DNA of 64,000 nt from Sporosarcina sp. BI001-red (GTDB taxonomy: Bacteria > Bacillota > Bacilli > Bacillales_A > Planococcaceae). Location: the NCBI RefSeq assembly GCF_003384035.1, contig NZ_QQAK01000013.1:124001-188000 (forward strand), written 5' to 3'. Numbering within the stretch: position 1 is the stretch's first letter; the number at the start of each line of letters is the position of its first letter. Positions 1-64,000 of this stretch are shown here, piece after piece. The notes under the pieces were generated by a model that worked only from the letters and a program-made list of their open reading frames with translations, was not told where the DNA came from and did not search any database. Position numbers and translations under genes: made by a program.

Positions 1-1
1 G

Positions 2-271
2 GCAGTGAAGATGACGTGGGGCGTACTCATGTCGGCTATTGCTGCAGTTCTCCTGTATTCAGGTGGCCTTGAGGCACTACAGTCCGCATCCTTAGTTTCT
101 GCGTTACCGTTCGGTGTGTTTTTAATTATTATTCTGTTCGCTATGGTGAAGATGCTGAAGAAAGAACCGATTACTGTTCGTCCGCGAGATATCCGACGCT
201 TTGAACGAATAGAAGCTGAGTTCACTAAGAAGAAAGAACGAAGAAAACAAAAGCAGAAGAAACAGAGCTGA
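2..271 (+). CDS. BCCT family betaine/choline transporter, C-terminal fragment (5' end outside window)
   Basis: This is the last ~89 codons of a sodium-coupled osmoprotectant transporter of the betaine-carnitine-choline family (OpuD-like), acting in the cytoplasmic membrane. Two hydrophobic segments are visible, separated by a short loop containing GGLEALQSAS; the pattern TWG-(segment)-SGGLxALQ-(segment) is the family's C-terminal signature. A Lys/Arg-rich cytoplasmic tail of ~35 residues follows and ends in several KQK-type repeats. The frame is open to the left edge, so the start is not in the window. A strong bidirectional hairpin follows the stop. OpuD of B. subtilis lies in the same chromosomal neighbourhood, which supports the family call; the exact substrate cannot be told from this fragment. 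Confidence 0.85.
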   Translation, partial: AVKMTWGVLMSAIAAVLLYSGGLEALQSASLVSALPFGVFLIIILFAMVKMLKKEPITVRPRDIRRFERIEAEFTKKKERRKQKQKKQS

Positions 272-299
272 GGACAGATTGGATAATCTATAAAAAATG

Positions 300-346
300 A
301 GCAACCGAGTCAGTTAACATGACTCGATTGCTTGTTTTATTTTTTT
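300..346. terminator. bidirectional rho-independent terminator
   Basis: A 13-bp stem with one mismatch (left arm from 300, right arm to 332, centred on GTTAAC) is flanked by a T-run on the plus strand (335-346) and by an A-run on its left that reads as T-run on the minus strand. It serves the transporter on the plus strand and the convergent phosphatase gene. Confidence 0.85.
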
Positions 347-1053
347 GACTTAACGAAGACTTCTTTCTTTTCGGGGAGGATTAAACAGTTTAGCTGTCCG
401 CCAAATACAGCACCACCGTCTATTCCTATAATGTGATTCGACCCGAAGTAGATGCTGTTATCGGTCTCATCATCACGTAACCCCTTTGTGGGTGTATGTC
501 CGAAAATTACTGTCTTTGGACCCTTATAGTTAGTATGAAATTCTTCGCGTATCCATATGAGTTCATAGGGATCCGTTTCTTCCAATGGTACGCCTGGTTT
601 CACTCCCGCATGAATGAAAATCGTGTCTTTTTCTTCAATATAATAAGGAAGATTACGGATGAACTTTAAGTGCCGATTGAGATGATTCGAGTAAAGATGA
701 GGCTTTTGGAATTCTTCATCATCTGAAAACAAAAAGGATTCCGGTTCGAATCCATAGCTTTGCAATGTCGCATCCCCACCATTTCGACCAGTCCAATTTC
801 TCCAAACACGTTCGTTTCCATCAATCAGTGATTTGACCATCATATCCTCATGATTACCTTTAAGTGCCACTGCACCTTTTTCGACCAACTCCATCACTTT
901 GTCGAGTGTAGCTTTTGAATCAGGACCTCTATCTATGTAATCCCCAAGCAAAAATAGTCGATCTGTCTTTGAATTGTAGGATGCCTTTTTTAATAATGCA
1001 GTGAGCATATCCAATTCACCATGGATGTCACTAATGACGAGTGTCCGTTTCAT
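337..1053 (-). CDS. metallophosphoesterase, PP2A/ApaH-like serine/threonine phosphatase
   Basis: Predicted cytoplasmic dinuclear-metal phosphoesterase of 238 residues. The complete PPP-family signature is visible: DIHGE at 9-13, GDYIDRG at 37-43, GNHE at 66-69, and later IHAGV and FGHTPT histidine motifs near the C terminus. Substrates of close relatives include phosphoproteins and diadenosine tetraphosphate (PrpE/ApaH-like), so the substrate is left open. I chose the ATG at 1053 rather than the upstream TTG at 1071 because a purine-rich AAAGGGAGAG lies just before it. It is monocistronic, convergent with the BCCT gene and divergent from the TIMP-like gene. Confidence 0.8.
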   Translation of the reverse strand: MKRTLVISDIHGELDMLTALLKKASYNSKTDRLFLLGDYIDRGPDSKATLDKVMELVEKGAVALKGNHEDMMVKSLIDGNERVWRNWTGRNGGDATLQSYGFEPESFLFSDDEEFQKPHLYSNHLNRHLKFIRNLPYYIEEKDTIFIHAGVKPGVPLEETDPYELIWIREEFHTNYKGPKTVIFGHTPTKGLRDDETDNSIYFGSNHIIGIDGGAVFGGQLNCLILPEKKEVFVKSKK

Positions 1054-1181
1054 AACTCTCTCCCTTTCCAACGCATATCTATACTAACAGTACGCCATAT
1101 TTTTCGATAAATCAATTTCAAAAACGTGTAACAAATCTATAAAGTTGACGTCTGATTCGTTAAAGAGAAGAGGTAGGAAAT

Positions 1182-1742
1182 GTGAAAAAAACAGGAATTT
1201 TGTTTGGTGTGTTCTTGCTTATTTTGTCAATTCCTCATGAAAGAAGGGCACGTGCGTGTTCTTGTATGGAACCCCCCTCTGTTTCTGTAGCCCAAAGTGA
1301 AGCAGATGCTGTGTTTCTAGGTATGATTATAGATATTGCTGATATGGATATTCGAAGAGAAGTGACAGTCGACGTACATGAAGCATGGAAAGGGATAAAG
1401 ACGAAAACCATTAAGATCTATACAGGTCATAACAGTGGGGATTGCGGACTTCCAATCGAAATTGGAGAGAGCTATCTGTTTTATGCTAATGATTGGAGTG
1501 AAAGAAGTGATAAAGGTTTTTTAACAAGCACGATATGTACTCGAACAGCAACAGAAGCGAATGCAAGGGAAGATTTAGTAGAGCTGGGAGTCGGGAAGAA
1601 GGAGTTTACTCAAGCCGCAACAAGCTCTTCTGCTACTAGTCATTCTCCTTGGTTCGCACCCACAATTTTAGGTTCGATTGCTCTTCTATTCCTCCTGTCA
1701 TGGTTCCTCCGAAAAAAACGATTAACTAAAGGAAAGGGATAA
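1182..1742 (+). CDS. exported, membrane-anchored protein with TIMP/NTR-like domain
   Basis: 186-residue secreted protein of unknown role. A hydrophobic signal segment (about 5-18) is followed by ACSC at 25-28 and the pattern CSCxxPxSVxxAxxxADAVFLG. That opening, with the Cys at the mature N terminus, is typical of bacterial TIMP/netrin-like (NTR fold) proteins. Further cysteines (DCGL and TICT) could form disulfides. A Ser/Thr-rich linker leads to a C-terminal transmembrane segment (about 156-174) and a basic RKKR tail, so the domain is probably tethered outside the membrane. The GTG start at 1182 has AGAGGTAGGA upstream. The last 17 bases overlap the convergent gene at 1726. The fold call is from pattern recognition and no function is claimed. 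Confidence 0.6.
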   Translation: MKKTGILFGVFLLILSIPHERRARACSCMEPPSVSVAQSEADAVFLGMIIDIADMDIRREVTVDVHEAWKGIKTKTIKIYTGHNSGDCGLPIEIGESYLFYANDWSERSDKGFLTSTICTRTATEANAREDLVELGVGKKEFTQAATSSSATSHSPWFAPTILGSIALLFLLSWFLRKKRLTKGKG

Positions 1743-2340
1743 AACGTTGGAGAGGGCTTTCAGCAGGGATCATTTTCTCGATATCCTTCAATGCAATCGG
1801 AAAGTAAGGGAACCCCCATACATATGGGGTGATTTCGTATAATTGGAAGTAAATGACGAGGGACGTATCTGCTAAGTAAAAGTCCTGGTCCCTCCTGATT
1901 TCGGTGAAAGGTGGATCGAGTAGCTCCACATCCCATTCTTCAATTTTTGTTCGAATTCGATCGGATAATGGTTTTTCAAAATCTTGGGAGCCTAATAAAT
2001 CATAGAGTGAAACCCTTTTTCCTGTATGAGTATCGAACGTCATTGCCTTCACGACAGTCATACCATGCGCACCACCTGTAAAGGAATAGGCGATGAGCGT
2101 GAGACTTAACAGGTTTCGTTCATTTGTTTTAATTTCGAAGTAAACGATGAGTTCAACAAGGTTCGGATCATAGTAATTCTGATCGATCAGCAACTGGTTT
2201 AACTCATTTCGAATTTGTGTGTTGAGACTATGCTGCACAACGAGAAGATGGGGAAGATGGACTTCTGGATAAACTATGGAGATGGAAGGTGAAGGATTCG
2301 ATAATTGGCGCGTTGTAATAAGTGTGGGTACATCTTTCAA
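1726..2340 (-). CDS. DUF3298/DUF4163-type protein (RsiV C-terminal/PdaC N-terminal-like)
   Basis: 204 residues. The middle carries the features of DUF4163-DUF3298 proteins: a run of beta-strand-like sequence, the TGGAHGM motif near residue 88, and the FDTHTGKRVSLYDLL motif that follows it. In B. subtilis this module is the extracellular part of the anti-sigma factor RsiV, where it binds lysozyme, and is found in peptidoglycan deacetylase PdaC. Here there is no signal peptide or membrane segment at the N terminus, so export is not evident. The start is TTG at 2340 with AAAGGATGAT upstream. It overlaps the TIMP-like gene tail-to-tail. Function is unknown. Confidence 0.6.
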   Translation of the reverse strand: MKDVPTLITTRQLSNPSPSISIVYPEVHLPHLLVVQHSLNTQIRNELNQLLIDQNYYDPNLVELIVYFEIKTNERNLLSLTLIAYSFTGGAHGMTVVKAMTFDTHTGKRVSLYDLLGSQDFEKPLSDRIRTKIEEWDVELLDPPFTEIRRDQDFYLADTSLVIYFQLYEITPYVWGFPYFPIALKDIEKMIPAESPLQRFIPFL

Positions 2341-2410
2341 AATATCATCCTTTCTTCTATAAGCTATCTTATGCTAGACAAATCTCTTCGATAACTAAAG
2401 GAATTCAGTA

Positions 2411-2454
2411 AAAAAGACGGTATGCGCAGAGTGAATGCGTAGCCGTCTTTTTCG
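2411..2454. terminator. bidirectional terminator between convergent transcripts
   Basis: AAAAAGACGG pairs with CCGTCTTTTT, extended inward by ATGCGCA/TGCGT pairing. The A-run on the left and T-run on the right let it work in both directions. It lies after the metal-binding lipoprotein gene on the minus strand. Confidence 0.8.
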
Positions 2455-2461
2455 TATAGGT

Positions 2462-3412
2462 TTATCGTTTCTTACTGAGTTCATCGTGAATAAGATCAAT
2501 ATTATAGTTCAGGTATTTCACATACGTATCGATTTCTTCACCGGGATCACCGATCTCATCGGAATAGATGAATTTCTCTGCCATAGGGACACCCGTTTCT
2601 TTAGAAACAGTTTCCATCGGACGTGTATCGACATTGGATTCTACAAACAATACAGGAACTTTATGTTCTTGAATAAAGTGAACCAAGTCTTTGATCTGTT
2701 TTGGTGAACCATTTTCTTCAGTGTCAATTTCCCAGATATAAGCTTCCTTTAGGCCGTAATGTTCGTTCATATACTGGAATGCACGTTCACTTGTAACGAG
2801 TGTACGGTTTTCTTCAGGAATGTCGTTAATACGTTCTTCGTATTCTTTATCGAGTTCTTTCAAGCGATTGACATACTCTTCGCCACGTTCTTTGATTTTA
2901 TCACTATCTGTAGGGTGTTTATCAATCAGCACTTCAGTGATTTTTTGAGCCATTAGTACACCTACGCCTGGGTCGATAAATGCGTGAGGATTGATCTCTT
3001 CTTCACGCCCTTCTTCGCCAGCTAAATATCTTGGCTTCACTTCTTCAGTCAGGTTGAAGATGTTTTCGTCTTTCTGGTGAACGGCGTCCGTCATTTTTTT
3101 GAACCAGCCCTTGTCGCCGCCTTCCAAGTTCAATCCGTTATAGAATAAGACATCTGCGTCAGTAGCAGCTTTGATATCATTCGGGAGTGGCTCATATTCG
3201 TGAGGATCCGTTCCTGAGGGCACCAGGTTGTGGACGTCGATATAATCACCGCCGATTTGGCGAGCCATATCTGCAATAATTGTAAAGGATGTAACGACTT
3301 TCAGTTTTTCTTTCCCGTCAGGTGCTGATGCAGCATTTTCGTCATTTCCACAAGCTGCAAGCATGAAGACTGCCATCAATGACAATCCCATCCAAGTTAC
3401 TAACTTCTTCAT
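2462..3412 (-). CDS. mntA: manganese/zinc ABC transporter substrate-binding lipoprotein
   Basis: Captures Mn(II) (possibly Zn(II)) outside the membrane and hands it to the permease encoded upstream. 316 residues: lipoprotein signal with lipobox ending LAAC (Cys ~21), then a cluster A-I (ZnuA/TroA/PsaA) solute-binding fold. Visible metal ligands are the His of DPHEYEP and the His of NPHAFIDPG, with later Glu and Asp in the ERAF and ESNVDTRP regions. There is no long His-rich loop of the ZnuA type, which favours manganese. It is the last gene of a minus-strand operon ordered ATPase-permease-lipoprotein. The symbol follows B. subtilis usage for the binding protein; in staphylococci the same gene is mntC. 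Confidence 0.85.
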   Translation of the reverse strand: MKKLVTWMGLSLMAVFMLAACGNDENAASAPDGKEKLKVVTSFTIIADMARQIGGDYIDVHNLVPSGTDPHEYEPLPNDIKAATDADVLFYNGLNLEGGDKGWFKKMTDAVHQKDENIFNLTEEVKPRYLAGEEGREEEINPHAFIDPGVGVLMAQKITEVLIDKHPTDSDKIKERGEEYVNRLKELDKEYEERINDIPEENRTLVTSERAFQYMNEHYGLKEAYIWEIDTEENGSPKQIKDLVHFIQEHKVPVLFVESNVDTRPMETVSKETGVPMAEKFIYSDEIGDPGEEIDTYVKYLNYNIDLIHDELSKKR

Positions 3413-3492
3413 AAGCCAAACCTTCTCCTTTTGTTTAAAAATAATATAGTAATCCCCCTGTTGGAACAGGGGAAGCGTACTCGGTGTAAAAG

Positions 3493-4350
3493 TTATGCGG
3501 CAGTTTTTTGTTTACCGCGGGATTTGAACATCTGAGTGAACAAACCTTGTTGTGGGGAAAATAGGAACGCTACAATAAAAATAGACGTGGTCGCAAGTGC
3601 GATAACCGGTCCAGATGGCATGTTGTATAAGAAACTGAAATACAAGCCGATGACCGCGGACAACGCACCAAAGAATGATGCAAGTACAACCATGGTAGAT
3701 AGTCGGTTTGTTAACAAATACGCTGCTGAAGCGGGTGTGATCAACATCGATACGACGAGGATAACGCCAACTGTTTGCAAAGAAGCCACCGTGACAAGCG
3801 TCAATAGAAACATGATCGCATAATGGATAAATCGTGTATTTAAGCCATACGCAGCTGCCATTGTTTCATCAAAACTAGAAATTAGGAGTTCTTTGAAAAA
3901 TAGGGCAACTGTACCGATTACAACCGCTCCGATAACAAGTGTGATCCACATGTCGGAATCTCGGACGGACAACACGTTTCCAAATAGGATTTGCGTCAAG
4001 TCAGTAGCACTGCGGGCTTTTGTAATTAAAATGATTCCGAGTGCAAAGAATGCTGAGAAGACGATTCCGATTGCAGAGTCGCTCTTAATACGGCTGTTTT
4101 GGCTGATTGCTCCAATACCGAAAGCTGTCAATACTCCAGTGAGCACTGCTCCATAGAAGTAATTGATGCTAAGCATATAGGAAATCGCAACTCCTGGTAG
4201 GACTGCGTGGGAAATCGCATCTCCCATTAAAGCCATCCCTCTTAAAACAATGAAACTGCCAATCACACCGCAAATGATTCCTACCATTACAGAGGTGATA
4301 AAAGCCTTTTGTAAAAAAGCATAGTTCAATAAATCGTGAAAAAATTCCAT
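3493..4350 (-). CDS. manganese/zinc ABC transporter permease
   Basis: 285-residue integral membrane protein of the ABC-3 (ZnuB/MntB) family with about eight hydrophobic segments. Typical family stretches include GSFIVLRGMALMGDAISHAVLPG near residues 31-53 (quoted in part: RGMALMGDAISHAVLPG) and the TPASAAYLL motif in the second half. It forms the membrane channel of the Mn importer. Its ATG shares a base with the TAA stop of the upstream ATPase gene (TAATG), so the two are translationally coupled. The lipoprotein gene follows 80 bases downstream. Only one permease gene is present, unlike the two in B. subtilis mntABCD. Confidence 0.85.
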   Translation of the reverse strand: MEFFHDLLNYAFLQKAFITSVMVGIICGVIGSFIVLRGMALMGDAISHAVLPGVAISYMLSINYFYGAVLTGVLTAFGIGAISQNSRIKSDSAIGIVFSAFFALGIILITKARSATDLTQILFGNVLSVRDSDMWITLVIGAVVIGTVALFFKELLISSFDETMAAAYGLNTRFIHYAIMFLLTLVTVASLQTVGVILVVSMLITPASAAYLLTNRLSTMVVLASFFGALSAVIGLYFSFLYNMPSGPVIALATTSIFIVAFLFSPQQGLFTQMFKSRGKQKTAA

Positions 4351-5093
4351 TACACTTGAACCTCCAAGTCATCAAACATAGTCATCGGCCGTTCATAAGC
4401 ACGTGTCATATTTTTTTCACGGAATACTTGTTCAACCGGACCTGCATCAATTAGTTCATTGTTCATCAATATCAATTCGTCAAAATAACTTTTTACTTTT
4501 GATAAATCATGGTGTACGACTAAAACTGTTTTACCTGAATTTTTAAGCTTTCTTAAAATCTCGATGATGACTTCTTCACTCGAAACGTCAATTCCGACAA
4601 ATGGTTCATCGAGGAAAAAGTAATCGGCTTTTTGAGCAAGCGCTCTCGCTAGAAATACCCGTTGTTGCTGTCCACCTGATAATTCACCGATTTGGCGATC
4701 TGCAAAATCTTGCATACCTACTTGTTCCAGACATTCCATTGCCCAAGCCTTATCTGCTATGCTAGGTCGGTGAAATAATCCAAGCTTAGGATAGGTACCA
4801 AGAAGCACTGTATCTTTTACAACGATAGGAAAGTTCCAATCGATGTTAGAGCGCTGAGGGACGTAGGCAATAATCTTCCGCATCTTATCAATCGATTGCG
4901 AACCAATTTGTGTAGACCCGCTGTCTTTTCGTATTAAGCCGAGCATTGCTTTCATTAGAGTAGATTTACCTGCCCCATTAGGACCTAAAATTCCTATTAA
5001 ACTGCCAGGTGCAAATGTAAACGAAACATTGCTAACGACTTGTTTTCCTGAATATGAGACGGAAATATTACTTGCAGTAATCGATTCTGTCAT
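4350..5093 (-). CDS. manganese/zinc ABC transporter ATP-binding protein
   Basis: 247-residue ABC ATPase that powers the importer on the cytoplasmic face. Walker A GPNGAGKST is at about 37-45, the signature LSGGQQQR and Walker B FFLDEPF are in order, and a His switch follows (LVVHHDL). The sequence is typical of ZnuC/MntB. Start ATG at 5093 is preceded by GGAGG. It is the first gene of the operon; a sigma-A promoter at 5294-5322 and three MntR-like operators lie upstream, so manganese repression is expected. Confidence 0.88.
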   Translation of the reverse strand: MTESITASNISVSYSGKQVVSNVSFTFAPGSLIGILGPNGAGKSTLMKAMLGLIRKDSGSTQIGSQSIDKMRKIIAYVPQRSNIDWNFPIVVKDTVLLGTYPKLGLFHRPSIADKAWAMECLEQVGMQDFADRQIGELSGGQQQRVFLARALAQKADYFFLDEPFVGIDVSSEEVIIEILRKLKNSGKTVLVVHHDLSKVKSYFDELILMNNELIDAGPVEQVFREKNMTRAYERPMTMFDDLEVQV

Positions 5094-5120
5094 TCTAATT
5101 CCTCCTGAACTGATAAAATA

Positions 5121-5140
5121 AAGTTTCCCCAGTACAACTT
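5121..5140. promoter_or_regulatory. MntR/DtxR-like operator, copy 1 (leader-proximal)
   Basis: 20-bp imperfect palindrome AAGTTTCCCCAGTACAACTT. The other strand reads AAGTTGTACTGGGGAAACTT, close to the B. subtilis MntR box (TTTGCxxTAAGGAAAC type). It lies between the promoter and the start codon of the Mn transporter operon. Confidence 0.5.
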
Positions 5141-5247
5141 TTTGCGTAGTATCGCTTCGCCACGTTAAAGGTTTGACGGGTTCTCTTAGTTTCTTTCACA
5201 TTATGCACAGTGTGATGAAATGGTTCTTACTAGCAGAATACAACAAT

Positions 5248-5267
5248 ATGTTTCCTTTGTGCAACTT
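5248..5267. promoter_or_regulatory. MntR/DtxR-like operator, copy 2
   Basis: Same element as the neighbouring copies (minus strand AAGTTGCACAAAGGAAACAT). It sits exactly 21 bp from copy 3, two helical turns, just downstream of the predicted transcription start. Confidence 0.6.
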
Positions 5268-5268
5268 T

Positions 5269-5288
5269 AAGTTTCCCATGTGCAACTT
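5269..5288. promoter_or_regulatory. MntR/DtxR-like operator, copy 3 (covers transcription start)
   Basis: Minus strand AAGTTGCACATGGGAAACTT, adjacent to the -10 box at 5294-5299. A repressor bound here would block initiation of the Mn transporter operon. Confidence 0.6.
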
Positions 5289-5293
5289 TTTAT

Positions 5294-5322
5294 AGTATAG
5301 TCTATGTATGCTAGCATGTAAA
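5294..5322 (-). promoter_or_regulatory. sigma-A promoter of the Mn transporter operon
   Basis: Minus strand: -35 TTTACA, 17-bp spacer, -10 TATACT. It drives the ATPase gene starting at 5093 with a ~190-nt leader. Confidence 0.75.
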
Positions 5323-5415
5323 GAGTAAAAACCCAGATAATTTTGATTCATCGTTATTTTTGCGAAAATATGTGATCCTGCACTCTTCTGAGTGTTTGAT
5401 TGATAAATCCTACCG

Positions 5416-5447
5416 AAACAGGGCATCTCTAACGAGATGTCCTGTTT
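5416..5447. other. 14-bp hairpin upstream of sbcD
   Basis: AAACAGGGCATCTC and GAGATGTCCTGTTT pair across a 4-base loop with one G-T pair. Only TTT and then GCG follow, so it is not a classical terminator. It lies ~70 bases before sbcD and could be a leader structure or an old terminator. Confidence 0.5.
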
Positions 5448-5516
5448 GCGTTGGAGAGAACGTCCAGTTTCCGGTAAACTATAGGGAGAATGAATTGAAG
5501 AGGGGCGAACTAACTT

Positions 5517-6677
5517 ATGAAACTATTCCACACAGCCGATTGGCATCTTGGAAAAGTGCTACAAGGTGTATCTCTCATTGAAGAACAGCGATTTGTATTA
5601 AATCAGTTTACGGATGCAGTTAGAGAAGAGAAACCTGACGTAGTCATTATCGCAGGAGATCTTTATGATCGCTCCGTTCCACCTGCAGAGGCTGTGAGTT
5701 TATTAGACGAATTGTTATGGAAGTTAACAGTTGAGTATCAAACGCCAGTTCTTGCCATTGCGGGGAATCATGATAGTCCAGCACGTTTACAATTTGGAAG
5801 CCGTCTGATGCAAGCGAACGGTCTACATATCGTTGGAAAACCTTCTGGAAATGGCGGAGGGACTACTATTCAAGTTGAAGATGAGTATGGTCCGGTTCAG
5901 TTTCATCTGATTCCCTTTGCAGATCCATCCGTTATCCGAAACTTGTCACAAGATGATGGGATCGACAGTCATCACCGTGCGATGGAGTCAGTTATTCATC
6001 AGTATGGAGAGTTAGATCCCTCAATACGCCATGTTGCAATTGCTCACGCGTTCGTTACGTCACTTGGTGAACCGGAAGAAAATACAAGTGATTCTGAACG
6101 TCCGCTGTCGATTGGCGGTACCGAGTATGTAGCTGCTGATCTGTTCAAGAACTTTCATTACACTGCGCTTGGTCATTTGCATCAAGCTCACTTTACGGGT
6201 ACAGAACGAATCCGTTATTCTGGATCCCCGATGAAGTATTCAATCTCTGAAGAAAATCATCATAAAGGATTTTTAGTCATTGAGTTAGACGGAAATGGTG
6301 AAATACAGATTGAAAAGAGGGAGTTAATCCAAAAACGGGATATTAGAACGGTTAGAGCGACATTGGAGGAACTCTTACAAATGAAGCCTAGTGAAGATTA
6401 TGTTTTTGTGAAACTTCTGGATGAAGCTCCAGTATTATTTCCAATGGAAAAGGTTCGTTCTGTATTCCCGAATGCAATGCATGTGGAACGGGTTGTGAAT
6501 CGTTCACTACCTGAACAAGCGACGTCTCGGGTTTCAGATATCGAGCGTTTGGATGATCGTTCCCTATTTGATTCATTTTATGAAGAAATCACTGGCGCAG
6601 CCCCCGATCAGGAAACCAAGACAATCGTGGATGAAGTGTTGCAGGAACTGTTAACAAAGAAGGGAGAATCATTATGA
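5517..6677 (+). CDS. sbcD: exonuclease SbcCD, nuclease subunit SbcD
   Basis: Mre11-type Mn-dependent nuclease that with SbcC opens and degrades DNA hairpins and blocked ends. 386 residues. The phosphoesterase motifs are DWHLG at 8-12, GDLYDR, GNHD and the later HAFV/GHLH histidines, followed by the C-terminal DNA-binding cap. The start ATG at 5517 follows a run of purines (GAAGAGGGGCG). The stop overlaps the ATG of sbcC by four bases (ATGA), so the subunits are coupled. The two genes form their own operon, divergent from the Mn transporter. Confidence 0.92.
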   Translation: MKLFHTADWHLGKVLQGVSLIEEQRFVLNQFTDAVREEKPDVVIIAGDLYDRSVPPAEAVSLLDELLWKLTVEYQTPVLAIAGNHDSPARLQFGSRLMQANGLHIVGKPSGNGGGTTIQVEDEYGPVQFHLIPFADPSVIRNLSQDDGIDSHHRAMESVIHQYGELDPSIRHVAIAHAFVTSLGEPEENTSDSERPLSIGGTEYVAADLFKNFHYTALGHLHQAHFTGTERIRYSGSPMKYSISEENHHKGFLVIELDGNGEIQIEKRELIQKRDIRTVRATLEELLQMKPSEDYVFVKLLDEAPVLFPMEKVRSVFPNAMHVERVVNRSLPEQATSRVSDIERLDDRSLFDSFYEEITGAAPDQETKTIVDEVLQELLTKKGESL

Positions 6678-9600
6678 GACCGACCCGATTGACGATGACG
6701 GCGTTTGGGCCCTACCGTGGTATAGAAACGATTGACTTTACTATTCTTAAGGAACATGGGTTATTTGCAGTATCTGGAGCGACTGGGGCAGGGAAAACAA
6801 CGATATTTGATGCAATTTGTTTTGCGTTATATGGACAAGCCAGCGGTGAAGACAGGACAGATATCCGTGCATTGCGAAGTGATTTTGCGCTAACGGATCT
6901 GCAGACAGCGGTTGAGTTGGAATTTGTCATCCAAGATCGTACGTATCGTGTATTTCGCCAAGTTCCGTATACAAAAAAAGGGAATAAAAGTGAAACTAGC
7001 GGGCGAACAGAATTCTTTCAACAAACAGATGAGGGAGAAATCCCTGCTGTAGATCGCCAAATCGTTTCCGAAGTGAACAAGAAAATCGAAGAACTTATAG
7101 GGTTTACACTGGCACAATTCAGCCAAATCGTTATGCTTCCACAAGGGGAATTTCGTAAATTCTTAACGTCAGATACGGAAAACAAAGAAACGATTTTACG
7201 CAAAATCTTCAAAACAGAACATTATCGGGAAATGGCAGAGATTTTAAAAAAGAGAAAAGATCTTGCGATGAGTGAACTGAATACAGCACGCCTTTCAATG
7301 GAGCAAATCGTACGTCAGTTACCTGCTAGTCTTCCGGAGCGTAAGTCATCCCTATTTGAGACACTGCAAGCAGAATCTATTCATCCGATGCGTTTATTAG
7401 ACGGATTGGAGCTAGAACGCATTCATTACAAAAATACAGCTGAGGAGAGCAATATCCAGTATAAAAATTCTTATCAAGCCCATGAAAAAGCCCAGCAGGA
7501 GTTCTTTAATGGAACAGCGCTCAATACGCAATTTGATAACTTAGAGAGAAAAATGAGCGCGATTCAGCTGTTGACTTCCAGAGAAACCGAACTGAATTCT
7601 GATCGAATGCGACTCCAAAAAGCAGAGCAGGCTATTCAGCTAGAGCCAAGTGAAAGACGCTCAATTGAAGCTGCAGTTGAATTGAAGAATCGTAACAGGG
7701 AACTAACAGAAGCATCGTTGACACTTCAATCAGCGAAGGAAGCCAACGTTAAAGTGGAAGTTCACTTCAATGAAGAAATGCAAAAGCAACCTGACCGGCA
7801 ACGGAGCTCTGAGCGACTCATTACTTTACAAAACTTCCTGCCAAACGTGTCTCAAATTGAGGAGAAAGAGCAGCAGATAAGTGCACTTCAAAAGCGTGTC
7901 GAGCATGGACAGCAAGAACTTGAAAAGTTGAGGTCATCCGTAAAAGAGAAAGCAGAAAACGTGCAACAGCTAAAACTGAAAACGGAGTCACTGGAGTCTG
8001 CAACTGAAGGGTACGAACAAATTGTAGATGAACTAACGGGTGCCCGTCACACGGCTGATTTGCTGACGCGTCATAATGAACGGACCAAAACGATACAGCG
8101 ACTGACAAATGAGTTGGAGCTAAAAAAAGAGCGAATGGAAACTTCCAGAAGCCAATCGATTGCAACTGAAAAACGTTGGATTGCAAATCAAGCCGCCCTG
8201 CTTGCGGAAACATTGGAAGAAGGAACACCATGTCCAGTATGTGGAAGTGAACATCATCCATCAGTACAGGTAAAACCTGATGAGTTTAAGCTAACGAAAG
8301 AACAACTAGAGCTTGAGAAAGAAGCAGCAACACAAGCATATGATCAATTCAAAACTACTGAATTACGGTTGGAGAGTGAACGTGAGGAAGCTTTACGAAT
8401 TGAACAGCAATTAAAGGGAATGCCAAGACCAGATGAGTTACTGTTCGTAAATGGTCGAGTACAAGAGTTGGAGAAAAAACTTCTACAAATGAAGACAAAT
8501 AGAGATCAATTGCTTGCTATAAAAAAGGATTACACAAGTACGAATGAACAGTTGCTTACATACCAACAAGCAATTACCGAAAAAGAAAAAAGCGACTATG
8601 AGCTACGTGCAGAACTTAAAGAGGCGAAAGCGATTCTTAACGAATCCGTAAAAATCGTACCTGAACAGTTTCACTCTCTGCAAGAGTTACAAATGGAAAT
8701 ATCAAAAGAAGAAAAAATTAAAATGGGACTAGAACAGGCGTGGGAACATGCGAGAGAACAGAGGCAATCTGCCATGGAAGCAGTCTCTAACGCACAAACA
8801 GCTGTAACCTACATGACGAAAGCTGCTGAAAACGCGATAGTTAAGCAGCAAACTGCTTCTAATTCCTTTCTATCTGCTATATCGGAATCGGATTTTGCAG
8901 GTGAGGAAGATTACCAAACAAGCAAATTACTATCCGAGCTGCGAACTGAACTTGCTCAAAAAATTAACGATTATGACGTTGAAGTCCAGCTGACAAAACA
9001 AGCAATAGCTGAACTGAATGAACACGTGGCAGGGAAACAAAGAGTGGATTTAGCGGGTCTGCGTGATCTGACTGAACAGCACAAACACGCCTATGAGCAA
9101 GCATTGACTGCGTATCATCATGCATCTGAGATTGAAAAGAATGCTGCTGATTTGCACCGGAAGTTGGTGGATTTAATAGGAGCTCAGGGTGGGCTTGAAC
9201 AAAAGTGTGCCCGATTAACGGAACTTCATGATTTAATCCGTGGGAATAACGAACGCAAACTATCGTTTGAACGATATTTGCAAACGGAATACTTAGAGCG
9301 GATTTTGCATGCAGCAAATGGAAGGTTAAGCGACTTGTCAAACGGTCAATTTCAGTTGCTGCGCAGTGACCGGCAAGAAACCCGGGGCCGACAAAGTGGT
9401 TTAGGAATCGATGTATATGATGAGTACACGGGACGAAATCGGGATGTGAAAACACTTTCTGGAGGAGAGAAATTCAATGCTTCGCTCAGCCTGGCTCTTG
9501 GTATGGCCGATGTGATTCAAAGTTTCCAAGGCTCCATTTCAGTTGAAACGATGTTCATTGATGAAGGCTTCGGTTCATTGGATGAGGAATCATTACAAAA

Positions 9601-9751
9601 AGCGATTGATACACTCGTCAGTTTGCAAAAAGCAGGACGCATGATAGGTGTCATTTCTCACGTCGCTGAACTGAAAGAAGCGCTTCCTGCTGTGTTAAAG
9701 GTGGAGAAGACAAAGGAAGGACACAGTTATACACGTATTGAAATCCATTAA
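6674..9751 (+). CDS. sbcC: exonuclease SbcCD, ATPase subunit SbcC
   Basis: SMC/Rad50-like ATPase of 1025 residues that dimerises and gates SbcD. Walker A GATGAGKTT lies near residue 35; long coiled coils rich in E, K and Q flank the zinc hook CPVCGSEHH (first Cys at 520). The C-terminal half has the signature LSGGEKF near 928 and Walker B FIDEGFGSLD near 960. Length and domain order are normal for the family. It shares a 4-base overlap with sbcD. No clear terminator was seen after its stop; a promoter for brnQ starts 40 bases on. Confidence 0.92.
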   Translation: MRPTRLTMTAFGPYRGIETIDFTILKEHGLFAVSGATGAGKTTIFDAICFALYGQASGEDRTDIRALRSDFALTDLQTAVELEFVIQDRTYRVFRQVPYTKKGNKSETSGRTEFFQQTDEGEIPAVDRQIVSEVNKKIEELIGFTLAQFSQIVMLPQGEFRKFLTSDTENKETILRKIFKTEHYREMAEILKKRKDLAMSELNTARLSMEQIVRQLPASLPERKSSLFETLQAESIHPMRLLDGLELERIHYKNTAEESNIQYKNSYQAHEKAQQEFFNGTALNTQFDNLERKMSAIQLLTSRETELNSDRMRLQKAEQAIQLEPSERRSIEAAVELKNRNRELTEASLTLQSAKEANVKVEVHFNEEMQKQPDRQRSSERLITLQNFLPNVSQIEEKEQQISALQKRVEHGQQELEKLRSSVKEKAENVQQLKLKTESLESATEGYEQIVDELTGARHTADLLTRHNERTKTIQRLTNELELKKERMETSRSQSIATEKRWIANQAALLAETLEEGTPCPVCGSEHHPSVQVKPDEFKLTKEQLELEKEAATQAYDQFKTTELRLESEREEALRIEQQLKGMPRPDELLFVNGRVQELEKKLLQMKTNRDQLLAIKKDYTSTNEQLLTYQQAITEKEKSDYELRAELKEAKAILNESVKIVPEQFHSLQELQMEISKEEKIKMGLEQAWEHAREQRQSAMEAVSNAQTAVTYMTKAAENAIVKQQTASNSFLSAISESDFAGEEDYQTSKLLSELRTELAQKINDYDVEVQLTKQAIAELNEHVAGKQRVDLAGLRDLTEQHKHAYEQALTAYHHASEIEKNAADLHRKLVDLIGAQGGLEQKCARLTELHDLIRGNNERKLSFERYLQTEYLERILHAANGRLSDLSNGQFQLLRSDRQETRGRQSGLGIDVYDEYTGRNRDVKTLSGGEKFNASLSLALGMADVIQSFQGSISVETMFIDEGFGSLDEESLQKAIDTLVSLQKAGRMIGVISHVAELKEALPAVLKVEKTKEGHSYTRIEIH

Positions 9752-9790
9752 ATACCTACCCTAAAAACATCTGTTTATTCAAATATCGAC

Positions 9791-9819
9791 TTGCTTTTTT
9801 TTGAGCCGCGGTTTATGAT
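9791..9819 (+). promoter_or_regulatory. sigma-A promoter of brnQ
   Basis: -35 TTGCTT, 17-bp spacer, -10 TATGAT, followed by a ~50-nt leader and the ribosome binding site TAGGAGGT before the ATG at 9874. Confidence 0.65.
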
Positions 9820-9873
9820 GAGGTTCTGCAATATATCGCATACGTTTTCAGTCATCTTAGGAGGTATTTCAAT

Positions 9874-11250
9874 ATGGATCGGAAGTTACCATTTACATCA
9901 CTAGTCGTCATCGGAACCATGTTATTCGCACTTTTCTTTGGTGCAGGAAATCTGATTTTCCCTGCTCAGCTTGGTCAGGAAGCGGGTACGAATTTTTGGC
10001 CAGCTGTAATAGGGTTCCTCATTACAGGAGTGGGTCTTCCATTTTTAGGGATTCTAGCAATTGGTTTTTCTGGGAGTGCGAATTTGCAGGATCTGGCAAG
10101 TCGTATTCATCCCCTATACGCGATTTTGTTCACTTCGGCACTTTACTTAACGATCGGACCATTTTTCGCAGCACCACGAACAGGTGCTGTTGCGTTTGAT
10201 ATCGGGATTGTTCCGTTCTTGAATGGGGCCGATCCATTGATTCCACGATTCGTATTTACTGCGTTGTTTTTCGGAGTTACAATTTGGTTGTCCTTGAATC
10301 CACAAAAGATTGCCGATCGGGTAGGAAAGTTTCTATCCCCAGCGATTATTGTCTTGTTACTCGCCTTGTTATCAGTCGCCTTGTTTTCACCGATGGGGTC
10401 ATTCCAAGCACCGAATAGTACGTACTTGTCAGGTGCATTTGGAAAAGGGTTTACGGAAGGATACAATACGATGGATGCCCTGGCATCACTTGTCTTCGGA
10501 ATTATCGTCATTACAATTGTCCGCTCAATGGGCGTAAAGTCTAAAAAGGGGATTGTCTCGGCCACTTTTAAGACAGGATTTGTTGCAGCCGGATTCTTAG
10601 GAATCTTGTATGTTGGGATTGCGTATCTTGGCGCAAGTAGTGTTGGAACCCTTGGAGTGATGGATTCTGGAGGAGCGGTCTTAACTTCTGTTGCCACTCA
10701 TTATTTCGGACAAGCAGGCCTAGTGTTACTCGGGGTTGTCATCTTACTGGCATGTCTAACGACAAGTGTTGGGCTCATGACAGCTTGCGGTGAGTACTTC
10801 CATACACTGTTACCTTCAGTCTCTTACAAAGCGATTGTTCTCTCGTTTACAGTGTTCTGTTTTATCGTATCGAATATTGGATTGTCTAACATCATTACGT
10901 ACTCGATCCCGGTCTTACTGTTCTTATATCCACTCGCAATCACGCTCATGCTTCTGACATTTGTGTCGCCGTTATTTGGTCACGCACGTATTGTTTACGT
11001 GGCGGTAACCGTTGTTGCGATGCTAATCAGTATCGTGGATGGCTTGTCTGCACTGTCAGACACATTGCCTGGAGGAAAGTTAGAAATTGCACTTAAGCCG
11101 ATTGTAGCGTTCTATAGTAAAGTCCTTCCCCTTTATGAGAATGGACTCGGATGGTTACTTCCTTCATTGATAGTTATCGTTGTATTTGGAATCATCGCTA
11201 GAGTGACGGGTATGACTTCACAGCCAACAGGGAATATAGAAAACGAATAA
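9874..11250 (+). CDS. brnQ: branched-chain amino acid transport system II carrier protein BrnQ
   Basis: 458-residue LIVCS-family symporter importing leucine, isoleucine and valine with sodium, in the cytoplasmic membrane. The N-terminal FALFFGAGNLIFPAQLGQ (about 18-35) is diagnostic, and about twelve hydrophobic segments follow. The ATG follows AGGAGGT. It is monocistronic, with its own promoter and a strong terminator shared with the convergent SulP gene. No T-box or obvious CodY site was identified in the short leader. Confidence 0.9.
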   Translation: MDRKLPFTSLVVIGTMLFALFFGAGNLIFPAQLGQEAGTNFWPAVIGFLITGVGLPFLGILAIGFSGSANLQDLASRIHPLYAILFTSALYLTIGPFFAAPRTGAVAFDIGIVPFLNGADPLIPRFVFTALFFGVTIWLSLNPQKIADRVGKFLSPAIIVLLLALLSVALFSPMGSFQAPNSTYLSGAFGKGFTEGYNTMDALASLVFGIIVITIVRSMGVKSKKGIVSATFKTGFVAAGFLGILYVGIAYLGASSVGTLGVMDSGGAVLTSVATHYFGQAGLVLLGVVILLACLTTSVGLMTACGEYFHTLLPSVSYKAIVLSFTVFCFIVSNIGLSNIITYSIPVLLFLYPLAITLMLLTFVSPLFGHARIVYVAVTVVAMLISIVDGLSALSDTLPGGKLEIALKPIVAFYSKVLPLYENGLGWLLPSLIVIVVFGIIARVTGMTSQPTGNIENE

Positions 11251-11262
11251 TAAGACACGTTT

Positions 11263-11310
11263 AAAAACAGCACACCTTCTCAAGTCACTTGAGAAGGTGT
11301 GCTGTTTTTG
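11263..11310. terminator. bidirectional terminator (brnQ / SulP gene)
   Basis: Perfect 22-bp stem including flanking A and T runs around a 3-base loop TCA. The loop is itself the stop codon of the SulP gene on the minus strand, so the last codons of that gene form one arm. Confidence 0.9.
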
Positions 11311-13051
11311 TTGCATCATTAGATTTAGGGAGTCTGCCTTCTGCTGAAAGGCAAGTGCATTCATGAAAAGCGAAGTGAGTGCACCCTAAACATTTTTGAC
11401 AATCAATTAAATGAAGGCCATATGTGATTGCTTCTCCCGTATGGTTAAAAAAGTGGGTTGGTCCAATCATATCGTAAAGACCAGAATTCTGTAGCGTAGT
11501 TAGTAGTGAATCTGAGATACCTGAAACCAGAATGATTCCGCCTTGTTGCTGGAAGTGGACAACGATCGAACGTAAATTCGCTTCGCCAGTTGCATCGATG
11601 TAGGGGACATTTCCCATACGGAGAAGAAGTACATTTGATTGATAATGGAGTGTATCCATTATGCGCTGTTCAAACACTTGTGCAGCACCGAAAAAAAGAG
11701 GACCTTCAATCGTGTACATACTGAGCTGCGGGCAATCATGTGCAACGTTGACAACGTCTGACTGAACGGTCTCATTCATTGTTGTATGGTCGGGGAGAAC
11801 TTTCGAAACGACTAATAAGTTACTCATCCGTTTAGCAAACAAGAATACAGCCAATATGAGTCCGACAATTACGGCTAGCGTGATGCTAGCGAATACGGTT
11901 AGCAAAAAGGTGACAGAAAGAACGAGAGAGTCCCCGTTTTTCATCCTAAGTACACTAGCGACTTGTTGCCGCTCACTCATATTCCACGCGACAATCATAA
12001 GCACAGGAGCCATGCTTGCTAATGGAATTGCAGATGCGTATGGAGCTAGAACAACTAATGTGAGTAGGACGAAGAGACCGTGTATGATGCCTGAGACGGG
12101 TGAAGTCGCACCGGATTTAATGTTTGTCGCTGTTCTTGCAATTGCACCGGTTGCTGGAATACCACCGAATAGAGGGGTAATGATATTTGCAATTCCTTGT
12201 CCAACTAGTTCCCGGTTGCTGTTGTGTTTTGAATTCGTCATTCCATCTGCTACGACTGCGGAAAGGAGTGACTCGATCCCTCCGAGTGATGCGATGACGA
12301 ATGCGGGGACGAGTAGTCGTTGTACGCGTTCCCAAGTAATTTCAGGAAACTGGAAGTGGGGGAGCTCACTTGGTATAGCACCAAAGCGAGATCCGATCGT
12401 TTCAATATGTCCGGATAAGATAAGTGAAGCAAGGACTGTAGTTAGGACTAATCCAACGAGAGATCCCGGAATTTTTGGTAGGAATTTAGGTGTAAGTAAA
12501 ATGATTGTTAGACTAGTTAGGGCAATAGCAATGCTATATCCGTTCAAACTATTCATATGAAGGACGATTTCCTGCATGTTATCGATGAATTTTTCGTGTT
12601 TCTCAATGCCCGTTAATCCAAAAAAGTTTTCGATTTGACCGGTAAATATTAGGACAGCGATTCCAGCTGTAAATCCGATTGTTACAGGTCGAGGGATAAA
12701 TTTAATGAACGAACCAACCTTGAAAACACCCATGAGAACAAGCATGATGCCTGCAAGAAATCCAGCGAGCAAGAGGTCTGTGTAGCCATAAGTAATAACA
12801 ATACCAAAAAGAATCGGAACAAATGCGCCAGTAGGGCCACCGATTTGAAACTTTGATCCTCCGAATAGAGAGATTAAAATACCTGCGATACATGCAGTAT
12901 AGATTCCGTATTCAGGCTTTACTCCTGAAGCAATGGCGAATGCCATTGCAAGAGGAATTGCGATGACTCCAACGATAACACCTGAAAGCATATCTTTTTG
13001 TAGCTTCAATAGAGAGTAATTCGAAAACCTTCCCGTAAACAAACGATTCAT
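11285..13051 (-). CDS. SulP family anion transporter with STAS domain and Cys-rich tail
   Basis: 588-residue SLC26/SulP transporter of sulfate, bicarbonate or a related anion. The N-terminal half holds ~10-12 membrane segments, including the IPLAMAFAIASGVKPEYGIYTA stretch at the start (quoted in part: AIASGVKPEYGIYTA) and GGPTGAFVPIL. A cytoplasmic STAS domain covers about 440-545. A tail of roughly 40 residues holds CQKCLGC, a His, and HECTC, a cluster that could bind a metal. The start ATG at 13051 has AAGGGGT upstream. The arsR-type gene lies 71 bases upstream and is probably cotranscribed. The stop codon is the loop of the terminator hairpin. Substrate is unknown. Confidence 0.85.
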   Translation of the reverse strand: MNRLFTGRFSNYSLLKLQKDMLSGVIVGVIAIPLAMAFAIASGVKPEYGIYTACIAGILISLFGGSKFQIGGPTGAFVPILFGIVITYGYTDLLLAGFLAGIMLVLMGVFKVGSFIKFIPRPVTIGFTAGIAVLIFTGQIENFFGLTGIEKHEKFIDNMQEIVLHMNSLNGYSIAIALTSLTIILLTPKFLPKIPGSLVGLVLTTVLASLILSGHIETIGSRFGAIPSELPHFQFPEITWERVQRLLVPAFVIASLGGIESLLSAVVADGMTNSKHNSNRELVGQGIANIITPLFGGIPATGAIARTATNIKSGATSPVSGIIHGLFVLLTLVVLAPYASAIPLASMAPVLMIVAWNMSERQQVASVLRMKNGDSLVLSVTFLLTVFASITLAVIVGLILAVFLFAKRMSNLLVVSKVLPDHTTMNETVQSDVVNVAHDCPQLSMYTIEGPLFFGAAQVFEQRIMDTLHYQSNVLLLRMGNVPYIDATGEANLRSIVVHFQQQGGIILVSGISDSLLTTLQNSGLYDMIGPTHFFNHTGEAITYGLHLIDCQKCLGCTHFAFHECTCLSAEGRLPKSNDATKTAHLLK

Positions 13052-13122
13052 GAGACCCCTTCTTCTTTGTTAATGAACTGCAATGTAGAATGGTTCGGGA
13101 TAGCTTGCGCAGCCTAAAAAGT

Positions 13123-13464
13123 TTAAGTGGAAGAGGATAAGTCCTGTTCTTCCATATCTTCAAGCATTGTAAGAGTATCGATTAAGTGATTGTTGAAAAT
13201 TTGGCGTGCTGCTTCAAGTAATTGAATAATAGATGGATCGCGGAGGGCATAAATTACGCTTTTTCCTCGTTTAGTACCAACAACAATGTTTTTAGCACGT
13301 AATACGCTAAGTTGCTGAGATACAGCAGAACCTTCACTGTTAACGGAGTTCTGAATTTCTGTGACACTTTTCTCACCGTTAGCTAGTACTTCAAGAATTT
13401 GAATACGCAACGGATGGGCTAACGCTTTAAAAAAGTCAGCTTTGAATTGTTGCATAGTTGTCAT
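13123..13464 (-). CDS. ArsR/SmtB family winged-helix repressor
   Basis: 113-residue DNA-binding regulator. HTH_5 region: FKALAHPLRIQILEVLANG at 12-30, then SEGSAVSQQLSVLRAKNIV as the recognition helix and GKSVIYALRD as the wing. It contains no cysteine, so the classical arsenic or CXC metal sites are absent; any ligand would have to use His/Asp or be non-metal. It probably represses its own operon with the SulP gene, as a perfect inverted repeat lies at the start point of its promoter. A related arrangement (small ArsR next to a SulP) is common in Bacillales. Confidence 0.85.
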   Translation of the reverse strand: MTTMQQFKADFFKALAHPLRIQILEVLANGEKSVTEIQNSVNSEGSAVSQQLSVLRAKNIVVGTKRGKSVIYALRDPSIIQLLEAARQIFNNHLIDTLTMLEDMEEQDLSSST

Positions 13465-13490
13465 GGAATCACCTCGGTATTATATATAGA

Positions 13491-13520
13491 TATACATATT
13501 CAGATACTTGAATATGTATA
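13491..13520. promoter_or_regulatory. operator palindrome of the ArsR-SulP operon
   Basis: Perfect 12-bp inverted repeat, TATACATATTCA and TGAATATGTATA, separated by 6 bp. It matches the ATTCA-n-TGAAT style of ArsR-family operators and covers the predicted transcription start just below the -10 at 13526. Confidence 0.75.
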
Positions 13521-13525
13521 AAGAA

Positions 13526-13554
13526 AGTATAGTCCTGTTTATTGCTTTAGGCAA
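13526..13554 (-). promoter_or_regulatory. sigma-A promoter of the ArsR-SulP operon
   Basis: Minus strand -35 TTGCCT, 17-bp spacer, -10 TATACT, immediately upstream of the operator palindrome. Confidence 0.75.
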
Positions 13555-13560
13555 GACACA

Positions 13561-13600
13561 AAACGACTTCCTTCGTGAATGAAGGAAGTCGTCTTGTTAT
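13561..13600. terminator. terminator after the GntR gene
   Basis: 12-bp stem ACGACTTCCTTC / GAAGGAAGTCGT with a 6-base loop; on the minus strand it is followed by TTTTG. It separates the GntR gene from the ArsR-SulP promoter. Confidence 0.8.
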
Positions 13601-14256
13601 TTCTTTAATGATTGAAATTCGTTAATAGCGCGTAGCCAGTTACCTCGCATGAGTATTGCAGCTTGTTCCGCGCGATTGTTTTTCAACATATCGATAATTT
13701 CTTCGTGTTCTTCAATCGACTGTTCTGTCAAAATAATTGAGTTATGGAAGAAGAGCCTTCTAACATGCACTTGTAGTGAAGCCGTGATTGATGTGATGTA
13801 AGAATTTGCTGCAGCGTCAACGATGACCTGATGGAAAGATTCATCGATTTTTAATGCTGTAAAGTAATCTTCGCTTCGAACCGCTACTGCAAAATCTTTG
13901 TTAAGACTACTTAACTCATCAATCGTCTCGCTAGAGATGGAAGGTGCTGCCAACTCCGATGCCAGCGCTTGCATCGCAGCTAGAGGTGGTAACAAATCAT
14001 TGATGGAATCCCGTTCGATTTCTGTGACTTGAGTGGCTTTTCCAGGATACATTTTGACGAACCCTTGAACCTCCAACAGTTGAAGTGATTCACGGATAGG
14101 GGTGCGACTGACGCCAAGTGCTTGAGCAAGCTCACTATCGATTAATTTCTCTCCGGGCTTCAACGTTCCATCTATAATCCATTGTTGGAGCTGGTTGAAT
14201 GCGCTTTCTTTTGCAGTTTGACGAGCTGGTTTTATATGGTTTTGAGGTATTGGCAT
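13597..14256 (-). CDS. GntR family regulator, FadR subfamily (FCD domain)
   Basis: ~219-residue transcriptional regulator. The N-terminal winged helix contains GTLKPGEKLIDSELAQALGVSRTPIRE (visible in part as LAQALGVSRTPIRESLQLLE). The C-terminal all-helical FCD domain carries the metal-ligand positions ESFHQ and IEEHEEI, plus a downstream His-less end. FCD regulators sense small carboxylates or sugar acids through a bound metal. The neighbours do not identify a regulon. I prefer the ATG at 14256, preceded by GGTGA, over the in-frame GTG at 14265, whose AGGA is too close. Monocistronic. Confidence 0.82.
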   Translation of the reverse strand: MPIPQNHIKPARQTAKESAFNQLQQWIIDGTLKPGEKLIDSELAQALGVSRTPIRESLQLLEVQGFVKMYPGKATQVTEIERDSINDLLPPLAAMQALASELAAPSISSETIDELSSLNKDFAVAVRSEDYFTALKIDESFHQVIVDAAANSYITSITASLQVHVRRLFFHNSIILTEQSIEEHEEIIDMLKNNRAEQAAILMRGNWLRAINEFQSLKK

Positions 14257-14388
14257 TACGTTCACCGTCCTGATTTGACTTTCTAATTCTACTATACATT
14301 ACTTTCCTGCTCGAGTGAACTACTTGAGAGTAATCTTTCCGACGACTGTAATAATCATCTTTTATTTGTAACGGGAATGGTGGTTAGC

Positions 14389-14405
14389 TGTAATCCTTTT
14401 GTAAT
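14389..14405 (+). promoter_or_regulatory. WalR box upstream of the YocH-like gene
   Basis: TGTAAT-CCTTT-TGTAAT, a perfect direct repeat with 5-bp spacing matching the WalR (YycF) consensus TGTWAH-N5-TGTWAH. It overlaps the -35 region of the promoter at 14399-14426. Confidence 0.7.
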
Positions 14406-14426
14406 ATTGGGCTGTTAACCTATACT
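14399..14426 (+). promoter_or_regulatory. promoter of the LysM-3D gene
   Basis: -35 TTGTAA, 16-bp spacer, -10 TATACT. The weak -35 overlapped by the WalR box fits an activated promoter. Confidence 0.6.
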
Positions 14427-14454
14427 CAGACTTAAAAACAAGGGAGCGGAGCTT

Positions 14455-15027
14455 TTGAAGAAACTAATCTTTACGTTTATCTTAGCTACGGCACTAATGG
14501 TCAGTGGTACGCATGAAAGTTCAGCAGCAGCATCTACGTACAAAGTGAAAAAAGGCGACACACTATATAAGATTTCACGGATGCACAATGTTTCTGTTAA
14601 TAACCTAATGAAGTGGAACGGTATCAAGTCTTCAGTGATCTATCCGAATCAAACACTGAAATTAGCAAGCAGTGGTACAGCAACAGCGGCAAAGAAGCCG
14701 ATTAAAACTCCATCCCGTTCAGACAATGATAATGTATCAAAGGAGTTCATGGCGAACTCATCTGCATACACTGCTTCTTGTAAAGGATGTTCTGGTATAA
14801 CAAAAACGGGTCTTAACTTGAAAAAGAATCCTTCATTGAAAGTAATTGCAGTAGATCCACTAGTGATTCCACTAGGTTCTAAAGTACATGTTGAAGGTTA
14901 CGGATATGCAGTTGCTGGTGATATCGGCGGTGCTATCAAAGGAAATCGCATCGATGTATTCATGGCATCACACAGTCAGGCTATCCAGTGGGGAAGAAAA
15001 TCCGTACGTGTAAAAGTTTTAAACTAA
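14455..15027 (+). CDS. secreted LysM-3D domain cell-wall protein (YocH-like)
   Basis: Exported peptidoglycan-active protein of 190 residues. A signal peptide (about 1-26, ending SSAAAS) precedes one LysM domain (YKVKKGDTLYKISRMHNVSV, about 29-72), a Lys/Ser linker, and a C-terminal 3D domain (about 97-190) of the MltA/lytic transglycosylase fold. The 3D aspartates are visible in VAVDPLVIPLGS-like and AGDIGGAIKGNRIDVF segments, the latter holding the DxGGAIKGxRIDVF signature. Start is TTG at 14455 after AGGGAGCGG. A WalR box and promoter lie upstream, as for yocH of B. subtilis, and a terminator follows. Likely a muropeptide-releasing enzyme tied to wall growth. Confidence 0.85.
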   Translation: MKKLIFTFILATALMVSGTHESSAAASTYKVKKGDTLYKISRMHNVSVNNLMKWNGIKSSVIYPNQTLKLASSGTATAAKKPIKTPSRSDNDNVSKEFMANSSAYTASCKGCSGITKTGLNLKKNPSLKVIAVDPLVIPLGSKVHVEGYGYAVAGDIGGAIKGNRIDVFMASHSQAIQWGRKSVRVKVLN

Positions 15028-15040
15028 CCTTATAAAAATG

Positions 15041-15072
15041 AAACCAACCGGTTGATCGGTTGGTTTTTTTTA
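15041..15072 (+). terminator. terminator after the LysM-3D gene
   Basis: AACCAACCG pairs with CGGTTGGTT across GTTGA and is followed by T8. Confidence 0.85.
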
Positions 15073-15114
15073 TTCCCTAAATGGTACACTGTTAATCATA
15101 AAGGAGTGATAATT

Positions 15115-15831
15115 TTGGATATTTTTATCGTAACTGGAGCGTCAAAAGGAATTGGTGAAGAATTATATGACCAAATTCAAAAATCGGGTTCGAAGGTATT
15201 TGGTATTGCACGCAGTAACCCAAAGGGCTATGAAAACTTTGAGGAAGCCGATCTAACAAATAAAGAGGCAAGACAAGGAGTAATAGAGAGGTTGTTAACG
15301 CCTTACCTTTCAACAGCTGAATCATTTACGCTCATTAACAACGCAGGCACAGTTGAACCAGTAGAAAAGATTGGAGGGCTGTCAACAGATGCTATTCAGC
15401 AAGCAATCGAATTGAATTTGACGGCTCCAATTGAATTGGCCAATGAATTCATGAGTGTTTTGAGTAAGACGAAGGCAAAAAAACAAATCATGAACATCTC
15501 TTCAGGTGCTGGACGAAATGCATATGAAGGATGGGGCATCTATTGCACGACGAAAGCGGGTCTCGATCGTTTTTCAGAAGTTGTCCGCTTAGAACAACAA
15601 CGTGTTGAATATCCAGTAGGGATTGTTTCCATTGCACCTGGGATTATCGATACGGGGATGCAAGAGACGATTCGTTCAAGTGATGTAGATGGATTTCCGA
15701 TGCTTGAGCAATTCATCAATTATAAAGAAGAAGGCAAGTTGAGAAGTGCAGAAGCAACTGCCCAGTTGCTTCTTGAGTGGATGGAAAAAGAGGATTTGAC
15801 AACAACTGATGTGCTTGCACGACTTAGTTGA
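15115..15831 (+). CDS. short-chain dehydrogenase/reductase (YueD/benzil-reductase-like)
   Basis: NAD(P)-dependent oxidoreductase of 238 residues with a Rossmann fold. Cofactor motif TGASKGIGEE lies near the N terminus, the INNAG motif near residue 79, the catalytic Ser in NISSGAG and the catalytic YCTTK (Tyr-x3-Lys) near 144-148. SGAGxxxYxGW..YC is typical of the YueD/sepiapterin-reductase-like branch; the natural substrate is unknown. The start is TTG at 15115, 8 bases after AAGGAG; the longer frame upstream runs through the previous terminator. It is its own unit, ended by a hairpin at 15859. Confidence 0.82.
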   Translation: MDIFIVTGASKGIGEELYDQIQKSGSKVFGIARSNPKGYENFEEADLTNKEARQGVIERLLTPYLSTAESFTLINNAGTVEPVEKIGGLSTDAIQQAIELNLTAPIELANEFMSVLSKTKAKKQIMNISSGAGRNAYEGWGIYCTTKAGLDRFSEVVRLEQQRVEYPVGIVSIAPGIIDTGMQETIRSSDVDGFPMLEQFINYKEEGKLRSAEATAQLLLEWMEKEDLTTTDVLARLS

Positions 15832-15858
15832 GTGGTGATTCAATCATGTGTGACATGG

Positions 15859-15889
15859 AAAGAGCATTGCAAAAGCAATGCTCTTTTTG
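15859..15889 (+). terminator. terminator after the SDR gene
   Basis: 12-bp stem AAAGAGCATTGC / GCAATGCTCTTT with an AAAA loop, followed by a T-run. Confidence 0.88.
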
Positions 15890-16190
15890 TTCGTCAATAA
15901 AGCGAAAATACAAATTTAGAATTAGTTGGAGATATGGTATAGTTGGATAAAGGTGGGACTTTCTGGAATTTCTGTAGTCAATTTTCGAATCATCTATGGT
16001 GTATCTTATTTTGAATAATTGGGATTAGTTTTGTTGAAAGGATACGATGAGACATTCAGCAAGAGGTTCCTTCAGTTGTCTATGTAGAACCAAATGATTG
16101 GTATGGAACAACTCTTATGTACTTGCAAACACTTTTCTGAGGTCATACTTAGGCAGATGATAGTACCACGATAAAAGGAGGTTGTTTTTA
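15890..16190. other. AT-rich spacer without a recognisable gene
   Basis: About 300 bases with no supported coding region. A weak -35/-10 pair (TTTAGA, 17 bp, TATAGT) ends near 15943. A 21-codon open frame from the GTG near 15953 has no clear family. The ribosome binding site AAGGAGG of the next gene is at the right end. It is the left edge of an accessory patch. Confidence 0.4.
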
Positions 16191-16388
16191 ATGGAAAACA
16201 AGAAAGTTATAAATGCTTCTGAATCTATTTTGTTAGTTAGCTCCTTTTTTATGTTTCTGTTTATTTCTGAGTACATGGTGTTTATACCTGAGATCAAATA
16301 CTTTTTTGAAAGAAGTTCCTTGTGGTTTATATTCCCTCTTATTACGCTTATAGTAGCGATTCATTCTTTCGTGAGTAGAAAAGTTTAA
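16191..16388 (+). CDS. small two-segment membrane protein, unknown
   Basis: 65-residue protein with two hydrophobic segments (about 12-27 and 41-58) and short charged ends; the C terminus is basic (SRKV). I do not recognise a family. Start ATG at 16191 is preceded by AAGGAGG with ideal spacing, which makes translation likely; the TTG nine bases upstream would be too close. It precedes the PepSY-like exported protein by 113 bases and may share its transcript. Confidence 0.5.
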   Translation: MENKKVINASESILLVSSFFMFLFISEYMVFIPEIKYFFERSSLWFIFPLITLIVAIHSFVSRKV

Positions 16389-16501
16389 GGAAGACTCAAA
16401 CTACGGTGGGCGATTCCAGCATAGGAATTGTCTCCGATCTACATAGGAGCCAAATAATTAAAAAAATTCCGGTAACAATATCTCTGAAAAGGGGTAGTGA
16501 A

Positions 16502-17119
16502 ATGAAAAAAGTGGCTTTTGTTTTCTTACTTTTATTAATTTCATTTGGTGTTGCTGATAAATTATCTGCTCGTTCGTTAAAATCAACTGAAGAAAAGTTT
16601 GAAGTTGATAATCACCAAGAATACTCGATAAAACAAGCGATTGAATTAGCATATCCTTCTGCTTTGAAATGGGATGGGAATGCACATTTATTACATGCTG
16701 TAAATATAGACTTAGAAGATAATAATGAGAAGTTTATTGGAAGTAAAGGAAAAAAATATTGGAATATTTCTTTTGGAGTACCAGATACTAATAAGTTTTT
16801 CCTAGTAACAATTTATAAGGGGGAAATTGAAAGAATAAATGATGTAACAAATATTGATGATTCTCCTTATCCCGAAAAGGAGTTTATTGCATTAGAAGAT
16901 ATTCACTATGATTCACACCAGTTACTTAAAAAAGCACTAAAATTAGGCATTGTTAAACCTGGTAAAGACTGGGCTAAAGGTTATAGCTTTATGATCAGAA
17001 AAGATTCACAAACCAATGTCCCTTTGTTGTTTGTAATAGGCTGGAATAAGGAACAGACAGAAATGAGGTCAGCGGTCTTTAGCGCTTCAACTGGCGAATA
17101 CGTTAAACCTGATTTGTGA
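16502..17119 (+). CDS. exported protein, paralogue of the convergent lipoprotein gene (PepSY-like)
   Basis: 206 residues with a Sec signal (MKKVAFVFLLLLISFGVADK, cleavage probably near the ASAR-like LSARS). The mature part has two modules. The first reads QAIELAYPSALKW ... KYWNISFGVPD ... FFLVTIYKGEIE. The second reads HQLLKKALKLGIVKPG ... AKGYSF ... LLFVIGWNKE ... FSASTGEYV. Pattern and length suggest tandem PepSY-like folds, but this is inference. The gene at 17260-17901 encodes the same architecture with matching motifs in the same order, so the two are paralogues in tail-to-tail orientation. Start ATG at 16502 follows AAAAGGGG. Function unknown. Confidence 0.6.
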   Translation: MKKVAFVFLLLLISFGVADKLSARSLKSTEEKFEVDNHQEYSIKQAIELAYPSALKWDGNAHLLHAVNIDLEDNNEKFIGSKGKKYWNISFGVPDTNKFFLVTIYKGEIERINDVTNIDDSPYPEKEFIALEDIHYDSHQLLKKALKLGIVKPGKDWAKGYSFMIRKDSQTNVPLLFVIGWNKEQTEMRSAVFSASTGEYVKPDL

Positions 17120-17259
17120 ATTTAGGCCTTTTTAAGCAATCGGGGCAATTTTTCAACATAGATTTGCACCAGATTTATATACTAGGCAGGATTATTAAAT
17201 AAGCAGTAATAGAACGATTGAGTAGAATAAGTGAGGAAGTTATTTGTAATGATGCCCTT

Positions 17260-17901
17260 TTAGTTTTTATATTGCTCTCTTTCAAATTCTTCTTCTAGCT
17301 CTCCTGTTACAGCGTTGAACATTGAATAGATCATGTTTTTCTTGGCCTGATCCCAACCGATGACCATCACAAGTGGAAAGTTTTTTTCCGGGTCTTTAAT
17401 GAACCCATAATTATATCCCTTAGCAAAAATGTCTCCTGGGTATATTTTTGTGACTTTTTGTGCCTTTTTTAGTAATTCAGGTGTGTCATACTTAAATTCT
17501 TCAACTGTAGAAATAAAGTAATTCTTAGACATAGGCTTCAGTTCATTAGGCAAGTGCACCTTGTCTAATACTTTACCGTTCCGGATAGTTACTAGATAAT
17601 AGTCTGTTTTATCTGGAATACCAAATTCGATGTTCCAGTGTTTTCTTCTGCCTTCCATACCTGTTGGCGTTTTGTCTTTATCAACACTAGTTCCGTTATA
17701 TAGCATTGCTTTTTTATTCCACTTGAGAGCCTCTTCGTGGGCAATTTCAAGCGCTTCTTTTAATGTTAAGTCCATTTCGGTGTTAGGAGTAAAAGTAACT
17801 TCTGATACTACGTTCGAATCCTCCGTAGAGTTTTTGTCTGCATATTGTTGACAACTAACTAAAAGTACACAAATGAAGAGCAGCAAAAGGCTTTTTTTCA
17901 T
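17260..17901 (-). CDS. lipoprotein, paralogue of the convergent exported protein (PepSY-like)
   Basis: 213 residues from the ATG at 17901 (GAGGTGA upstream); a longer frame to 17964 lacks a binding site. Lipoprotein signal MKKSLLLLFICVLLVSC with Cys at 17 as the lipidation site. The mature protein parallels its neighbour: KEALEIAHEEALKWN, KHWNIEFGIPD, YYLVTIRNGKV, PELLKKAQKV, AKGYNYGFIKD, LVMVIGWDQ, FNAVTGELE. It differs in membrane attachment, one copy being lipidated and the other not. No regulator or partner gene is adjacent. Possible roles include wall-associated sensing or inhibition, but nothing in the sequence proves it. Confidence 0.6.
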   Translation of the reverse strand: MKKSLLLLFICVLLVSCQQYADKNSTEDSNVVSEVTFTPNTEMDLTLKEALEIAHEEALKWNKKAMLYNGTSVDKDKTPTGMEGRRKHWNIEFGIPDKTDYYLVTIRNGKVLDKVHLPNELKPMSKNYFISTVEEFKYDTPELLKKAQKVTKIYPGDIFAKGYNYGFIKDPEKNFPLVMVIGWDQAKKNMIYSMFNAVTGELEEEFEREQYKN

Positions 17902-17955
17902 GACTTCACCTCGAGTTTTAAGCATTATAATTCTCAAAATATCGGTTTTCATGTA

Positions 17956-18108
17956 ATGAACCATTGTGGTGCAAATAAGCCAAATAAAGTAGTTTTCGGC
18001 GGAAGAAGCGGCCTTGAAGAATGGATCTACGATGAGGTTTTACCGTTAAGTAAACGAAAATTTGTTGCTTTCACAAACGAAAATATGGATACATTTAGCA
18101 GACATTAA
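17956..18108 (+). pseudogene. 50-codon frame, possible remnant of a larger gene
   Basis: An open frame from ATG 17956 to TAA 18108. Its interior reads like part of a folded protein (FGGRSGLEEWIYDEVL, then LPLSKRKFVAF), but it has no clear ribosome binding site and overlaps the 5' region of the divergent lipoprotein gene. I do not recognise the parent family. It may be the tail of a deleted gene or chance. Confidence 0.25.
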
Positions 18109-18372
18109 AATCAGCAAAATCAAAGTTGAAAAAATTTTTTTCTAAATCGTGTCGATTCTGATAGAATAGGTTATTCGGAGACGAAGTGATTTTTTTACAA
18201 TTGCTGTTATTTTTCTACGAAAGTGGTAGAATTAAATAAGCATCTTCATTATCGGAATGGTACTCGCTACAGTATGGGGTGTCTAAAGAGGGACATAATT
18301 TAGCACATTGCTTAACTATCGCAATTGTGTCAAATAGATACTCTTTAAAGTTAAGAAAAGGAGGCGAATAAA

Positions 18373-18531
18373 GTGGGGAAATATCAATTAGATTACAAAG
18401 GTATGCAAGCTGAGTCAAAGTATTATGAAAAACTCAAGCCTGCCCAATTTGATAAAAAGCAGCAACTTGAAAAAATTCGTACGGAGTATTTGGAAAAAAA
18501 ACAAAAACGAACAGATAAATCGGCTGAATGA
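18373..18531 (+). CDS. small highly charged protein (52 aa), unknown
   Basis: Starts at GTG 18373, preceded by AAAAGGAGGCGAATAAA, an excellent ribosome binding site. The 52 residues are rich in K, Q, E and Y (MGKYQLDYKG at the start, LEKIRTEYLEKKQKR near the end) and have no hydrophobic segment, so a soluble, mostly helical protein is expected. Short MGKYxLDYKG proteins seem familiar to me from other Bacillales, but I cannot name one with certainty. It is too short for most gene-length cut-offs. Confidence 0.6.
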   Translation: MGKYQLDYKGMQAESKYYEKLKPAQFDKKQQLEKIRTEYLEKKQKRTDKSAE

Positions 18532-18556
18532 AAAATATATATGAACATCATGAAAG

Positions 18557-18661
18557 ATGGATTTCCTTCAGTCATTAGTAGGGGAGAAAATCGATTATCC
18601 CATATATGAAGAGATCGATAAGGCGCATACTACAGAAAATTATTGTGACTTTATAGAGTGA
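18557..18661 (+). CDS. possible 34-codon ORF or gene remnant
   Basis: ATG 18557 to TGA 18661, beginning MDFLQSLVGEKIDYPIYEEI, acidic. Upstream GAAAG is only a weak binding site. It sits just after the 52-residue gene and before a terminator, so it may ride on the same transcript. Its reality is uncertain. Confidence 0.25.
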   Translation: MDFLQSLVGEKIDYPIYEEIDKAHTTENYCDFIE

Positions 18662-18712
18662 ATAAACGCGAAGTAGAAGGCTTACTTTCCTTATATCTAA
18701 GACCTATCAATT

Positions 18713-18741
18713 AAAAAGCATCTCTTATGAGGTGCTTTTTG
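18713..18741 (+). terminator. terminator of the small-ORF transcript
   Basis: AAAAAGCATCTC pairs with GAGGTGCTTTTT across a 4-base loop and is followed by G; the T5 tail lies within the right arm. Confidence 0.75.
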
Positions 18742-18794
18742 CAACCAATGGGTGTGCTTCAATCGGGTGATTTAAGTAGGAGCGGTGGTAGAAA

Positions 18795-18935
18795 ATGAGG
18801 ATACTCAATAGCAAATGGTTTGAGAAAATATTTTTGACCACGAGTTGGCTTTTATTGATTTGGCTCATTCTAGGCTTTGTAGTTGTCGGTGGTTTTATAT
18901 TCTTGTTATTCATTAGCGAAATTAAAGCGATCTAA
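18795..18935 (+). CDS. 46-residue hydrophobic single-span membrane peptide
   Basis: ATG 18795 to TAA 18935, preceded by AGGAGCGGTGG. The basic N terminus (MRILNSKWFEK) is followed by a long hydrophobic stretch of ~28 residues (about 13-40) containing WLLLIWLILGFVVVGGFIF and a short end EIKAI. This is one membrane span with the positive end inside. Size and shape resemble both small regulatory membrane proteins and type I toxin peptides; no antitoxin RNA could be shown. No family recognised. Confidence 0.45.
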   Translation: MRILNSKWFEKIFLTTSWLLLIWLILGFVVVGGFIFLLFISEIKAI

Positions 18936-19130
18936 TTCCTGCATTCAATTATGGGGGCTATTCATTAATTAGACCTGGCGTCCGTATTATACATAAGAAC
19001 CATTGCTAGAAAGCAGAGATTAGAGCCTATATTATTGGAGAAAGTCGTTCCTTGAATGTTTATGCGGGAAGGAAACATTCGATACACGACTAGTTCTTTG
19101 TAGATTAAAACTCGAGTTCGTTATATGCGG
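18936..19130. other. non-coding spacer with a long hairpin
   Basis: No gene seen. An extended inverted repeat lies at 19044-19090: GTCGT..GAATGTTT pairs with AAACATTC..ACGAC, with a symmetrical 5-base internal loop. It could be part of a small RNA or a decayed element. Confidence 0.35.
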
Positions 19131-19163
19131 AAAAGACCATCCATTGCTGGATGGTCTTTTTCG
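19131..19163. terminator. bidirectional terminator after mnmM
   Basis: AAAAGACCATCCA / TGGATGGTCTTTT stem with a 4-base loop, T-rich on both strands. Confidence 0.88.
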
Positions 19164-19174
19164 TATGTTTTTAA

Positions 19175-19759
19175 TTACACACCGTGACTCGTTTTCTCGA
19201 TGATTAGTAAAAACGGAGGGTGATTTTGCTGGTTGACGACTTCATGCCGAACGACCTGATACCGTTTTGCATCCAGCTGTTGAACAAACCCTAATACAGC
19301 GTCACGTTCTTCTGCACCGCCTGGATGACCATCGTAAACTGCGATCGTTATCATTCCTCCAGGCTTTAGCAACTTAAGTGTTTCCTTAAGCGCTTTTATA
19401 GTAGTTTCGGGATGTGTAATAACCGCATGATCGTTTTGGTTAGGTAAAAACCCTAAGTTGAAGACAGCTGCTGTTATTCCTTCAGGGACGTATTCATGAA
19501 TACATGAATGACTATCGAGAATTAGCTCTGTACGGCTGTAAAGATCGCCAAGACGTTCTTTTGTTGCATCGAGTGCTTGTTGTTGAATATCGAATGCGTA
19601 TACTTTCCCGGTTGGACCGACGGCTTGTGCCAGAAATACCGTATCATTGCCATTGCCCATTGTGGCATCTACCACAATATCTCCTTCAGATATTACTTCT
19701 GTCAGCAGCCGTTTGGAGTGTGGCAAAATTCGCCGCAATCGAAAGCCGCCGCCCTTCAC
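19175..19759 (-). CDS. mnmM: tRNA 5-aminomethyl-2-thiouridine methyltransferase MnmM (YtqB)
   Basis: Cytoplasmic SAM-dependent methyltransferase of 194 residues that finishes the mnm5s2U34 modification of tRNA wobble uridine in Gram-positive bacteria, where the MnmC fusion is absent. The SAM-binding motif VVDATMGNGNDTVFLA lies near residue 29, and the NLGFLPN catalytic-type motif near 101. The rRNA_methylase (YtqB) family is typically ~190 residues. The start is GTG at 19759 within the GTGA overlap with the end of the radical SAM gene ytqA, so the two are coupled. A terminator follows. Confidence 0.85.
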   Translation of the reverse strand: MKGGGFRLRRILPHSKRLLTEVISEGDIVVDATMGNGNDTVFLAQAVGPTGKVYAFDIQQQALDATKERLGDLYSRTELILDSHSCIHEYVPEGITAAVFNLGFLPNQNDHAVITHPETTIKALKETLKLLKPGGMITIAVYDGHPGGAEERDAVLGFVQQLDAKRYQVVRHEVVNQQNHPPFLLIIEKTSHGV

Positions 19760-20715
19760 AGGGGAGCGACCGATTTCTGGTAATGCTTACCTTGCCAGCT
19801 GTCTCGGCGTTCCAATTCCCGCGAAATGTCGTTCAATACATCCCATTTCGTGACACTCCACATCGGTCCAATTAATAAATCAATTGGACCGTCTCCGGTG
19901 ATGCGGTGCACAATCATTTCAGGTGGCAACATTTCAAGCTGATCCACGACCAAGTTTACATATGTCTCCTGGTCCAAGAATTCGAGCATTCCTTTTTCAT
20001 ATTGTTTGACCATCGGTGTGCCTTTCAATAAATGAAGCAAGTGAATCTTAATGCCTTGGACATCCAGTTTTGCTACTTCACTAGCTGTTTCTTTCATCAT
20101 ATCTAAATCTTCACCAGGTAGTCCGTTAATAATGTGTGTGCACACATTGATGTTATGATTGCGCAACTTTTGGACGCCTTCTTTATAAAGTTCGAAGTCG
20201 TGGGCACGATTGACAAGTTTTGCTGTCTTTTCGTGAACTGTTTGCAATCCGAGTTCAACCCATAGGTACGTGCGCTCATTCAGCTCTGCGAGATATTCGA
20301 CGACATCGTCAGGCAGACAATCCGGACGTGTGGCGATGGACAATGCTACAACGCCTTCTTGTGCGAGCGCGGCTTCGAATTTCTCTTTTAATTTCTCGAG
20401 TGGAGCATGGGTATTTGTGTAGGCTTGGAAATAAGCCATATACTTACCGCTTTTCCATTTCTTATGCATACGGTCGCGGATTTCCGCAAACTGTACTTCA
20501 ATTGGATCGACGCGGTCACCAGCAAAGTCACCGGAACCTGCAGCACTGCAAAACGTGCAACCCCCAAATGCTACCGTGCCATCACGATTCGGACAGTCGA
20601 ATCCAGCATCGAGTGCTACTTTAAATACTTTAAAACCGAATCGGTCTTTTAAATGACGTGACCATGTATTATAGCGTGTCCCGTCAGACGGAAACGGATA
20701 GTTGTTTTCTTCCAT
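19756..20715 (-). CDS. ytqA: TIGR01212 family radical SAM protein (YtqA/YhcC)
   Basis: 319-residue [4Fe-4S] radical SAM enzyme. The cluster cysteines are C41, C53 and C56 (CPNRDG...GGCTFC), the spacing typical of the YtqA/YhcC group rather than the canonical CX3CX2C. TIM-barrel signatures follow, such as YLWVELGLQTVHEKT and HIINGLPGED. Substrate is not established; the overlap with mnmM suggests a tRNA-related role. ATG at 20715 is chosen because AAGGAG lies 8 bases upstream; the longer frame begins inside that site. It is the first gene of the two-gene operon and divergent from yttB. Confidence 0.85.
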   Translation of the reverse strand: MEENNYPFPSDGTRYNTWSRHLKDRFGFKVFKVALDAGFDCPNRDGTVAFGGCTFCSAAGSGDFAGDRVDPIEVQFAEIRDRMHKKWKSGKYMAYFQAYTNTHAPLEKLKEKFEAALAQEGVVALSIATRPDCLPDDVVEYLAELNERTYLWVELGLQTVHEKTAKLVNRAHDFELYKEGVQKLRNHNINVCTHIINGLPGEDLDMMKETASEVAKLDVQGIKIHLLHLLKGTPMVKQYEKGMLEFLDQETYVNLVVDQLEMLPPEMIVHRITGDGPIDLLIGPMWSVTKWDVLNDISRELERRDSWQGKHYQKSVAPL

Positions 20716-20859
20716 TGAAACCACTCCTTAAAGTGATAGTGTACCATCTTTTTATGTACAATCCTCATCTGAATAATTGAACATCATTTTTCATCTTGTC
20801 AATTAGCAGAGATAGGCATAAAATCATACTGAGTTTGAAAGATAGGAGGCGAAATTTCT

Positions 20860-22044
20860 TTGCCTAGAAAAGTTTGGCTTTTGATTATTGGAATGTTTGT
20901 GAATGTAATCGGCAACTCGTTTTTGTGGCCGTTAAATACAATTTATATGCATGATTATTTAGGGAAGTCTTTGTCCGTTGCGGGTTTGGTATTGATGGCG
21001 AATGCAGGAGCAGGAGTCGTTGGTAATTTACTTGGCGGTTTTTTCTTTGACAAAATTGGCGGTTATAAGTCGATGATGGCAGGGATTCTCATTTCAATTG
21101 CTGCATTAATCGGATTGGTAATTGACCATTCATGGGGACCGTATATCGTTTTGTTAACTGTACTAGGATTCAGTGGTGGAATTATTTTCCCCAGTTTCTA
21201 TGCGATGGTCGGAACTGTTTGGCCAGAAGGCGGGAGACGGTCATTTAACTCGATTTACTTGGCGCAAAACGTCGGAGTTGCAATCGGACCTGCGATTGCC
21301 GGATTTGTCGCTGCATTCAATATTGACTTTATTTTCACTGCAAACCTGGCATTTTATGTACTCTTCTTCTTTATTGCGTTCTTCTTCTATAAACAGATGA
21401 GTATAGCTCCGGAAGTCCATACATCGATTTTAAAAGAAAATACAGGAATCAAGAAAAAGGCGCCATTCATTGCATTATTGATTGTCATGATCGGTTATTT
21501 GCTGACCTGGCTTGTTTATTCACAATGGGCGACGACGATTTCGACCCATGCTACTTCTGTAGGTGTTACTTTAAGCGAGTATAGCTTCATATGGTCAATT
21601 AATGGCTTGCTGATTGTAGTAGGACAGCCGTTCATTAAACCAATCATCACACGTCTTGAAAACAAAGTGAAGACACAAATCTTGTTAGGACTTTCTATAT
21701 TGCTAGTATCGTTTTTTGTTGTCAGCTTCGCTAACACCTATAACGTATTTATCATTTCGATGATTATTTTAACGTTTGGTGAAATGATTGCATGGCCGGC
21801 ATTCCCAACGCTTGCAGATCAGCTTGCACCAAGAGGGAAGGAAGGATTCTATCAAGGAATTGTCAACTCCGCAGCAACTGTCGGGAAAATGATTGGACCA
21901 ATTGCTGGTGGTATTCTTGCAGACTTATATGGTGTGCAAATTGCGCTTTGGATTTTGACAGGATTGATGAGTTTAGCAGTCATTCCGACACTTCTATATG
22001 ATGTCCCGCTGAAACGCAGTGGATATGAACCGAAAAGCCGTTGA
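20860..22044 (+). CDS. yttB: MFS transporter (YttB-like)
   Basis: 394-residue major facilitator superfamily exporter with ~12 membrane segments. The cytoplasmic loop motif GGFFFDKIGGYKSMM (motif A, about 59-73) and the second-half counterpart GGILADLYGVQ near the end are visible. This size and the position beside ytqAB match B. subtilis yttB, annotated as an efflux protein of unknown substrate. The start is TTG at 20860 after GATAGGAGGCG. The stop lies in the loop of the terminator. Confidence 0.75.
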   Translation: MPRKVWLLIIGMFVNVIGNSFLWPLNTIYMHDYLGKSLSVAGLVLMANAGAGVVGNLLGGFFFDKIGGYKSMMAGILISIAALIGLVIDHSWGPYIVLLTVLGFSGGIIFPSFYAMVGTVWPEGGRRSFNSIYLAQNVGVAIGPAIAGFVAAFNIDFIFTANLAFYVLFFFIAFFFYKQMSIAPEVHTSILKENTGIKKKAPFIALLIVMIGYLLTWLVYSQWATTISTHATSVGVTLSEYSFIWSINGLLIVVGQPFIKPIITRLENKVKTQILLGLSILLVSFFVVSFANTYNVFIISMIILTFGEMIAWPAFPTLADQLAPRGKEGFYQGIVNSAATVGKMIGPIAGGILADLYGVQIALWILTGLMSLAVIPTLLYDVPLKRSGYEPKSR

Positions 22045-22062
22045 TGCTTTTCGGTTTTTTTG
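22028..22062 (+). terminator. terminator overlapping the end of yttB
   Basis: AACCGAAAAGC pairs with GCTTTTCGGTT, followed by T-rich sequence. The yttB TGA (22042-22044) lies in the 7-base loop. Confidence 0.88.
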
Positions 22063-22150
22063 GTTGGTTTAATTGCAAAATACGAAATGGTCTGATTAAA
22101 TAAAGAGAGAGATTCGTAGTAAAATTGCATGTGTACAGGAGGTTGGTCTG

Positions 22151-22837
22151 ATGAAAACGATTTACAAATCGGCACAAGAAGCTGTCGAACCCATTCAAGA
22201 TGGCATGACACTTATGGTAGGTGGATTCGGTCTTGTCGGGATTCCGGAGCAACTCATTTTAGCGCTTGTTGAAAAAGGCGTTAAAGACTTAACGATTATT
22301 TCGAACAACTGTGGCATCGATGAATGGGGACTGGGTCTTCTATTAAAAGAAAAGCAGATTAAGAAAATGATTGCTTCGTATGTAGGGGAAAACAAAGAGT
22401 TTGAGCGTCAAGCGTTGTCTGGCGAACTGGAAGTGGAGTTGACTCCACAAGGAACGCTCGCTGAAAAAATCAGAGCAGGCGGAGCAGGTATTCCCGCATT
22501 CTTCACACCAGCTGGCGTTGGCACTGAAATAGCTGAAGGCAAAGAAATTCGAATGTTTAACGGTAAAGAATATGTGCTAGAAGAATCCTTAATTGCTGAC
22601 TTTTCACTTGTACGTGCGCTGAAAGCGGATACATTTGGAAACTTGGTTTATAACAAAACTGCTATGAATTTTAACCCAATGATGGCAGCTGCAGGAAGTG
22701 TAACGATTGCAGAAGTAGAAGAAATTGTGGAAGTGGGTCAGCTTGAACCGGGATTCATCCACACACCTAGTATTTACGTTCAAGGACTGTTGCAAGCGAA
22801 ACAGGAAAAACGTATTGAACGATTGACGACACGATAA
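22151..22837 (+). CDS. scoA: 3-oxoacid (succinyl-CoA:acetoacetate) CoA-transferase subunit A
   Basis: Alpha subunit (228 residues) of a class I CoA-transferase, which moves CoA from succinyl-CoA to a 3-oxoacid for ketone-body/acetoacetate use. The oxyanion/CoA motif [15 protein letters not shown] (from residue ~22) and the FNPMMAAAG motif are typical of ScoA/AtoD. The ATG at 22151 follows AGGAGG. scoB follows after 19 bases, forming an operon. Exact substrate could also be butyryl- or acetyl-CoA acceptors, since AtoD and ScoA look alike. Confidence 0.87.
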
Positions 22838-22856
22838 GGGAAGGGGACGAACCACT

Positions 22857-23504
22857 ATGACAACAGCGAATTCCAGAGAACTAATTGCACGACGAGCAGA
22901 AAAGGAAATAGCGAACGGAGATTATGTCAATCTCGGAATTGGCATGCCGACTCTCGTTGCTAATTACATATCCCCCGACAAGACGGTCGTGCTACAGTCG
23001 GAGAACGGGTTGCTTGGGATTGGACCATATCCAACGGGAGAAGAAGTAGATCCTGACCTCATAAACGCGGGGAAAGAGACCGTGACTGCGAGTCTAGGCG
23101 CAGCTTACTTTGACAGTGCAGAGTCCTTTGCGATGATCCGTGGTGGACATATCGATGTTGCGATTCTTGGCGGTATGGAAGTATCTGAAAAAGGGGACCT
23201 TGCGAACTGGATGATCCCAGGGAAAGTGATTAAAGGAATGGGCGGAGCAATGGATCTAGTTCACGGTGCGAAGAAAATCATCGTAATTATGGACCACGTG
23301 TCTAAAAAAGGTGAACCAAAAATAAAGAAACAATGTGATTTACCACTCACAGGTAAACAAGTCGTGAACAAAATAATTACAGAACGCGGTCTGATTGAAG
23401 TAACACCAGACGGACTGGTATTAAAAGAAGTATTTGAAGGCTATACTGTTCAAGACATCGTGGAGTCAACAGGAGCGGACTTAACGATTGACGTGAAACA
23501 GTAA
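22857..23504 (+). CDS. scoB: 3-oxoacid CoA-transferase subunit B
   Basis: Beta subunit (215 residues) holding the catalytic glutamate: the SENGLLG motif puts it at E49, where the covalent glutamyl-CoA thioester forms. [11 protein letters not shown] and [18 protein letters not shown] are further family signatures. ATG at 22857 follows AGGGGACGA. It is the second gene of scoAB. No strong hairpin follows; the leuS promoter begins 16 bases beyond the stop. Confidence 0.88.
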
Positions 23505-23520
23505 TCCAGTCATGAAAAGC

Positions 23521-23549
23521 TTGTCATTACCCTTTCATTCCAGTAAAAT
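23521..23549 (+). promoter_or_regulatory. sigma-A promoter of leuS
   Basis: -35 TTGTCA, 17-bp spacer, -10 TAAAAT, placed so that the transcript starts just before the T-box leader. Confidence 0.75.
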
Positions 23550-23555
23550 GAAATT

Positions 23556-23803
23556 CAATAGAAGTTGACGTTGACGGAAATTAGTAAGCGAGAATATCCT
23601 TTTCAGAGAGCTGACGATAGCTGCGAGTCAGTAAGGTACCTTGGTGAACTCACTTCCTGAGTCTGCACGTAAGTGAGCGAATCGTGCCGTTTTTTCCGCG
23701 TTAAGGAGTCAAGTTGGGCGGTGTATACCGTCAATTTGGGTGGTACCGCGGGAACCTGTCTTCACTCTCGTCCCTTGTTTAGTGGGGACGGGAGTTTTTT
23801 ATT
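23556..23803 (+). promoter_or_regulatory. T-box leader (leucine, CUC specifier) of leuS
   Basis: Transcription-attenuating riboswitch that reads uncharged tRNA-Leu. Stem I contains the conserved AGAGAG (near 23607) and a specifier loop GGTGAACTCACTT in which CTC at 23649-23651 is the Leu codon. The T-box sequence GGGTGGTACCGCGGG is at 23738-23752. The terminator stem (CTCTCGTCCC with GGGACGGGAG) and T-run end at 23803. Antitermination occurs when the tRNA CCA end pairs with the T-box. Confidence 0.93.
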
Positions 23804-23824
23804 TTGAATAGGAGGAAATTTACT

Positions 23825-26242
23825 ATGAGCTACAATCATCTTCAGATCGAACAAAAATGGCGTGACTTTTGGAAAGACAATAAGACTTATAAAATGACGG
23901 ATGACCCGTCTAAACCTAAATTTTACGCATTGGACATGTTCCCATACCCGTCAGGAGCTGGACTTCACGTTGGGCACCCACTTGGCTATATTGCGACGGA
24001 TATCTTAAGTCAGTTCAAGCGTAAGCAGGGATATAATGTATTGCACCCAATGGGGTGGGATGCGTTCGGTCTTCCAGCTGAGCAATATGCACTTGATACA
24101 GGGAATGATCCTGCTGAATTTACAGCGAAAAACATTGCGACTTTCAAACGTCAAATGGATGAGCTTGGATTCTCGTATGATTGGGATCGTGAAGTGAATA
24201 CGACAGATCCGAAGTATTACAAGTGGACACAGTGGATTTTCATCCAACTGTATAAGCGCGGACTTGCATATATGGACGAAGTGGCTGTCAACTGGTGTCC
24301 TGCACTTGGTACAGTACTAGCGAACGAAGAAGTGATCGACGGTAAATCAGAACGCGGCGGACATCCTGTAGAACGTCGTCCGATGCGTCAATGGGTGCTT
24401 CGTATTACAGAATATGCGGATCGCTTGCTTGAAGATTTAGATGATCTTGACTGGCCGGAAAGCTTGAAGGATATGCAGCGTAACTGGATCGGCCGTTCTG
24501 AAGGCGCTCAATTGACGTTTGCGGTTGATGGCAGCGAGCAGTCATTTGATGTCTTTACAACTCGTCCGGATACAATTTTCGGTGCGACATATGCCGTCCT
24601 TGCACCTGAGCACAAATTGGTCGATAAAATCACGACTCCAGAGCAAAAAGACGCAGTTGCTGCGTATTTGGATAAAGTAAAGCTGAAGAGCGATCTTGAG
24701 CGTACAGATCTTGCGAAAGAGAAAACGGGTGTATTCACAGGTGCGTATGCAGTGAATCCCGCAAGTGGCGAGAAAATGCCAATCTGGATTGCAGACTATG
24801 TTCTGGTTTCATACGGTACAGGCGCAATCATGGCAGTTCCAGCTCACGACGAGCGCGATTACGAGTTTGCGAAAGAATTCGGCTTGACGATTACAGAAGT
24901 AGTGGCTGGCGGAGATATCGAGAAGGAAGCGTTCACTGGAGAAGGCGCGCATGTGAACTCAGGATTCCTAGATGGTCTTGGAAAAGACGAAGCAATTGAA
25001 AAATCGATTGCATGGCTAGTTGATGAAGGAAAAGGCGAGAAGAAAATCACGTATCGTTTGCGCGATTGGCTGTTCTCCCGTCAACGTTATTGGGGCGAGC
25101 CGATTCCAATTATCCACTGGGAAGATGGTACAATGACTTCAGTAGACGAATCAGAATTGCCACTTGAACTTCCGGTAACGGGTGATATCCGTCCAAGCGG
25201 AACTGGTGAATCTCCACTTGCGAATATTACCGAGTGGGTCAATGTAGTCGATCCGAAGACGGGCATGAAAGGCCGTCGCGAAACGAATACAATGCCACAA
25301 TGGGCAGGTAGCTGCTGGTATTACTTGCGTTATATCGATCCGAAAAATGATGAGATGCTGATTGATCCTGAATTAGCGGAGCGTTGGTTGCCGGTTGATA
25401 TTTATGTTGGCGGCGCAGAGCACGCGGTTCTTCACTTGCTGTATGCACGTTTCTGGCACAAAGTATTGTACGATATCGGTGTTGTTAAAACGAAAGAGCC
25501 ATTCCAAAAATTATTCAACCAGGGAATGATTCTCGGTGAAGGTAACGTGAAAATGTCGAAATCACTTGGTAACGTCATTAATCCGGATGATATTGTTCAC
25601 TCTCATGGTGCGGATACATTGCGTATTTATGAAATGTTCATGGGGCCGTTAGAAGCTTCTAAAGAATGGTCTACCAATGGATTAGATGGTTCACGGAAGT
25701 TCCTAGATCGAATTTGGCGCTTGTTCGTCAATGAAGACGGAACACTTGGAAACAAAATCGGGGGAGAATCTGATGGAACTCTCGACAAAGTGTATAACCA
25801 AACGGTTAAAAAGGTTACGGAAGACTTCGAAAGCATGCACAATAACACTGCTATTTCGCAGTTGATGGTATTCATCAATGAATGCTACAAAGCAGATCGC
25901 GTACCGACTGAATATGCTAAAGGCTTTGTATTGCTCATGTCACCAATTACTCCTCACTTGACTGAAGAGCTTTGGGAGAAGTTGGGTCATGAAGATACGA
26001 TCACATATGTTCCTTGGCCAACATATGACGCGGAAAAGTTAGTGGATGATACAGTGGAAATCGCTGTTCAGATTAACGGCAAAGTACGTGCGAAGTTAGA
26101 GGTCGATAAAGATATTACAAAAGAAGAGTTGGAAAAAGTGGCACTTTCCAATGAAGAAGTTCAAAAATGGATCGATGGCAAAGAGTTGAAGAAAGTCATC
26201 GCAATTCCAGGACGCTTGGTTAATATTGTAGCGGTTGGATAA
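23825..26242 (+). CDS. leuS: leucyl-tRNA synthetase
   Basis: Class I aminoacyl-tRNA synthetase of 805 residues that charges tRNA-Leu. HIGH-type motif HVGH at 48-51, CP1 editing domain in the first half ([12 protein letters not shown] and the [15 protein letters not shown] editing-site motif), KMSKS at 576-580, and a C-terminal anticodon-binding domain with [10 protein letters not shown]-like motif. The start ATG at 23825 follows TAGGAGGAAA; a TTG 21 bases upstream would include the binding site itself. Controlled by the T-box leader, followed by a strong terminator and then a tandem repeat array. Confidence 0.97.
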
Positions 26243-26252
26243 ATAGGTGATG

Positions 26253-26290
26253 CACGGAAGAGGGGCTGGTCTCTCTTCCGTGTTTTTTTT
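26253..26290 (+). terminator. leuS terminator
   Basis: CACGGAAGAG pairs with CTCTTCCGTG across a 10-base loop and is followed by T8. Confidence 0.9.
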
Positions 26291-26356
26291 GTGGAAATGG
26301 AATGGTGAAGGCAAGAACCTGCTCAAGTTAACGTGGATCTACTGAAGAAGGAAGGC

Positions 26357-26734
26357 AACCCGCCCGTTTCGCGCAGGAACCCGCTCGTTCTCACGTGCAA
26401 CCCGCTCGTTTCGCGCAGGAACCCGCTCGTTCCGCGCCGGAACCCGCTCGTTCCGCGCAGGAACCCGCCCGTTTCGCGCTAGAACCCTCTCGTTTCGCGC
26501 CGGAACCCGCCCGTTGTTACGAGCAACCCGCCCGTTCCGCGCTAGAACCCGCCCGTTCCCACGAGCAACCCGCCCGTTCCGCGCCGGAACCCGCCCGTTC
26601 TCACGTGCAACCCGCTCGTTCCGCGCTAGAACCCGCTCGTTCCGCGCAGGAACCCGCCCGTTCCCACATTCAACCCGCTCATTCCGCGCTAGAACCCGCT
26701 CGTTCCGCGCAGGAACCCGCCCGTTCCCACGATG
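26357..26734. repeat. tandem array, 18 units of 21 bp, GC-rich
   Basis: Eighteen head-to-tail units with no length change, starting every 21 bp from 26357 to 26714. Each has a near-constant 12-base core AACCCGCYCGTT and a 9-base variable end of two types: A (YCGCGC plus AGG, CGG or TAG) and B (CYCACG-like or GTTACG-like, ending GC). Order by eye is ABAAAAABABABAABAAB, and the last two triplets (units 13-15 and 16-18) form a higher-order 63-bp repeat. It lies between the leuS terminator and the terminator of the convergent flavoprotein gene, so it should be outside both mRNAs. Both strands carry a 7-residue-periodic open frame, which I consider a by-product of the 21-bp period. Confidence 0.95.
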
Positions 26735-26754
26735 CACCCTATCAATTCCTCAAT

Positions 26755-26797
26755 CAAAAAAATAGCCAAGACGTTTCGCGAATCGAAACATCTTGGC
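26755..26797 (-). terminator. terminator of the ytfP-like gene
   Basis: On the minus strand GCCAAGATGTTTCG pairs with CGAAACGTCTTGGC and is followed by ATTTTTTT. Confidence 0.88.
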
Positions 26798-26804
26798 CAA
26801 TCAG

Positions 26805-28079
26805 TTATCCCATCATCTTTTCAGAAGCACGCAAACTTGCATTCATACCAGCAAGTCTTCCTGTAACAAGCGCAGAAGTAATATTATAACCACCAGTATA
26901 GCCGTGGATATCTAGAATTTCTCCGCAGAAATATAGGCCATCCATTTTCCGGGATGCCATCGTTTTCGGCTCGATTTCTTTCACCGACACACCGCCACCT
27001 GTGACAAATGCTTTTTCAATCGGTTGTGTTCCGTTTACTTTCATCTGGAAGGTCTTCAGCAAACTTGCAAGCTTCCGAATTTTTTCCGATGAGAACGTAT
27101 TCGCAGGTTCGTTCGCTTCCATATCGGCCTCTTCAAACAAAAATAGTAACCAGCGTTCAGGCGCGATCCCTTTCAATGCGTTCTTTAATGCTTTTTTCGG
27201 ATCTTCTTTCAACGTCGCTGTCAGCTGCTGGAATACTTGCTCTTCATTGTCATCCGGCAACACATCGATTTTAATGACAACAGGCTGATCTCCGTTTTTC
27301 ATACGCTCTTTCACAACGTATTGGCTGCATCGTAAAATAGCTGGTCCACTAAGACCAAAGTGAGTAAACAGCATGTCCATTTGGTGTGTAACAAGAGTTT
27401 TCCCTTTACCATTCAATACTGAAACTGCTGCATCACGAAGAGCAAGTCCTTGCAGTTCTTTCGCTACAATGAATTTTTCATTAGATAACAATGGAACTTC
27501 CGTCGGATATAACGTAGTTACGGTATGGCCTGCTTGTTCAGCCCAAGGATAGCCATCTCCAGTGCTGCCTGTATGAGGGACGGCTTTTCCACCAACTGCC
27601 ACCACAACGGACTTCGCTAGGATCTCTTCACCATCCAGCAAACGGACTCCGAGAATTTCGTCCTCATTCATAAGCAACTTTTTCACTTTCGTTTCCGTCC
27701 TGATTTCAACACCTAATCGAGCCATTTCGCTTAGCAACGCATTGACCACATCTTTTGCTTTATTGGAAACAGGGAACATGCGGCCATGATCTTCTTCTTT
27801 TAACGCCACACCAAGACCTTCGAAAAATGTAATAATGTCTTCATTGTTAAACACTGAAAACGGTCCATATAGAAAACGTCCGTTGCCAGGAATGTGTTTT
27901 ACAATTTCTTCAACAGATAGACGGTTTGTCACGTTACAGCGTCCGCCGCCTGAAATAGCTAGCTTATTGCCAAGTTTTTTACCTTTATCGAGCAAGAGTA
28001 CGCGGTTCCCGGATTCTGCAGCTGCTATTGAAGCCATCAATCCTGAGGGACCACCACCAATAATAATTACATCAACCAT
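26805..28079 (-). CDS. ytfP: FAD/NAD(P)-dependent flavoprotein, HI0933/BaiN family (YtfP)
   Basis: 424-residue flavoprotein of the HI0933 family. The dinucleotide-binding motif [17 protein letters not shown] (about 8-24) opens the protein, followed by [19 protein letters not shown], a hallmark of the family. The C-terminal [15 protein letters not shown] segment closes the FAD site. Relatives reduce steroid or lipid double bonds (BaiN) but the bacillar enzyme has no settled substrate. ATG at 28079 has only a modest binding site. Monocistronic, divergent from murJ/ytgP. Confidence 0.85.
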
Positions 28080-28274
28080 TTAAATCACACTTTCAGTTTT
28101 TCTACAGTATACAACACTAATGGCGATAAAACATTGTGAAATATGTTCCTGCAGAGTAAACTGTAAAGTAGTTTGACTGAACTCAGTAAAAGCCTATAGC
28201 GAGGGTTACGGATTTTGAAAAGTCTGTACTTAATCGCGCCTAGGTGTAATTGAAAGATGGGAAGGAATACATTC

Positions 28275-29894
28275 ATGGCATCTAATCTTGTTAAAGGCAC
28301 TGCGATTTTAACGATCGGCCTATTTTTATCGAAAGCACTCGGCTTGTTGTATGTTATCCCTTTTTACAGCATCGTCGGAGAAAAAAATGTGGGTCTTTAT
28401 CAATACGCGTACATTCCCTATAATATTGCACTCTCCATTGCCATCTCCGGTGCACCACTTGCAGTTTCTAAATTTGTCTCAAAATATAATGCATTAGGGG
28501 ACTACGCCACCGGTCGGAAATTAATGAAATCGAGCATTGGCATTATGGCGTTGACGGGAGTCGTAGCCTTTTTAGCACTTTACTTTATGGCGGAACCGAT
28601 TGCTCATATGGTTATTAAAGATAACGAGCAACAATTCACGGTCCAAGATATTGCATCTGTCATCCGGTGGGTCAGTTATGCGTTATTAGCTGTTCCAATC
28701 ATGAGCGTAATCCGCGGATTTTTACAAGGATACCAAAAATTTGAACCAACTTCAGTATCGCAACTAGTTGAGCAGGTTGTTCGGATAGCAGTCGTCTTAA
28801 TAGGCGCTTATCTCGTTGTGAACGTACTTGGTGGTTCACCTAAGACCGCTGTTAAATTTGCCGTGTTCGCTGCATTCATTGGCGCACTCGCAAGTATGGC
28901 TACTCTTGGATTTTACTGGAAGAAGTATAAACCGGAAATGAATGGGTTACTACAGAATAGTCCACCAGCTGGAGATATTCCTGTTTCAACTATTTACAAA
29001 GAAATCATTACGTATATTTTGCCATTTGTACTAGTTGGTGTTATTAATCCTCTGTACCAGTTTGTGGATATGATTACGTTTAATGGAACAATGTCTTCTA
29101 TGGGATTAGCTACAGTTACGGATACGTATTTAACAATGCTCAATTTCCTGACTCACAAAATCGTTATGATCCCCGTAATGGTGGCGACTGGATTTTCTAT
29201 GGCGCTGATTCCAGTGATGACAACCTATTATGCAAAGGGCGACCAAAAAGGGATCACACGGTCACTCGACCAAACCTACCAGATCATGCTGTTCATGACC
29301 ATTCCAATGGTAGTAGGGATTATGGCGTTATCAAGCGAAATGTATCAAATTTTATATCAACAAAATGCTATAGGTGCGGGAGTATTAAGAAGTTATGCAC
29401 CTGCTGCAATCCTGTTCGGGTTATACACAGTGACTGCTGCAATATTGCAAGGAATTGATAAGCATAAATGGATTGTCTTCACCTCACTTCTGGGATTACT
29501 TTTTAAACTCATGCTAAATATCCCACTCATTAAGATGTTTGAAGTGAATGGAGCGATTGCCGCGACCATAATTGGATATACCATAGCTGTTTGTGTGAAT
29601 ATTTTTGTTATCAAGAAAGAATTGAACTACCAATCCAAACTGGTCGTCCGACGTACGATCTTAATTCTGTTCTTCAATGCAATCATGGTAGTGGCTGTAT
29701 TACTGACACGTTACGGTCTATACGCGATCCATGTACCTGAAGGGAAACTGCAAGCGTTGCTCTATCTGATGATTTGTAGTGGGGTCGGAGCTGTCGTTTA
29801 CGGATTCTTGTCATTTAGAAGCGGACTTGCACAAAAATTACTGGGCGATAAAATTACACGAATTACAAAGAAATTCGGCTTGGGGAGATCATGA
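28275..29894 (+). CDS. ytgP: MurJ-type lipid II flippase / polysaccharide export protein (YtgP)
   Basis: 539-residue MOP-superfamily membrane protein with ~14 hydrophobic segments. B. subtilis YtgP (MurJ) flips lipid II across the membrane for peptidoglycan synthesis. Visible MurJ/Wzx-like features are the N-terminal LVKGTAILTIGLFLSKALG amphipathic/first span and the GFLQGYQKFEP loop. ATG at 28275 is 8 bases after AAGGA, better than the ATG at 28257. The pseudouridine synthase gene starts at the base after its stop, so they are coupled. Confidence 0.85.
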   Translation: MASNLVKGTAILTIGLFLSKALGLLYVIPFYSIVGEKNVGLYQYAYIPYNIALSIAISGAPLAVSKFVSKYNALGDYATGRKLMKSSIGIMALTGVVAFLALYFMAEPIAHMVIKDNEQQFTVQDIASVIRWVSYALLAVPIMSVIRGFLQGYQKFEPTSVSQLVEQVVRIAVVLIGAYLVVNVLGGSPKTAVKFAVFAAFIGALASMATLGFYWKKYKPEMNGLLQNSPPAGDIPVSTIYKEIITYILPFVLVGVINPLYQFVDMITFNGTMSSMGLATVTDTYLTMLNFLTHKIVMIPVMVATGFSMALIPVMTTYYAKGDQKGITRSLDQTYQIMLFMTIPMVVGIMALSSEMYQILYQQNAIGAGVLRSYAPAAILFGLYTVTAAILQGIDKHKWIVFTSLLGLLFKLMLNIPLIKMFEVNGAIAATIIGYTIAVCVNIFVIKKELNYQSKLVVRRTILILFFNAIMVVAVLLTRYGLYAIHVPEGKLQALLYLMICSGVGAVVYGFLSFRSGLAQKLLGDKITRITKKFGLGRS

Positions 29895-30614
29895 ATGAGA
29901 CTCGATAAACTGCTTGGAAATAATGGATTCGGGACACGGAAAGATGTGAAGCAACTTATACGAAAAGGGACAGTACGTGTGAATGGGATGACTGAGAAAG
30001 ATCCTGGTTCCCATGTAGACCCCGAAAAAGATTCAGTGGATGTGCTAGGGGAGCCAGTTATCCACCAGGAATTCATCTATATCATGATGAACAAACCACC
30101 TGGAGTCATATCTGCAACTGAGGACAAATGGGACCAAACTGTAATCGACTTACTATCTGAGAACGAACAACGGTTTGAACCCTTTCCAGTTGGACGTCTT
30201 GATAAAGACACAGAAGGACTTCTACTCATCACAAATGACGGTAAGCTTACGCACGAGCTATTGTCACCGAAAAAAGACATCCCCAAAACGTACTATGCGA
30301 AAATCGAGGGAGTCGTAAACGAAGATGATGTCGCGGCTTTTAAAGAGGGCGTCACCCTTGAAGATGGTTACCATACGAAACCAGGATTTCTTACCATAAT
30401 AGCTTCTGATTCCATTTCAGAAATTGAGCTGACGATTACGGAAGGAAAATTTCATCAAGTGAAAAGGATGTTTGAAGCAGTGGACAAGAACGTGGTCTAT
30501 CTGAAACGTCTTACGATGGGAAATTTGTTATTGGACGAATCTCTGGAGTTAGGGCATTATCGGGAGCTGACGGTAGAGGAACTAAACGAAGTAGATCCAC
30601 GAAAAAAAGGCTGA
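29895..30614 (+). CDS. ytzG: RsuA-family rRNA pseudouridine synthase (YtzG)
   Basis: 239-residue enzyme that isomerises a uridine in 16S rRNA (RsuA-type, U516-like site). An S4 RNA-binding domain opens the protein (MRLDKLLGNNGFGTRKDVKQ), then the catalytic motif GRLDKDTEGLLLITNDG with Asp near residue 103. The KTYYAKIEG and EGKFHQVKRM segments are family signatures. ATG directly follows the ytgP stop. The stop codon lies in the left arm of the terminator hairpin. Confidence 0.9.
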   Translation: MRLDKLLGNNGFGTRKDVKQLIRKGTVRVNGMTEKDPGSHVDPEKDSVDVLGEPVIHQEFIYIMMNKPPGVISATEDKWDQTVIDLLSENEQRFEPFPVGRLDKDTEGLLLITNDGKLTHELLSPKKDIPKTYYAKIEGVVNEDDVAAFKEGVTLEDGYHTKPGFLTIIASDSISEIELTITEGKFHQVKRMFEAVDKNVVYLKRLTMGNLLLDESLELGHYRELTVEELNEVDPRKKG

Positions 30615-30643
30615 ATTGCTTTGTGCAATTCAGCCCTTTTTTT
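30603..30643 (+). terminator. terminator overlapping the end of ytzG
   Basis: GGCTGAATTGC pairs with GCAATTCAGCC across 5 bases, followed by T7; the TGA stop (30612-30614) is inside the left arm. Confidence 0.9.
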
Positions 30644-30668
30644 GAGGCTGGGCGGCCTTAGTTAAACT

Positions 30669-30890
30669 TTAAGAAGGCAATTTCACTTTTCTTGCTGTCG
30701 TTGTCCATTGGCCACGAACCGGACTCGTAATGAGGTCATTATACTCCAGGACATTTAAATCCCGTTGTGCGGTACGTGCCGTGATGCTAAATTCTTGGAC
30801 TACATTCTCTGTGGTGACAGTACCATTACCATAGATGTACAAATAGACATCTTTAATACGGGTCAGCATTCGGTCTGTAGCAGGATTCAA
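30669..30890 (-). CDS. ytzE: small DeoR-type HTH protein (YtzE)
   Basis: 73-residue protein consisting almost only of a DeoR-like winged helix: IYGNGTVTTENVVQEFSITARTAQRDLNVLEYNDLI. It matches the size and position of B. subtilis YtzE. No effector domain is present, so DNA binding by a dimer is expected. Start is TTG at 30890 with AAGGAG upstream. A promoter with an inverted repeat just downstream of the -10 lies at 31004-31057, suggesting autoregulation. Convergent with ytzG. Confidence 0.78.
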   Translation of the reverse strand: MNPATDRMLTRIKDVYLYIYGNGTVTTENVVQEFSITARTAQRDLNVLEYNDLITSPVRGQWTTTARKVKLPS

Positions 30891-31003
30891 CTGTGAACCA
30901 CTCCTTCATCATCAATTTCCAATAGACTTGGTTTGAGACGTGGAAATGTTACGTTAGCTCTTCGAAATCGCCTGTGCCCCGCACATCCTCTCCAGCAAAT
31001 TTA

Positions 31004-31023
31004 GTCAGACTGTTTGTTCTGAC
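31004..31023. promoter_or_regulatory. inverted repeat, possible YtzE operator
   Basis: GTCAGA-N8-TCTGAC lies 7 bp below the -10 on the minus strand, covering the likely transcription start of ytzE. Confidence 0.35.
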
Positions 31024-31029
31024 AATATT

Positions 31030-31057
31030 AGTATAACGTATATTTTCAAAAAAGTAA
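31030..31057 (-). promoter_or_regulatory. promoter of ytzE
   Basis: Minus strand -35 TTACTT, 16 bp, -10 TATACT. Confidence 0.45.
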
Positions 31058-31240
31058 GCAATAATCGCTTATGATTTTGTCATTCCAACAACAAGTGGAA
31101 AGTTCTTTATTTTCATTTAAAAACGTGGGAAAATGGAGAGAACTGTTTTGACAGCAAACAAACGCTCGCCAAATTAACTGAACTCACATAGACTGTATGT
31201 AAACAGCCACAATTCACTTGTAATTGAGAGGAGAACAACG

Positions 31241-32098
31241 ATGACAATTTACTTTAATAATGGGGTATATGTAGATAAAGAAAAGATGAAGGTATCCATT
31301 GACGATAGAGGTTACTATTTCGGCGATGGTGTATATGAGGTCGTTAAAGTATATGACGGAAAGCTTTATACGGCTCAGGAACATTTCACACGTTTTTTGC
31401 AAAGTGCTAAAAAGATTCGGTTAGATCTTCCATATACGATTGAGGAGTTCACGGAAATTGCTAAAAAGTTAGCCGTTGATAATGGTATAATAGAAGGACA
31501 CGTCTATATTCAAGCAACACGTGGTGTAGCGCCACGGATGCATAACTTCCCAGGTGAAGAGGTCGTGCCTGTGATTACGGCGTATGCGATTCAAAATCCG
31601 CGCCCGCTCTCCAAGATTAAAGAAGGGGTAGCGGTGAAAACAACAGATGATATCCGGTGGTTACGTTGTGACATTAAGAGCTTAAATTTATTAGGAAATG
31701 TATTAGCGAAGCAAGAAGCCTATGAATCTGGTTGTGCAGAAGCAGTGTTTGTACGTGATGGGATTGTTACAGAAGGTTCTTCTTCAAATATGTTCGGGGT
31801 GAAAGACGGAATTCTATATACTCACCCAGCAACGAATCTTATACTAAATGGGATTACGCGAAGAGTCGTGTTGAAATTGTGTGCTAAGCATAGTATTGGG
31901 GTTATGGAAGAGCCGTTCACACTAGAACAATTCAATGAAATGGATGAACTATTCCTTACCTCTACAACATCAGAAATCACACCGATTGTGTCCATTGACG
32001 GAAAGCCTGTTGGTGAAGGGGTACCTGGTCGGGTGACAGAACGCTTACAACATGTGTTTGAAGAAACCATTCACGAACTCAAAATGGAAATTAACTGA
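31241..32098 (+). CDS. dat: D-amino acid aminotransferase (D-alanine transaminase)
   Basis: PLP enzyme of fold type IV, 285 residues, interconverting D-alanine and D-glutamate for peptidoglycan. Substrate-loop motif DDRGYYFGDGVYEV lies at 21-34; the PLP lysine is K146 in CDIKSLNLLGNV; EGSSSNMF and the GITR motif bind the cofactor phosphate. Length equals that of Bacillus D-AAT. ATG follows GAGAGGAGAAC. It heads a cluster with the NERD-like gene, trmB and ytnP on the same strand with short gaps. Confidence 0.92.
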   Translation: MTIYFNNGVYVDKEKMKVSIDDRGYYFGDGVYEVVKVYDGKLYTAQEHFTRFLQSAKKIRLDLPYTIEEFTEIAKKLAVDNGIIEGHVYIQATRGVAPRMHNFPGEEVVPVITAYAIQNPRPLSKIKEGVAVKTTDDIRWLRCDIKSLNLLGNVLAKQEAYESGCAEAVFVRDGIVTEGSSSNMFGVKDGILYTHPATNLILNGITRRVVLKLCAKHSIGVMEEPFTLEQFNEMDELFLTSTTSEITPIVSIDGKPVGEGVPGRVTERLQHVFEETIHELKMEIN

Positions 32099-32124
32099 AT
32101 TAGAAAGCGCAGGTGAATCGAAAA

Positions 32125-33129
32125 ATGGCCCAGCTAGTCAAAATGCTCGATTACGTCTCGCGTTATGAACATGACTTATCTCGTTATACGACCCAGTTCA
32201 TTCGGTTAAAACGGTCCCAATGGGAACGGATGAAACGGCAATGGGATAATGGAGTCGATCTAGCGAGTTGGCAAATTGCTGCGGATGAGGAATTACCAGC
32301 AAAGATTCCAGAAAACGAGAGCCTTTCTGAAGAGGAAGTGGGAAAAAAACGATTTTCTTCATTATCTCGCTTCCTTCCTTTTAGAAAAGAGGAACAGATC
32401 GTAGCCTATAACGACGAGACTACGAAAGAACCAGACGACTTGCAATTTACTCCGAATATTATCCAAGATCCAAGATCGATCCAAAATTTACGGAAGTTAT
32501 ATATCGAACAACTTTTTCACTTTCAGTTAAAATGGGCAAGTTCTACGTTGACGGAGCGATCCCGGATAGATAGTAAATTCATGAGGGACAAGTTGCTTCA
32601 TGAATTTTTAGAGATTTTGCCAGATAGCTATTTACTGTTCTATTATCCTGTTTTGAAAATAAAGAAAGCACCTGTCGAATTGGAAGTCATCCTCATGACA
32701 CCTGTAGAATGTATTTGCATGACGATTCTACAAGCAGAAGAAGGTTCGGTATTAGTAGGAAGTGGAGAACGGTTTTGGACCAAAAAGTTGGGAGAGCAAG
32801 AATCCAAACTACTGAATCCATCGATTGGCTTAAACCGGATGGGGAAAATAGTGTCCAGCTTATTCGCGTCTGCTGAAGTCGATTTCCCAATCCGAAAAAT
32901 CCTGCTTTCTAGAGAGAGTTACATTGACTATCCTGGGGTCGCTCATGATATCCAAATCATCGATCGAAGAGATTATCCAAAATGGTTAGAAAAAGTGAAG
33001 AAATTGAGCACTCCTATGAAATCCAAACAGTTTAAAGCTGCACAGGTACTACTCGACCTTTGTCAAACAACGGCTGCTAGCCGTTTATTTGAGACGGAAG
33101 AAGAACAACTAGAAGTGGAACAGGAATAA
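32125..33129 (+). CDS. NERD-like domain protein, unknown function
   Basis: 334 residues, soluble. The first 100 are charged with a helical look; the second half (about 150-260) resembles the nuclease-related NERD fold (LLFYYPVLKIKKAPVELEV, then FWTKKLGEQESKLLNPS), although the usual acidic-Lys catalytic trio is not clear (ELE where many have EID, and no obvious ExK). I therefore call it NERD-like with reservation; a catalytically dead version is possible. ATG at 32125 is 8 bases after AGGTGA; an upstream GTG overlaps that site. It sits between dat and trmB and is likely cotranscribed with them. Confidence 0.5.
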   Translation: MAQLVKMLDYVSRYEHDLSRYTTQFIRLKRSQWERMKRQWDNGVDLASWQIAADEELPAKIPENESLSEEEVGKKRFSSLSRFLPFRKEEQIVAYNDETTKEPDDLQFTPNIIQDPRSIQNLRKLYIEQLFHFQLKWASSTLTERSRIDSKFMRDKLLHEFLEILPDSYLLFYYPVLKIKKAPVELEVILMTPVECICMTILQAEEGSVLVGSGERFWTKKLGEQESKLLNPSIGLNRMGKIVSSLFASAEVDFPIRKILLSRESYIDYPGVAHDIQIIDRRDYPKWLEKVKKLSTPMKSKQFKAAQVLLDLCQTTAASRLFETEEEQLEVEQE

Positions 33130-33161
33130 TTAACATTAATGAAGAAGAGAGTGGTAGAACT

Positions 33162-33806
33162 ATGAGATTACGACATAAGCCGTGGGCGAAAGATTATTTA
33201 GAGGAGCATGCAGGGATTGTCATTCAAGAACCGGATACAAAGAGTGGGAAATGGTCCATAATATTTGGAAATGACAACCCGGTCCATGTAGAAGTAGGTA
33301 CTGGGAAAGGTCAGTTTGTTGTTGGAATGGCACTCGCGAATCCAGACGTCAACTATATCGGAATCGAGCATTTTGACAGTATCATCGTCTCTGCCGTGGA
33401 AAAAGTCGTCGATTCTGGAATTCCTGCGAATGTGCGGTTGCTGCGAGCAAATGGGAAAGAGCTTACCGATATCTTTGACAAGGGAGAAGTTGCACGCGTC
33501 TATTTGAATTTCTCAGATCCTTGGCCAAAATTGAGACATGCTAAGCGTCGTTTAACTCACGGTGAGTTTTTAAGTTTATATCAATCCGTCATGCCGGAAG
33601 ATGGAGAAATCCATTTCAAGACAGACAACCGTGGATTATTTGAGTACTCACTCGTTTCGATTTCTGAATATGGAATGCGTTTGTTGGACGTGTCACTAGA
33701 CTTGCATGCGGAAATGCCTGAAGATAATGTCATGACGGAGTATGAAGAGAAATTTTCTGCTAAAGGACAACCAATCTATCGTCTGGAAGCAAGGTTCATG
33801 GGCTAA
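33162..33806 (+). CDS. trmB: tRNA (guanine-N7-)-methyltransferase
   Basis: SAM-dependent enzyme of 214 residues that methylates G46 of tRNA. The SAM site VEVGTGKGQFVVGMA lies near residue 46, and the family-specific NFSDPWPKLRHAKRRL near 116-131 carries the catalytic Asp and the substrate-binding DPWPK. ATG at 33162 has a purine-rich upstream site. It follows the NERD-like gene by 32 bases. Confidence 0.95.
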   Translation: MRLRHKPWAKDYLEEHAGIVIQEPDTKSGKWSIIFGNDNPVHVEVGTGKGQFVVGMALANPDVNYIGIEHFDSIIVSAVEKVVDSGIPANVRLLRANGKELTDIFDKGEVARVYLNFSDPWPKLRHAKRRLTHGEFLSLYQSVMPEDGEIHFKTDNRGLFEYSLVSISEYGMRLLDVSLDLHAEMPEDNVMTEYEEKFSAKGQPIYRLEARFMG

Positions 33807-33834
33807 GAATAATTCAACCAAAGGGGATGTTTGA

Positions 33835-34680
33835 GTGGATACATACGAATTTCACGATATGAAACTCACATGGCTGGATGGGGGCGTCAATTATCTGGAT
33901 GGGGGAACGATGTTTGGCGTTGTACCGAAAGCAATGTGGGCTAAGAAGTATGCACCTGACGAGAACAACTTAATTGAATTGCGGACTGATCCAATCTTAC
34001 TTCAATTTAAAGGAAAGAATATGCTAATAGATTCTGGTATCGGTAAAGGGAAGTTGGATGAAAAGAAAAAACGCAACTTAGGAATCAGAGCGGAAACTCG
34101 AGTTGCAGAAAGTCTTTCTGAGCTAAACTTAACTGTAGCAGACATCGACATGGTGCTCATGACACATATGCATAACGATCATGCGGCAGGCCTAACTGAG
34201 TGGCAAGGAGAAAAACTTGTTTCTGTCTTTCCGAATGCTGAAATTTATGTTTCACAGATTGAATGGGATGAAATGCGTAACCCGAATATCCGCTCAAGAA
34301 ATACGTATTTTAAAGAAAACTGGGAGCCGATCCAAGACCAAGTGAAACCTTTTGAGAAAGAATTCTCACCCATGAAGGGTGTCACGTTGGTTCACACGGG
34401 AGGTCACAGCAACGGTCACAGCATTATCCGACTTGAGCAAAGTGGCGAGACTATGATCCACATGGCAGACATCATGCCGACACATGCTCACAGCAATCCA
34501 CTTTGGGTCCTTGCATTTGACGACTATCCAATGGATTCCATCTTTGCGAAAGAAAAGCTGATGAAAGAAGCACGTCAAGATGGTCATCGTTTCTTCTTCT
34601 ACCACGATGCCGTTTACCGAATCGTCCGCTTCGACGAAACCGGCAAAAACATAGTCGAGTCAGTTGAAAGAACTCGTTGA
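33835..34680 (+). CDS. ytnP: metallo-beta-lactamase fold lactonase (YtnP-like)
   Basis: 281-residue MBL-fold hydrolase. The zinc motif is THMHNDHAAGL (HxHxDH) near residues 113-123, with later ligands in GGHSNGHS, MADIMPTH and the final YHDA. B. subtilis YtnP is reported as a quorum-quenching lactonase, for example against the Streptomyces-type signal, and the whole protein is collinear with that family. GTG at 33835 follows AAAGGGGATG. It lies 28 bases after trmB, and a terminator follows. Confidence 0.85.
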   Translation: MDTYEFHDMKLTWLDGGVNYLDGGTMFGVVPKAMWAKKYAPDENNLIELRTDPILLQFKGKNMLIDSGIGKGKLDEKKKRNLGIRAETRVAESLSELNLTVADIDMVLMTHMHNDHAAGLTEWQGEKLVSVFPNAEIYVSQIEWDEMRNPNIRSRNTYFKENWEPIQDQVKPFEKEFSPMKGVTLVHTGGHSNGHSIIRLEQSGETMIHMADIMPTHAHSNPLWVLAFDDYPMDSIFAKEKLMKEARQDGHRFFFYHDAVYRIVRFDETGKNIVESVERTR

Positions 34681-34766
34681 TCTGAAGTTAAGAGGGTATA
34701 ACAGAAATGGATCCTCTATTACTAACATCAACACCGTATACTATCAAATTTTGTTTTGGTGAATTT

Positions 34767-34824
34767 AAAAGGGCTGTTCCAAGTAGTCATTGAACATGAC
34801 TATTAGGAACAGCCCCTCTTTTTA
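34767..34824. terminator. terminator after ytnP / ytzB
   Basis: Long stem, GGGCTGTTCC .. TAGTCAT with ATGACTA .. GGAACAGCCC, then CTCTTTTT. Between convergent genes, it can serve both. Confidence 0.85.
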
Positions 34825-34846
34825 CACCTAAAAAGAACTAGAAAAA

Positions 34847-35161
34847 TTAATTTTTAACAAGCTCTACAACAGTGCCTGTCTTAGCGTCTGCAGCGAATTC
34901 ATATTGTTCCAATACGCCGTTTTTAATGCGGGAAACCCCGCCTCTGTAAACGTTCATAGAAATGACGTTATTCGTGAATGGTTCAGTTTTCATCACAATC
35001 CATGATCCATCGATGGGACCTTCTTTTTTAAAGGCATCTTTTACGGTTTTTAGCACTTGCTCAGCTGGAACAGCAGAGTTTGCACGGTCTACGGCTTCTT
35101 TGACGACTAATCCTGCAGCTGCTCCGGTCAGAACGCCGGCTGCAAATTCTTTGAACTTCAT
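34847..35161 (-). CDS. ytzB: PepSY-domain protein (YtzB)
   Basis: 104 residues with a short hydrophobic N-terminal segment (AAGVLTGAAAGLVVKEA) that may insert in the membrane, followed by a small PepSY-type module ending DAKTGTVVELVKN. Position between ytnP and ytoP and the sequence layout match B. subtilis YtzB. Function unknown. ATG at 35161 follows AAGGGGTG. An extended -10 promoter lies at 35199. Confidence 0.72.
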   Translation of the reverse strand: MKFKEFAAGVLTGAAAGLVVKEAVDRANSAVPAEQVLKTVKDAFKKEGPIDGSWIVMKTEPFTNNVISMNVYRGGVSRIKNGVLEQYEFAADAKTGTVVELVKN

Positions 35162-35198
35162 ACGGACAGCACCCCTTACTAGTCATTTTATTAAGTGT

Positions 35199-35207
35199 AT
35201 TATACCA
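35199..35207 (-). promoter_or_regulatory. extended -10 promoter of ytzB
   Basis: Minus strand TGGTATAAT, an extended -10 (TGnTATAAT) with no strong -35. Confidence 0.5.
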
Positions 35208-35266
35208 CTATCAATTTGAATAAGCGAGACTACTCACTCTATTCTTTCGGGTCACGAACTAGACAA

Positions 35267-35296
35267 TTGGTAATTTCGACTGAATTGTTCTACAAT
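35267..35296 (+). promoter_or_regulatory. promoter of ytoP
   Basis: -35 TTGGTA, 18 bp, -10 TACAAT, about 40 bp before the ribosome binding site. Confidence 0.5.
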
Positions 35297-35334
35297 ACGT
35301 AGTGAATATAATTAAAAGTGGAGGTAACCCTTAT

Positions 35335-36408
35335 ATGAATAACGAAACTCTTGCAATGTTTAAAACGCTTACAGAATTACCAGGTGCGCCCGGGAATGAG
35401 CATGCGGTACGTAAGTATTTACGCGGCGAACTTGAAAAATATTCAGATGAAATGATTCAAGACAACTTGGGAGGCATCTTCGGCGTCCGTAAAGGACCTG
35501 AGAATAGCCCGAAAATAATGGTAGCTGGACATATGGACGAAGTTGGTTTCATGATTTCAGGTATTACGGAAAATGGAATGCTCAGATTCCAAACACTCGG
35601 TGGCTGGTGGAACCAAGTGATGCTCGCACAACGCGTTGAAATTATTACGGATAAAGGTGTAATTCCAGGAGTTATCGGATCCATACCTCCTCATCTTCTA
35701 ACAGATGAACAACGCGCGAAGCCAATGGACGTGAAAAATATGCTGATTGACATCGGTGCTGATGATCTGGAGGATGCAAAACGTATCGGAATCCGCCCTG
35801 GTCAACAGGCTTTGCCAGTATGCCCCTTCACTCCAATGGCAAACCCCAAAAAGATCATGGCTAAAGCGTGGGATAACCGTTATGGTTGCGGTCTCGCACT
35901 TGAGTTATTGAAGGAAGTAAAAGATGTAGAACTTCCTAACCAACTTTTCTCTGGAGCGACAGTAATGGAAGAAGTAGGACTCCGTGGTGCCCAAACGGCT
36001 GCAAATATGATTCAACCTGATTTGTTCTTTGGACTTGATGCAAGTCCTGCAAATGATATGTCAGGAAGCAAGACAGAATTTGGACAGTTAGGAAAAGGAA
36101 CGCTGTTGCGTATTCTGGATAGAACAATGATCACGCATCGTGGTATTCGCGAGTTCATCCTCGATACGGCAGAAACCAATAACATTCCATACCAGTATTT
36201 CGTTTCACAAGGTGGAACCGATGCAGGGAAAGTCCATATATCAAACGAAGGTGTACCGAGTGCAATCATCGGTATTTGCTCTCGCTACATTCACACATCT
36301 TCATCAATCATTCATACTGATGATTATGCGGCTGCAAAGGAACTTCTTGTGAAATTAGTGACAACATGTGACAAAACAACGCTTGAAACGATTAAACAAA
36401 ACGTTTAA
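35335..36408 (+). CDS. ytoP: M42 family glutamyl/deblocking aminopeptidase (YtoP)
   Basis: 357-residue cobalt/zinc aminopeptidase forming large tetrahedral oligomers in this family. Metal-site motifs: [10 protein letters not shown] near 66, [14 protein letters not shown] near 181, [12 protein letters not shown] near 216, DASPAND, and the last His in [13 protein letters not shown] at 35335 follows GTGGAGG; an upstream in-frame ATG-like codon at 35302 lacks a site. Monocistronic with its own terminator. Confidence 0.9.
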
Positions 36409-36431
36409 AGTAACTCACAATGCTAGCATAT

Positions 36432-36478
36432 AAAAGCAGTCAATTGCAGATTCTAATCTGTTATCGACTGCTTTTTAT
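36432..36478 (+). terminator. terminator after ytoP
   Basis: AAAAGCAGTC...GCAGAT pairs with ATCTG...GACTGCTTTTT across TCTA. Confidence 0.82.
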
Positions 36479-36509
36479 TGTGTAATCCAATGACTTGCGG
36501 TTCTGATGG

Positions 36510-36538
36510 TTGCGCAGATAAGTACTGACAGCTAAACT
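36510..36538 (+). promoter_or_regulatory. promoter of the lipoprotein-ytpQR operon
   Basis: -35 TTGCGC, 17 bp, -10 TAAACT, ~30 bp before the first gene of the run. Confidence 0.5.
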
Positions 36539-36569
36539 AAACATATTGTACTGAAACGGAGGAGGAAAC

Positions 36570-37088
36570 GTGATTCGGAAATATAGCTACTTATTAGCAG
36601 CGGCAGTTTTATTACTTGTCCTTACAGGATGTGGCCGAACTGTTGAAGAACAAACAGATGAAGCAATGCAATCCGTACGAGATGCATTTGAGATGAACCG
36701 TAAACAACCGACAGAAGCTATAGCAGGAGTCGAATTCTATAAGCCGGTTGGCTGGAAAGTGGATATGATGCAAGAGGATCACACATTTTTGATGTCAAAA
36801 CGAAATCAAACCTATACAGCGCAGTATGATCCGAATGCCAAGCAAGACTCACATGCGTATTATGAATTGCTAATGGCAGATACCAGTAAAAAATTCATCC
36901 AACAACAGACGTTTTCGGATGCAGGCGTATTTGGGTTTGCGGCAATTAGTGCTCATGGAGATTCTTCAGTCGAAGTTGTTACGGGATCGGGACCAGTCCA
37001 AGTGACCGCTATCGTGCAAAAAGGTGATCTTGTTGCAGCAATCGAGCGCATGATGGAAATAGCTAGATCTATACAAATAGCTTCGTAA
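36570..37088 (+). CDS. lipoprotein of unknown function
   Basis: 172 residues with a lipoprotein signal (hydrophobic AAAVLLLVLTGC, lipobox LTGC, Cys 21). The mature part is an alpha/beta domain with TEAIAGVEFYKPVGWKV and ends in a helix MMEIARSIQI; I do not recognise the family. The GTG at 36570 follows GGAGGAGG. It begins an operon with ytpQ and ytpR (21- to 30-base gaps), in the place where B. subtilis has the thioredoxin-like ytpP. Confidence 0.65.
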   Translation: MIRKYSYLLAAAVLLLVLTGCGRTVEEQTDEAMQSVRDAFEMNRKQPTEAIAGVEFYKPVGWKVDMMQEDHTFLMSKRNQTYTAQYDPNAKQDSHAYYELLMADTSKKFIQQQTFSDAGVFGFAAISAHGDSSVEVVTGSGPVQVTAIVQKGDLVAAIERMMEIARSIQIAS

Positions 37089-37118
37089 AATAGGACTATA
37101 AAAGGAGAGGTGAAAACG

Positions 37119-37937
37119 TTGAAATCAGAACAATTAGTGGAAGAACTGAAAAAACGGCTTTCTTCTCAAAACTTTGAATGGAAGTTTGATAAAAAAGCAG
37201 ATCGGATTCGTCTCGATCATAAAGAGTTACAGAGGGGGATGGACATTTCCCTTCCTGAAATACTAGCGAAGTATGAACTGAAAGCAGACACGGCGATTCA
37301 AGAAGTCGTCTATACCATTCAAGAAACCTTCAATGCGATGGAGGCTGAACAGCAACAAGGATTCGATGCTAATTCAATCATTCTTCCAGTTATCCGTTCA
37401 ACATCATTTCCGAAAGAATCGAAGGCGGGAAGCCCATTCCTTGTGAAAGCCCACACAGCAGAAACGGCAATCTATTATGCATTGGACCAGGGAAAAACGT
37501 ATCGACTCATTGATGAAAGTATGCTAGCGGATCTCGGCAAGACAGAACAGGAAATTACGGAAGTGGCATTATTTAATGCCCGAAAACTGCCCACAGATGT
37601 TAAAGTAGATGAAGTAGCGGGCAATAAATATTATTTCCTCAACATAAATGATGGATATGATGCAAGCCGAATAGTAAATGCCGCATTTTTGAAAGAGATG
37701 GCGACTCGCATTGACGGTCATATGACGGTCTCTGTACCTCACCAAGATGTATTAATCATTGGGGATATTCAAAATGACACGGGATATGATGTGCTTGCTC
37801 AAATGACGATGCACTTCTTTACTACAGGAACAGTGCCGATTACGTCGTTGTCGTTCCTCTACAACGATGGGGAGCTTGAACCTATCTTCATCATGGCTAA
37901 AAATCGTGTCGCAGAAAAAGGAGAGAAAAAGAAATGA
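37119..37937 (+). CDS. ytpQ: DUF1444 family protein YtpQ
   Basis: About 272-residue cytoplasmic protein of the DUF1444 (UPF0354) family, recognised from its opening (LVEELKKRL..), the central VIRSTSFPKES segment and the VPHQDVLIIGDI segment. Function unknown. I prefer the TTG at 37119, 8 bases after AGGAGAGG, over the GTG at 37110 that overlaps the site. The stop overlaps ytpR by four bases. Confidence 0.8.
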   Translation: MKSEQLVEELKKRLSSQNFEWKFDKKADRIRLDHKELQRGMDISLPEILAKYELKADTAIQEVVYTIQETFNAMEAEQQQGFDANSIILPVIRSTSFPKESKAGSPFLVKAHTAETAIYYALDQGKTYRLIDESMLADLGKTEQEITEVALFNARKLPTDVKVDEVAGNKYYFLNINDGYDASRIVNAAFLKEMATRIDGHMTVSVPHQDVLIIGDIQNDTGYDVLAQMTMHFFTTGTVPITSLSFLYNDGELEPIFIMAKNRVAEKGEKKK

Positions 37938-38539
37938 ACGTCTTTATTAACAAACATGGTGTAGGTGACGTGTTGATGGTCCAACTGACAACAGAGCGTC
38001 CGGAGAAAACGGAAATCGATTCGAAAGGTGATGTGACAGTAATTAAGTCCTCACACAATGGAGAACCAGTGGCCTTCAACCTATTTAATGCAACTCAATA
38101 CGTGGGTGAGCATCCAGATGGTTCAATTGAATTGACACCTGAATTCGTTGCGAAGATTCAAGAAGCACTTGAAAAGAACAGTGTCTCACTTGAACTCAAT
38201 GTAGATTTTAGTCCGAAATTCGTTGTAGGACATGTTGTCTCAAAAGAAAAGCATCCAAATGCGGACAAACTCAATATTTGTACCGTGAATGTTGGAAGCG
38301 AAACGTTACAAATCGTTTGTGGAGCACCGAATGTGGAAAGCGACCAAAAAGTTGTCGTTGCAAAAGTAGGCGCTGTGATGCCATCGGGTACAATCATTCG
38401 TGATGCAGAACTACGTGGTGTTCCATCATCAGGAATGATTTGTTCAGCAAAAGAATTGGACTTACCGGATGCACCTGCCGAAAAAGGTATTCTCGTACTA
38501 GCTGCGGAAGCAGAAGTAGGAAGCGCATTTATAAACTGA
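37934..38539 (+). CDS. ytpR: tRNA-binding domain protein YtpR
   Basis: 201 residues. The C-terminal half is a tRNA-binding OB-fold like that at the N terminus of PheT/Trbp111: VGHVVSKEKHPNADKLNICTVNVG, IVCGAPNV, and SSGMICSAKELDL are visible (given in pieces). The N-terminal ~80 residues are specific to YtpR (DUF4479). A role in tRNA binding or quality control is expected; not shown. ATGA overlap couples it to ytpQ. A terminator follows. Confidence 0.88.
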   Translation: MNVFINKHGVGDVLMVQLTTERPEKTEIDSKGDVTVIKSSHNGEPVAFNLFNATQYVGEHPDGSIELTPEFVAKIQEALEKNSVSLELNVDFSPKFVVGHVVSKEKHPNADKLNICTVNVGSETLQIVCGAPNVESDQKVVVAKVGAVMPSGTIIRDAELRGVPSSGMICSAKELDLPDAPAEKGILVLAAEAEVGSAFIN

Positions 38540-38553
38540 ATACGATTTCACAA

Positions 38554-38588
38554 ACAGAGGAGCTAGTAGAGTTCTCTGTTTTTTTTGT
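38554..38588 (+). terminator. terminator after ytpR
   Basis: ACAGAG...CTCTGT stem with inner weak pairing, followed by T8. Confidence 0.7.
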
Positions 38589-38683
38589 TGAAAAACACTT
38601 CAACTTACATGTTCTTTTTATCAAAAAAAGATAGGTAAACCGACCTGTAAACTGATTTTGTTTCCGTATGGGCACATGACTAT

Positions 38684-38713
38684 TTGATTTTCTCCTTGAT
38701 TTTCTGTTAAAAT
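38684..38713 (+). promoter_or_regulatory. promoter of sftA
   Basis: -35 TTGATT, 18 bp, -10 TAAAAT, 30 bp before the GTG start. Confidence 0.5.
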
Positions 38714-38742
38714 AGGTTGATTGAAATGAAAAGAGTGATAGA

Positions 38743-41511
38743 GTGAGTTGGATTAAAAAAACAATGGGTCGCTTGTTCGGCTCGCAATCTGAAGAGACAC
38801 TGGAAGACATAACTATTGAATTACCTGAGCAAGAACAACCGCAAGAAACAAACCCGCCGCAGCGGCCGGCATTTAGATTCCCAATGATTACCGATGCTGA
38901 AATTTATGGATGGGATGCAGATCCCGATGAACCTGTACAAATAAAACAACAAGTAACTCCTGTAGTAGAAAAAGAAGACACATCTGAATCGATACCGTTA
39001 TACAAAAATAACAGATGGCCAACAGAACCACCTAAAGGAGAAATCCATAGGGCTGGTAATAGAACGAAATATAAAGAACCTTCAGAGACGACTAAAACCG
39101 TAAAACCTAAGTTGGACAAGTCAGTTGAACGTAAAAAAGAAATTGTGAAACCAAGAACTAACAAACCGTTTACACCAACGGAAGTACCTTCACCTGTATA
39201 TGGATTCTCACAATCGAAACGAAAGCCTGTGAATATTGAACGAGAGACCACGTCCAGTAATGGAAGTGAACCCATTACCAGACAGGTACCACCATCGAAT
39301 CTTTTCTTGCCAAAAGAAGTGTTACCTTCTGGGAGAAAAATCGTACGACCATCTATTGGAAATCAGGAAACCAATCAGTACACTGAGATTGAAAATGATG
39401 TTGACGAAGTAATAGATGAACAACATGAACCAGCATGGACTAAACCAGATCTGTCAGAACCGGAGATTGTTATGGTGGAAGAAACCATACCGTTGACTTC
39501 GATGATAGATCAGACAGACTCTGACTTCTATTCTGTTGAGAAACTGGAAGTAGAATCAGTTCAAGAGAGTGTCCAGATTGCGGTGTTAGAACCTAATCCG
39601 GAGGAGATTAGTCAAGAAATTTCAAAGCATACAGAGCCAGTAGAAGAAGTGCCTGAAGTACTCTACGTAGAAGAAAATCTTGAAGAATTTACTGAGCCAG
39701 TAAGCAAAGTTACTGAAGAAGCGTACGTAGAACAAAAGGAAGAAGCGGACAACAGTGCTCCAGTTGTTGAAGAATCCACTTCTACCCCTGAACTAGAAAG
39801 AACCAAGCACGAAAAGACGGTTCCTTTTAACGTGGTCATGTTGAAATCGGATAAGGAGAAGCAGCAGTTACGTTCTCTTGCCGTTTCGAATGCTCCGACA
39901 TTTAAAGAACCTTCACCGTTAGCTGTGAACAATGAACAACTATCTGCTGTTAGCGAAGATATCCAACCAGTAAAGACAGAACCTCAGAGACAGAACAACC
40001 AACATGTGGAAACGGTTCAGCCACCACCACTTACAAGTATAGCGACGTTATCAGAGGGACCTGAGGATGAGCAGTACGTGCCGCCTCACTATGTTTTCCC
40101 ATCAATTGAAGAGCTGCTACCAGCTGAAGCACAGCACGAAGATACGGAATGGCTAACTTCGCAGTCCGAGAAACTAGTCGAAGCACTTTCCCATTTTGCT
40201 GTCGATGCAGACATATTACAAGCGGTTCAAGGACCTACGGTTACTCGTTTTGAGTTGACGGTCGGATTTGGAACAAAGGTTAGCAAAGTACGTAATTTGA
40301 CTGATGATCTGAAATTAGCTCTAGCGGCAGAAGATATCCGAATTCAAGCTCCAATCCCTGGCACAAGCTCCATTGGGATTGAAATACCGAATCGGACAAC
40401 TCGTCCTGTCCGAATTTCAGAAGTCATTGACACTGAGAAGTTCTCGAGTTCTGACTCACCACTTGAAGCGGTACTTGGATTGAGTTTAACAGGGGAACCG
40501 GTTACCATCGACTTGCGGAAAATGCCGCATGGAATGATTGCAGGTGCAACGGGTTCAGGTAAATCTGTTTGTATTAACTCGATTCTTGTGAGTCTTTTGT
40601 ACAAAGCTTCGCCAACGGAACTTAAAATGATGTTGATTGATCCTAAAATGGTGGAATTAGCACCTTTCAATGGAATACCACATCTTATAAGCCCAGTAAT
40701 CACTGACGTAAAGGCTGCGACAGCTGCTTTAAAATGGGCAGTCGATGAGATGGAGCGCCGCTATGAGCTATTTGCGCATGCGGGAGCACGGAATATTGAA
40801 CGATACAACCAAATGGCGGAAGCGAATCGACAATTCGCTCAAAAAATGCCGTACTTACTAATTGTAATCGACGAGCTCGCAGATTTGATGATGGTTGCAC
40901 CGAATGATGTTGAAGTATCAATTAGTCGGATTGCCCAAAAGGCACGTGCATGTGGAATTCACTTGATTATTGCAACACAGCGTCCGTCCGTTGACGTTAT
41001 TACTGGCATCATCAAGGCCAACATTCCAACGCGGATTGCATTTGCTGTGTCTTCTCAAATCGACTCACGGACGATTATCGATGGTGCAGGAGCGGAGCGT
41101 CTTCTCGGTAGGGGAGATATGCTTTACGTCGGAAACGGACAATCTTCACCCATCCGATTGCAAGGTACATTTGTTACAGATGATGAAATTGAATGCATTA
41201 TTGAACACGTTAAAAAAGAAGCCTCGCCGGAATATTTATTCGGTCAGGAAGATTTACTTGCTGCAGTTGTTGAAGAGGAGGAGTCAGACCCATTATTCAC
41301 ACAAGCTTGTTCATTCATCATTGAACAGGGGAGTGCGTCGACTTCACTTATGCAACGCCATTTTAGTATTGGATACAATCGTGCCGCAAAGATTATGGAT
41401 CGCATGGAAGCTCATGGCTTCATCTCTGAACAACGGGGAAGTCGTTCGCGGGATGTGTATTTAACAGAAGCAGACTTGGAGACATTTCTGAATCCTGATC
41501 CCGAAGCATAA
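38743..41511 (+). CDS. sftA: DNA translocase SftA (FtsK/SpoIIIE family, YtpT)
   Basis: Soluble DNA pump of 922 residues that clears chromosomal DNA from the closing septum. Unlike SpoIIIE it has no membrane segments: the first ~450 residues are acidic and Pro/Glu-rich, apparently disordered. The FtsK alpha-beta-gamma region follows, with Walker A GATGSGKS at about 601, Walker B LLIVIDELADLM, and the final gamma winged helix SIGYNRAAKIMDRMEAHG. Length is close to B. subtilis SftA (about 950). The start is GTG at 38743 with a weak site. A gap of 76 bases separates it from murC. Confidence 0.9.
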   Translation: MSWIKKTMGRLFGSQSEETLEDITIELPEQEQPQETNPPQRPAFRFPMITDAEIYGWDADPDEPVQIKQQVTPVVEKEDTSESIPLYKNNRWPTEPPKGEIHRAGNRTKYKEPSETTKTVKPKLDKSVERKKEIVKPRTNKPFTPTEVPSPVYGFSQSKRKPVNIERETTSSNGSEPITRQVPPSNLFLPKEVLPSGRKIVRPSIGNQETNQYTEIENDVDEVIDEQHEPAWTKPDLSEPEIVMVEETIPLTSMIDQTDSDFYSVEKLEVESVQESVQIAVLEPNPEEISQEISKHTEPVEEVPEVLYVEENLEEFTEPVSKVTEEAYVEQKEEADNSAPVVEESTSTPELERTKHEKTVPFNVVMLKSDKEKQQLRSLAVSNAPTFKEPSPLAVNNEQLSAVSEDIQPVKTEPQRQNNQHVETVQPPPLTSIATLSEGPEDEQYVPPHYVFPSIEELLPAEAQHEDTEWLTSQSEKLVEALSHFAVDADILQAVQGPTVTRFELTVGFGTKVSKVRNLTDDLKLALAAEDIRIQAPIPGTSSIGIEIPNRTTRPVRISEVIDTEKFSSSDSPLEAVLGLSLTGEPVTIDLRKMPHGMIAGATGSGKSVCINSILVSLLYKASPTELKMMLIDPKMVELAPFNGIPHLISPVITDVKAATAALKWAVDEMERRYELFAHAGARNIERYNQMAEANRQFAQKMPYLLIVIDELADLMMVAPNDVEVSISRIAQKARACGIHLIIATQRPSVDVITGIIKANIPTRIAFAVSSQIDSRTIIDGAGAERLLGRGDMLYVGNGQSSPIRLQGTFVTDDEIECIIEHVKKEASPEYLFGQEDLLAAVVEEEESDPLFTQACSFIIEQGSASTSLMQRHFSIGYNRAAKIMDRMEAHGFISEQRGSRSRDVYLTEADLETFLNPDPEA

Positions 41512-41587
41512 GAATAGAAGATGAACTTACAACAAGAATTATCAATGAGAGATTTTAGGGAACAGGTTGCTCCCAGGAGGTTGCACA

Positions 41588-42901
41588 ATGACGAAATTTC
41601 ACTTTACAGGTATTAAAGGATCAGGAATGAGCTCACTCGCTCAAATTCTTCATGATTCATCAAACGAAGTTCAAGGATCTGATGTGGAAAAGCACTTTTT
41701 CACAGAGGAACCGCTTCACGAACGCTCTATAAACGTACTTCCTTTCAGTGAAGATAATATTACGGAAGGACTTACAATAATTGCAGGAAATGCGTTCCCG
41801 GATACCCATCCGGAATTAGTGAGAGCTAAGGAACTAGGACTCGATGTTATTCGCTATCATGACTTCTTGGCGGAGTATATGAAACAATTCGTTTCAGTAG
41901 CTGTTACAGGTACGCATGGGAAGACATCGACGACTGGGCTTCTTGCTCATGTTCTTTCTGGCTTTGCACCCATTTCATACTTAATTGGAGACGGTACTGG
42001 TAAAGGCGTTCAAGACAGTAAATTTTTTGTTTTTGAATCATGCGAATACAAACGGCATTTCTTAGCGTACGAACCAGATTATGCAATCATTACAAATATC
42101 GATTACGACCACCCCGATTATTTTAAGGATATGGCAGATGTATTGAATGCGTTTGGGGATATGGCGTTGAATGTTAAAAAAGCGATCATCGCATGTGGGG
42201 ATGACCCGAACTGTTTAGCGATACAAGCAAATGTACCCGTCGTACTCTATGGTCTAGGCGAAGGAAATGATTTTAGTGCGTCCAATATCGTGAAAAGCGC
42301 TGAAGGCACTTCTTTTGATGTATTTGTACGTAACGAATTTTATCATTCTTTCACAATTCCGATGCCTGGCGACCATGCCATTAAAAACGCATTGGCGGTC
42401 ATTGTACTTTGTCAGTATGAAGGATTGGACCCAACTGTTGTCGCCGAACGCCTTAAGAGTTTCAACGGGGTAAAACGGCGGTTCACTGAAATTCAAGCGG
42501 ATGGTGCAATTCTAATCGATGATTATGCACATCATCCGACAGAAATCCGAGCAACACTTCAGTCGGCAAGACAGAAGTATCCTGAGCGTGAAATCATAGC
42601 GGTTTTCCAACCGCATACATTTTCAAGAACTGCTGCACTAATGGATGAATTCGCAGAAAGTCTTTCTGAAGCTGACCAGGTTTATTTGTGTGATATTTTT
42701 GGATCCGCTCGTGAAAAATCAGGTACGTTAACGGTGAATGATCTTGCTGAGAAAATTCCTGGATCTGCTCATTTGACACTAGAAGCTATTGAAGCGCTTG
42801 ATGGACATGAAGACGCAGTCTTTTTGTTTATGGGTGCAGGAGACGTACAAAAGTATTTAACCGCATATCAACAACATATCGCTGAACAGAGAACAGTCTG
42901 A
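41588..42901 (+). CDS. murC: UDP-N-acetylmuramate--L-alanine ligase
   Basis: 437-residue Mur ligase adding L-alanine to UDP-MurNAc in peptidoglycan precursor synthesis. [11 protein letters not shown] (Rossmann-type UDP-binding loop, residues 8-18), ATP P-loop [11 protein letters not shown] at about 107-117, DYAHHPTE and the FQPHTFSR motif are present. ATG at 41588 follows CCAGGAGG. The TGA stop forms the end of the left arm of the terminator. Confidence 0.94.
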
Positions 42902-42929
42902 ATTAATCAGACTGTTTTCTTTTTTTTAT
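42892..42929 (+). terminator. terminator overlapping the end of murC
   Basis: AACAGTCTGA pairs with TCAGACTGTT across ATTAA, then TTC and T8. The stop codon (42899-42901) is part of the stem. Confidence 0.9.
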
Positions 42930-42991
42930 GAAATCTTAATAAATTTTAAAGGATATACACTCTCATTGTCGAAAGTGGAAAGATGATCAAA

Positions 42992-43017
42992 GTTTAGGCT
43001 GTTGAGTGACAGGGTAA
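42992..43017 (+). promoter_or_regulatory. sigma-B-type promoter upstream of the ytxH-like gene
   Basis: GTTTAG, 14-bp spacer, GGGTAA: close to the sigma-B consensus (GTTTAA-N12-15-GGGTAT). The B. subtilis ytxGHJ operon is a general-stress (sigma-B) operon, which supports the reading. Confidence 0.6.
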
Positions 43018-43187
43018 AAGTACTCATAAGATAGTGGACAGAGAGGAGTGAACTGCTTCAATCTGTTGTACATAACGGATAATCGTTGAAAGTAAGTCTT
43101 CAGCGAAATTACCAACCGTATCGACAGACGAAAAAAGCCACGGGATGACAGACCAATACGCTAACACCATTTTAAGGAGGAGATCGC

Positions 43188-43913
43188 ATGAGCGACAACT
43201 ATAACAAACCAAACCAAACGAACGAACTTAACTCTAAGGATGTTTATGAAAATTCATACGGAGAACCATCACAATTACCGATGAACTACAATTATTTCCC
43301 AACGGATACCGATCGTTTCTATGAAGAGGAAAGTTCAAGTTCAGGAAGCTTTTTAACTGGAGCATTAGTAGGTGGTGTCATCGGTGCTGCAGCGGCACTT
43401 TTCTTAGCACCTAAAACGGGTAAAGAGATGCGCGATGATTTTTCTACTCAAGCAGTACAGTTGAAAAACAAGAGCATCGAGCTAAGCTCCACAGCTAAAG
43501 ACAAAGCGGTTGATCTTACGGCGACGGCGAAGGATAAGGCAGCAGATTTCACTTCGACAGCAAAAGATAAGGCAGCTGATCTGTCTAGTACTGCAAAAGA
43601 AAAGGCGACACAGCTTTCAGCAGTGGCTAAGGAAAAGTCTGGAGACCTTAAGAAAAATGTACAAGACCAAACCGAAAAAGTTAAATCGATGACTTCAAAA
43701 AAGACTGCACCTATGGACGACGGTACAGCTTCCTCTGAAGGCGAAGAGCCTATTGTGAAAAAAGAGGCTACCAAAAAGTCTGAGGAGAAAAAAGAGGCAA
43801 GCAATCAGACTACTAAAAATAGTGATGTTGCCTATAACAACTCCGACAACATCGGCAAGAACAAAAACATTAATCAGAACGCAGTATCTGATGAAATACC
43901 TAAAAGTAACTAA
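43188..43913 (+). CDS. YtxH-domain stress protein with LEA-like 11-mer repeats
   Basis: 241 residues. After an Asn/Tyr-rich start comes one membrane/YtxH segment at about 53-85 (GSFLTGALVGGVIGAAAALFLAP then KTGKEMRDD; quoted in pieces). Next is a run of five to six 11-residue repeats of the TAKDKAADLSS type (about 95-155), which resemble group 3 late-embryogenesis-abundant proteins that form amphipathic helices on drying. The tail is Lys/Glu/Asn-rich and looks disordered. ATG at 43188 follows AAGGAGGAG. Compared with B. subtilis YtxH (~150 aa), the repeat region is an expansion. A sigma-B-type promoter lies upstream. Confidence 0.78.
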   Translation: MSDNYNKPNQTNELNSKDVYENSYGEPSQLPMNYNYFPTDTDRFYEEESSSSGSFLTGALVGGVIGAAAALFLAPKTGKEMRDDFSTQAVQLKNKSIELSSTAKDKAVDLTATAKDKAADFTSTAKDKAADLSSTAKEKATQLSAVAKEKSGDLKKNVQDQTEKVKSMTSKKTAPMDDGTASSEGEEPIVKKEATKKSEEKKEASNQTTKNSDVAYNNSDNIGKNKNINQNAVSDEIPKSN

Positions 43914-43919
43914 ACAGAC

Positions 43920-43958
43920 AAAAGCCATTCAGCGTATTACACGCTGAATGGCTTTTTC
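43920..43958. terminator. bidirectional terminator (YtxH gene / FtsA-like gene)
   Basis: AAAGCCATTCAGCG pairs with CGCTGAATGGCTTT across a 7-base loop; T-rich on both strands. Confidence 0.9.
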
Positions 43959-46092
43959 ACGTAATTAAAATTTCTAAATCGTCTCCTCCAAACAGCTGAT
44001 CATAAAATTGTATCGGCTGTTTGTTGCGAAGTAGCTTATAGGAGATCGCGGAACCGGTTGGCAGTTGATAATCGACAAACGCAAAAACGTCACTAAATGT
44101 AATCGGCTGACCAGTAGAAGGTGTCACCTTCAACTCGTCATCCTCTGTAATCTGAGCTGTAGGCTCAACGGATTTGTCATTCAGCATGATGGAGAACCGA
44201 GGTTTCCTAATGGTCACGTGCTTTCCGTTGAAAGCAACGGTTAGCTGCTCCGTCAATTGAATTCCTAATTCATGTACAACATCTTCAACCGTTGTCAGTG
44301 TCTTTTGTTCACTTGTAATGTGATCGCCATGCGCCACTTGTGATGTGAGTGAAATGGGCAATCCATTTCGAGAATAGACAGGAGGCTTGGATTTTAGGTG
44401 AACTCGCTTACCATTCAACATGACAGCTTGTAATGAACCCTGGGTGTTGTTGCTGCCTTCATTTAGAACGTGTAAGGCGTCTCGCAGCGTCACCGGTCGA
44501 TGTACCTTGATATCGTCTCGATCTTGAATTGCTGTTTGAATATCTTGATACTCATTATTCACGATTACTTCAGTTTTCAATACAACCGTTTGTCTATTAA
44601 TCTTCACAGAAATAGCTTCCACATTTAATTCAGTTACATCTGCAATAACAGCCTGTGCAGAGTGTCCATCTTCTCCTAGTATGAGTTGAATGGAATCTCC
44701 GTTACCTATCTGATCTTTTGAACTGACGGTTTTTCCATTTTTAAGAATAACAGAAGGGGTTCCGTGACTACCTGGTAATGTGATCTCCTGTCCATTCAGA
44801 GTGAAACGCAACGCGAGTCCAGGCTTTCCATATAACTGTCTAGCTTTGATGCCTGCTGCAAGAAGGGCGTCGCCTACCGTCATTTCCTTTAACTCAAAGA
44901 GTCGGATCATTTTATCGTTCACTGTCACGGACATGTATTGAATCGGTGCGCGTTTTGCGGCAATTGCAATTCCTATTGGCGTGACCAGTGCAGGGGAAGA
45001 GATAATATGATCGGCCAGTGTCACTTCAGACAGCGCATCAAGTCCCCTGACTGCCACCCGTTGTAAAGGGAGGTCTAGGGCGGCGCTGAGCTTATTCGTC
45101 AAAGCGGGGGTTAAGCTACCACCTCCTACTAGCATGACTGCTTGAGGGGACGTATTGTTTAGCCGCTTGATTTCATTGGCAATGGACTCTGCAAGTCGAT
45201 CAATTGCTGACATAATCGTTTGGATGACTTCTTGTGTAGGAAATTGTTGTTCAAATCCTAGAATATCATTCATGACGACAGAGTCTTCGTTGAATAACAA
45301 TCGCTTTACGCGTTCCGCTTCAGGAAAGTCCAACAAATAGCTGGAACTCAAGGCTTCAGTTATTTCATCCCCAGCCACTGGAACCATGCCGAATGCAGAA
45401 ACCGTGTTATGATTAGTAAGTGCAATATCCGAAGTCCCAGCACCAATGTCGACTAAAGCTACATTTAAACGTCTCATCGATTGCGGGATCAGGACGTTGA
45501 TTGCAGCAATCGGTTCAAGGGTCAGTGCTTCCATTTCCAAATCTGCTCGTTTAAGAGCTGAAAGCAGGGATTCCACGACGACCCTAGGTAAGAACGTGGC
45601 GATGACTTCCACACTGGCAGAGCGGCCAGTTTGGTCAATCAAACTACCGATCTCTTCATCATCCAAAAGGTAGTGAAGTACGGAGTATCCCACACAATAA
45701 TATTGGTTCTCTGTTGTGTTTGCGTCTGAAGAGAGTAACTCTTGCTGCGCTTTTTGGACGGCTCCGAGTTCTAATCTATTAATGTCTTCTATATTGATGA
45801 GCGCATGCTCTGTGATATCCACTGACATTTTTCCAGTGGCGGTTTTCAACGCTCGTCCAGCAGCTGCGACACTTACCTTTTTCAAAGGTCCGTGTCGTTC
45901 TGCAAGCAAGGTTTTCATTTGCTCAATCACTGAGGCCACACTGACTATGTTATGTATTTGTCCATCAATCATGGAGCGCTCTTTATGTTCAATTACTTCA
46001 AGATCAACGACATGATATCCTGAACTGACTTCTTCCAATATAATTCCGACAACGGAACGTGTCCCGATATCAAGTGCAAATAAAGGCGCCAC
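43957..46092 (-). CDS. FtsA/PilM-like actin-fold protein with C-terminal beta-grasp-like repeats
   Basis: 711 residues. The first ~390 form an actin-like ATPase of the FtsA/PilM type: phosphate-1 LFALDIGTRSVVGII at 4-18, the inserted SHS2-like region (VSVAAAGRALKT), phosphate-2 NVALVDIGAGTSDIAL, and the adenosine motif AVMLVGGGSLTPAL. The rest holds at least five short repeats of a pattern N-x-K-x-V....D-x-I...G-D-x-I-x-V (for example NGKTVSSKDQIGNGDSIQL and NKQPIQFYDQLFGGDDLEI), which look like ubiquitin/SLBB-type beta-grasp modules. The classical FtsA C-terminal amphipathic helix is not seen. The start is GTG at 46092, after TAGGAGGT. Often annotated as 'cell division protein FtsA', but it is not the ftsAZ-linked gene; function unknown. 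Confidence 0.75.
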   Translation of the reverse strand: MAPLFALDIGTRSVVGIILEEVSSGYHVVDLEVIEHKERSMIDGQIHNIVSVASVIEQMKTLLAERHGPLKKVSVAAAGRALKTATGKMSVDITEHALINIEDINRLELGAVQKAQQELLSSDANTTENQYYCVGYSVLHYLLDDEEIGSLIDQTGRSASVEVIATFLPRVVVESLLSALKRADLEMEALTLEPIAAINVLIPQSMRRLNVALVDIGAGTSDIALTNHNTVSAFGMVPVAGDEITEALSSSYLLDFPEAERVKRLLFNEDSVVMNDILGFEQQFPTQEVIQTIMSAIDRLAESIANEIKRLNNTSPQAVMLVGGGSLTPALTNKLSAALDLPLQRVAVRGLDALSEVTLADHIISSPALVTPIGIAIAAKRAPIQYMSVTVNDKMIRLFELKEMTVGDALLAAGIKARQLYGKPGLALRFTLNGQEITLPGSHGTPSVILKNGKTVSSKDQIGNGDSIQLILGEDGHSAQAVIADVTELNVEAISVKINRQTVVLKTEVIVNNEYQDIQTAIQDRDDIKVHRPVTLRDALHVLNEGSNNTQGSLQAVMLNGKRVHLKSKPPVYSRNGLPISLTSQVAHGDHITSEQKTLTTVEDVVHELGIQLTEQLTVAFNGKHVTIRKPRFSIMLNDKSVEPTAQITEDDELKVTPSTGQPITFSDVFAFVDYQLPTGSAISYKLLRNKQPIQFYDQLFGGDDLEILIT

Positions 46093-46148
46093 ATTAGTAC
46101 CTCCTAAGTCTTTCCGATATATTATATATGACAATTTAGCGAAATAGC

Positions 46149-46177
46149 GTGACATTTCAACTAAGGTTCATTATACT
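46149..46177 (+). promoter_or_regulatory. sigma-A promoter of aroA(G)
   Basis: -35 GTGACA, 17 bp, -10 TATACT, ~70 bp before the start codon. Confidence 0.6.
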
Positions 46178-46253
46178 AGGTCTATTATTATAAAATGTAC
46201 CATACATTCTCCGTTGCGAAAAGGGAATGCTATGAATGGGGAGGAGAATGATT

Positions 46254-47336
46254 ATGCGCCAACATGATTTGGAAGAACTGCGGTCTCAGGTAACTGAACT
46301 GAACGTAAAGATTTTGGAACTCATTAATGATCGTACTGCTGTAGTGCAAGAAATAGGTAAAGTAAAAGAAAAACAAGGTGTTAATCGTTATGATCCGGTC
46401 CGAGAAAGAGAAATGTTAGATTTCTTGAAGGACGTGAACAACGGACCCATTCCAAATGGTATTCTGGAACAGGTATTCAAAGGTATTTTCATGTCCGCAC
46501 TTGAAATTCAAGAAGACGAACAGAAAAAGGTACTTCTCGTTTCACGCAAACGAAAAGCAGAGGATACAATCGTCGACATTAACGGTGAAAAAATAGGGAA
46601 TGGAACACCTTCATTTGTATTTGGGCCATGTGCTGTAGAATCTTATGAACAAGTTTTGGCAGTTGCCGAGTCTATTAAGGCAAAAGGACTTACAATGATG
46701 CGAGGTGGCGCATATAAGCCGCGTACATCACCTTACGACTTCCAAGGATTAGGATTGGAAGGATTGAAGATTTTGAAGCGTGTTTCTGATGAGACGGGCT
46801 TGTCCATTGTGACGGAAATTATTACACCTTCTCATTTGGAAGAGGCGCTTGACTATATAGATGTCATTCAAATAGGTGCGCGGAATATGCAAAACTTCGA
46901 GCTTCTTAAAGAAGCAGGAAAAGCAAACAAACCAGTTTTGCTAAAACGTGGATTGGCTGCAACGATCGATGAATTCATTCACGCAGCAGAATACATTATG
47001 TCGAAGGGGAATACACAAATTATTCTTTGTGAGCGAGGCATTCGAACTTACGAGCGTGCGACTCGCAATACATTAGATATTTCTGCTGTTCCAATTTTAA
47101 AACAAGAAACTCATCTACCTGTATTTGTTGACGTTACTCACTCTACAGGTAGAAAAGATCTTCTAATTCCAACGGCTAAAGCAGCAATCGCTGTAGGGGC
47201 AGATGGTGTTATGGCTGAAGTGCATCCAGATCCGGCAGTTGCCTTGTCTGACTCAGCTCAACAAATGAACATCGAACAATTTGACGAGTTCTACCAAGAA
47301 ATGCAACGATTCATGAATACACATCAAATTGTATAA
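46254..47336 (+). CDS. aroA: bifunctional chorismate mutase / DAHP synthase
   Basis: 360-residue first enzyme of the shikimate pathway in Bacillales. The N-terminal AroQ chorismate mutase domain (about 1-85, with the [20 protein letters not shown] helix and VREREML, quoted in parts) acts as the feedback-sensing part; it binds prephenate/chorismate. The C-terminal part is type I-beta DAHP synthase: [33 protein letters not shown] and [14 protein letters not shown] at 46254 is 7 bases after GGAGGAG; two earlier ATGs are too close or upstream of the site. In B. subtilis this gene also precedes ccpA. Confidence 0.92.
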
Positions 47337-47341
47337 TTTTT

Positions 47342-47371
47342 CGCCGGAGCTTACATCGCTCCGGCGTTTTG
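47342..47371 (+). terminator. terminator after aroA(G)
   Basis: CGCCGGAGC pairs with GCTCCGGCG across TTACATC, followed by TTTT. The ccpA -35 lies in its loop. Confidence 0.85.
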
Positions 47372-47378
47372 GTATACT
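47350..47378 (+). promoter_or_regulatory. promoter of ccpA, embedded in the aroA terminator
   Basis: -35 CTTACA (in the hairpin loop), 17 bp, -10 TATACT. The weak -35 fits modest constitutive expression. Confidence 0.5.
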
Positions 47379-47419
47379 AGGTAAGAAAGATAAAAAAGAC
47401 AGAGAAAGGGGAGGTCAGT

Positions 47420-48424
47420 ATGGCGGTAACAATTTATGACGTGGCTCGAGAAGCGAACGTCTCAATGGCTACTGTATCACGAGTGGTCAATGGTAATCCC
47501 AACGTGAAACCAGCAACGCGTAAGAAGGTAACAGCATGCATTGAACGGCTCGGCTATCGGCCCAATGCTGTAGCACGCGGCCTCGCCAGCAGAAAAACGA
47601 CAACTGTAGGTGTGATCGTACCGGATATTTCAAAAAGTTATTACGCGGAACTCTCTAGGGGAATAGCAGATGTTGCGACAATGTACGAGTACAACATTAT
47701 TCTTTCCAATTCGGATAAGCGTACTCTTCGTGAAATGGAACTAATCGAGGACCATTTAGGAAAGCAAGTGGATGGGTTAATATTCATGAGCGACTCGATT
47801 TCGGATGATGTGCGGAAGGAAATGAATTCTGCAAACATCCCCATTGTGTTAGCGGGGACGTTGGATTCTGAGTTCGATTTTCCGACTGTGAATATCGAAA
47901 ATAAGGAAGCCGCACACACTGCGGTGAATGAGCTGATTGAAAATAACCATAAACTCATTGCGTTCATTTCCGGGCCATTTAGCCGGGACATTAATCGGCT
48001 TTCTAAGAAGACGGGGTATGAGGAAGCAATGGCTGAAGCAGGTTTATCAATTCCTGACGGGTATATTGTTGAAACGGATAATACATACGATGACGCATAC
48101 GAAGTATGGAATCGTTTAAAGAAGTTACCCGAACCTCCTACAGCCGTTTTTGCAGGGAATGACGAAATTGCTGTTGGTTTAATGAATGGAATACGCGATG
48201 CAGGGCTTACGGTACCGAATGATGTCGAGCTAATCTGTTTCCAACACTCTATTCTTGCGAGAGCAGTGCGTCCTCAGTTAACGGCTATTCGTGTGCCATT
48301 GTATGATTTAGGAGCCGTGTCAATGAGACTCTTAACGAAATTGATGAATGGCGAAGAAGTTGACCAAAAGCAAGTGGTATTGCCATACCAATTGGAGTAT
48401 CGAGATTCTGTACGGAGTAAATGA
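47420..48424 (+). CDS. ccpA: catabolite control protein A
   Basis: LacI/GalR family global regulator of 334 residues. With HPr-Ser-P it binds cre sites to control carbon genes. The N-terminal HTH (TIYDVAREANVSMATVSRVVNG) and hinge (LGYRPNAVARGLASRKT) are typical, followed by the periplasmic-binding-like core. Residues RGIADVATMYEYNIILSNSDK and FAGNDEIAVG match CcpA rather than sugar-specific paralogues. ATG at 47420 follows AAAGGGGAGG. It stands next to aroA(G) and convergent to acuCBA, the usual Bacillales order. Confidence 0.95.
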   Translation: MAVTIYDVAREANVSMATVSRVVNGNPNVKPATRKKVTACIERLGYRPNAVARGLASRKTTTVGVIVPDISKSYYAELSRGIADVATMYEYNIILSNSDKRTLREMELIEDHLGKQVDGLIFMSDSISDDVRKEMNSANIPIVLAGTLDSEFDFPTVNIENKEAAHTAVNELIENNHKLIAFISGPFSRDINRLSKKTGYEEAMAEAGLSIPDGYIVETDNTYDDAYEVWNRLKKLPEPPTAVFAGNDEIAVGLMNGIRDAGLTVPNDVELICFQHSILARAVRPQLTAIRVPLYDLGAVSMRLLTKLMNGEEVDQKQVVLPYQLEYRDSVRSK

Positions 48425-48455
48425 TGTAGATTAAATAGGTGTGACAACACAAAGT

Positions 48456-48490
48456 AAAAGCAGAGTGGAGATATCTCCACTCTGCTTTTG
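48456..48490. terminator. bidirectional terminator (ccpA / acuC)
   Basis: A perfect 34-nt palindrome (AAAAGCAGAGTGGAGAT and its complement) that pairs up to a tight loop, with T-run on both strands. Confidence 0.92.
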
Positions 48491-48521
48491 CTTTGTCAAT
48501 AGAAATAAGTGTAATGACAGT

Positions 48522-49688
48522 CTAACGTGGGTGTTGCTCACTTCGTATGTAATGTAGTGAACGATCCATAACTTGTGCATTCTTCTCTTCGATTTCTGCT
48601 TTTCTGGGAATCGGTTTATATAAGGGGCTCGGATCTTCCCACGTTTCGATGAGAGGGACAGGGGCCTCCGGCTGCCACCGGATAAGCCACTCTTTCGGAA
48701 GGGGTCCTGTCGGTGCTGGAAGTTTCTTCATCGCATACCAGATATGAGACCACGCACGAGGAACGACCCGCCATATATCATAACCGCCACCCCCTACTGC
48801 AATCCATCGTCCTTCGCAATACTCATCAGCGAGTTCACGGGCGATTCTCGGAATCTCTTTGTAGATTTCCATTGTGCCATACAAATGAGTTAACGGATCA
48901 AAGTAATGAGCATCTGCACCATTTTGTGTCAAAATTACATCTGGTTTGAACCATTCGATTACTTCTCGGAAAGCGGTTTTATAAATGGTTAAAAAAGATT
49001 CGTCCTCTGTGAAAGCATCGATTGGAAAGTTGAACGAAGTCCCATACCCTTGACCGTTCCCACGCTCAGTTACGTGTCCAGTTCCTGGGAATAGATAACG
49101 TCCAGTTTCATGGATGGAAAACGTGCAAACGTCGGGGTCATCATAAAATGTCCATTGAACCCCATCTCCATGGTGAGCGTCTGTATCGATATAAAGTACT
49201 CGTGCATCATAGTTTTTTTGTAAATAACGGATTGCAACTGAGCTATCATTATACACGCAAAATCCCGAAGCTTTCCCTTGGAAACCATGATGGAGACCAC
49301 CGCCTAGATTTAGCGCATAACCAGCACGATTTTGCATCACTTCATCGACAGCTGTCAGCGTGCCACCAACAAGCATGGCGCTTGCTTCATGCATATTTGG
49401 GAAAATAGGAGTATCTTCTGTCCCTATCCCGTAAACACTTCCTACTTCAGATCCCACTTCACCTTTTCCTGCCTTTTTTACCATCTCGACAAACTTAGGC
49501 TCATGAACTAATAGTAATTCTTCATCCGTTGCAATGCGAGGTGGGACAATATCTTCCTCTGTTATCGCGTGCATCTCTTTTAGTAAATCAAGGGTTAAGA
49601 CGATTCTTTTTTGATTAAAAGGATGTGTGTCTGAAAATGAATAACCTAGCTGATCTTCCGAAAAGATGAATACGGCATCCTTTTTCAT
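48522..49688 (-). CDS. acuC: acetoin utilization protein AcuC, protein deacetylase
   Basis: 389-residue class I histone-deacetylase-like hydrolase that removes the acetyl group from AcsA and reactivates it. The zinc/charge-relay residues sit in YIDTDAHHGDGVQWTF and the DANxHxFD-type VILTQNGADAHYFDPLTH segment; GGGGYD closes the site. ATG at 49688 overlaps the acuB stop (ATGA), so acuABC is one coupled operon. A longer frame to 49715 lacks support. Confidence 0.92.
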   Translation of the reverse strand: MKKDAVFIFSEDQLGYSFSDTHPFNQKRIVLTLDLLKEMHAITEEDIVPPRIATDEELLLVHEPKFVEMVKKAGKGEVGSEVGSVYGIGTEDTPIFPNMHEASAMLVGGTLTAVDEVMQNRAGYALNLGGGLHHGFQGKASGFCVYNDSSVAIRYLQKNYDARVLYIDTDAHHGDGVQWTFYDDPDVCTFSIHETGRYLFPGTGHVTERGNGQGYGTSFNFPIDAFTEDESFLTIYKTAFREVIEWFKPDVILTQNGADAHYFDPLTHLYGTMEIYKEIPRIARELADEYCEGRWIAVGGGGYDIWRVVPRAWSHIWYAMKKLPAPTGPLPKEWLIRWQPEAPVPLIETWEDPSPLYKPIPRKAEIEEKNAQVMDRSLHYIRSEQHPR

Positions 49689-50335
49689 ACTTCTGCCCCT
49701 GGAAAGTTCGGCCAAAGAACGTCAAATCCACGCCCCTTTAGACCTTCTATAATTGGAAGAGGATTCATCGTCTTAATGCGGATCACTAGGATTTTATTAG
49801 CCTCATTTTCTTTGTCTGGATAGACAAGGACACTTTGTACATTCGTTTGAAATTCATTAAAAACTTTAGAAACTTCGTAAAGAATTCCAGGGATGTTAGG
49901 AACACGGACTTCGATTTGAGAACCCGGCTGATGTGCACCTGTCAGTTCTATGTATTTATACAACAAATCTGTTTCTGTAATAATTCCAACCAGCTTCTGG
50001 TTGGAAACGATTGGGAGACAACCAATCTTGTTGTGATAAAAAACTAACGCAGACTCTTCCACAAAGTCCATGGGATGTCCGATAGTAGGATTCTTGACCA
50101 TACACTCAGAAAGAAGCATTTCATATGCCGCAATAATATCTTCTGTCTTCTGATTTCCGTAGGGAATGATTTCTTTCAAATCTCGATCGGTCACAATTCC
50201 AACAAGCTGATTGTCCTGAACGACAATGGGAAGATGGCGGATGTGGCGTGATCTCATTAAATCTGCAGCATCCTTTACAGTATGATCCGGTGTTAATGTT
50301 AGGACTTCAGTTTTCATAATTTCTTCGATTAACAT
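49685..50335 (-). CDS. acuB: acetoin utilization protein AcuB (CBS-ACT)
   Basis: 216 residues with two CBS domains (about 1-65, containing VKDAADLMRSRHIRHLPIV, and 75-135, containing LVGIITETDLLYKYI) and a C-terminal ACT-like domain (VRVPNIPGILYEVSKVF). CBS pairs bind adenine nucleotides, so AcuB probably senses energy state for the acu system; its exact action is unsettled. It lies between acuA (15-base gap) and acuC (overlap). Confidence 0.9.
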   Translation of the reverse strand: MLIEEIMKTEVLTLTPDHTVKDAADLMRSRHIRHLPIVVQDNQLVGIVTDRDLKEIIPYGNQKTEDIIAAYEMLLSECMVKNPTIGHPMDFVEESALVFYHNKIGCLPIVSNQKLVGIITETDLLYKYIELTGAHQPGSQIEVRVPNIPGILYEVSKVFNEFQTNVQSVLVYPDKENEANKILVIRIKTMNPLPIIEGLKGRGFDVLWPNFPGAEV

Positions 50336-50350
50336 AGGAACCCTTCTTTC

Positions 50351-50983
50351 TTAATACAGGAATCTGTTTTTTAATCGTAGGCTATCGAAGCGTTGGACAT
50401 CCTCTTGCACGATACGCTTGCCGATTCGAGCCATTAAGCAATTTGCAGGATGAGAACAAATTTCTGGGTCATCTGTCGCGAAATATTCAAGTCCACCGTG
50501 CTTCATCATTTTTTCCATGACTTTTCGGTATTCCCATACGTTGAGCTTCGTCTCTTTCAAATCCCAATGCCAATAGTATTCAGTAGTTATGACAATATAG
50601 TCTTCCATTGCATCATCCATCATCGAGACTTCCAGTAACGCTTTTCCGACACCGCCACCCCGATACTTTGCAATGACCTCAATCGCTCCTAATTCAATCA
50701 AGTTTTCAATTTTACCTTCAGACCATCGTTCAAGTGGATCAGGATACAAGTAGGTCACATATCCAACGATCTGATCTTGACTCCGCGCAACAATTATTCG
50801 TCCTTCAGGTAGCTTAGAGATACTAATTAGCGCTTTATGTTGTTGAGCAGGGGCTCTGAATGCTACTAATCCTTCATGAAATGTATAATTTTCGAGATCC
50901 AAAGTACGAATAGGTCCTTCAATAATGAGATCCCCATTTCTATGCTTCAATTTCAAAGCATTATAGGTTTTTACATGTTCCAA
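50351..50983 (-). CDS. acuA: protein acetyltransferase AcuA
   Basis: GNAT-fold enzyme of 210 residues that acetylates and inactivates acetyl-CoA synthetase AcsA at its active-site lysine. The acetyl-CoA-binding motif AKYRGGGVGKALL lies near residue 108; EVIA and LIELGAIEVI precede it. TTG start at 50983 follows GGCGGTGA. It is the first gene of acuABC and is divergent from acsA, its target. Confidence 0.92.
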   Translation of the reverse strand: MEHVKTYNALKLKHRNGDLIIEGPIRTLDLENYTFHEGLVAFRAPAQQHKALISISKLPEGRIIVARSQDQIVGYVTYLYPDPLERWSEGKIENLIELGAIEVIAKYRGGGVGKALLEVSMMDDAMEDYIVITTEYYWHWDLKETKLNVWEYRKVMEKMMKHGGLEYFATDDPEICSHPANCLMARIGKRIVQEDVQRFDSLRLKNRFLY

Positions 50984-51095
50984 TCATTTCACCGCCTTTA
51001 ACTGATATCCATCTGCTTTCAGTATACATGAAATGTACGTGTATTTTGGTGATAATTCTTACAAAACAAAGAACTGTCGGAAAAGTACTATTTGT

Positions 51096-51125
51096 TTGCC
51101 AGTTTAAGAGGAGTTCATGTAGAAT
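51096..51125 (+). promoter_or_regulatory. promoter of acsA
   Basis: -35 TTGCCA, 18 bp, -10 TAGAAT, ~35 bp before the start. No convincing cre site was found in this divergent region. Confidence 0.55.
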
Positions 51126-51159
51126 AAAAGTGTTAGTACATATTTAAGGGGGTTCTGTT

Positions 51160-52878
51160 ATGGTTTTAAAAACAATTCCGGCTTTACAGTCCGATTATCA
51201 AATGCAAGACTATGACAAGTTGGTGGCTACTTTTGATTGGAAAGAAGCTGAAAAAGCTTTTAGCTGGTATGAAACGGGAAAAGTAAATATTGCGCATGAA
51301 GCGGTCGATCGACATGCCGATTCTTTCCGCAAAAACAAAGTTGCACTCTACTATAAAGATGGTTCACGCAACGAGACCTATACATTCGGAGATTTAAAGA
51401 AAAACTCCAACAAAGCTGCAAATGTATTAAAAAACTACTCGACATTGGAGAAAGGTGATCGGATTTTCGTCTTCATGCCGCGTTCGCCTGAATTATATTT
51501 TGCACTCTTGGGCGCTTTGAAAATCGGTGCAATTGTTGGGCCGCTATTCGAGGCATTCATGGAAGGTGCTGTCTATGATCGATTAGACGACAGCGATGCA
51601 AAAGCGATCGTAACGACACCGGAACTTGTGGATCGTATTCCAGTGGATCGTTTGCCGAATCTCGAAACTGTTTTCGTCGTGGGGGACGATGTGACAGAAG
51701 AAGGCAAAATAATCAGTTTCAGTAAGCATTTTGAAAAATCATCCAAGGACTTCGAAGTGGAGTGGTTAGAACGTGAATCACCGACTTTGTTGCACTATAC
51801 CTCAGGGTCTACAGGCAAACCTAAAGGGGTCTTGCATGTACAGGAAGCAATGGTTCAGCAACTTCAAACTGCTAAGTGGGTACTCGATCTTCGAGAAGAA
51901 GATGTGTTTTGGTGTACAGCTGACCCGGGTTGGGTAACGGGTACGGCTTATGGAATTTTTGGTCCATTACTAGCAGGGGCAACAAATCTGATTGTCGGGG
52001 GCCGTTTCTCTACAGATAGCTGGTATGGGGCTATTGAAGAGTTTGGGGTAACTGTCTGGTATAGCGCACCGACCGCTTTCCGTATGCTGATGGGGGCAGG
52101 AAGTGCTGCAATGGAAGGGCACGATCTTTCGTCACTCCGTCACATTTTATCTGTCGGAGAGCCTTTGAATCCTGAAGTCGTCCGCTGGGGAATGGAAATC
52201 TTTAATATGAGAATCCATGATACATGGTGGATGACCGAAACAGGCGCTCAGATGATTTGTAACTTTGGCTCACTGCCACTGAAGCCAGGTTCGATGGGGA
52301 AGCCGGTACCAGGTGTTGAAGCAGCTATTGTTGATGACCAAGGGAATGTACTTCCTCCTAATAGAATGGGGAACTTAGCGCTGAAAAAAGGATGGCCAGC
52401 CATGATGAGAGCCATCTGGAATAACCCTGAAAAGTATGATTCGTACTTCTTGAACGGGGAATGGTATGTATCAGGGGATTCAGCATATATGGATGAGGAT
52501 GGTTACTTCTTCTTCCAAGGTCGTGTGGACGATGTCATCATGACAAGCGGGGAACGGGTAGGTCCATTTGAAATTGAAAGTAAATTGATTGAGCACCCAG
52601 CGATTGTAGAAGCAGGCGTTATCGGTAAGCCAGATCCGGTTCGCGGAGAAATCATTAAGGCGTTCATCGCATTACATGATGGATATGAGCCGACAGATGA
52701 ACTGAAAGAAGAGATTCGTCAATTCGTGAAAAAAGAGCTGGCGGGTCATGCAGCTCCAAGAGAAATTGAGTTCAAGGATAAGCTTCCTAAGACACGAAGC
52801 GGTAAAATTATGAGACGTGTGCTCAAAGCATGGGAACTCGATTTACCGACAGGTGATTTGTCGACTATGGAAGACTGA
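51160..52878 (+). CDS. acsA: acetyl-CoA synthetase
   Basis: 572-residue AMP-forming enzyme making acetyl-CoA from acetate. The P-loop YTSGSTGKPKG is near residue 211, WWMTETGA in the middle, and the catalytic PKTRSGKIMRR at the end places the regulated lysine at K549, the same number as in B. subtilis AcsA. Acetylation there by AcuA stops activity. ATG follows AAGGGGG. It is divergent from acuABC and has its own terminator. Confidence 0.94.
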   Translation: MVLKTIPALQSDYQMQDYDKLVATFDWKEAEKAFSWYETGKVNIAHEAVDRHADSFRKNKVALYYKDGSRNETYTFGDLKKNSNKAANVLKNYSTLEKGDRIFVFMPRSPELYFALLGALKIGAIVGPLFEAFMEGAVYDRLDDSDAKAIVTTPELVDRIPVDRLPNLETVFVVGDDVTEEGKIISFSKHFEKSSKDFEVEWLERESPTLLHYTSGSTGKPKGVLHVQEAMVQQLQTAKWVLDLREEDVFWCTADPGWVTGTAYGIFGPLLAGATNLIVGGRFSTDSWYGAIEEFGVTVWYSAPTAFRMLMGAGSAAMEGHDLSSLRHILSVGEPLNPEVVRWGMEIFNMRIHDTWWMTETGAQMICNFGSLPLKPGSMGKPVPGVEAAIVDDQGNVLPPNRMGNLALKKGWPAMMRAIWNNPEKYDSYFLNGEWYVSGDSAYMDEDGYFFFQGRVDDVIMTSGERVGPFEIESKLIEHPAIVEAGVIGKPDPVRGEIIKAFIALHDGYEPTDELKEEIRQFVKKELAGHAAPREIEFKDKLPKTRSGKIMRRVLKAWELDLPTGDLSTMED

Positions 52879-52882
52879 AAAC

Positions 52883-52932
52883 AAAAAAAGCTGGTCAGTT
52901 ACCCGTAAATGGGTACTGTCCAGCTTTTTCTT
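52883..52932. terminator. bidirectional terminator (acsA / class A PBP gene)
   Basis: AGCTGGTCAGTTACCC pairs with GGGTACTGTCCAGCT across a short loop, A7 on the left and TTTTTCTTTT on the right. Confidence 0.9.
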
Positions 52933-52969
52933 TTGGTTGGATTGTATTAAAAGCAAAGGACGGTAATGG

Positions 52970-55900
52970 TTAGTCACCGTCTGAATCGCCCTCACCGCCA
53001 CCATCCCCACCGTTAGCAGGGGGCTTCGGTTTTCCATCGTTGCCACCGTTAGCAGGGGGCTTCGGTTTCCCATCGCCTCCACCGTTAGCAGGGGGTTTCG
53101 GTTTCCCGTCGCCTCCACCATTAGCAGGTGGTTTTGGTTTCCCATCCCCACCGCCATTTGCCGGTGGCTTCGGTTTCTCATCTCCGCCACCGTTAGCAGG
53201 GGGTTTCGGTTTGTTATCTGTTCCCGTGTTTGAATCTGGAGGTGTCGTTCCTGTATTGCCACCACTATCTCCTGACCCACTATTTGAGTCGTCCGGTGTT
53301 TCCGTTTTAGGTGGTTCGGCCCCAGTCGTGACTGCGTTTGAAGCCGCGGAAGTCAATCCCGTTATATCTACAGCTCGTACCGTATAGGTTCCTCTTCCTA
53401 TAGGGAAAGAAAGTGACTGACCATCTCGGATTGTCCCTACACGCGTTCCGCCATTGTAGACATAATATCCAATGACATCATTTGACGGTGAAGCGCTCCA
53501 AGTCAATACAGAACCATTCTGCGAAGCGGCCACACCTGCTGGCGCTACACTGTCGGCAGGGAAGATTGCACCCGATACAACGCGGGATGCAAATAGTGAT
53601 TTTGTTGGGAATAACTTAGATGCATCTCCACCAAGAGGTCCAAGCATCCGTTTGATGAATTCTTGATTAACCCCTACGCCACCAGCTGTAATGAACTCAG
53701 AAGGCGTTGAAGGCAATGCGGCATATCTAGTTCCTTTAACAGATACAGAAGATGATGAAATGATACTGTCATCCGGTTTGTTAGGGAGCATGACATTCGC
53801 ATTGAATAGATCAGAGCGGACCAAACCTGCAGCTGAACATGCAGCTGACGGCGCAAGACCAGAAATTCCACAGAATGAGCGGTTTACAACGCCTTGTGGC
53901 TGTTGGAAACGAACATTTTGACCAACCGTGTCAGGTCGTGCCTCGTTGATGGCATTCATGAGTTGTGCATATAAAGCGTTTGTACGTGAACTTGCGGTTC
54001 CATATTGTGCATTTCCTGGACTTTCTAGAGATTTGGTCTGGTACTTATAGCCAAGCCACACACCAAGAGAAACGTTAGGATTATAACCAAGTAGCCATGC
54101 GTCACTGAATGAGTTCGTCGTACCACTTTTTGCTGCAATATCGACATTGAAATTCAGTTTGCTTTTCATTACTTTTGCTGTACCGCTGGATGCTACATCA
54201 CGAAGCATATCTGTCACAATGTATGCAGTTTGCGGGCTGAATACCTGTTCAGGTTCAACTTTATGTTGGTAAATAATTTTACCGCTACTATCTTCTATCT
54301 TATCAACAATGTAAGGATCTACGTGTTGTCCACCATTTGCAAGTGTGGAATAGGCGCTTGTATTTTCTTGCACAGTACCTCCATACCTCAACCCACCCAA
54401 GGCAGCAGATAGGTTTTCATAATCACCTTTTACTAGGCTCGTATAACCCATTTTCTCCAAAAACTCAGCGGGACGTCGATCGATAATCTGACTATAGAGA
54501 CGAAGTGCCGCTAGGTTTTGTGAAGTCGTAAGTGCTTGGCGAGCTGAAATGATGCCTAGCTCTTGAGTCGGGATGAAGTTCGCAGGAGAATAAGATCCAG
54601 CTTTAAATTTCACATCGACAACCGGGCTTCCTGCACCGATGACCCCATACTCAATAGCAGGTGCGTAGACAAGTAAAGGCTTGATGGTAGATCCGGGCTG
54701 TCGGATTGTTTGAGTTGCGTGATTCGTCGCTTCTAACTCATGGTCTCGACCACCCACAAAGGCTAAGATTTTTCCTGTCTTATTGTCCAATAACGTTGCA
54801 CCGACTTGCACTGGCATTTTCTCTGATTTCTTTTCACCAGTCTGTTTGTTAGTAGAATCTTGTGTGAAAGTGAACCCATACTGAGTGAAGTTCTCCGCAA
54901 CATCGTTCATGGCATTATAGAGTTGCAAATCTACGGTCGAATAAATACGGAAACCATCATTTCTCATGGATCGCTCTGCTAAAATTTCATATTTCGTTTT
55001 GAGTTTTTTATCTTCTACTAATCGGTCAGCATCTATGCCATCTTCTTCTGCAATTTTATCAGCGAGAATGGCAATTGTGCTACGCTGTATTTCATCCGTT
55101 AAAAATTCATCTCTGCTCTTTGGGGCAGGGGCTGCAGTTCTGAAGTCCTTTGTAATATCGTAAGCAATGGCTTCATTATATTCTTTTTCGGTAATGTATT
55201 CTGTTTCTCTCATTCGGAATAATACAGTTTTCATGCGATTGATGCCAGGTTTTAATCCTTTTTCATCTTTCAACCCGTTGGATCCGTTATAAAAAGGAGT
55301 ATAGGCGAAAGGGGCCTGTGGAATCCCTGCTATGTAAGCAGCTTGAGCCAGGTTCAATTCTTTAGCAGTTTTATTGAAAATCCCTTCAGCGGCAGCTTCA
55401 ATTCCAGCCACGTTTCCGCCATTAGAATTACGGCCGTATGGAATAATATTCAAGTAAGCTTCGAGTATTTCATTCTTAGTCATGAAATGCTCTAAACGCA
55501 TCGCAAGCAAGAGTTCTTTCGCTTTACGCTCATAGGAGATTTCATTGGTTAGAATCTGGTTTTTAATGAGTTGTTGTGTAAGTGTAGATCCGCCAGTTTG
55601 ATTGTCGGAATTAGTGACATCTTGGAAAAGCCCACGGAAAACCGCTTTTGGGACAATCCCGTTATGAGTGTTAAAGTATTCATCTTCTGTCGCATAAACG
55701 GCATTGATAATATAAGGAGATACATCCTCGAGTTTGACTTCTTTCCTGTCAATGTCAGCCCGAACTTTCCTTAAATACTTTCCATTCGTATAGATTTCGG
55801 ATGTTTCTTCATAACTTAAAATTTCACTGCGCATTTCTTGTTTGGAACGAAGTGGTTCCTTTTCAACAAGCGAAGCAAAATAACCTGCCCCTACGGAAGC

Positions 55901-56059
55901 GCCGAAAACCGTTAACGTCAAACCGATAACTAAGAAAAGCAAAAAGAGATTCCAGATGACGCCTGAGGCAATCCGGGTATTTTTTGCCCATTTGGTTTTC
56001 TTGATCGCTTCGAATTTATCTTCAAGTTCATCAACACGTTTTTTGTCCTGTTTTGTCAA
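52970..56059 (-). CDS. class A penicillin-binding protein (bifunctional glycosyltransferase/transpeptidase) with Fn3 domain
   Basis: 1029-residue peptidoglycan polymerase. Order: cytoplasmic basic start, membrane span near 35-58, GT51 glycosyltransferase (about 85-260; catalytic TEDEYFNTHNG and GGSTLTQQLIKN), transpeptidase with SxxK in PGSTIKP, SQN in TTSQN and KSGTT. A C-terminal fibronectin type III domain (about 855-935) is followed by a tail of six 12-residue Gly/Pro/Lys repeats (KPKPPANGGGDG) and an acidic end. The architecture is PBP1A-type of the Bacillales (PonA-like). TTG at 56059 follows AGGAGG. Monocistronic, divergent from tyrS. Confidence 0.92.
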   Translation of the reverse strand: MTKQDKKRVDELEDKFEAIKKTKWAKNTRIASGVIWNLFLLFLVIGLTLTVFGASVGAGYFASLVEKEPLRSKQEMRSEILSYEETSEIYTNGKYLRKVRADIDRKEVKLEDVSPYIINAVYATEDEYFNTHNGIVPKAVFRGLFQDVTNSDNQTGGSTLTQQLIKNQILTNEISYERKAKELLLAMRLEHFMTKNEILEAYLNIIPYGRNSNGGNVAGIEAAAEGIFNKTAKELNLAQAAYIAGIPQAPFAYTPFYNGSNGLKDEKGLKPGINRMKTVLFRMRETEYITEKEYNEAIAYDITKDFRTAAPAPKSRDEFLTDEIQRSTIAILADKIAEEDGIDADRLVEDKKLKTKYEILAERSMRNDGFRIYSTVDLQLYNAMNDVAENFTQYGFTFTQDSTNKQTGEKKSEKMPVQVGATLLDNKTGKILAFVGGRDHELEATNHATQTIRQPGSTIKPLLVYAPAIEYGVIGAGSPVVDVKFKAGSYSPANFIPTQELGIISARQALTTSQNLAALRLYSQIIDRRPAEFLEKMGYTSLVKGDYENLSAALGGLRYGGTVQENTSAYSTLANGGQHVDPYIVDKIEDSSGKIIYQHKVEPEQVFSPQTAYIVTDMLRDVASSGTAKVMKSKLNFNVDIAAKSGTTNSFSDAWLLGYNPNVSLGVWLGYKYQTKSLESPGNAQYGTASSRTNALYAQLMNAINEARPDTVGQNVRFQQPQGVVNRSFCGISGLAPSAACSAAGLVRSDLFNANVMLPNKPDDSIISSSSVSVKGTRYAALPSTPSEFITAGGVGVNQEFIKRMLGPLGGDASKLFPTKSLFASRVVSGAIFPADSVAPAGVAASQNGSVLTWSASPSNDVIGYYVYNGGTRVGTIRDGQSLSFPIGRGTYTVRAVDITGLTSAASNAVTTGAEPPKTETPDDSNSGSGDSGGNTGTTPPDSNTGTDNKPKPPANGGGDEKPKPPANGGGDGKPKPPANGGGDGKPKPPANGGGDGKPKPPANGGNDGKPKPPANGGDGGGEGDSDGD
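53005..53222 (-). repeat. 36-bp tandem repeats coding for the PBP tail
   Basis: Six copies at an exact 36-bp spacing (the ACGTTAGCAGG-like landmark TTAGCAGG at 53013, 53049, 53085, 53121, 53157 as ATTTGCCGG, 53193). They keep the reading frame and differ at a few synonymous sites, so they are maintained at protein level but could expand or shrink by slippage. Confidence 0.85.
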
Positions 56060-56122
56060 TTCGTTCCCTCCTAAAAATCTAATTAATTATATCATATTCT
56101 AATAGGCATGGACTGAATTAGT

Positions 56123-56150
56123 TTGACAAATTTCCATTTTCGACTACAAT
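56123..56150 (+). promoter_or_regulatory. sigma-A promoter of tyrS
   Basis: -35 TTGACA, 16-bp spacer, -10 TACAAT. Confidence 0.7.
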
Positions 56151-56157
56151 ATGGTGT

Positions 56158-56395
56158 AGTTACTCTTCACAGTGAAGAAGCCGCAGTAGTGGCAGGTGAT
56201 CCGCATAGAGAGGCAGCGGTTGGTGGAAGCTGCTCGGTATCCTGTTTACGAATTACAACTTCGGAGTGTTGCGCGGATAGCGGCGTTATTGCTAAAAAAG
56301 CGGAGATAATTATCTCAAGCTGGGTGGTACCGCGCTTACATGTACAATTAGCGTCCCTGCATGATCTATTTCAGATCGTGTAGGGACTTTTTGTG
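56158..56395 (+). promoter_or_regulatory. T-box leader (tyrosine, UAC specifier) of tyrS
   Basis: Leader riboswitch reading uncharged tRNA-Tyr. Stem I has the conserved AGAGAGG (near 56205); the specifier region GAATTACAACTT holds TAC at 56254-56256. T-box sequence TGGGTGGTACCGCG is at 56321-56334. The terminator GTCCCTGCATGATCT with its partner and TTTTT ends near 56393. Confidence 0.93.
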
Positions 56396-56402
56396 CTTGT
56401 GA

Positions 56403-57692
<1,290 letters not shown>

Positions 57693-57706
57693 TTTGCACA
57701 AGAAAC

Positions 57707-57740
57707 AGAGAGAAGGAGCTAGCTCCTTCTCTTTTTTTGT
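57707..57740 (+). terminator. tyrS terminator
   Basis: AGAGAAGGAGCT pairs with AGCTCCTTCTCT, an unbroken palindrome, followed by T7. Confidence 0.92.
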
Positions 57741-57760
57741 TAGAGAGGAGGGCGTGGGAG

Positions 57761-58517
57761 ATGCGCTCATAAATTGCGAGAAGTGATCATAACTCAGGGG
57801 AAGCGCTCATAAACTTTGAGGGGGGATCATAACTCTGGGAAAGCGCTCATAAAACGTGGGAAGTGATCATAACTTTGGGGAAGCGCTCATAAATGGCTGA
57901 AAGTGATCATACCCCAAGGGAAACCGCTCATAAATCGCTAAAAGTGATCATACCCCAAGGGAAACCGCTCATAAATTGTGAAAAGTGATCATAACTCTGG
58001 GAAACCGCTCATAAATGGCTGAAAGTGATCATAACCCAGGGAAACCGCTCATAAATGGCTGAAAGTGATCATAACCCTGGGGAACCGCTCATAAAACTTG
58101 GGAAGTGATCATAACCTTTGGGAACCGCTCATAAAACGTGGAAAGTGATCATAACTTTTGGGAACCGCTCATAAAACGTGGAAAGTGATCATAACTCTGG
58201 GAAACCGCTCGTAAAACGTGAAAAGTGATCTTAACTCTGGGAAACCGCTCATAAATGGCTGAAAGTGATCATAACCCTGGGAAACCGCTCATAAATGGCT
58301 GAAAGTGATCATAAACCCTGGGGAACCGCTCATAAATTGTGAAAAGTGATCATAACCCTGGGGAACCGCTCATAAAACGTGAAAAGTGATCATAACCCGG
58401 GGAAACCGCTCGTAAAACGTGAAAAGTGATCATAACCTTTGGGAACCGCTCATAAATCGCGAAAAGTGATCATAACCCGGGGAAACCGCTCATAAATGGC
58501 TGAAAGTGATCATAATC
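57761..58517. repeat. tandem array, 19 units of ~40 bp, each two 20-bp half-units
   Basis: Nineteen GCTCATAA (or GCTCGTAA) cores start at 57765 and recur every 40 bp, with three 41-bp steps (57926, 57967 and 58328). Each is followed 20-21 bp later by TGATCATAA, so the two half-units alternate strictly. Half 1 is roughly ACCGCTCATAAATGGCTGAA; half 2 roughly AGTGATCATAACCCTGGGAA; they share G-N-TCATAA and a closing GAA. The variable parts fall in a few types (TGGCTGA, ACGTGAA, TTGTGAA, TCGCGAA). The period and many stops rule out coding. It lies between the tyrS terminator and the rpsD terminator, so it is outside both mRNAs. Confidence 0.95.
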
Positions 58518-58536
58518 CCAAAATGCACTTAACAAA

Positions 58537-58570
58537 CAAAAAAATCCCTTCCGGAAAATCCGGAAGGGAG
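58537..58570 (-). terminator. rpsD terminator
   Basis: Minus strand TCCCTTCCGGA / TCCGGAAGGGA with a 3-base loop, then T-rich sequence. Confidence 0.9.
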
Positions 58571-58582
58571 GTGAACTCAATA

Positions 58583-59185
58583 TTAACGTGAGTAGAATTC
58601 AACGATAAGAGCTTCGTTGATTTCAGCAGCAAGTTCGCTGCGCTCTGGAAGACGTACGAAACTACCGACTTTAGTGTCAGCGTTGAACGATACGAACTCA
58701 GGTACGTAGCTGTTGATTTCGATTGATTCGTTAACGATATCAAGGTTTTGTGATTTTTCACGAAGAGAAATCTCTTGACCTGGCTTCACGCTGTAAGATG
58801 GGATATCTACGCGCTTACCGTCTACCATGATGTGACCGTGGTTTACAAGCTGGCGAGATGCACGACGTGTGCGAGCAAGACCAAGACGGTAAACGATGTT
58901 GTCCAAGCGAGTTTCAAGAAGGATCATGAAGTTCTCACCGTGGATTCCTTGCATTTTACCTGCTTTGTTGAACAATGTGCGGAACTGACGTTCATTCACA
59001 CCGTACATGAAGCGAAGTTTTTGTTTCTCTTGTTGTTGAAGACCATATTCAGAAAGTTTTTTACGCTGGTTCGGGCCGTGTTGACCTGGAGCGTAAGGAC
59101 GCTTTTCGATTTCTTTACCTGTGCCGCTTAGTGAGATACCAAGACGACGAGATTGTTTCCAAGATGGACCTGTATAACGAGCCAT
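58583..59185 (-). CDS. rpsD: 30S ribosomal protein S4
   Basis: 200-residue primary 16S rRNA-binding protein of the small subunit; also a translational repressor of its own mRNA in Bacillales. The opening [19 protein letters not shown], the [20 protein letters not shown] segment (in part) and the S4 domain [21 protein letters not shown] (in part) are clear. ATG at 59185 follows GAGGAGGAG. Monocistronic with its own promoter, leader and terminator. Confidence 0.97.
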
Positions 59186-59365
59186 GAATGACTCCTCCTC
59201 TGTTGGTTTTATTTTGTTGTAAAATAAGACCAGATGCGTTCAATCCCTACGACATTCTGTTTTCATGTATCTTCACCTCTGCAGCCAAGGGTTACAGGAT
59301 ACACCTCAAATTGAGGAACAGACTGAGCAATAGAGAACACACAACTGCTGCAATTATTTTACACA
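59186..59365 (-). promoter_or_regulatory. rpsD leader, probable S4-type autoregulatory RNA
   Basis: A ~180-nt leader between the promoter and rpsD. On the minus strand a hairpin GGTCTTATTTT / AAAATAAAACC sits directly before the ribosome binding site, and further complementary segments lie upstream. B. subtilis rpsD has an S4-binding leader, so this is the likely role; I did not fold it fully. Confidence 0.4.
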
Positions 59366-59371
59366 ACGATT

Positions 59372-59400
59372 ATCATATCAATAATGGACAACTTCGTCAA
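59372..59400 (-). promoter_or_regulatory. sigma-A promoter of rpsD
   Basis: Minus strand -35 TTGACG, 17 bp, -10 TATGAT. Confidence 0.72.
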
Positions 59401-59474
59401 GTGATTTCAAGAGAGAGACTTCAGACCTTCTAGATACAATCAATTAAAATGGATACATTGGACTAGTCACAAAG

Positions 59475-59503
59475 TTGCATTTTGAGTCATCATACGATAA
59501 AAT
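59475..59503 (+). promoter_or_regulatory. sigma-A promoter of the GGDEF gene
   Basis: -35 TTGCAT, 17 bp, -10 TAAAAT. Confidence 0.6.
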
Positions 59504-59550
59504 GAATATAAGTTATTCAATGTTTTTACTGAATGATAGAGGGTGTCTAT

Positions 59551-61407
59551 ATGAAAACAAATGAGCAAATGTATGAATCGATTAAGAGTAACTTACTGGA
59601 TTTAATGGTAGGCGTGATGCAAAACCTTAAAGAAAGTGAATTCATCCGCCTGTTTGAAGAACTGTTCACAACCCATTTTAATGTCACTAAAATTGAGTTC
59701 TTTCTATATGAAGAGAACCAATTCTATCCCGCGGTATCCTTACTGAAACAAGATAGCAGGAGCGGTGTTGGTGTGGTTGAGACACTAACGTCCCCGATGT
59801 TGTCGGGAGCTTTTTCTGAGTGCGATGATTCGTTAGACTTTGCTGATGATACGTTAATGATTCGTAACGAGAAAAGGGAACCCGTTGCGATGGTTCTTGT
59901 GAAGTCGACAGATGAGTGGCATGCGTTTGCATCGTCTGAATTCTTCAAGGAGTTTCAACTACTGCTTGGTAGGCTCATCGAAACCATTAAAGGATATCAG
60001 TCACTCTACAAACATTCCCAAAATTATCAAAGGCTACTCGAAGCAACTCAAACATTCAACTCAACAATGGAGTTAGGGGTAATCCATTCACAGCTCGTAA
60101 GCACAGTTTCTAAAAATCTTGAACCGATTCAAGTGGAACTCATTCTTTCCCAAGAACAGGTAGCATCGTCTTGTACCTATCGTCTATTTAATTATTCCAA
60201 TGAACTTCCGTCCACTGTGGAAGCCTTTTTATCAGGAGAATTGACGCTTGGAAAAGATACTGAAAACGATGCTGAAATCCTTAGTGCTCCCGTAAAAGGG
60301 ATGCAAGGGACGTATGGGATTCTCCAGCTTTCTGCGCCTTGTCATTATAAAATTTCTCCTATGCAAAAAGAATTCGTCCGTACTATTTCAGAAAGTGCTG
60401 GCCATGCAATTGAAAATACGAGCTTGTACGACCAATCTCATCGGTTGATCCAGGAATTGCAATTGGTGAATGAAGTTTCTAAAAAGCTTACAGAACGGCT
60501 CTCGTTTGAAGAAATGATCACGTATATTAACAATCGACTCAAAGAAACATTTGAACCTGAAGAAGTCGCAATTGTATATTTCAGGGATCAGGAATCTCCT
60601 GTTTTATCGAAAGAATCTACTTCATACTTTTTGACGCAGGTGGGAAGCCGTTATTTGGATTATGCAGAAAGCCGTGTGAGAGAAGAAAAGGATGCGGTTT
60701 TCATTGCGGATTTGAAGAACGAGGACATCGATGGGTTTACTCCATATCGTTCACTATTGATTGCGCCAATAGTCATTTCTGAAAAAATTGCAGGATATAC
60801 GTTGCTGATGCATACCGAGAAGTACCATTTTACTTTCGAAGACTTCAAACTAGTGAAAGCGATTATTAGCCACTCATCTCTCGCACTTTCCAATTCCGCG
60901 CTCCGTGAGAAGTTACAAAACCTTGCGAACAAAGATCAGATGACGGGGTTATATGCTAGAGGGTATCTGGATCGGCACATGTTGTCAGCGTTTAAGAAAG
61001 GAATAGGAGGCGCTTTCCTTCTATTGGACGTAGATGATTTCAAACAGGTGAACGATCAATTTGGTCATGCTGTTGGGGATTCTGTGTTAAAACAAACTGC
61101 TGAACTTTTAAGGTCGAGCATAACAGATCAAGATATAGCTGGGCGTTGGGGTGGTGAAGAATTTGCGGTCTACTTGCCAGGTGCTACCCTTTTAGAAGGC
61201 AAACGGCTTGCAAAACAGTTGCTGCTTGAAATGCCTCGAATTACGCAACCATCTGTGACTGTTTCAATTGGAGTTAGCGTATGGGAGCCATCAACCAAAG
61301 AGGAAACGTACCAGCAACTCTTTCAAAATACCGATGAAGCCCTTTACTCAGCAAAATCAGGGGGTAAAAATCGGATTATTGTCAGCGAATCGGTAATTGC
61401 GGAATGA
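59551..61407 (+). CDS. dgcP: GAF-GGDEF diguanylate cyclase (DgcP/YtrP-like)
   Basis: 618-residue enzyme making cyclic-di-GMP. The N-terminal two-thirds are GAF-like sensor modules joined by helices; the GGDEF domain covers about 450-615, with active-site GGEEF at 534-538 and DVDDFKQVNDQFGHAVGD before it. The inhibitory I-site position (RxxD five residues before GGEEF) reads TDQD, so product inhibition may be lost. No membrane segments, so cytoplasmic. ATG at 59551 follows GAGGGTG; an upstream frame start has no site. The gene and place match B. subtilis ytrP (dgcP). Confidence 0.88.
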   Translation: MKTNEQMYESIKSNLLDLMVGVMQNLKESEFIRLFEELFTTHFNVTKIEFFLYEENQFYPAVSLLKQDSRSGVGVVETLTSPMLSGAFSECDDSLDFADDTLMIRNEKREPVAMVLVKSTDEWHAFASSEFFKEFQLLLGRLIETIKGYQSLYKHSQNYQRLLEATQTFNSTMELGVIHSQLVSTVSKNLEPIQVELILSQEQVASSCTYRLFNYSNELPSTVEAFLSGELTLGKDTENDAEILSAPVKGMQGTYGILQLSAPCHYKISPMQKEFVRTISESAGHAIENTSLYDQSHRLIQELQLVNEVSKKLTERLSFEEMITYINNRLKETFEPEEVAIVYFRDQESPVLSKESTSYFLTQVGSRYLDYAESRVREEKDAVFIADLKNEDIDGFTPYRSLLIAPIVISEKIAGYTLLMHTEKYHFTFEDFKLVKAIISHSSLALSNSALREKLQNLANKDQMTGLYARGYLDRHMLSAFKKGIGGAFLLLDVDDFKQVNDQFGHAVGDSVLKQTAELLRSSITDQDIAGRWGGEEFAVYLPGATLLEGKRLAKQLLLEMPRITQPSVTVSIGVSVWEPSTKEETYQQLFQNTDEALYSAKSGGKNRIIVSESVIAE

Positions 61408-61427
61408 TGCGCAAGTACCGATTTTCT

Positions 61428-61456
61428 TTGAGTTTTATAACAGATAAGCATACAAT
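61428..61456 (+). promoter_or_regulatory. promoter of megL
   Basis: -35 TTGAGT, 17 bp, -10 TACAAT. Confidence 0.6.
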
Positions 61457-61459
61457 GAA

Positions 61460-61473
61460 TGTAAGCGTTTACT
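61460..61473 (+). promoter_or_regulatory. cre (CcpA) site at the megL transcription start
   Basis: TGTAAGCGTTTACT fits the cre consensus TGWAANCGNTNWCA except for the last base. Lying at about +1 it would give catabolite repression. Confidence 0.6.
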
Positions 61474-61500
61474 TTGTAAGTGAAAGGTGGATGATTCACT

Positions 61501-62721
61501 GTGAATGACAAAATTCATAAAGATACGGCAACGGTTCACACAGGCTATGACAGTAGTTCGCATCATGGGAGTTTAGCAGTCCCTTTATACCAAACATCGA
61601 CGTTTGCATTTGACACGGCAGAGCAAGGAGCCAGACGATTTGCAGGGGAAGAAGAGGGTGGCATTTATTCGAGATTAGGTAATCCGACAGTCCGTGTGTT
61701 GGAAGAGCGAATGACGATGCTTGAAAAAGGGGCAGGTACCCTTGCTTTCGGTTCCGGAATGGCGGCGGTTAGTACAATTCTTACTCATTTGACGAAAACT
61801 GGGGATCACATCGTTTGTTCACGTGGGATTTACGGATGTACTTTTGGCCTTCTTGGGATCATGGAACAAAAGTATAACATTACACATAGCTTGACTTCCA
61901 TGGGGACAGAAGAGGAAATTGAAGCGGCTATAACACCTGCAACTGTCTGCCTCTACATTGAGTCGCCGATTAATCCAACAATGGAACTTGCGGATCTCCG
62001 AGCGGTTGCTGCAGTCGCAAAACGTCACCAGTTGAAAATCGTCGTTGATAACACGTTTGCATCCCCTTACTTGCAAAACCCGATCGACTTCGGAGCGGAT
62101 TTTGTATTGCATAGCGCAACAAAATATATTAATGGGCATGGAGATGTCATAGCCGGCTTACTAATTGGTAAAGACAAAGAGGAAATGGACCAAATTCGAG
62201 GAAGTGTACAAAAAGATTACGGTGGCATCATGTCACCGTTCGATGCGTGGTTACTCATACGTGGGCTGAAAACACTTTCTGTCCGAATGCAGCGTCATAA
62301 CGAAAATGCGACACGTTTAACGGATTATTTGAAAACTCAGGACATGGTGGAAGCGGTCTTTTATCCATTCGATGAAAATAATCCTCAAGTCGAAATTGCA
62401 AAGAACCAAATGACGGCAGGAGGAGGACTTGTCTCCTTTACGATAAAAGGAGGGCAATCTGTGGCCCAAGCGTTTATGAATCATCTGAACCTGATCAAAA
62501 TTGCGGTTAGCTTGGGAGACGCAGAAACGCTGATCCAACATCCCACAACGATGACACACTCAGGAGTACCCGCAGAGGATCGTGAAAAAATGGGGATCAG
62601 CGATGGCCTCTTGCGATTGTCAGCAGGATTAGAGCATGCTGATGACCTCATCAGAGATTTGAATCAAGCTTTTCAGCAAGTTGCTAAAGAGCAACAGACT
62701 TTATCAAACTTAACACAATAG
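61501..62721 (+). CDS. megL: methionine gamma-lyase (Cys/Met metabolism PLP enzyme)
   Basis: 406-residue fold type I PLP enzyme. K208 in HSATKYINGHGD binds PLP; YSRLGNPT (about 59-66) and ASPYLQNP are family landmarks. C113 in RGIYGCTFGL corresponds to the cysteine (C116 in Pseudomonas) that marks true methionine gamma-lyases and is absent from most cystathionine enzymes, so cleavage of methionine to methanethiol, 2-oxobutyrate and ammonia is favoured. GTG start at 61501, preceded by AAAGGTGG. It carries its own promoter with a cre site and is convergent with the methionine sulfoxide reductase gene. Confidence 0.82.
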   Translation: MNDKIHKDTATVHTGYDSSSHHGSLAVPLYQTSTFAFDTAEQGARRFAGEEEGGIYSRLGNPTVRVLEERMTMLEKGAGTLAFGSGMAAVSTILTHLTKTGDHIVCSRGIYGCTFGLLGIMEQKYNITHSLTSMGTEEEIEAAITPATVCLYIESPINPTMELADLRAVAAVAKRHQLKIVVDNTFASPYLQNPIDFGADFVLHSATKYINGHGDVIAGLLIGKDKEEMDQIRGSVQKDYGGIMSPFDAWLLIRGLKTLSVRMQRHNENATRLTDYLKTQDMVEAVFYPFDENNPQVEIAKNQMTAGGGLVSFTIKGGQSVAQAFMNHLNLIKIAVSLGDAETLIQHPTTMTHSGVPAEDREKMGISDGLLRLSAGLEHADDLIRDLNQAFQQVAKEQQTLSNLTQ

Positions 62722-62728
62722 AGAAAAC

Positions 62729-62767
62729 AAAAAGCAGCGAAGTGAATAGACTCCGCTGCTTTTTTAT
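62729..62767. terminator. terminator after megL / fRMsr gene
   Basis: AAAAAGCAGCG-AGT pairs with ACT-CGCTGCTTTTTT across a 7-base loop; works in both directions. Confidence 0.85.
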
Positions 62768-62780
62768 GAATCAATCAACC

Positions 62781-63260
62781 TTAAATGTGTCGCAAAAGAA
62801 CTTCTACAAATTGTTCAAGACCGACACGATCCTCTTCGGAAAAGCGTCCAATTTCCGGACTATCTATATCCAATACCCCGATGAGCTCATCATTCTTTAC
62901 AAGAGGAATTACAATTTCAGACTGGGAAGCGGAGTCGCATGCAATATGTCCTGCAAATGCGTTCACATCTTCAACGAGGAGCGTCTCTCTATTTTCCGCA
63001 GAAGTTCCGCAAACACCTCTTCCCATCGGAATGCGAATGCAAGCAGGAAGCCCTTGGAATGGTCCAAGGACAAGTTCACCTTCCTCCATTAGATAAAACC
63101 CTGTCCAATTCGTACGATCCAGGAAATTACTAAGTAAAGCCGAAGCATTGCTTAAATTTGCAATGCGATTTTTTTCACCGTCTAACAAAAGTTGGAGCTG
63201 ATCTGCAAGTTGGCGATAACTTTCTGCTGAATCCTTCGAATACTCGATCCCCATGAACAT
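62781..63260 (-). CDS. ytsP: free methionine-(R)-sulfoxide reductase, GAF fold (YtsP)
   Basis: 159-residue GAF-domain enzyme reducing free Met-R-sulfoxide. Cysteines C74, C84 and C108 have the same spacing (+10, +24) as the catalytic C84/C94/C118 of E. coli fRMsr, in LPACIRIPMGRGVCGT and HIACDSAS. The NWTGFYL and VLDIDSPEIGRFSEED motifs are also conserved. ATG at 63260 follows GAGGGAG. Divergent from ezrA, as in B. subtilis. Confidence 0.9.
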   Translation of the reverse strand: MFMGIEYSKDSAESYRQLADQLQLLLDGEKNRIANLSNASALLSNFLDRTNWTGFYLMEEGELVLGPFQGLPACIRIPMGRGVCGTSAENRETLLVEDVNAFAGHIACDSASQSEIVIPLVKNDELIGVLDIDSPEIGRFSEEDRVGLEQFVEVLLRHI

Positions 63261-63457
63261 AATAGCTCCCTCATCTCTGTATAGTTTTATATGTTGATGT
63301 AATAATCTCCAAATGCAACCGGTAGGATTGTTTAATTCAACATAAATAGTTCCTAATAAAAAGTAGGATATCTAATAGAATCATACAATTTTCGAGGTGT
63401 TTCACACAAGTAAACAACTTTTCGACGAAGATTCGCCCTTTTTCAACACGAAAATTC

Positions 63458-63486
63458 TTTAAACATGTTACTATATAAGGTATTAT
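63458..63486 (+). promoter_or_regulatory. promoter of ezrA
   Basis: -35 TTTAAA, 17 bp, -10 TATTAT, ~35 bp before the ATG. Confidence 0.5.
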
Positions 63487-63522
63487 CAATTGTAGAGTCG
63501 TTGCGGAATAGGGGGATGGACA

Positions 63523-64000
63523 ATGGTGAACTACTTCATCATTCCAATCATCATAGTGATTGTGCTGGCTGTTGCAATGTTTTTGTTGAGACGAAAGCAT
63601 ATCCAAGAAATCAGCAAGCTGGAGCATGAAAAGCTTCAAATCCAGCATGAACCGATATTTGAGGAAATGACAAAAGTCAAACAGCTGAATATGACAGGTC
63701 AAACAGAGGAGAAATTTGAGCGCTGGCGCAACGAATGGACGGAAGTCGTCGATGTGCTAGTTCCTAAAATCGATTCCTTATTATTTGATACCGAAGAAAT
63801 GGTCGACCGATTCCGCTTTAAGAAAGCAACTGGAATTGAAAAAGACATCGAACAACAACTCACGGTGTGTGAGGAACGCAAAAATTCGATACTACAGGAA
63901 TTAAATGAACTGATCGGCAGTGAAGAAAAAAATCGGGTGGAAATGGAATCTCTAAAAGAAGAATTCAGGGAAGCTCGGAAATCCGTGTTAGCCCATCAGC
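63523..64000 (+). CDS. ezrA: septation ring formation regulator EzrA, N-terminal part (runs off the window)
   Basis: First ~159 codons. A single N-terminal transmembrane segment (about 4-22) with the short extracellular end is followed by RRKH and a long coiled-coil start rich in E, K, Q and R. EzrA bends FtsZ placement by preventing extra rings and recruits PBP1. The order ytsP-ezrA matches B. subtilis. ATG at 63523 follows GGGGGATGG. The frame is open at 64000. Confidence 0.9.
   Translation, partial: MVNYFIIPIIIVIVLAVAMFLLRRKHIQEISKLEHEKLQIQHEPIFEEMTKVKQLNMTGQTEEKFERWRNEWTEVVDVLVPKIDSLLFDTEEMVDRFRFKKATGIEKDIEQQLTVCEERKNSILQELNELIGSEEKNRVEMESLKEEFREARKSVLAHQ

Follow-up and report, generated by a model that had tools for sequence, protein, structure and literature searches.

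A helically phased repeat array between convergent genes of Sporosarcina as a candidate protein-binding DNA element

The gap between the convergent genes tyrS and rpsD of Sporosarcina sp. BI001-red holds a long array of alternating 20-bp half-units, one member of a family here called F1. The view that this array is a selected, helically phased element acting at the level of DNA appears well supported, and its features are better explained by a DNA-binding or DNA-wrapping element of an undescribed kind than by random repeat slippage. What might such an element do? The reading we favour, at about even odds (a probability of roughly 0.5), is a curved platform of many sites that would be cooperatively bound or wrapped by a putative protein and would form a topological boundary between transcription units; protein binding, DNA wrapping and a topological benefit are the steps that we infer.

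Bacterial intergenic repeats are usually dismissed as slippage products or parasites. Here, comparative data indicate purifying selection site by site, a kept position, and a helical geometry common to unrelated sequences. They raise a testable question, namely whether bacteria set architectural or topological elements at fixed places between convergent genes, and by which protein such elements are read.

Structure and setting of the array

The window, that is, the whole stretch of 64,000 nucleotides that was analysed, carries the array on the forward strand at 57764..58526, as located by sequence reading, TRF, unit parsing, and AA/TT phasing. It consists of 38 half-units of 20 bp (19 x 40 bp) in which two cores, A (CGCTCATAA) and B (TGATCATAA), alternate; a few cores carry a single change, for example CGCTCGTAA, TGATCTTAA, TGATCATAC, and GGATCATAA. 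Unit parsing gives a half-unit step of 20 bp in 34 of 37 cases and of 21 bp in the other three, and TRF reports 57764-58515/58520 with periods of 20/40/80/120, 18.7 copies of 40 bp and scores of 751-945. The original prediction of nineteen 40-bp units made of two alternating 20-mers, with three one-base changes of step, agrees with all of these analyses. Its interval, 57761-58517, finds the array and ends too early, cutting about 10 bp from the last half-unit, which unit parsing ends at ~58526. No gene was found over 57764-58526; a coding role was rejected, as had been predicted, because no open reading frame of at least 60 amino acids covers the array and its period is not divisible by three.

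The left neighbour, tyrS (tyrosyl-tRNA synthetase; 56427..57692, forward strand), was identified by PF00579, SYY C-terminal and S4 domain matches, and the right neighbour, rpsD (ribosomal protein S4; 58583..59185, reverse strand), by PF00163 and S4, which bears out the claim that the array lies between convergent genes. Pattern matching predicts two intrinsic-terminator-like hairpins, that of tyrS (57707..57734, forward) on the left of the array and that of rpsD (58545..58569, reverse) on its right. With such a hairpin between each gene and the array, the array would, on the evidence of sequence, belong to neither transcription unit, and the earlier claim that it sits in no mRNA holds as far as terminators show. 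Promoter-like sites at this locus are no more frequent than in shuffled sequences. Upstream of tyrS, a gene for a class A penicillin-binding protein (52970-56059) has a C-terminal 36-bp (12-residue) repeat at 53007-53212 that is rich in P, G, and K.

Does the array act as RNA or as DNA? Base pairs inside the units show no covariation, the RNA fold is no better than in shuffles (z between -1.2 and +0.2), the array contains no inverted repeats of at least 10 bp, and Rfam has no match there. An RNA or hairpin role was rejected for these reasons, and DNA, not RNA, is the likely actor. The only Rfam matches in the window are two T-box leaders, at 23562-23778 (5' of a leuS-like gene) and 56163-56361 (5' of tyrS). 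The same fold and inverted-repeat results uphold the exclusion of REP elements made in the original prediction. Its exclusion of CRISPR is equally sound: CRISPR repeats measure ~23-50 bp, have unique spacers of similar length and lie near cas genes, in contrast to this array of 20-bp units with ~10 variable bases, whose neighbours are tyrS and rpsD and which Rfam does not match.

The units are set in register with the DNA helix. AA/TT power is 19.9 at 10.0 bp as against 2.5 at 20 bp and 2.3 at 10.5 bp, and in the tyrS-rpsD array it reaches 77 at 10.04 bp as against 5.6 +- 1.9 in shuffles; each 20-bp unit holds a pair of A-tract positions separated by half its length. Half-units of close to two helical turns, as predicted, are thus seen both in the 20-bp steps and in the 10.0-bp AA/TT period. 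A simple wedge model predicts a curvature of 95.7 degrees per 100 bp for the arrays and 62.5 for shuffles, a ratio of ~1.5. An AA/TT period that matches the helical turn, with a signal above shuffles, is the mark of helically phased A-tracts, and the array shares such phasing and predicted curvature with the A-tract clusters of bacterial nucleoids. Those clusters are described as statistical and without a fixed core, whereas F1 has a fixed core every 20 bp.

A dispersed family and arrays of unrelated sequence

The original prediction called for the repeat to be sought in the whole genome and its relatives, and this search reveals a dispersed family. A genome-wide pattern count finds 231 A-B dimers (116 + 115) in the source genome, G000 (G001, G007, and so on are other Sporosarcina genomes), and none for a reversed-pattern control. 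At least one dimer is present in 21 of 68 Sporosarcina genomes, with high copy number in about ten. F1 is sporadic in the wider family, and when many prokaryote genomes were scanned, nearly all matches came from Sporosarcina; F1 is abundant in one clade of this genus. Unbiased sampling of ~1.26 Mb of G000 yielded 19 F1 arrays, a density that corresponds to about fifty arrays in a whole genome. The number of units per array ranges from 3 to 43 with a peak at 8 (43 of 165 arrays), and the core-to-core step is 20 bp in 1084 of 1171 cases. In G007 the arrays look crowded on the right of the origin: counting by hand puts 16 of its approximately 44 F1 clusters at 0-0.36 Mb of contig C1, just right of dnaA, in 11% of the chromosome.

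Where do the arrays lie? By simple ORF-based gene calls, 25 of 60 arrays (42%) occupy convergent gaps, as against a background of 16% (p about 1e-6), three of 60 are in divergent gaps, and about half are in tandem gaps. Promoter avoidance could explain part of this placement. A similar leaning towards convergent gaps is seen by eye for low-copy arrays, of several families, in other genomes.

F1 is not the only family of this kind. Nearly all non-coding tandem arrays of at least 60 bp in the sampled DNA have periods of 20-22 bp or multiples thereof, with unrelated cores such as TCAAGC (F2), CCGCTCGTT (F3), and CTCCGACAC. An F3 array lies in the window itself, on the forward strand at 26357..26727, where TRF, AA/TT phasing and gene calls show 21-bp units (AACCCGCTCGTTCCGCGCAGG) flanked by a leuS-like and a flavoprotein-like gene that converge on the array; the 21-bp period itself probably accounts for the long open frames that cross it. 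Arrays of TGTCCGATA recur with 21-bp spacing in other genera. The AA/TT periods of the other families are 10.0-10.5 bp, clear in F2, F3, and CGCGCG arrays and weaker in TGTCCGATA and short arrays.

The tyrS-rpsD slot shows how such families can substitute for each other. In G007 it is occupied by F1, in G001, G024, and G025 by CGCGCG arrays, and in G060 and G061 by TGTCCGATA arrays, and in more distant species no array was found there. Array families of 20-21 bp and unrelated sequence thus have helical phasing in common, and one can replace another at this locus; since sister species have other families or none, the F1 sequence is not essential at that slot. These exchanges allow a second reading, tentative and distinctly less probable than the platform, in which patches wrapped much like nucleosomes, each of 160 bp or 16 helical turns with 8 phased sites, would sit at fixed positions between transcription units, with geometry and position under selection and the core family (TCATAA, TCAAGC, CCGCTCGTT, TGTCCGATA, or CGCGCG) interchangeable. 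A core family that can be swapped would imply either fast-changing partner proteins or one wrapper of low specificity.

An origin from phages or plasmids was rejected, since BLAST with the array found no match in plasmid and phage collections and the viral contigs that match the 20-bp register do so through simple repeats that are not related to it. A mobile element with fixed ends was likewise discarded: arrays of Sporosarcina koreensis often end in CGCTCATAACTTCACA, but a search for flank motifs found no common ends elsewhere, and the arrays stay put between G007 and G000.

Conservation across species

The F1 core has the consensus GGAAAG-YGMTCATAAA in two alternating types. Over 20 orthologous 8-unit pairs of equal structure, which come from three loci with 2-5 species each, divergence in the core NGNTCATA is 0.00 at positions 2 and 4-8 and 0.04 at position 9, as against 0.29-0.48 at positions 11-16 between the cores; the flanks of these pairs are mostly 81-92% identical. 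The array finder demands TCATAA with at most one mismatch, so core positions 4-9 are partly ascertained. Positions outside this criterion are equally fixed: of 1833 units, 1799 have G at position 2 and 1825 have A or C at position 3. In the S. koreensis arrays, the cores are fixed and the intervening bases differ in every unit. Comparison thus indicates purifying selection on the core against freely changing spacers.

Orthologous arrays align unit by unit across species. Sister species keep position, orientation, and the 20-bp spacing, often with exactly 8 units, and all ten G007 arrays whose flanks occur in the sampled G000 DNA are matched there by an F1 array on the same strand. Array length is identical in 21 of 25 orthologue pairs with equal unit number and at most 1 bp off in the rest, while the adjacent flanks vary in length. 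The original prediction had left a choice between selected spacing and a young array: the step and array length kept across orthologues support the former, and the positions conserved in species whose flanks are ~85% identical leave youth unsupported. Even the order of A and B cores is maintained, with alternation at 252 of 352 steps in arrays whose spacers are all different (shuffles: mean 187, maximum 216).

Could the arrays nevertheless be neutral or selfish, seeded by chance, spread by recombination, grown by slippage and merely tolerated between convergent genes? This is unlikely. The range of 3-43 units, which fits the selfish VNTR suggested earlier, the homogeneous 40/80/120-bp blocks of long arrays and the permissive nature of convergent gaps would all suit it. 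However, F1 arrays show the position-specific constraint that neutral VNTRs lack: between orthologues, cores are invariant and lengths identical while spacers are free, alternation persists despite unrelated spacers, and positions have long been held. Fixed cores, lengths and positions, the 8-unit peak and the alternation are not what neutral slippage predicts; with constrained cores and spacing at orthologous sites, slippage would rather alter the length of a constrained element.

Possible roles, candidate partners and described systems

The platform that we favour would present a row of sequence-specific sites on one face of curved DNA, two turns apart, with a basic size of 8 sites or 160 bp. 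Curved DNA that lies between terminators, shows no RNA structure and carries fixed cores at a constant helical distance reads as a protein platform. Most likely, a putative DNA-binding or DNA-wrapping protein would cover the row cooperatively, a wrapped nucleoprotein patch would form between the terminators of neighbouring genes, and this patch would act as a topological boundary, or as a sink for the positive supercoils that convergent transcription drives together. It is the placement of the arrays that suggests the role in supercoiling. Phased protein binding and supercoil buffering, two roles named in the original prediction, are likewise inferred. Longer arrays, such as that of 38 half-units, would have grown from an ancestor of 8 sites as blocks of 40/80/120 bp were duplicated in tandem, as suggested by the homogeneity of their spacers and by the 8-unit arrays elsewhere.

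Which protein might bind? RemA sites in Bacillus subtilis are AT-rich direct repeats in a ~10-bp register, for which wrapping round an octameric ring has been proposed (PMC8481266). RemA-wrapped regions resemble F1 in these repeats and this register, and differ in lying upstream of promoters and in being weakly conserved in sequence (PMC8481266). Despite its fitting ring and register, RemA was rejected as the wrapping protein, since PF04025 was found in none of the 68 Sporosarcina genomes, with B. subtilis and two other controls positive. Lrp/AsnC was also set aside, as the effector domain (PF01037) has no match in G000, with 11 of 14 controls positive; a divergent homologue could have escaped. 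Two octameric wrapping candidates thus fall away.

DNA gyrase is a further candidate, in our judgement an improbable one. Phased AA/TT and GC over ~160 bp would make the array a strong wrapping substrate, a landing site 3' of genes where positive supercoils are removed, as in E. coli BIME-2. The gyrase motif of E. coli spans 130 bp with GC content phased at 10.75 bp, and BIME-2 and the DNA downstream of strongly transcribed operons are rich in gyrase cleavage sites (PMC6379681). The phasing, 160-bp basic length and convergent placement of the arrays fit this idea, and array families may turn over in sequence with their geometry kept. Gyrase is, however, sequence-degenerate and universal, whereas F1 has invariant core positions (2 and 4-8), a period of 10.0 bp rather than 10.75 bp and high copy number in one clade only. 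The invariant cores favour a partner more specific than gyrase. BIME-2/REP elements are like F1 in their alternating unit types, their frequent position between convergent genes and the connection with gyrase and positive supercoils that has been proposed for them. They differ from this array in that each REP unit is an imperfect palindrome able to form a hairpin.

Among described kinds of repeat, the STAR elements of Staphylococcus aureus come closest, but F1 fails to conform to them in core and spacing. Both are interspersed intergenic direct repeats with a short fixed core and locus-specific spacers, variable in copy number, stable in position within species and of unknown function (PMC3532100). 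The STAR core given there has 14 bp, T(G/A/T)TGTTG(G/T)GGCCC(C/A), and its copies are separated by at least 40 bp (PMC3532100), whereas the usual F1 step is 20 bp; it has no match in the window with up to one mismatch. The STAR text consulted describes no helical phasing, and STAR loci differ between species, in contrast to the orthologous loci kept by F1 (PMC3532100). The literature covered, which is incomplete, yielded no description of F1's helical phasing, 8-site size, alternation, conserved orthologous position across species or family swap at one slot, and exact-pattern searches gave only chance matches among the matches listed.

Direct repeats of ~20-22 bp on one helix face, in rows two helical turns apart, are typical of plasmid iterons and of the sites of some regulators that bind direct repeats. 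F1 shares this layout, and its basic row of 8 sites would suit a replication initiator, or an AraC/OmpR-type regulator, bound head to tail and titrated or handcuffed. This is rather doubtful, slightly more so than gyrase, for F1 is chromosomal and belongs to no replicon: about fifty copies are dispersed at gene 3' ends, no array matches plasmids or phages in the collections searched, and promoter-like sites do not exceed expectation.

A strict replication polarity of the KOPS type was also rejected. In G000, 18 of 19 arrays follow the local GC-skew strand, but elsewhere the rule holds for 56 of 99 arrays in related genomes and, by manual counting, for about 30 of the 44 clusters of G007, so polarity is at most a bias. 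That a bound array stops RNA polymerase as a terminator or anti-readthrough roadblock, or marks fork direction, is very improbable, since the position at gene 3' ends and the strand agreement in G000 that speak for it are set against a terminator-like hairpin predicted before the array for both genes, the failure of the strand rule elsewhere and the lack of an RNA fold.

Several other repeats were encountered along with these arrays. In S. koreensis S-K12 (L039, L070, L089, L090, L091, and L109), arrays occur in pairs ~300 bp apart, joined by a GC-rich linker with a GGCTTGTCGGCTCCGCTGCGCTCC-like sequence and sharing the conserved last unit CGCTCATAACTTCACA. Three viral contigs (L295, L298, and L300) carry TGTCCGATA sites in a common irregular layout (steps of 98, 34, 33 or 20, then 21 bp) that resembles a defined element of several sites, such as the end of a transposon. 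In G000, eight short arrays with a 21-bp unit like TTCTCCGACACATAGCGAAGT cluster within ~33 kb (C10, 108-141 kb; L173-L176). L089 contains, at ~760-1150, another tandem repeat of ~120 bp (...CCTCCAACGCCCGTCGGGACTGGCGAGCCGCCTGCGCTTTT...), which is perhaps related to a 124-bp repeat at 173843-174497 of contig C9 of G000.
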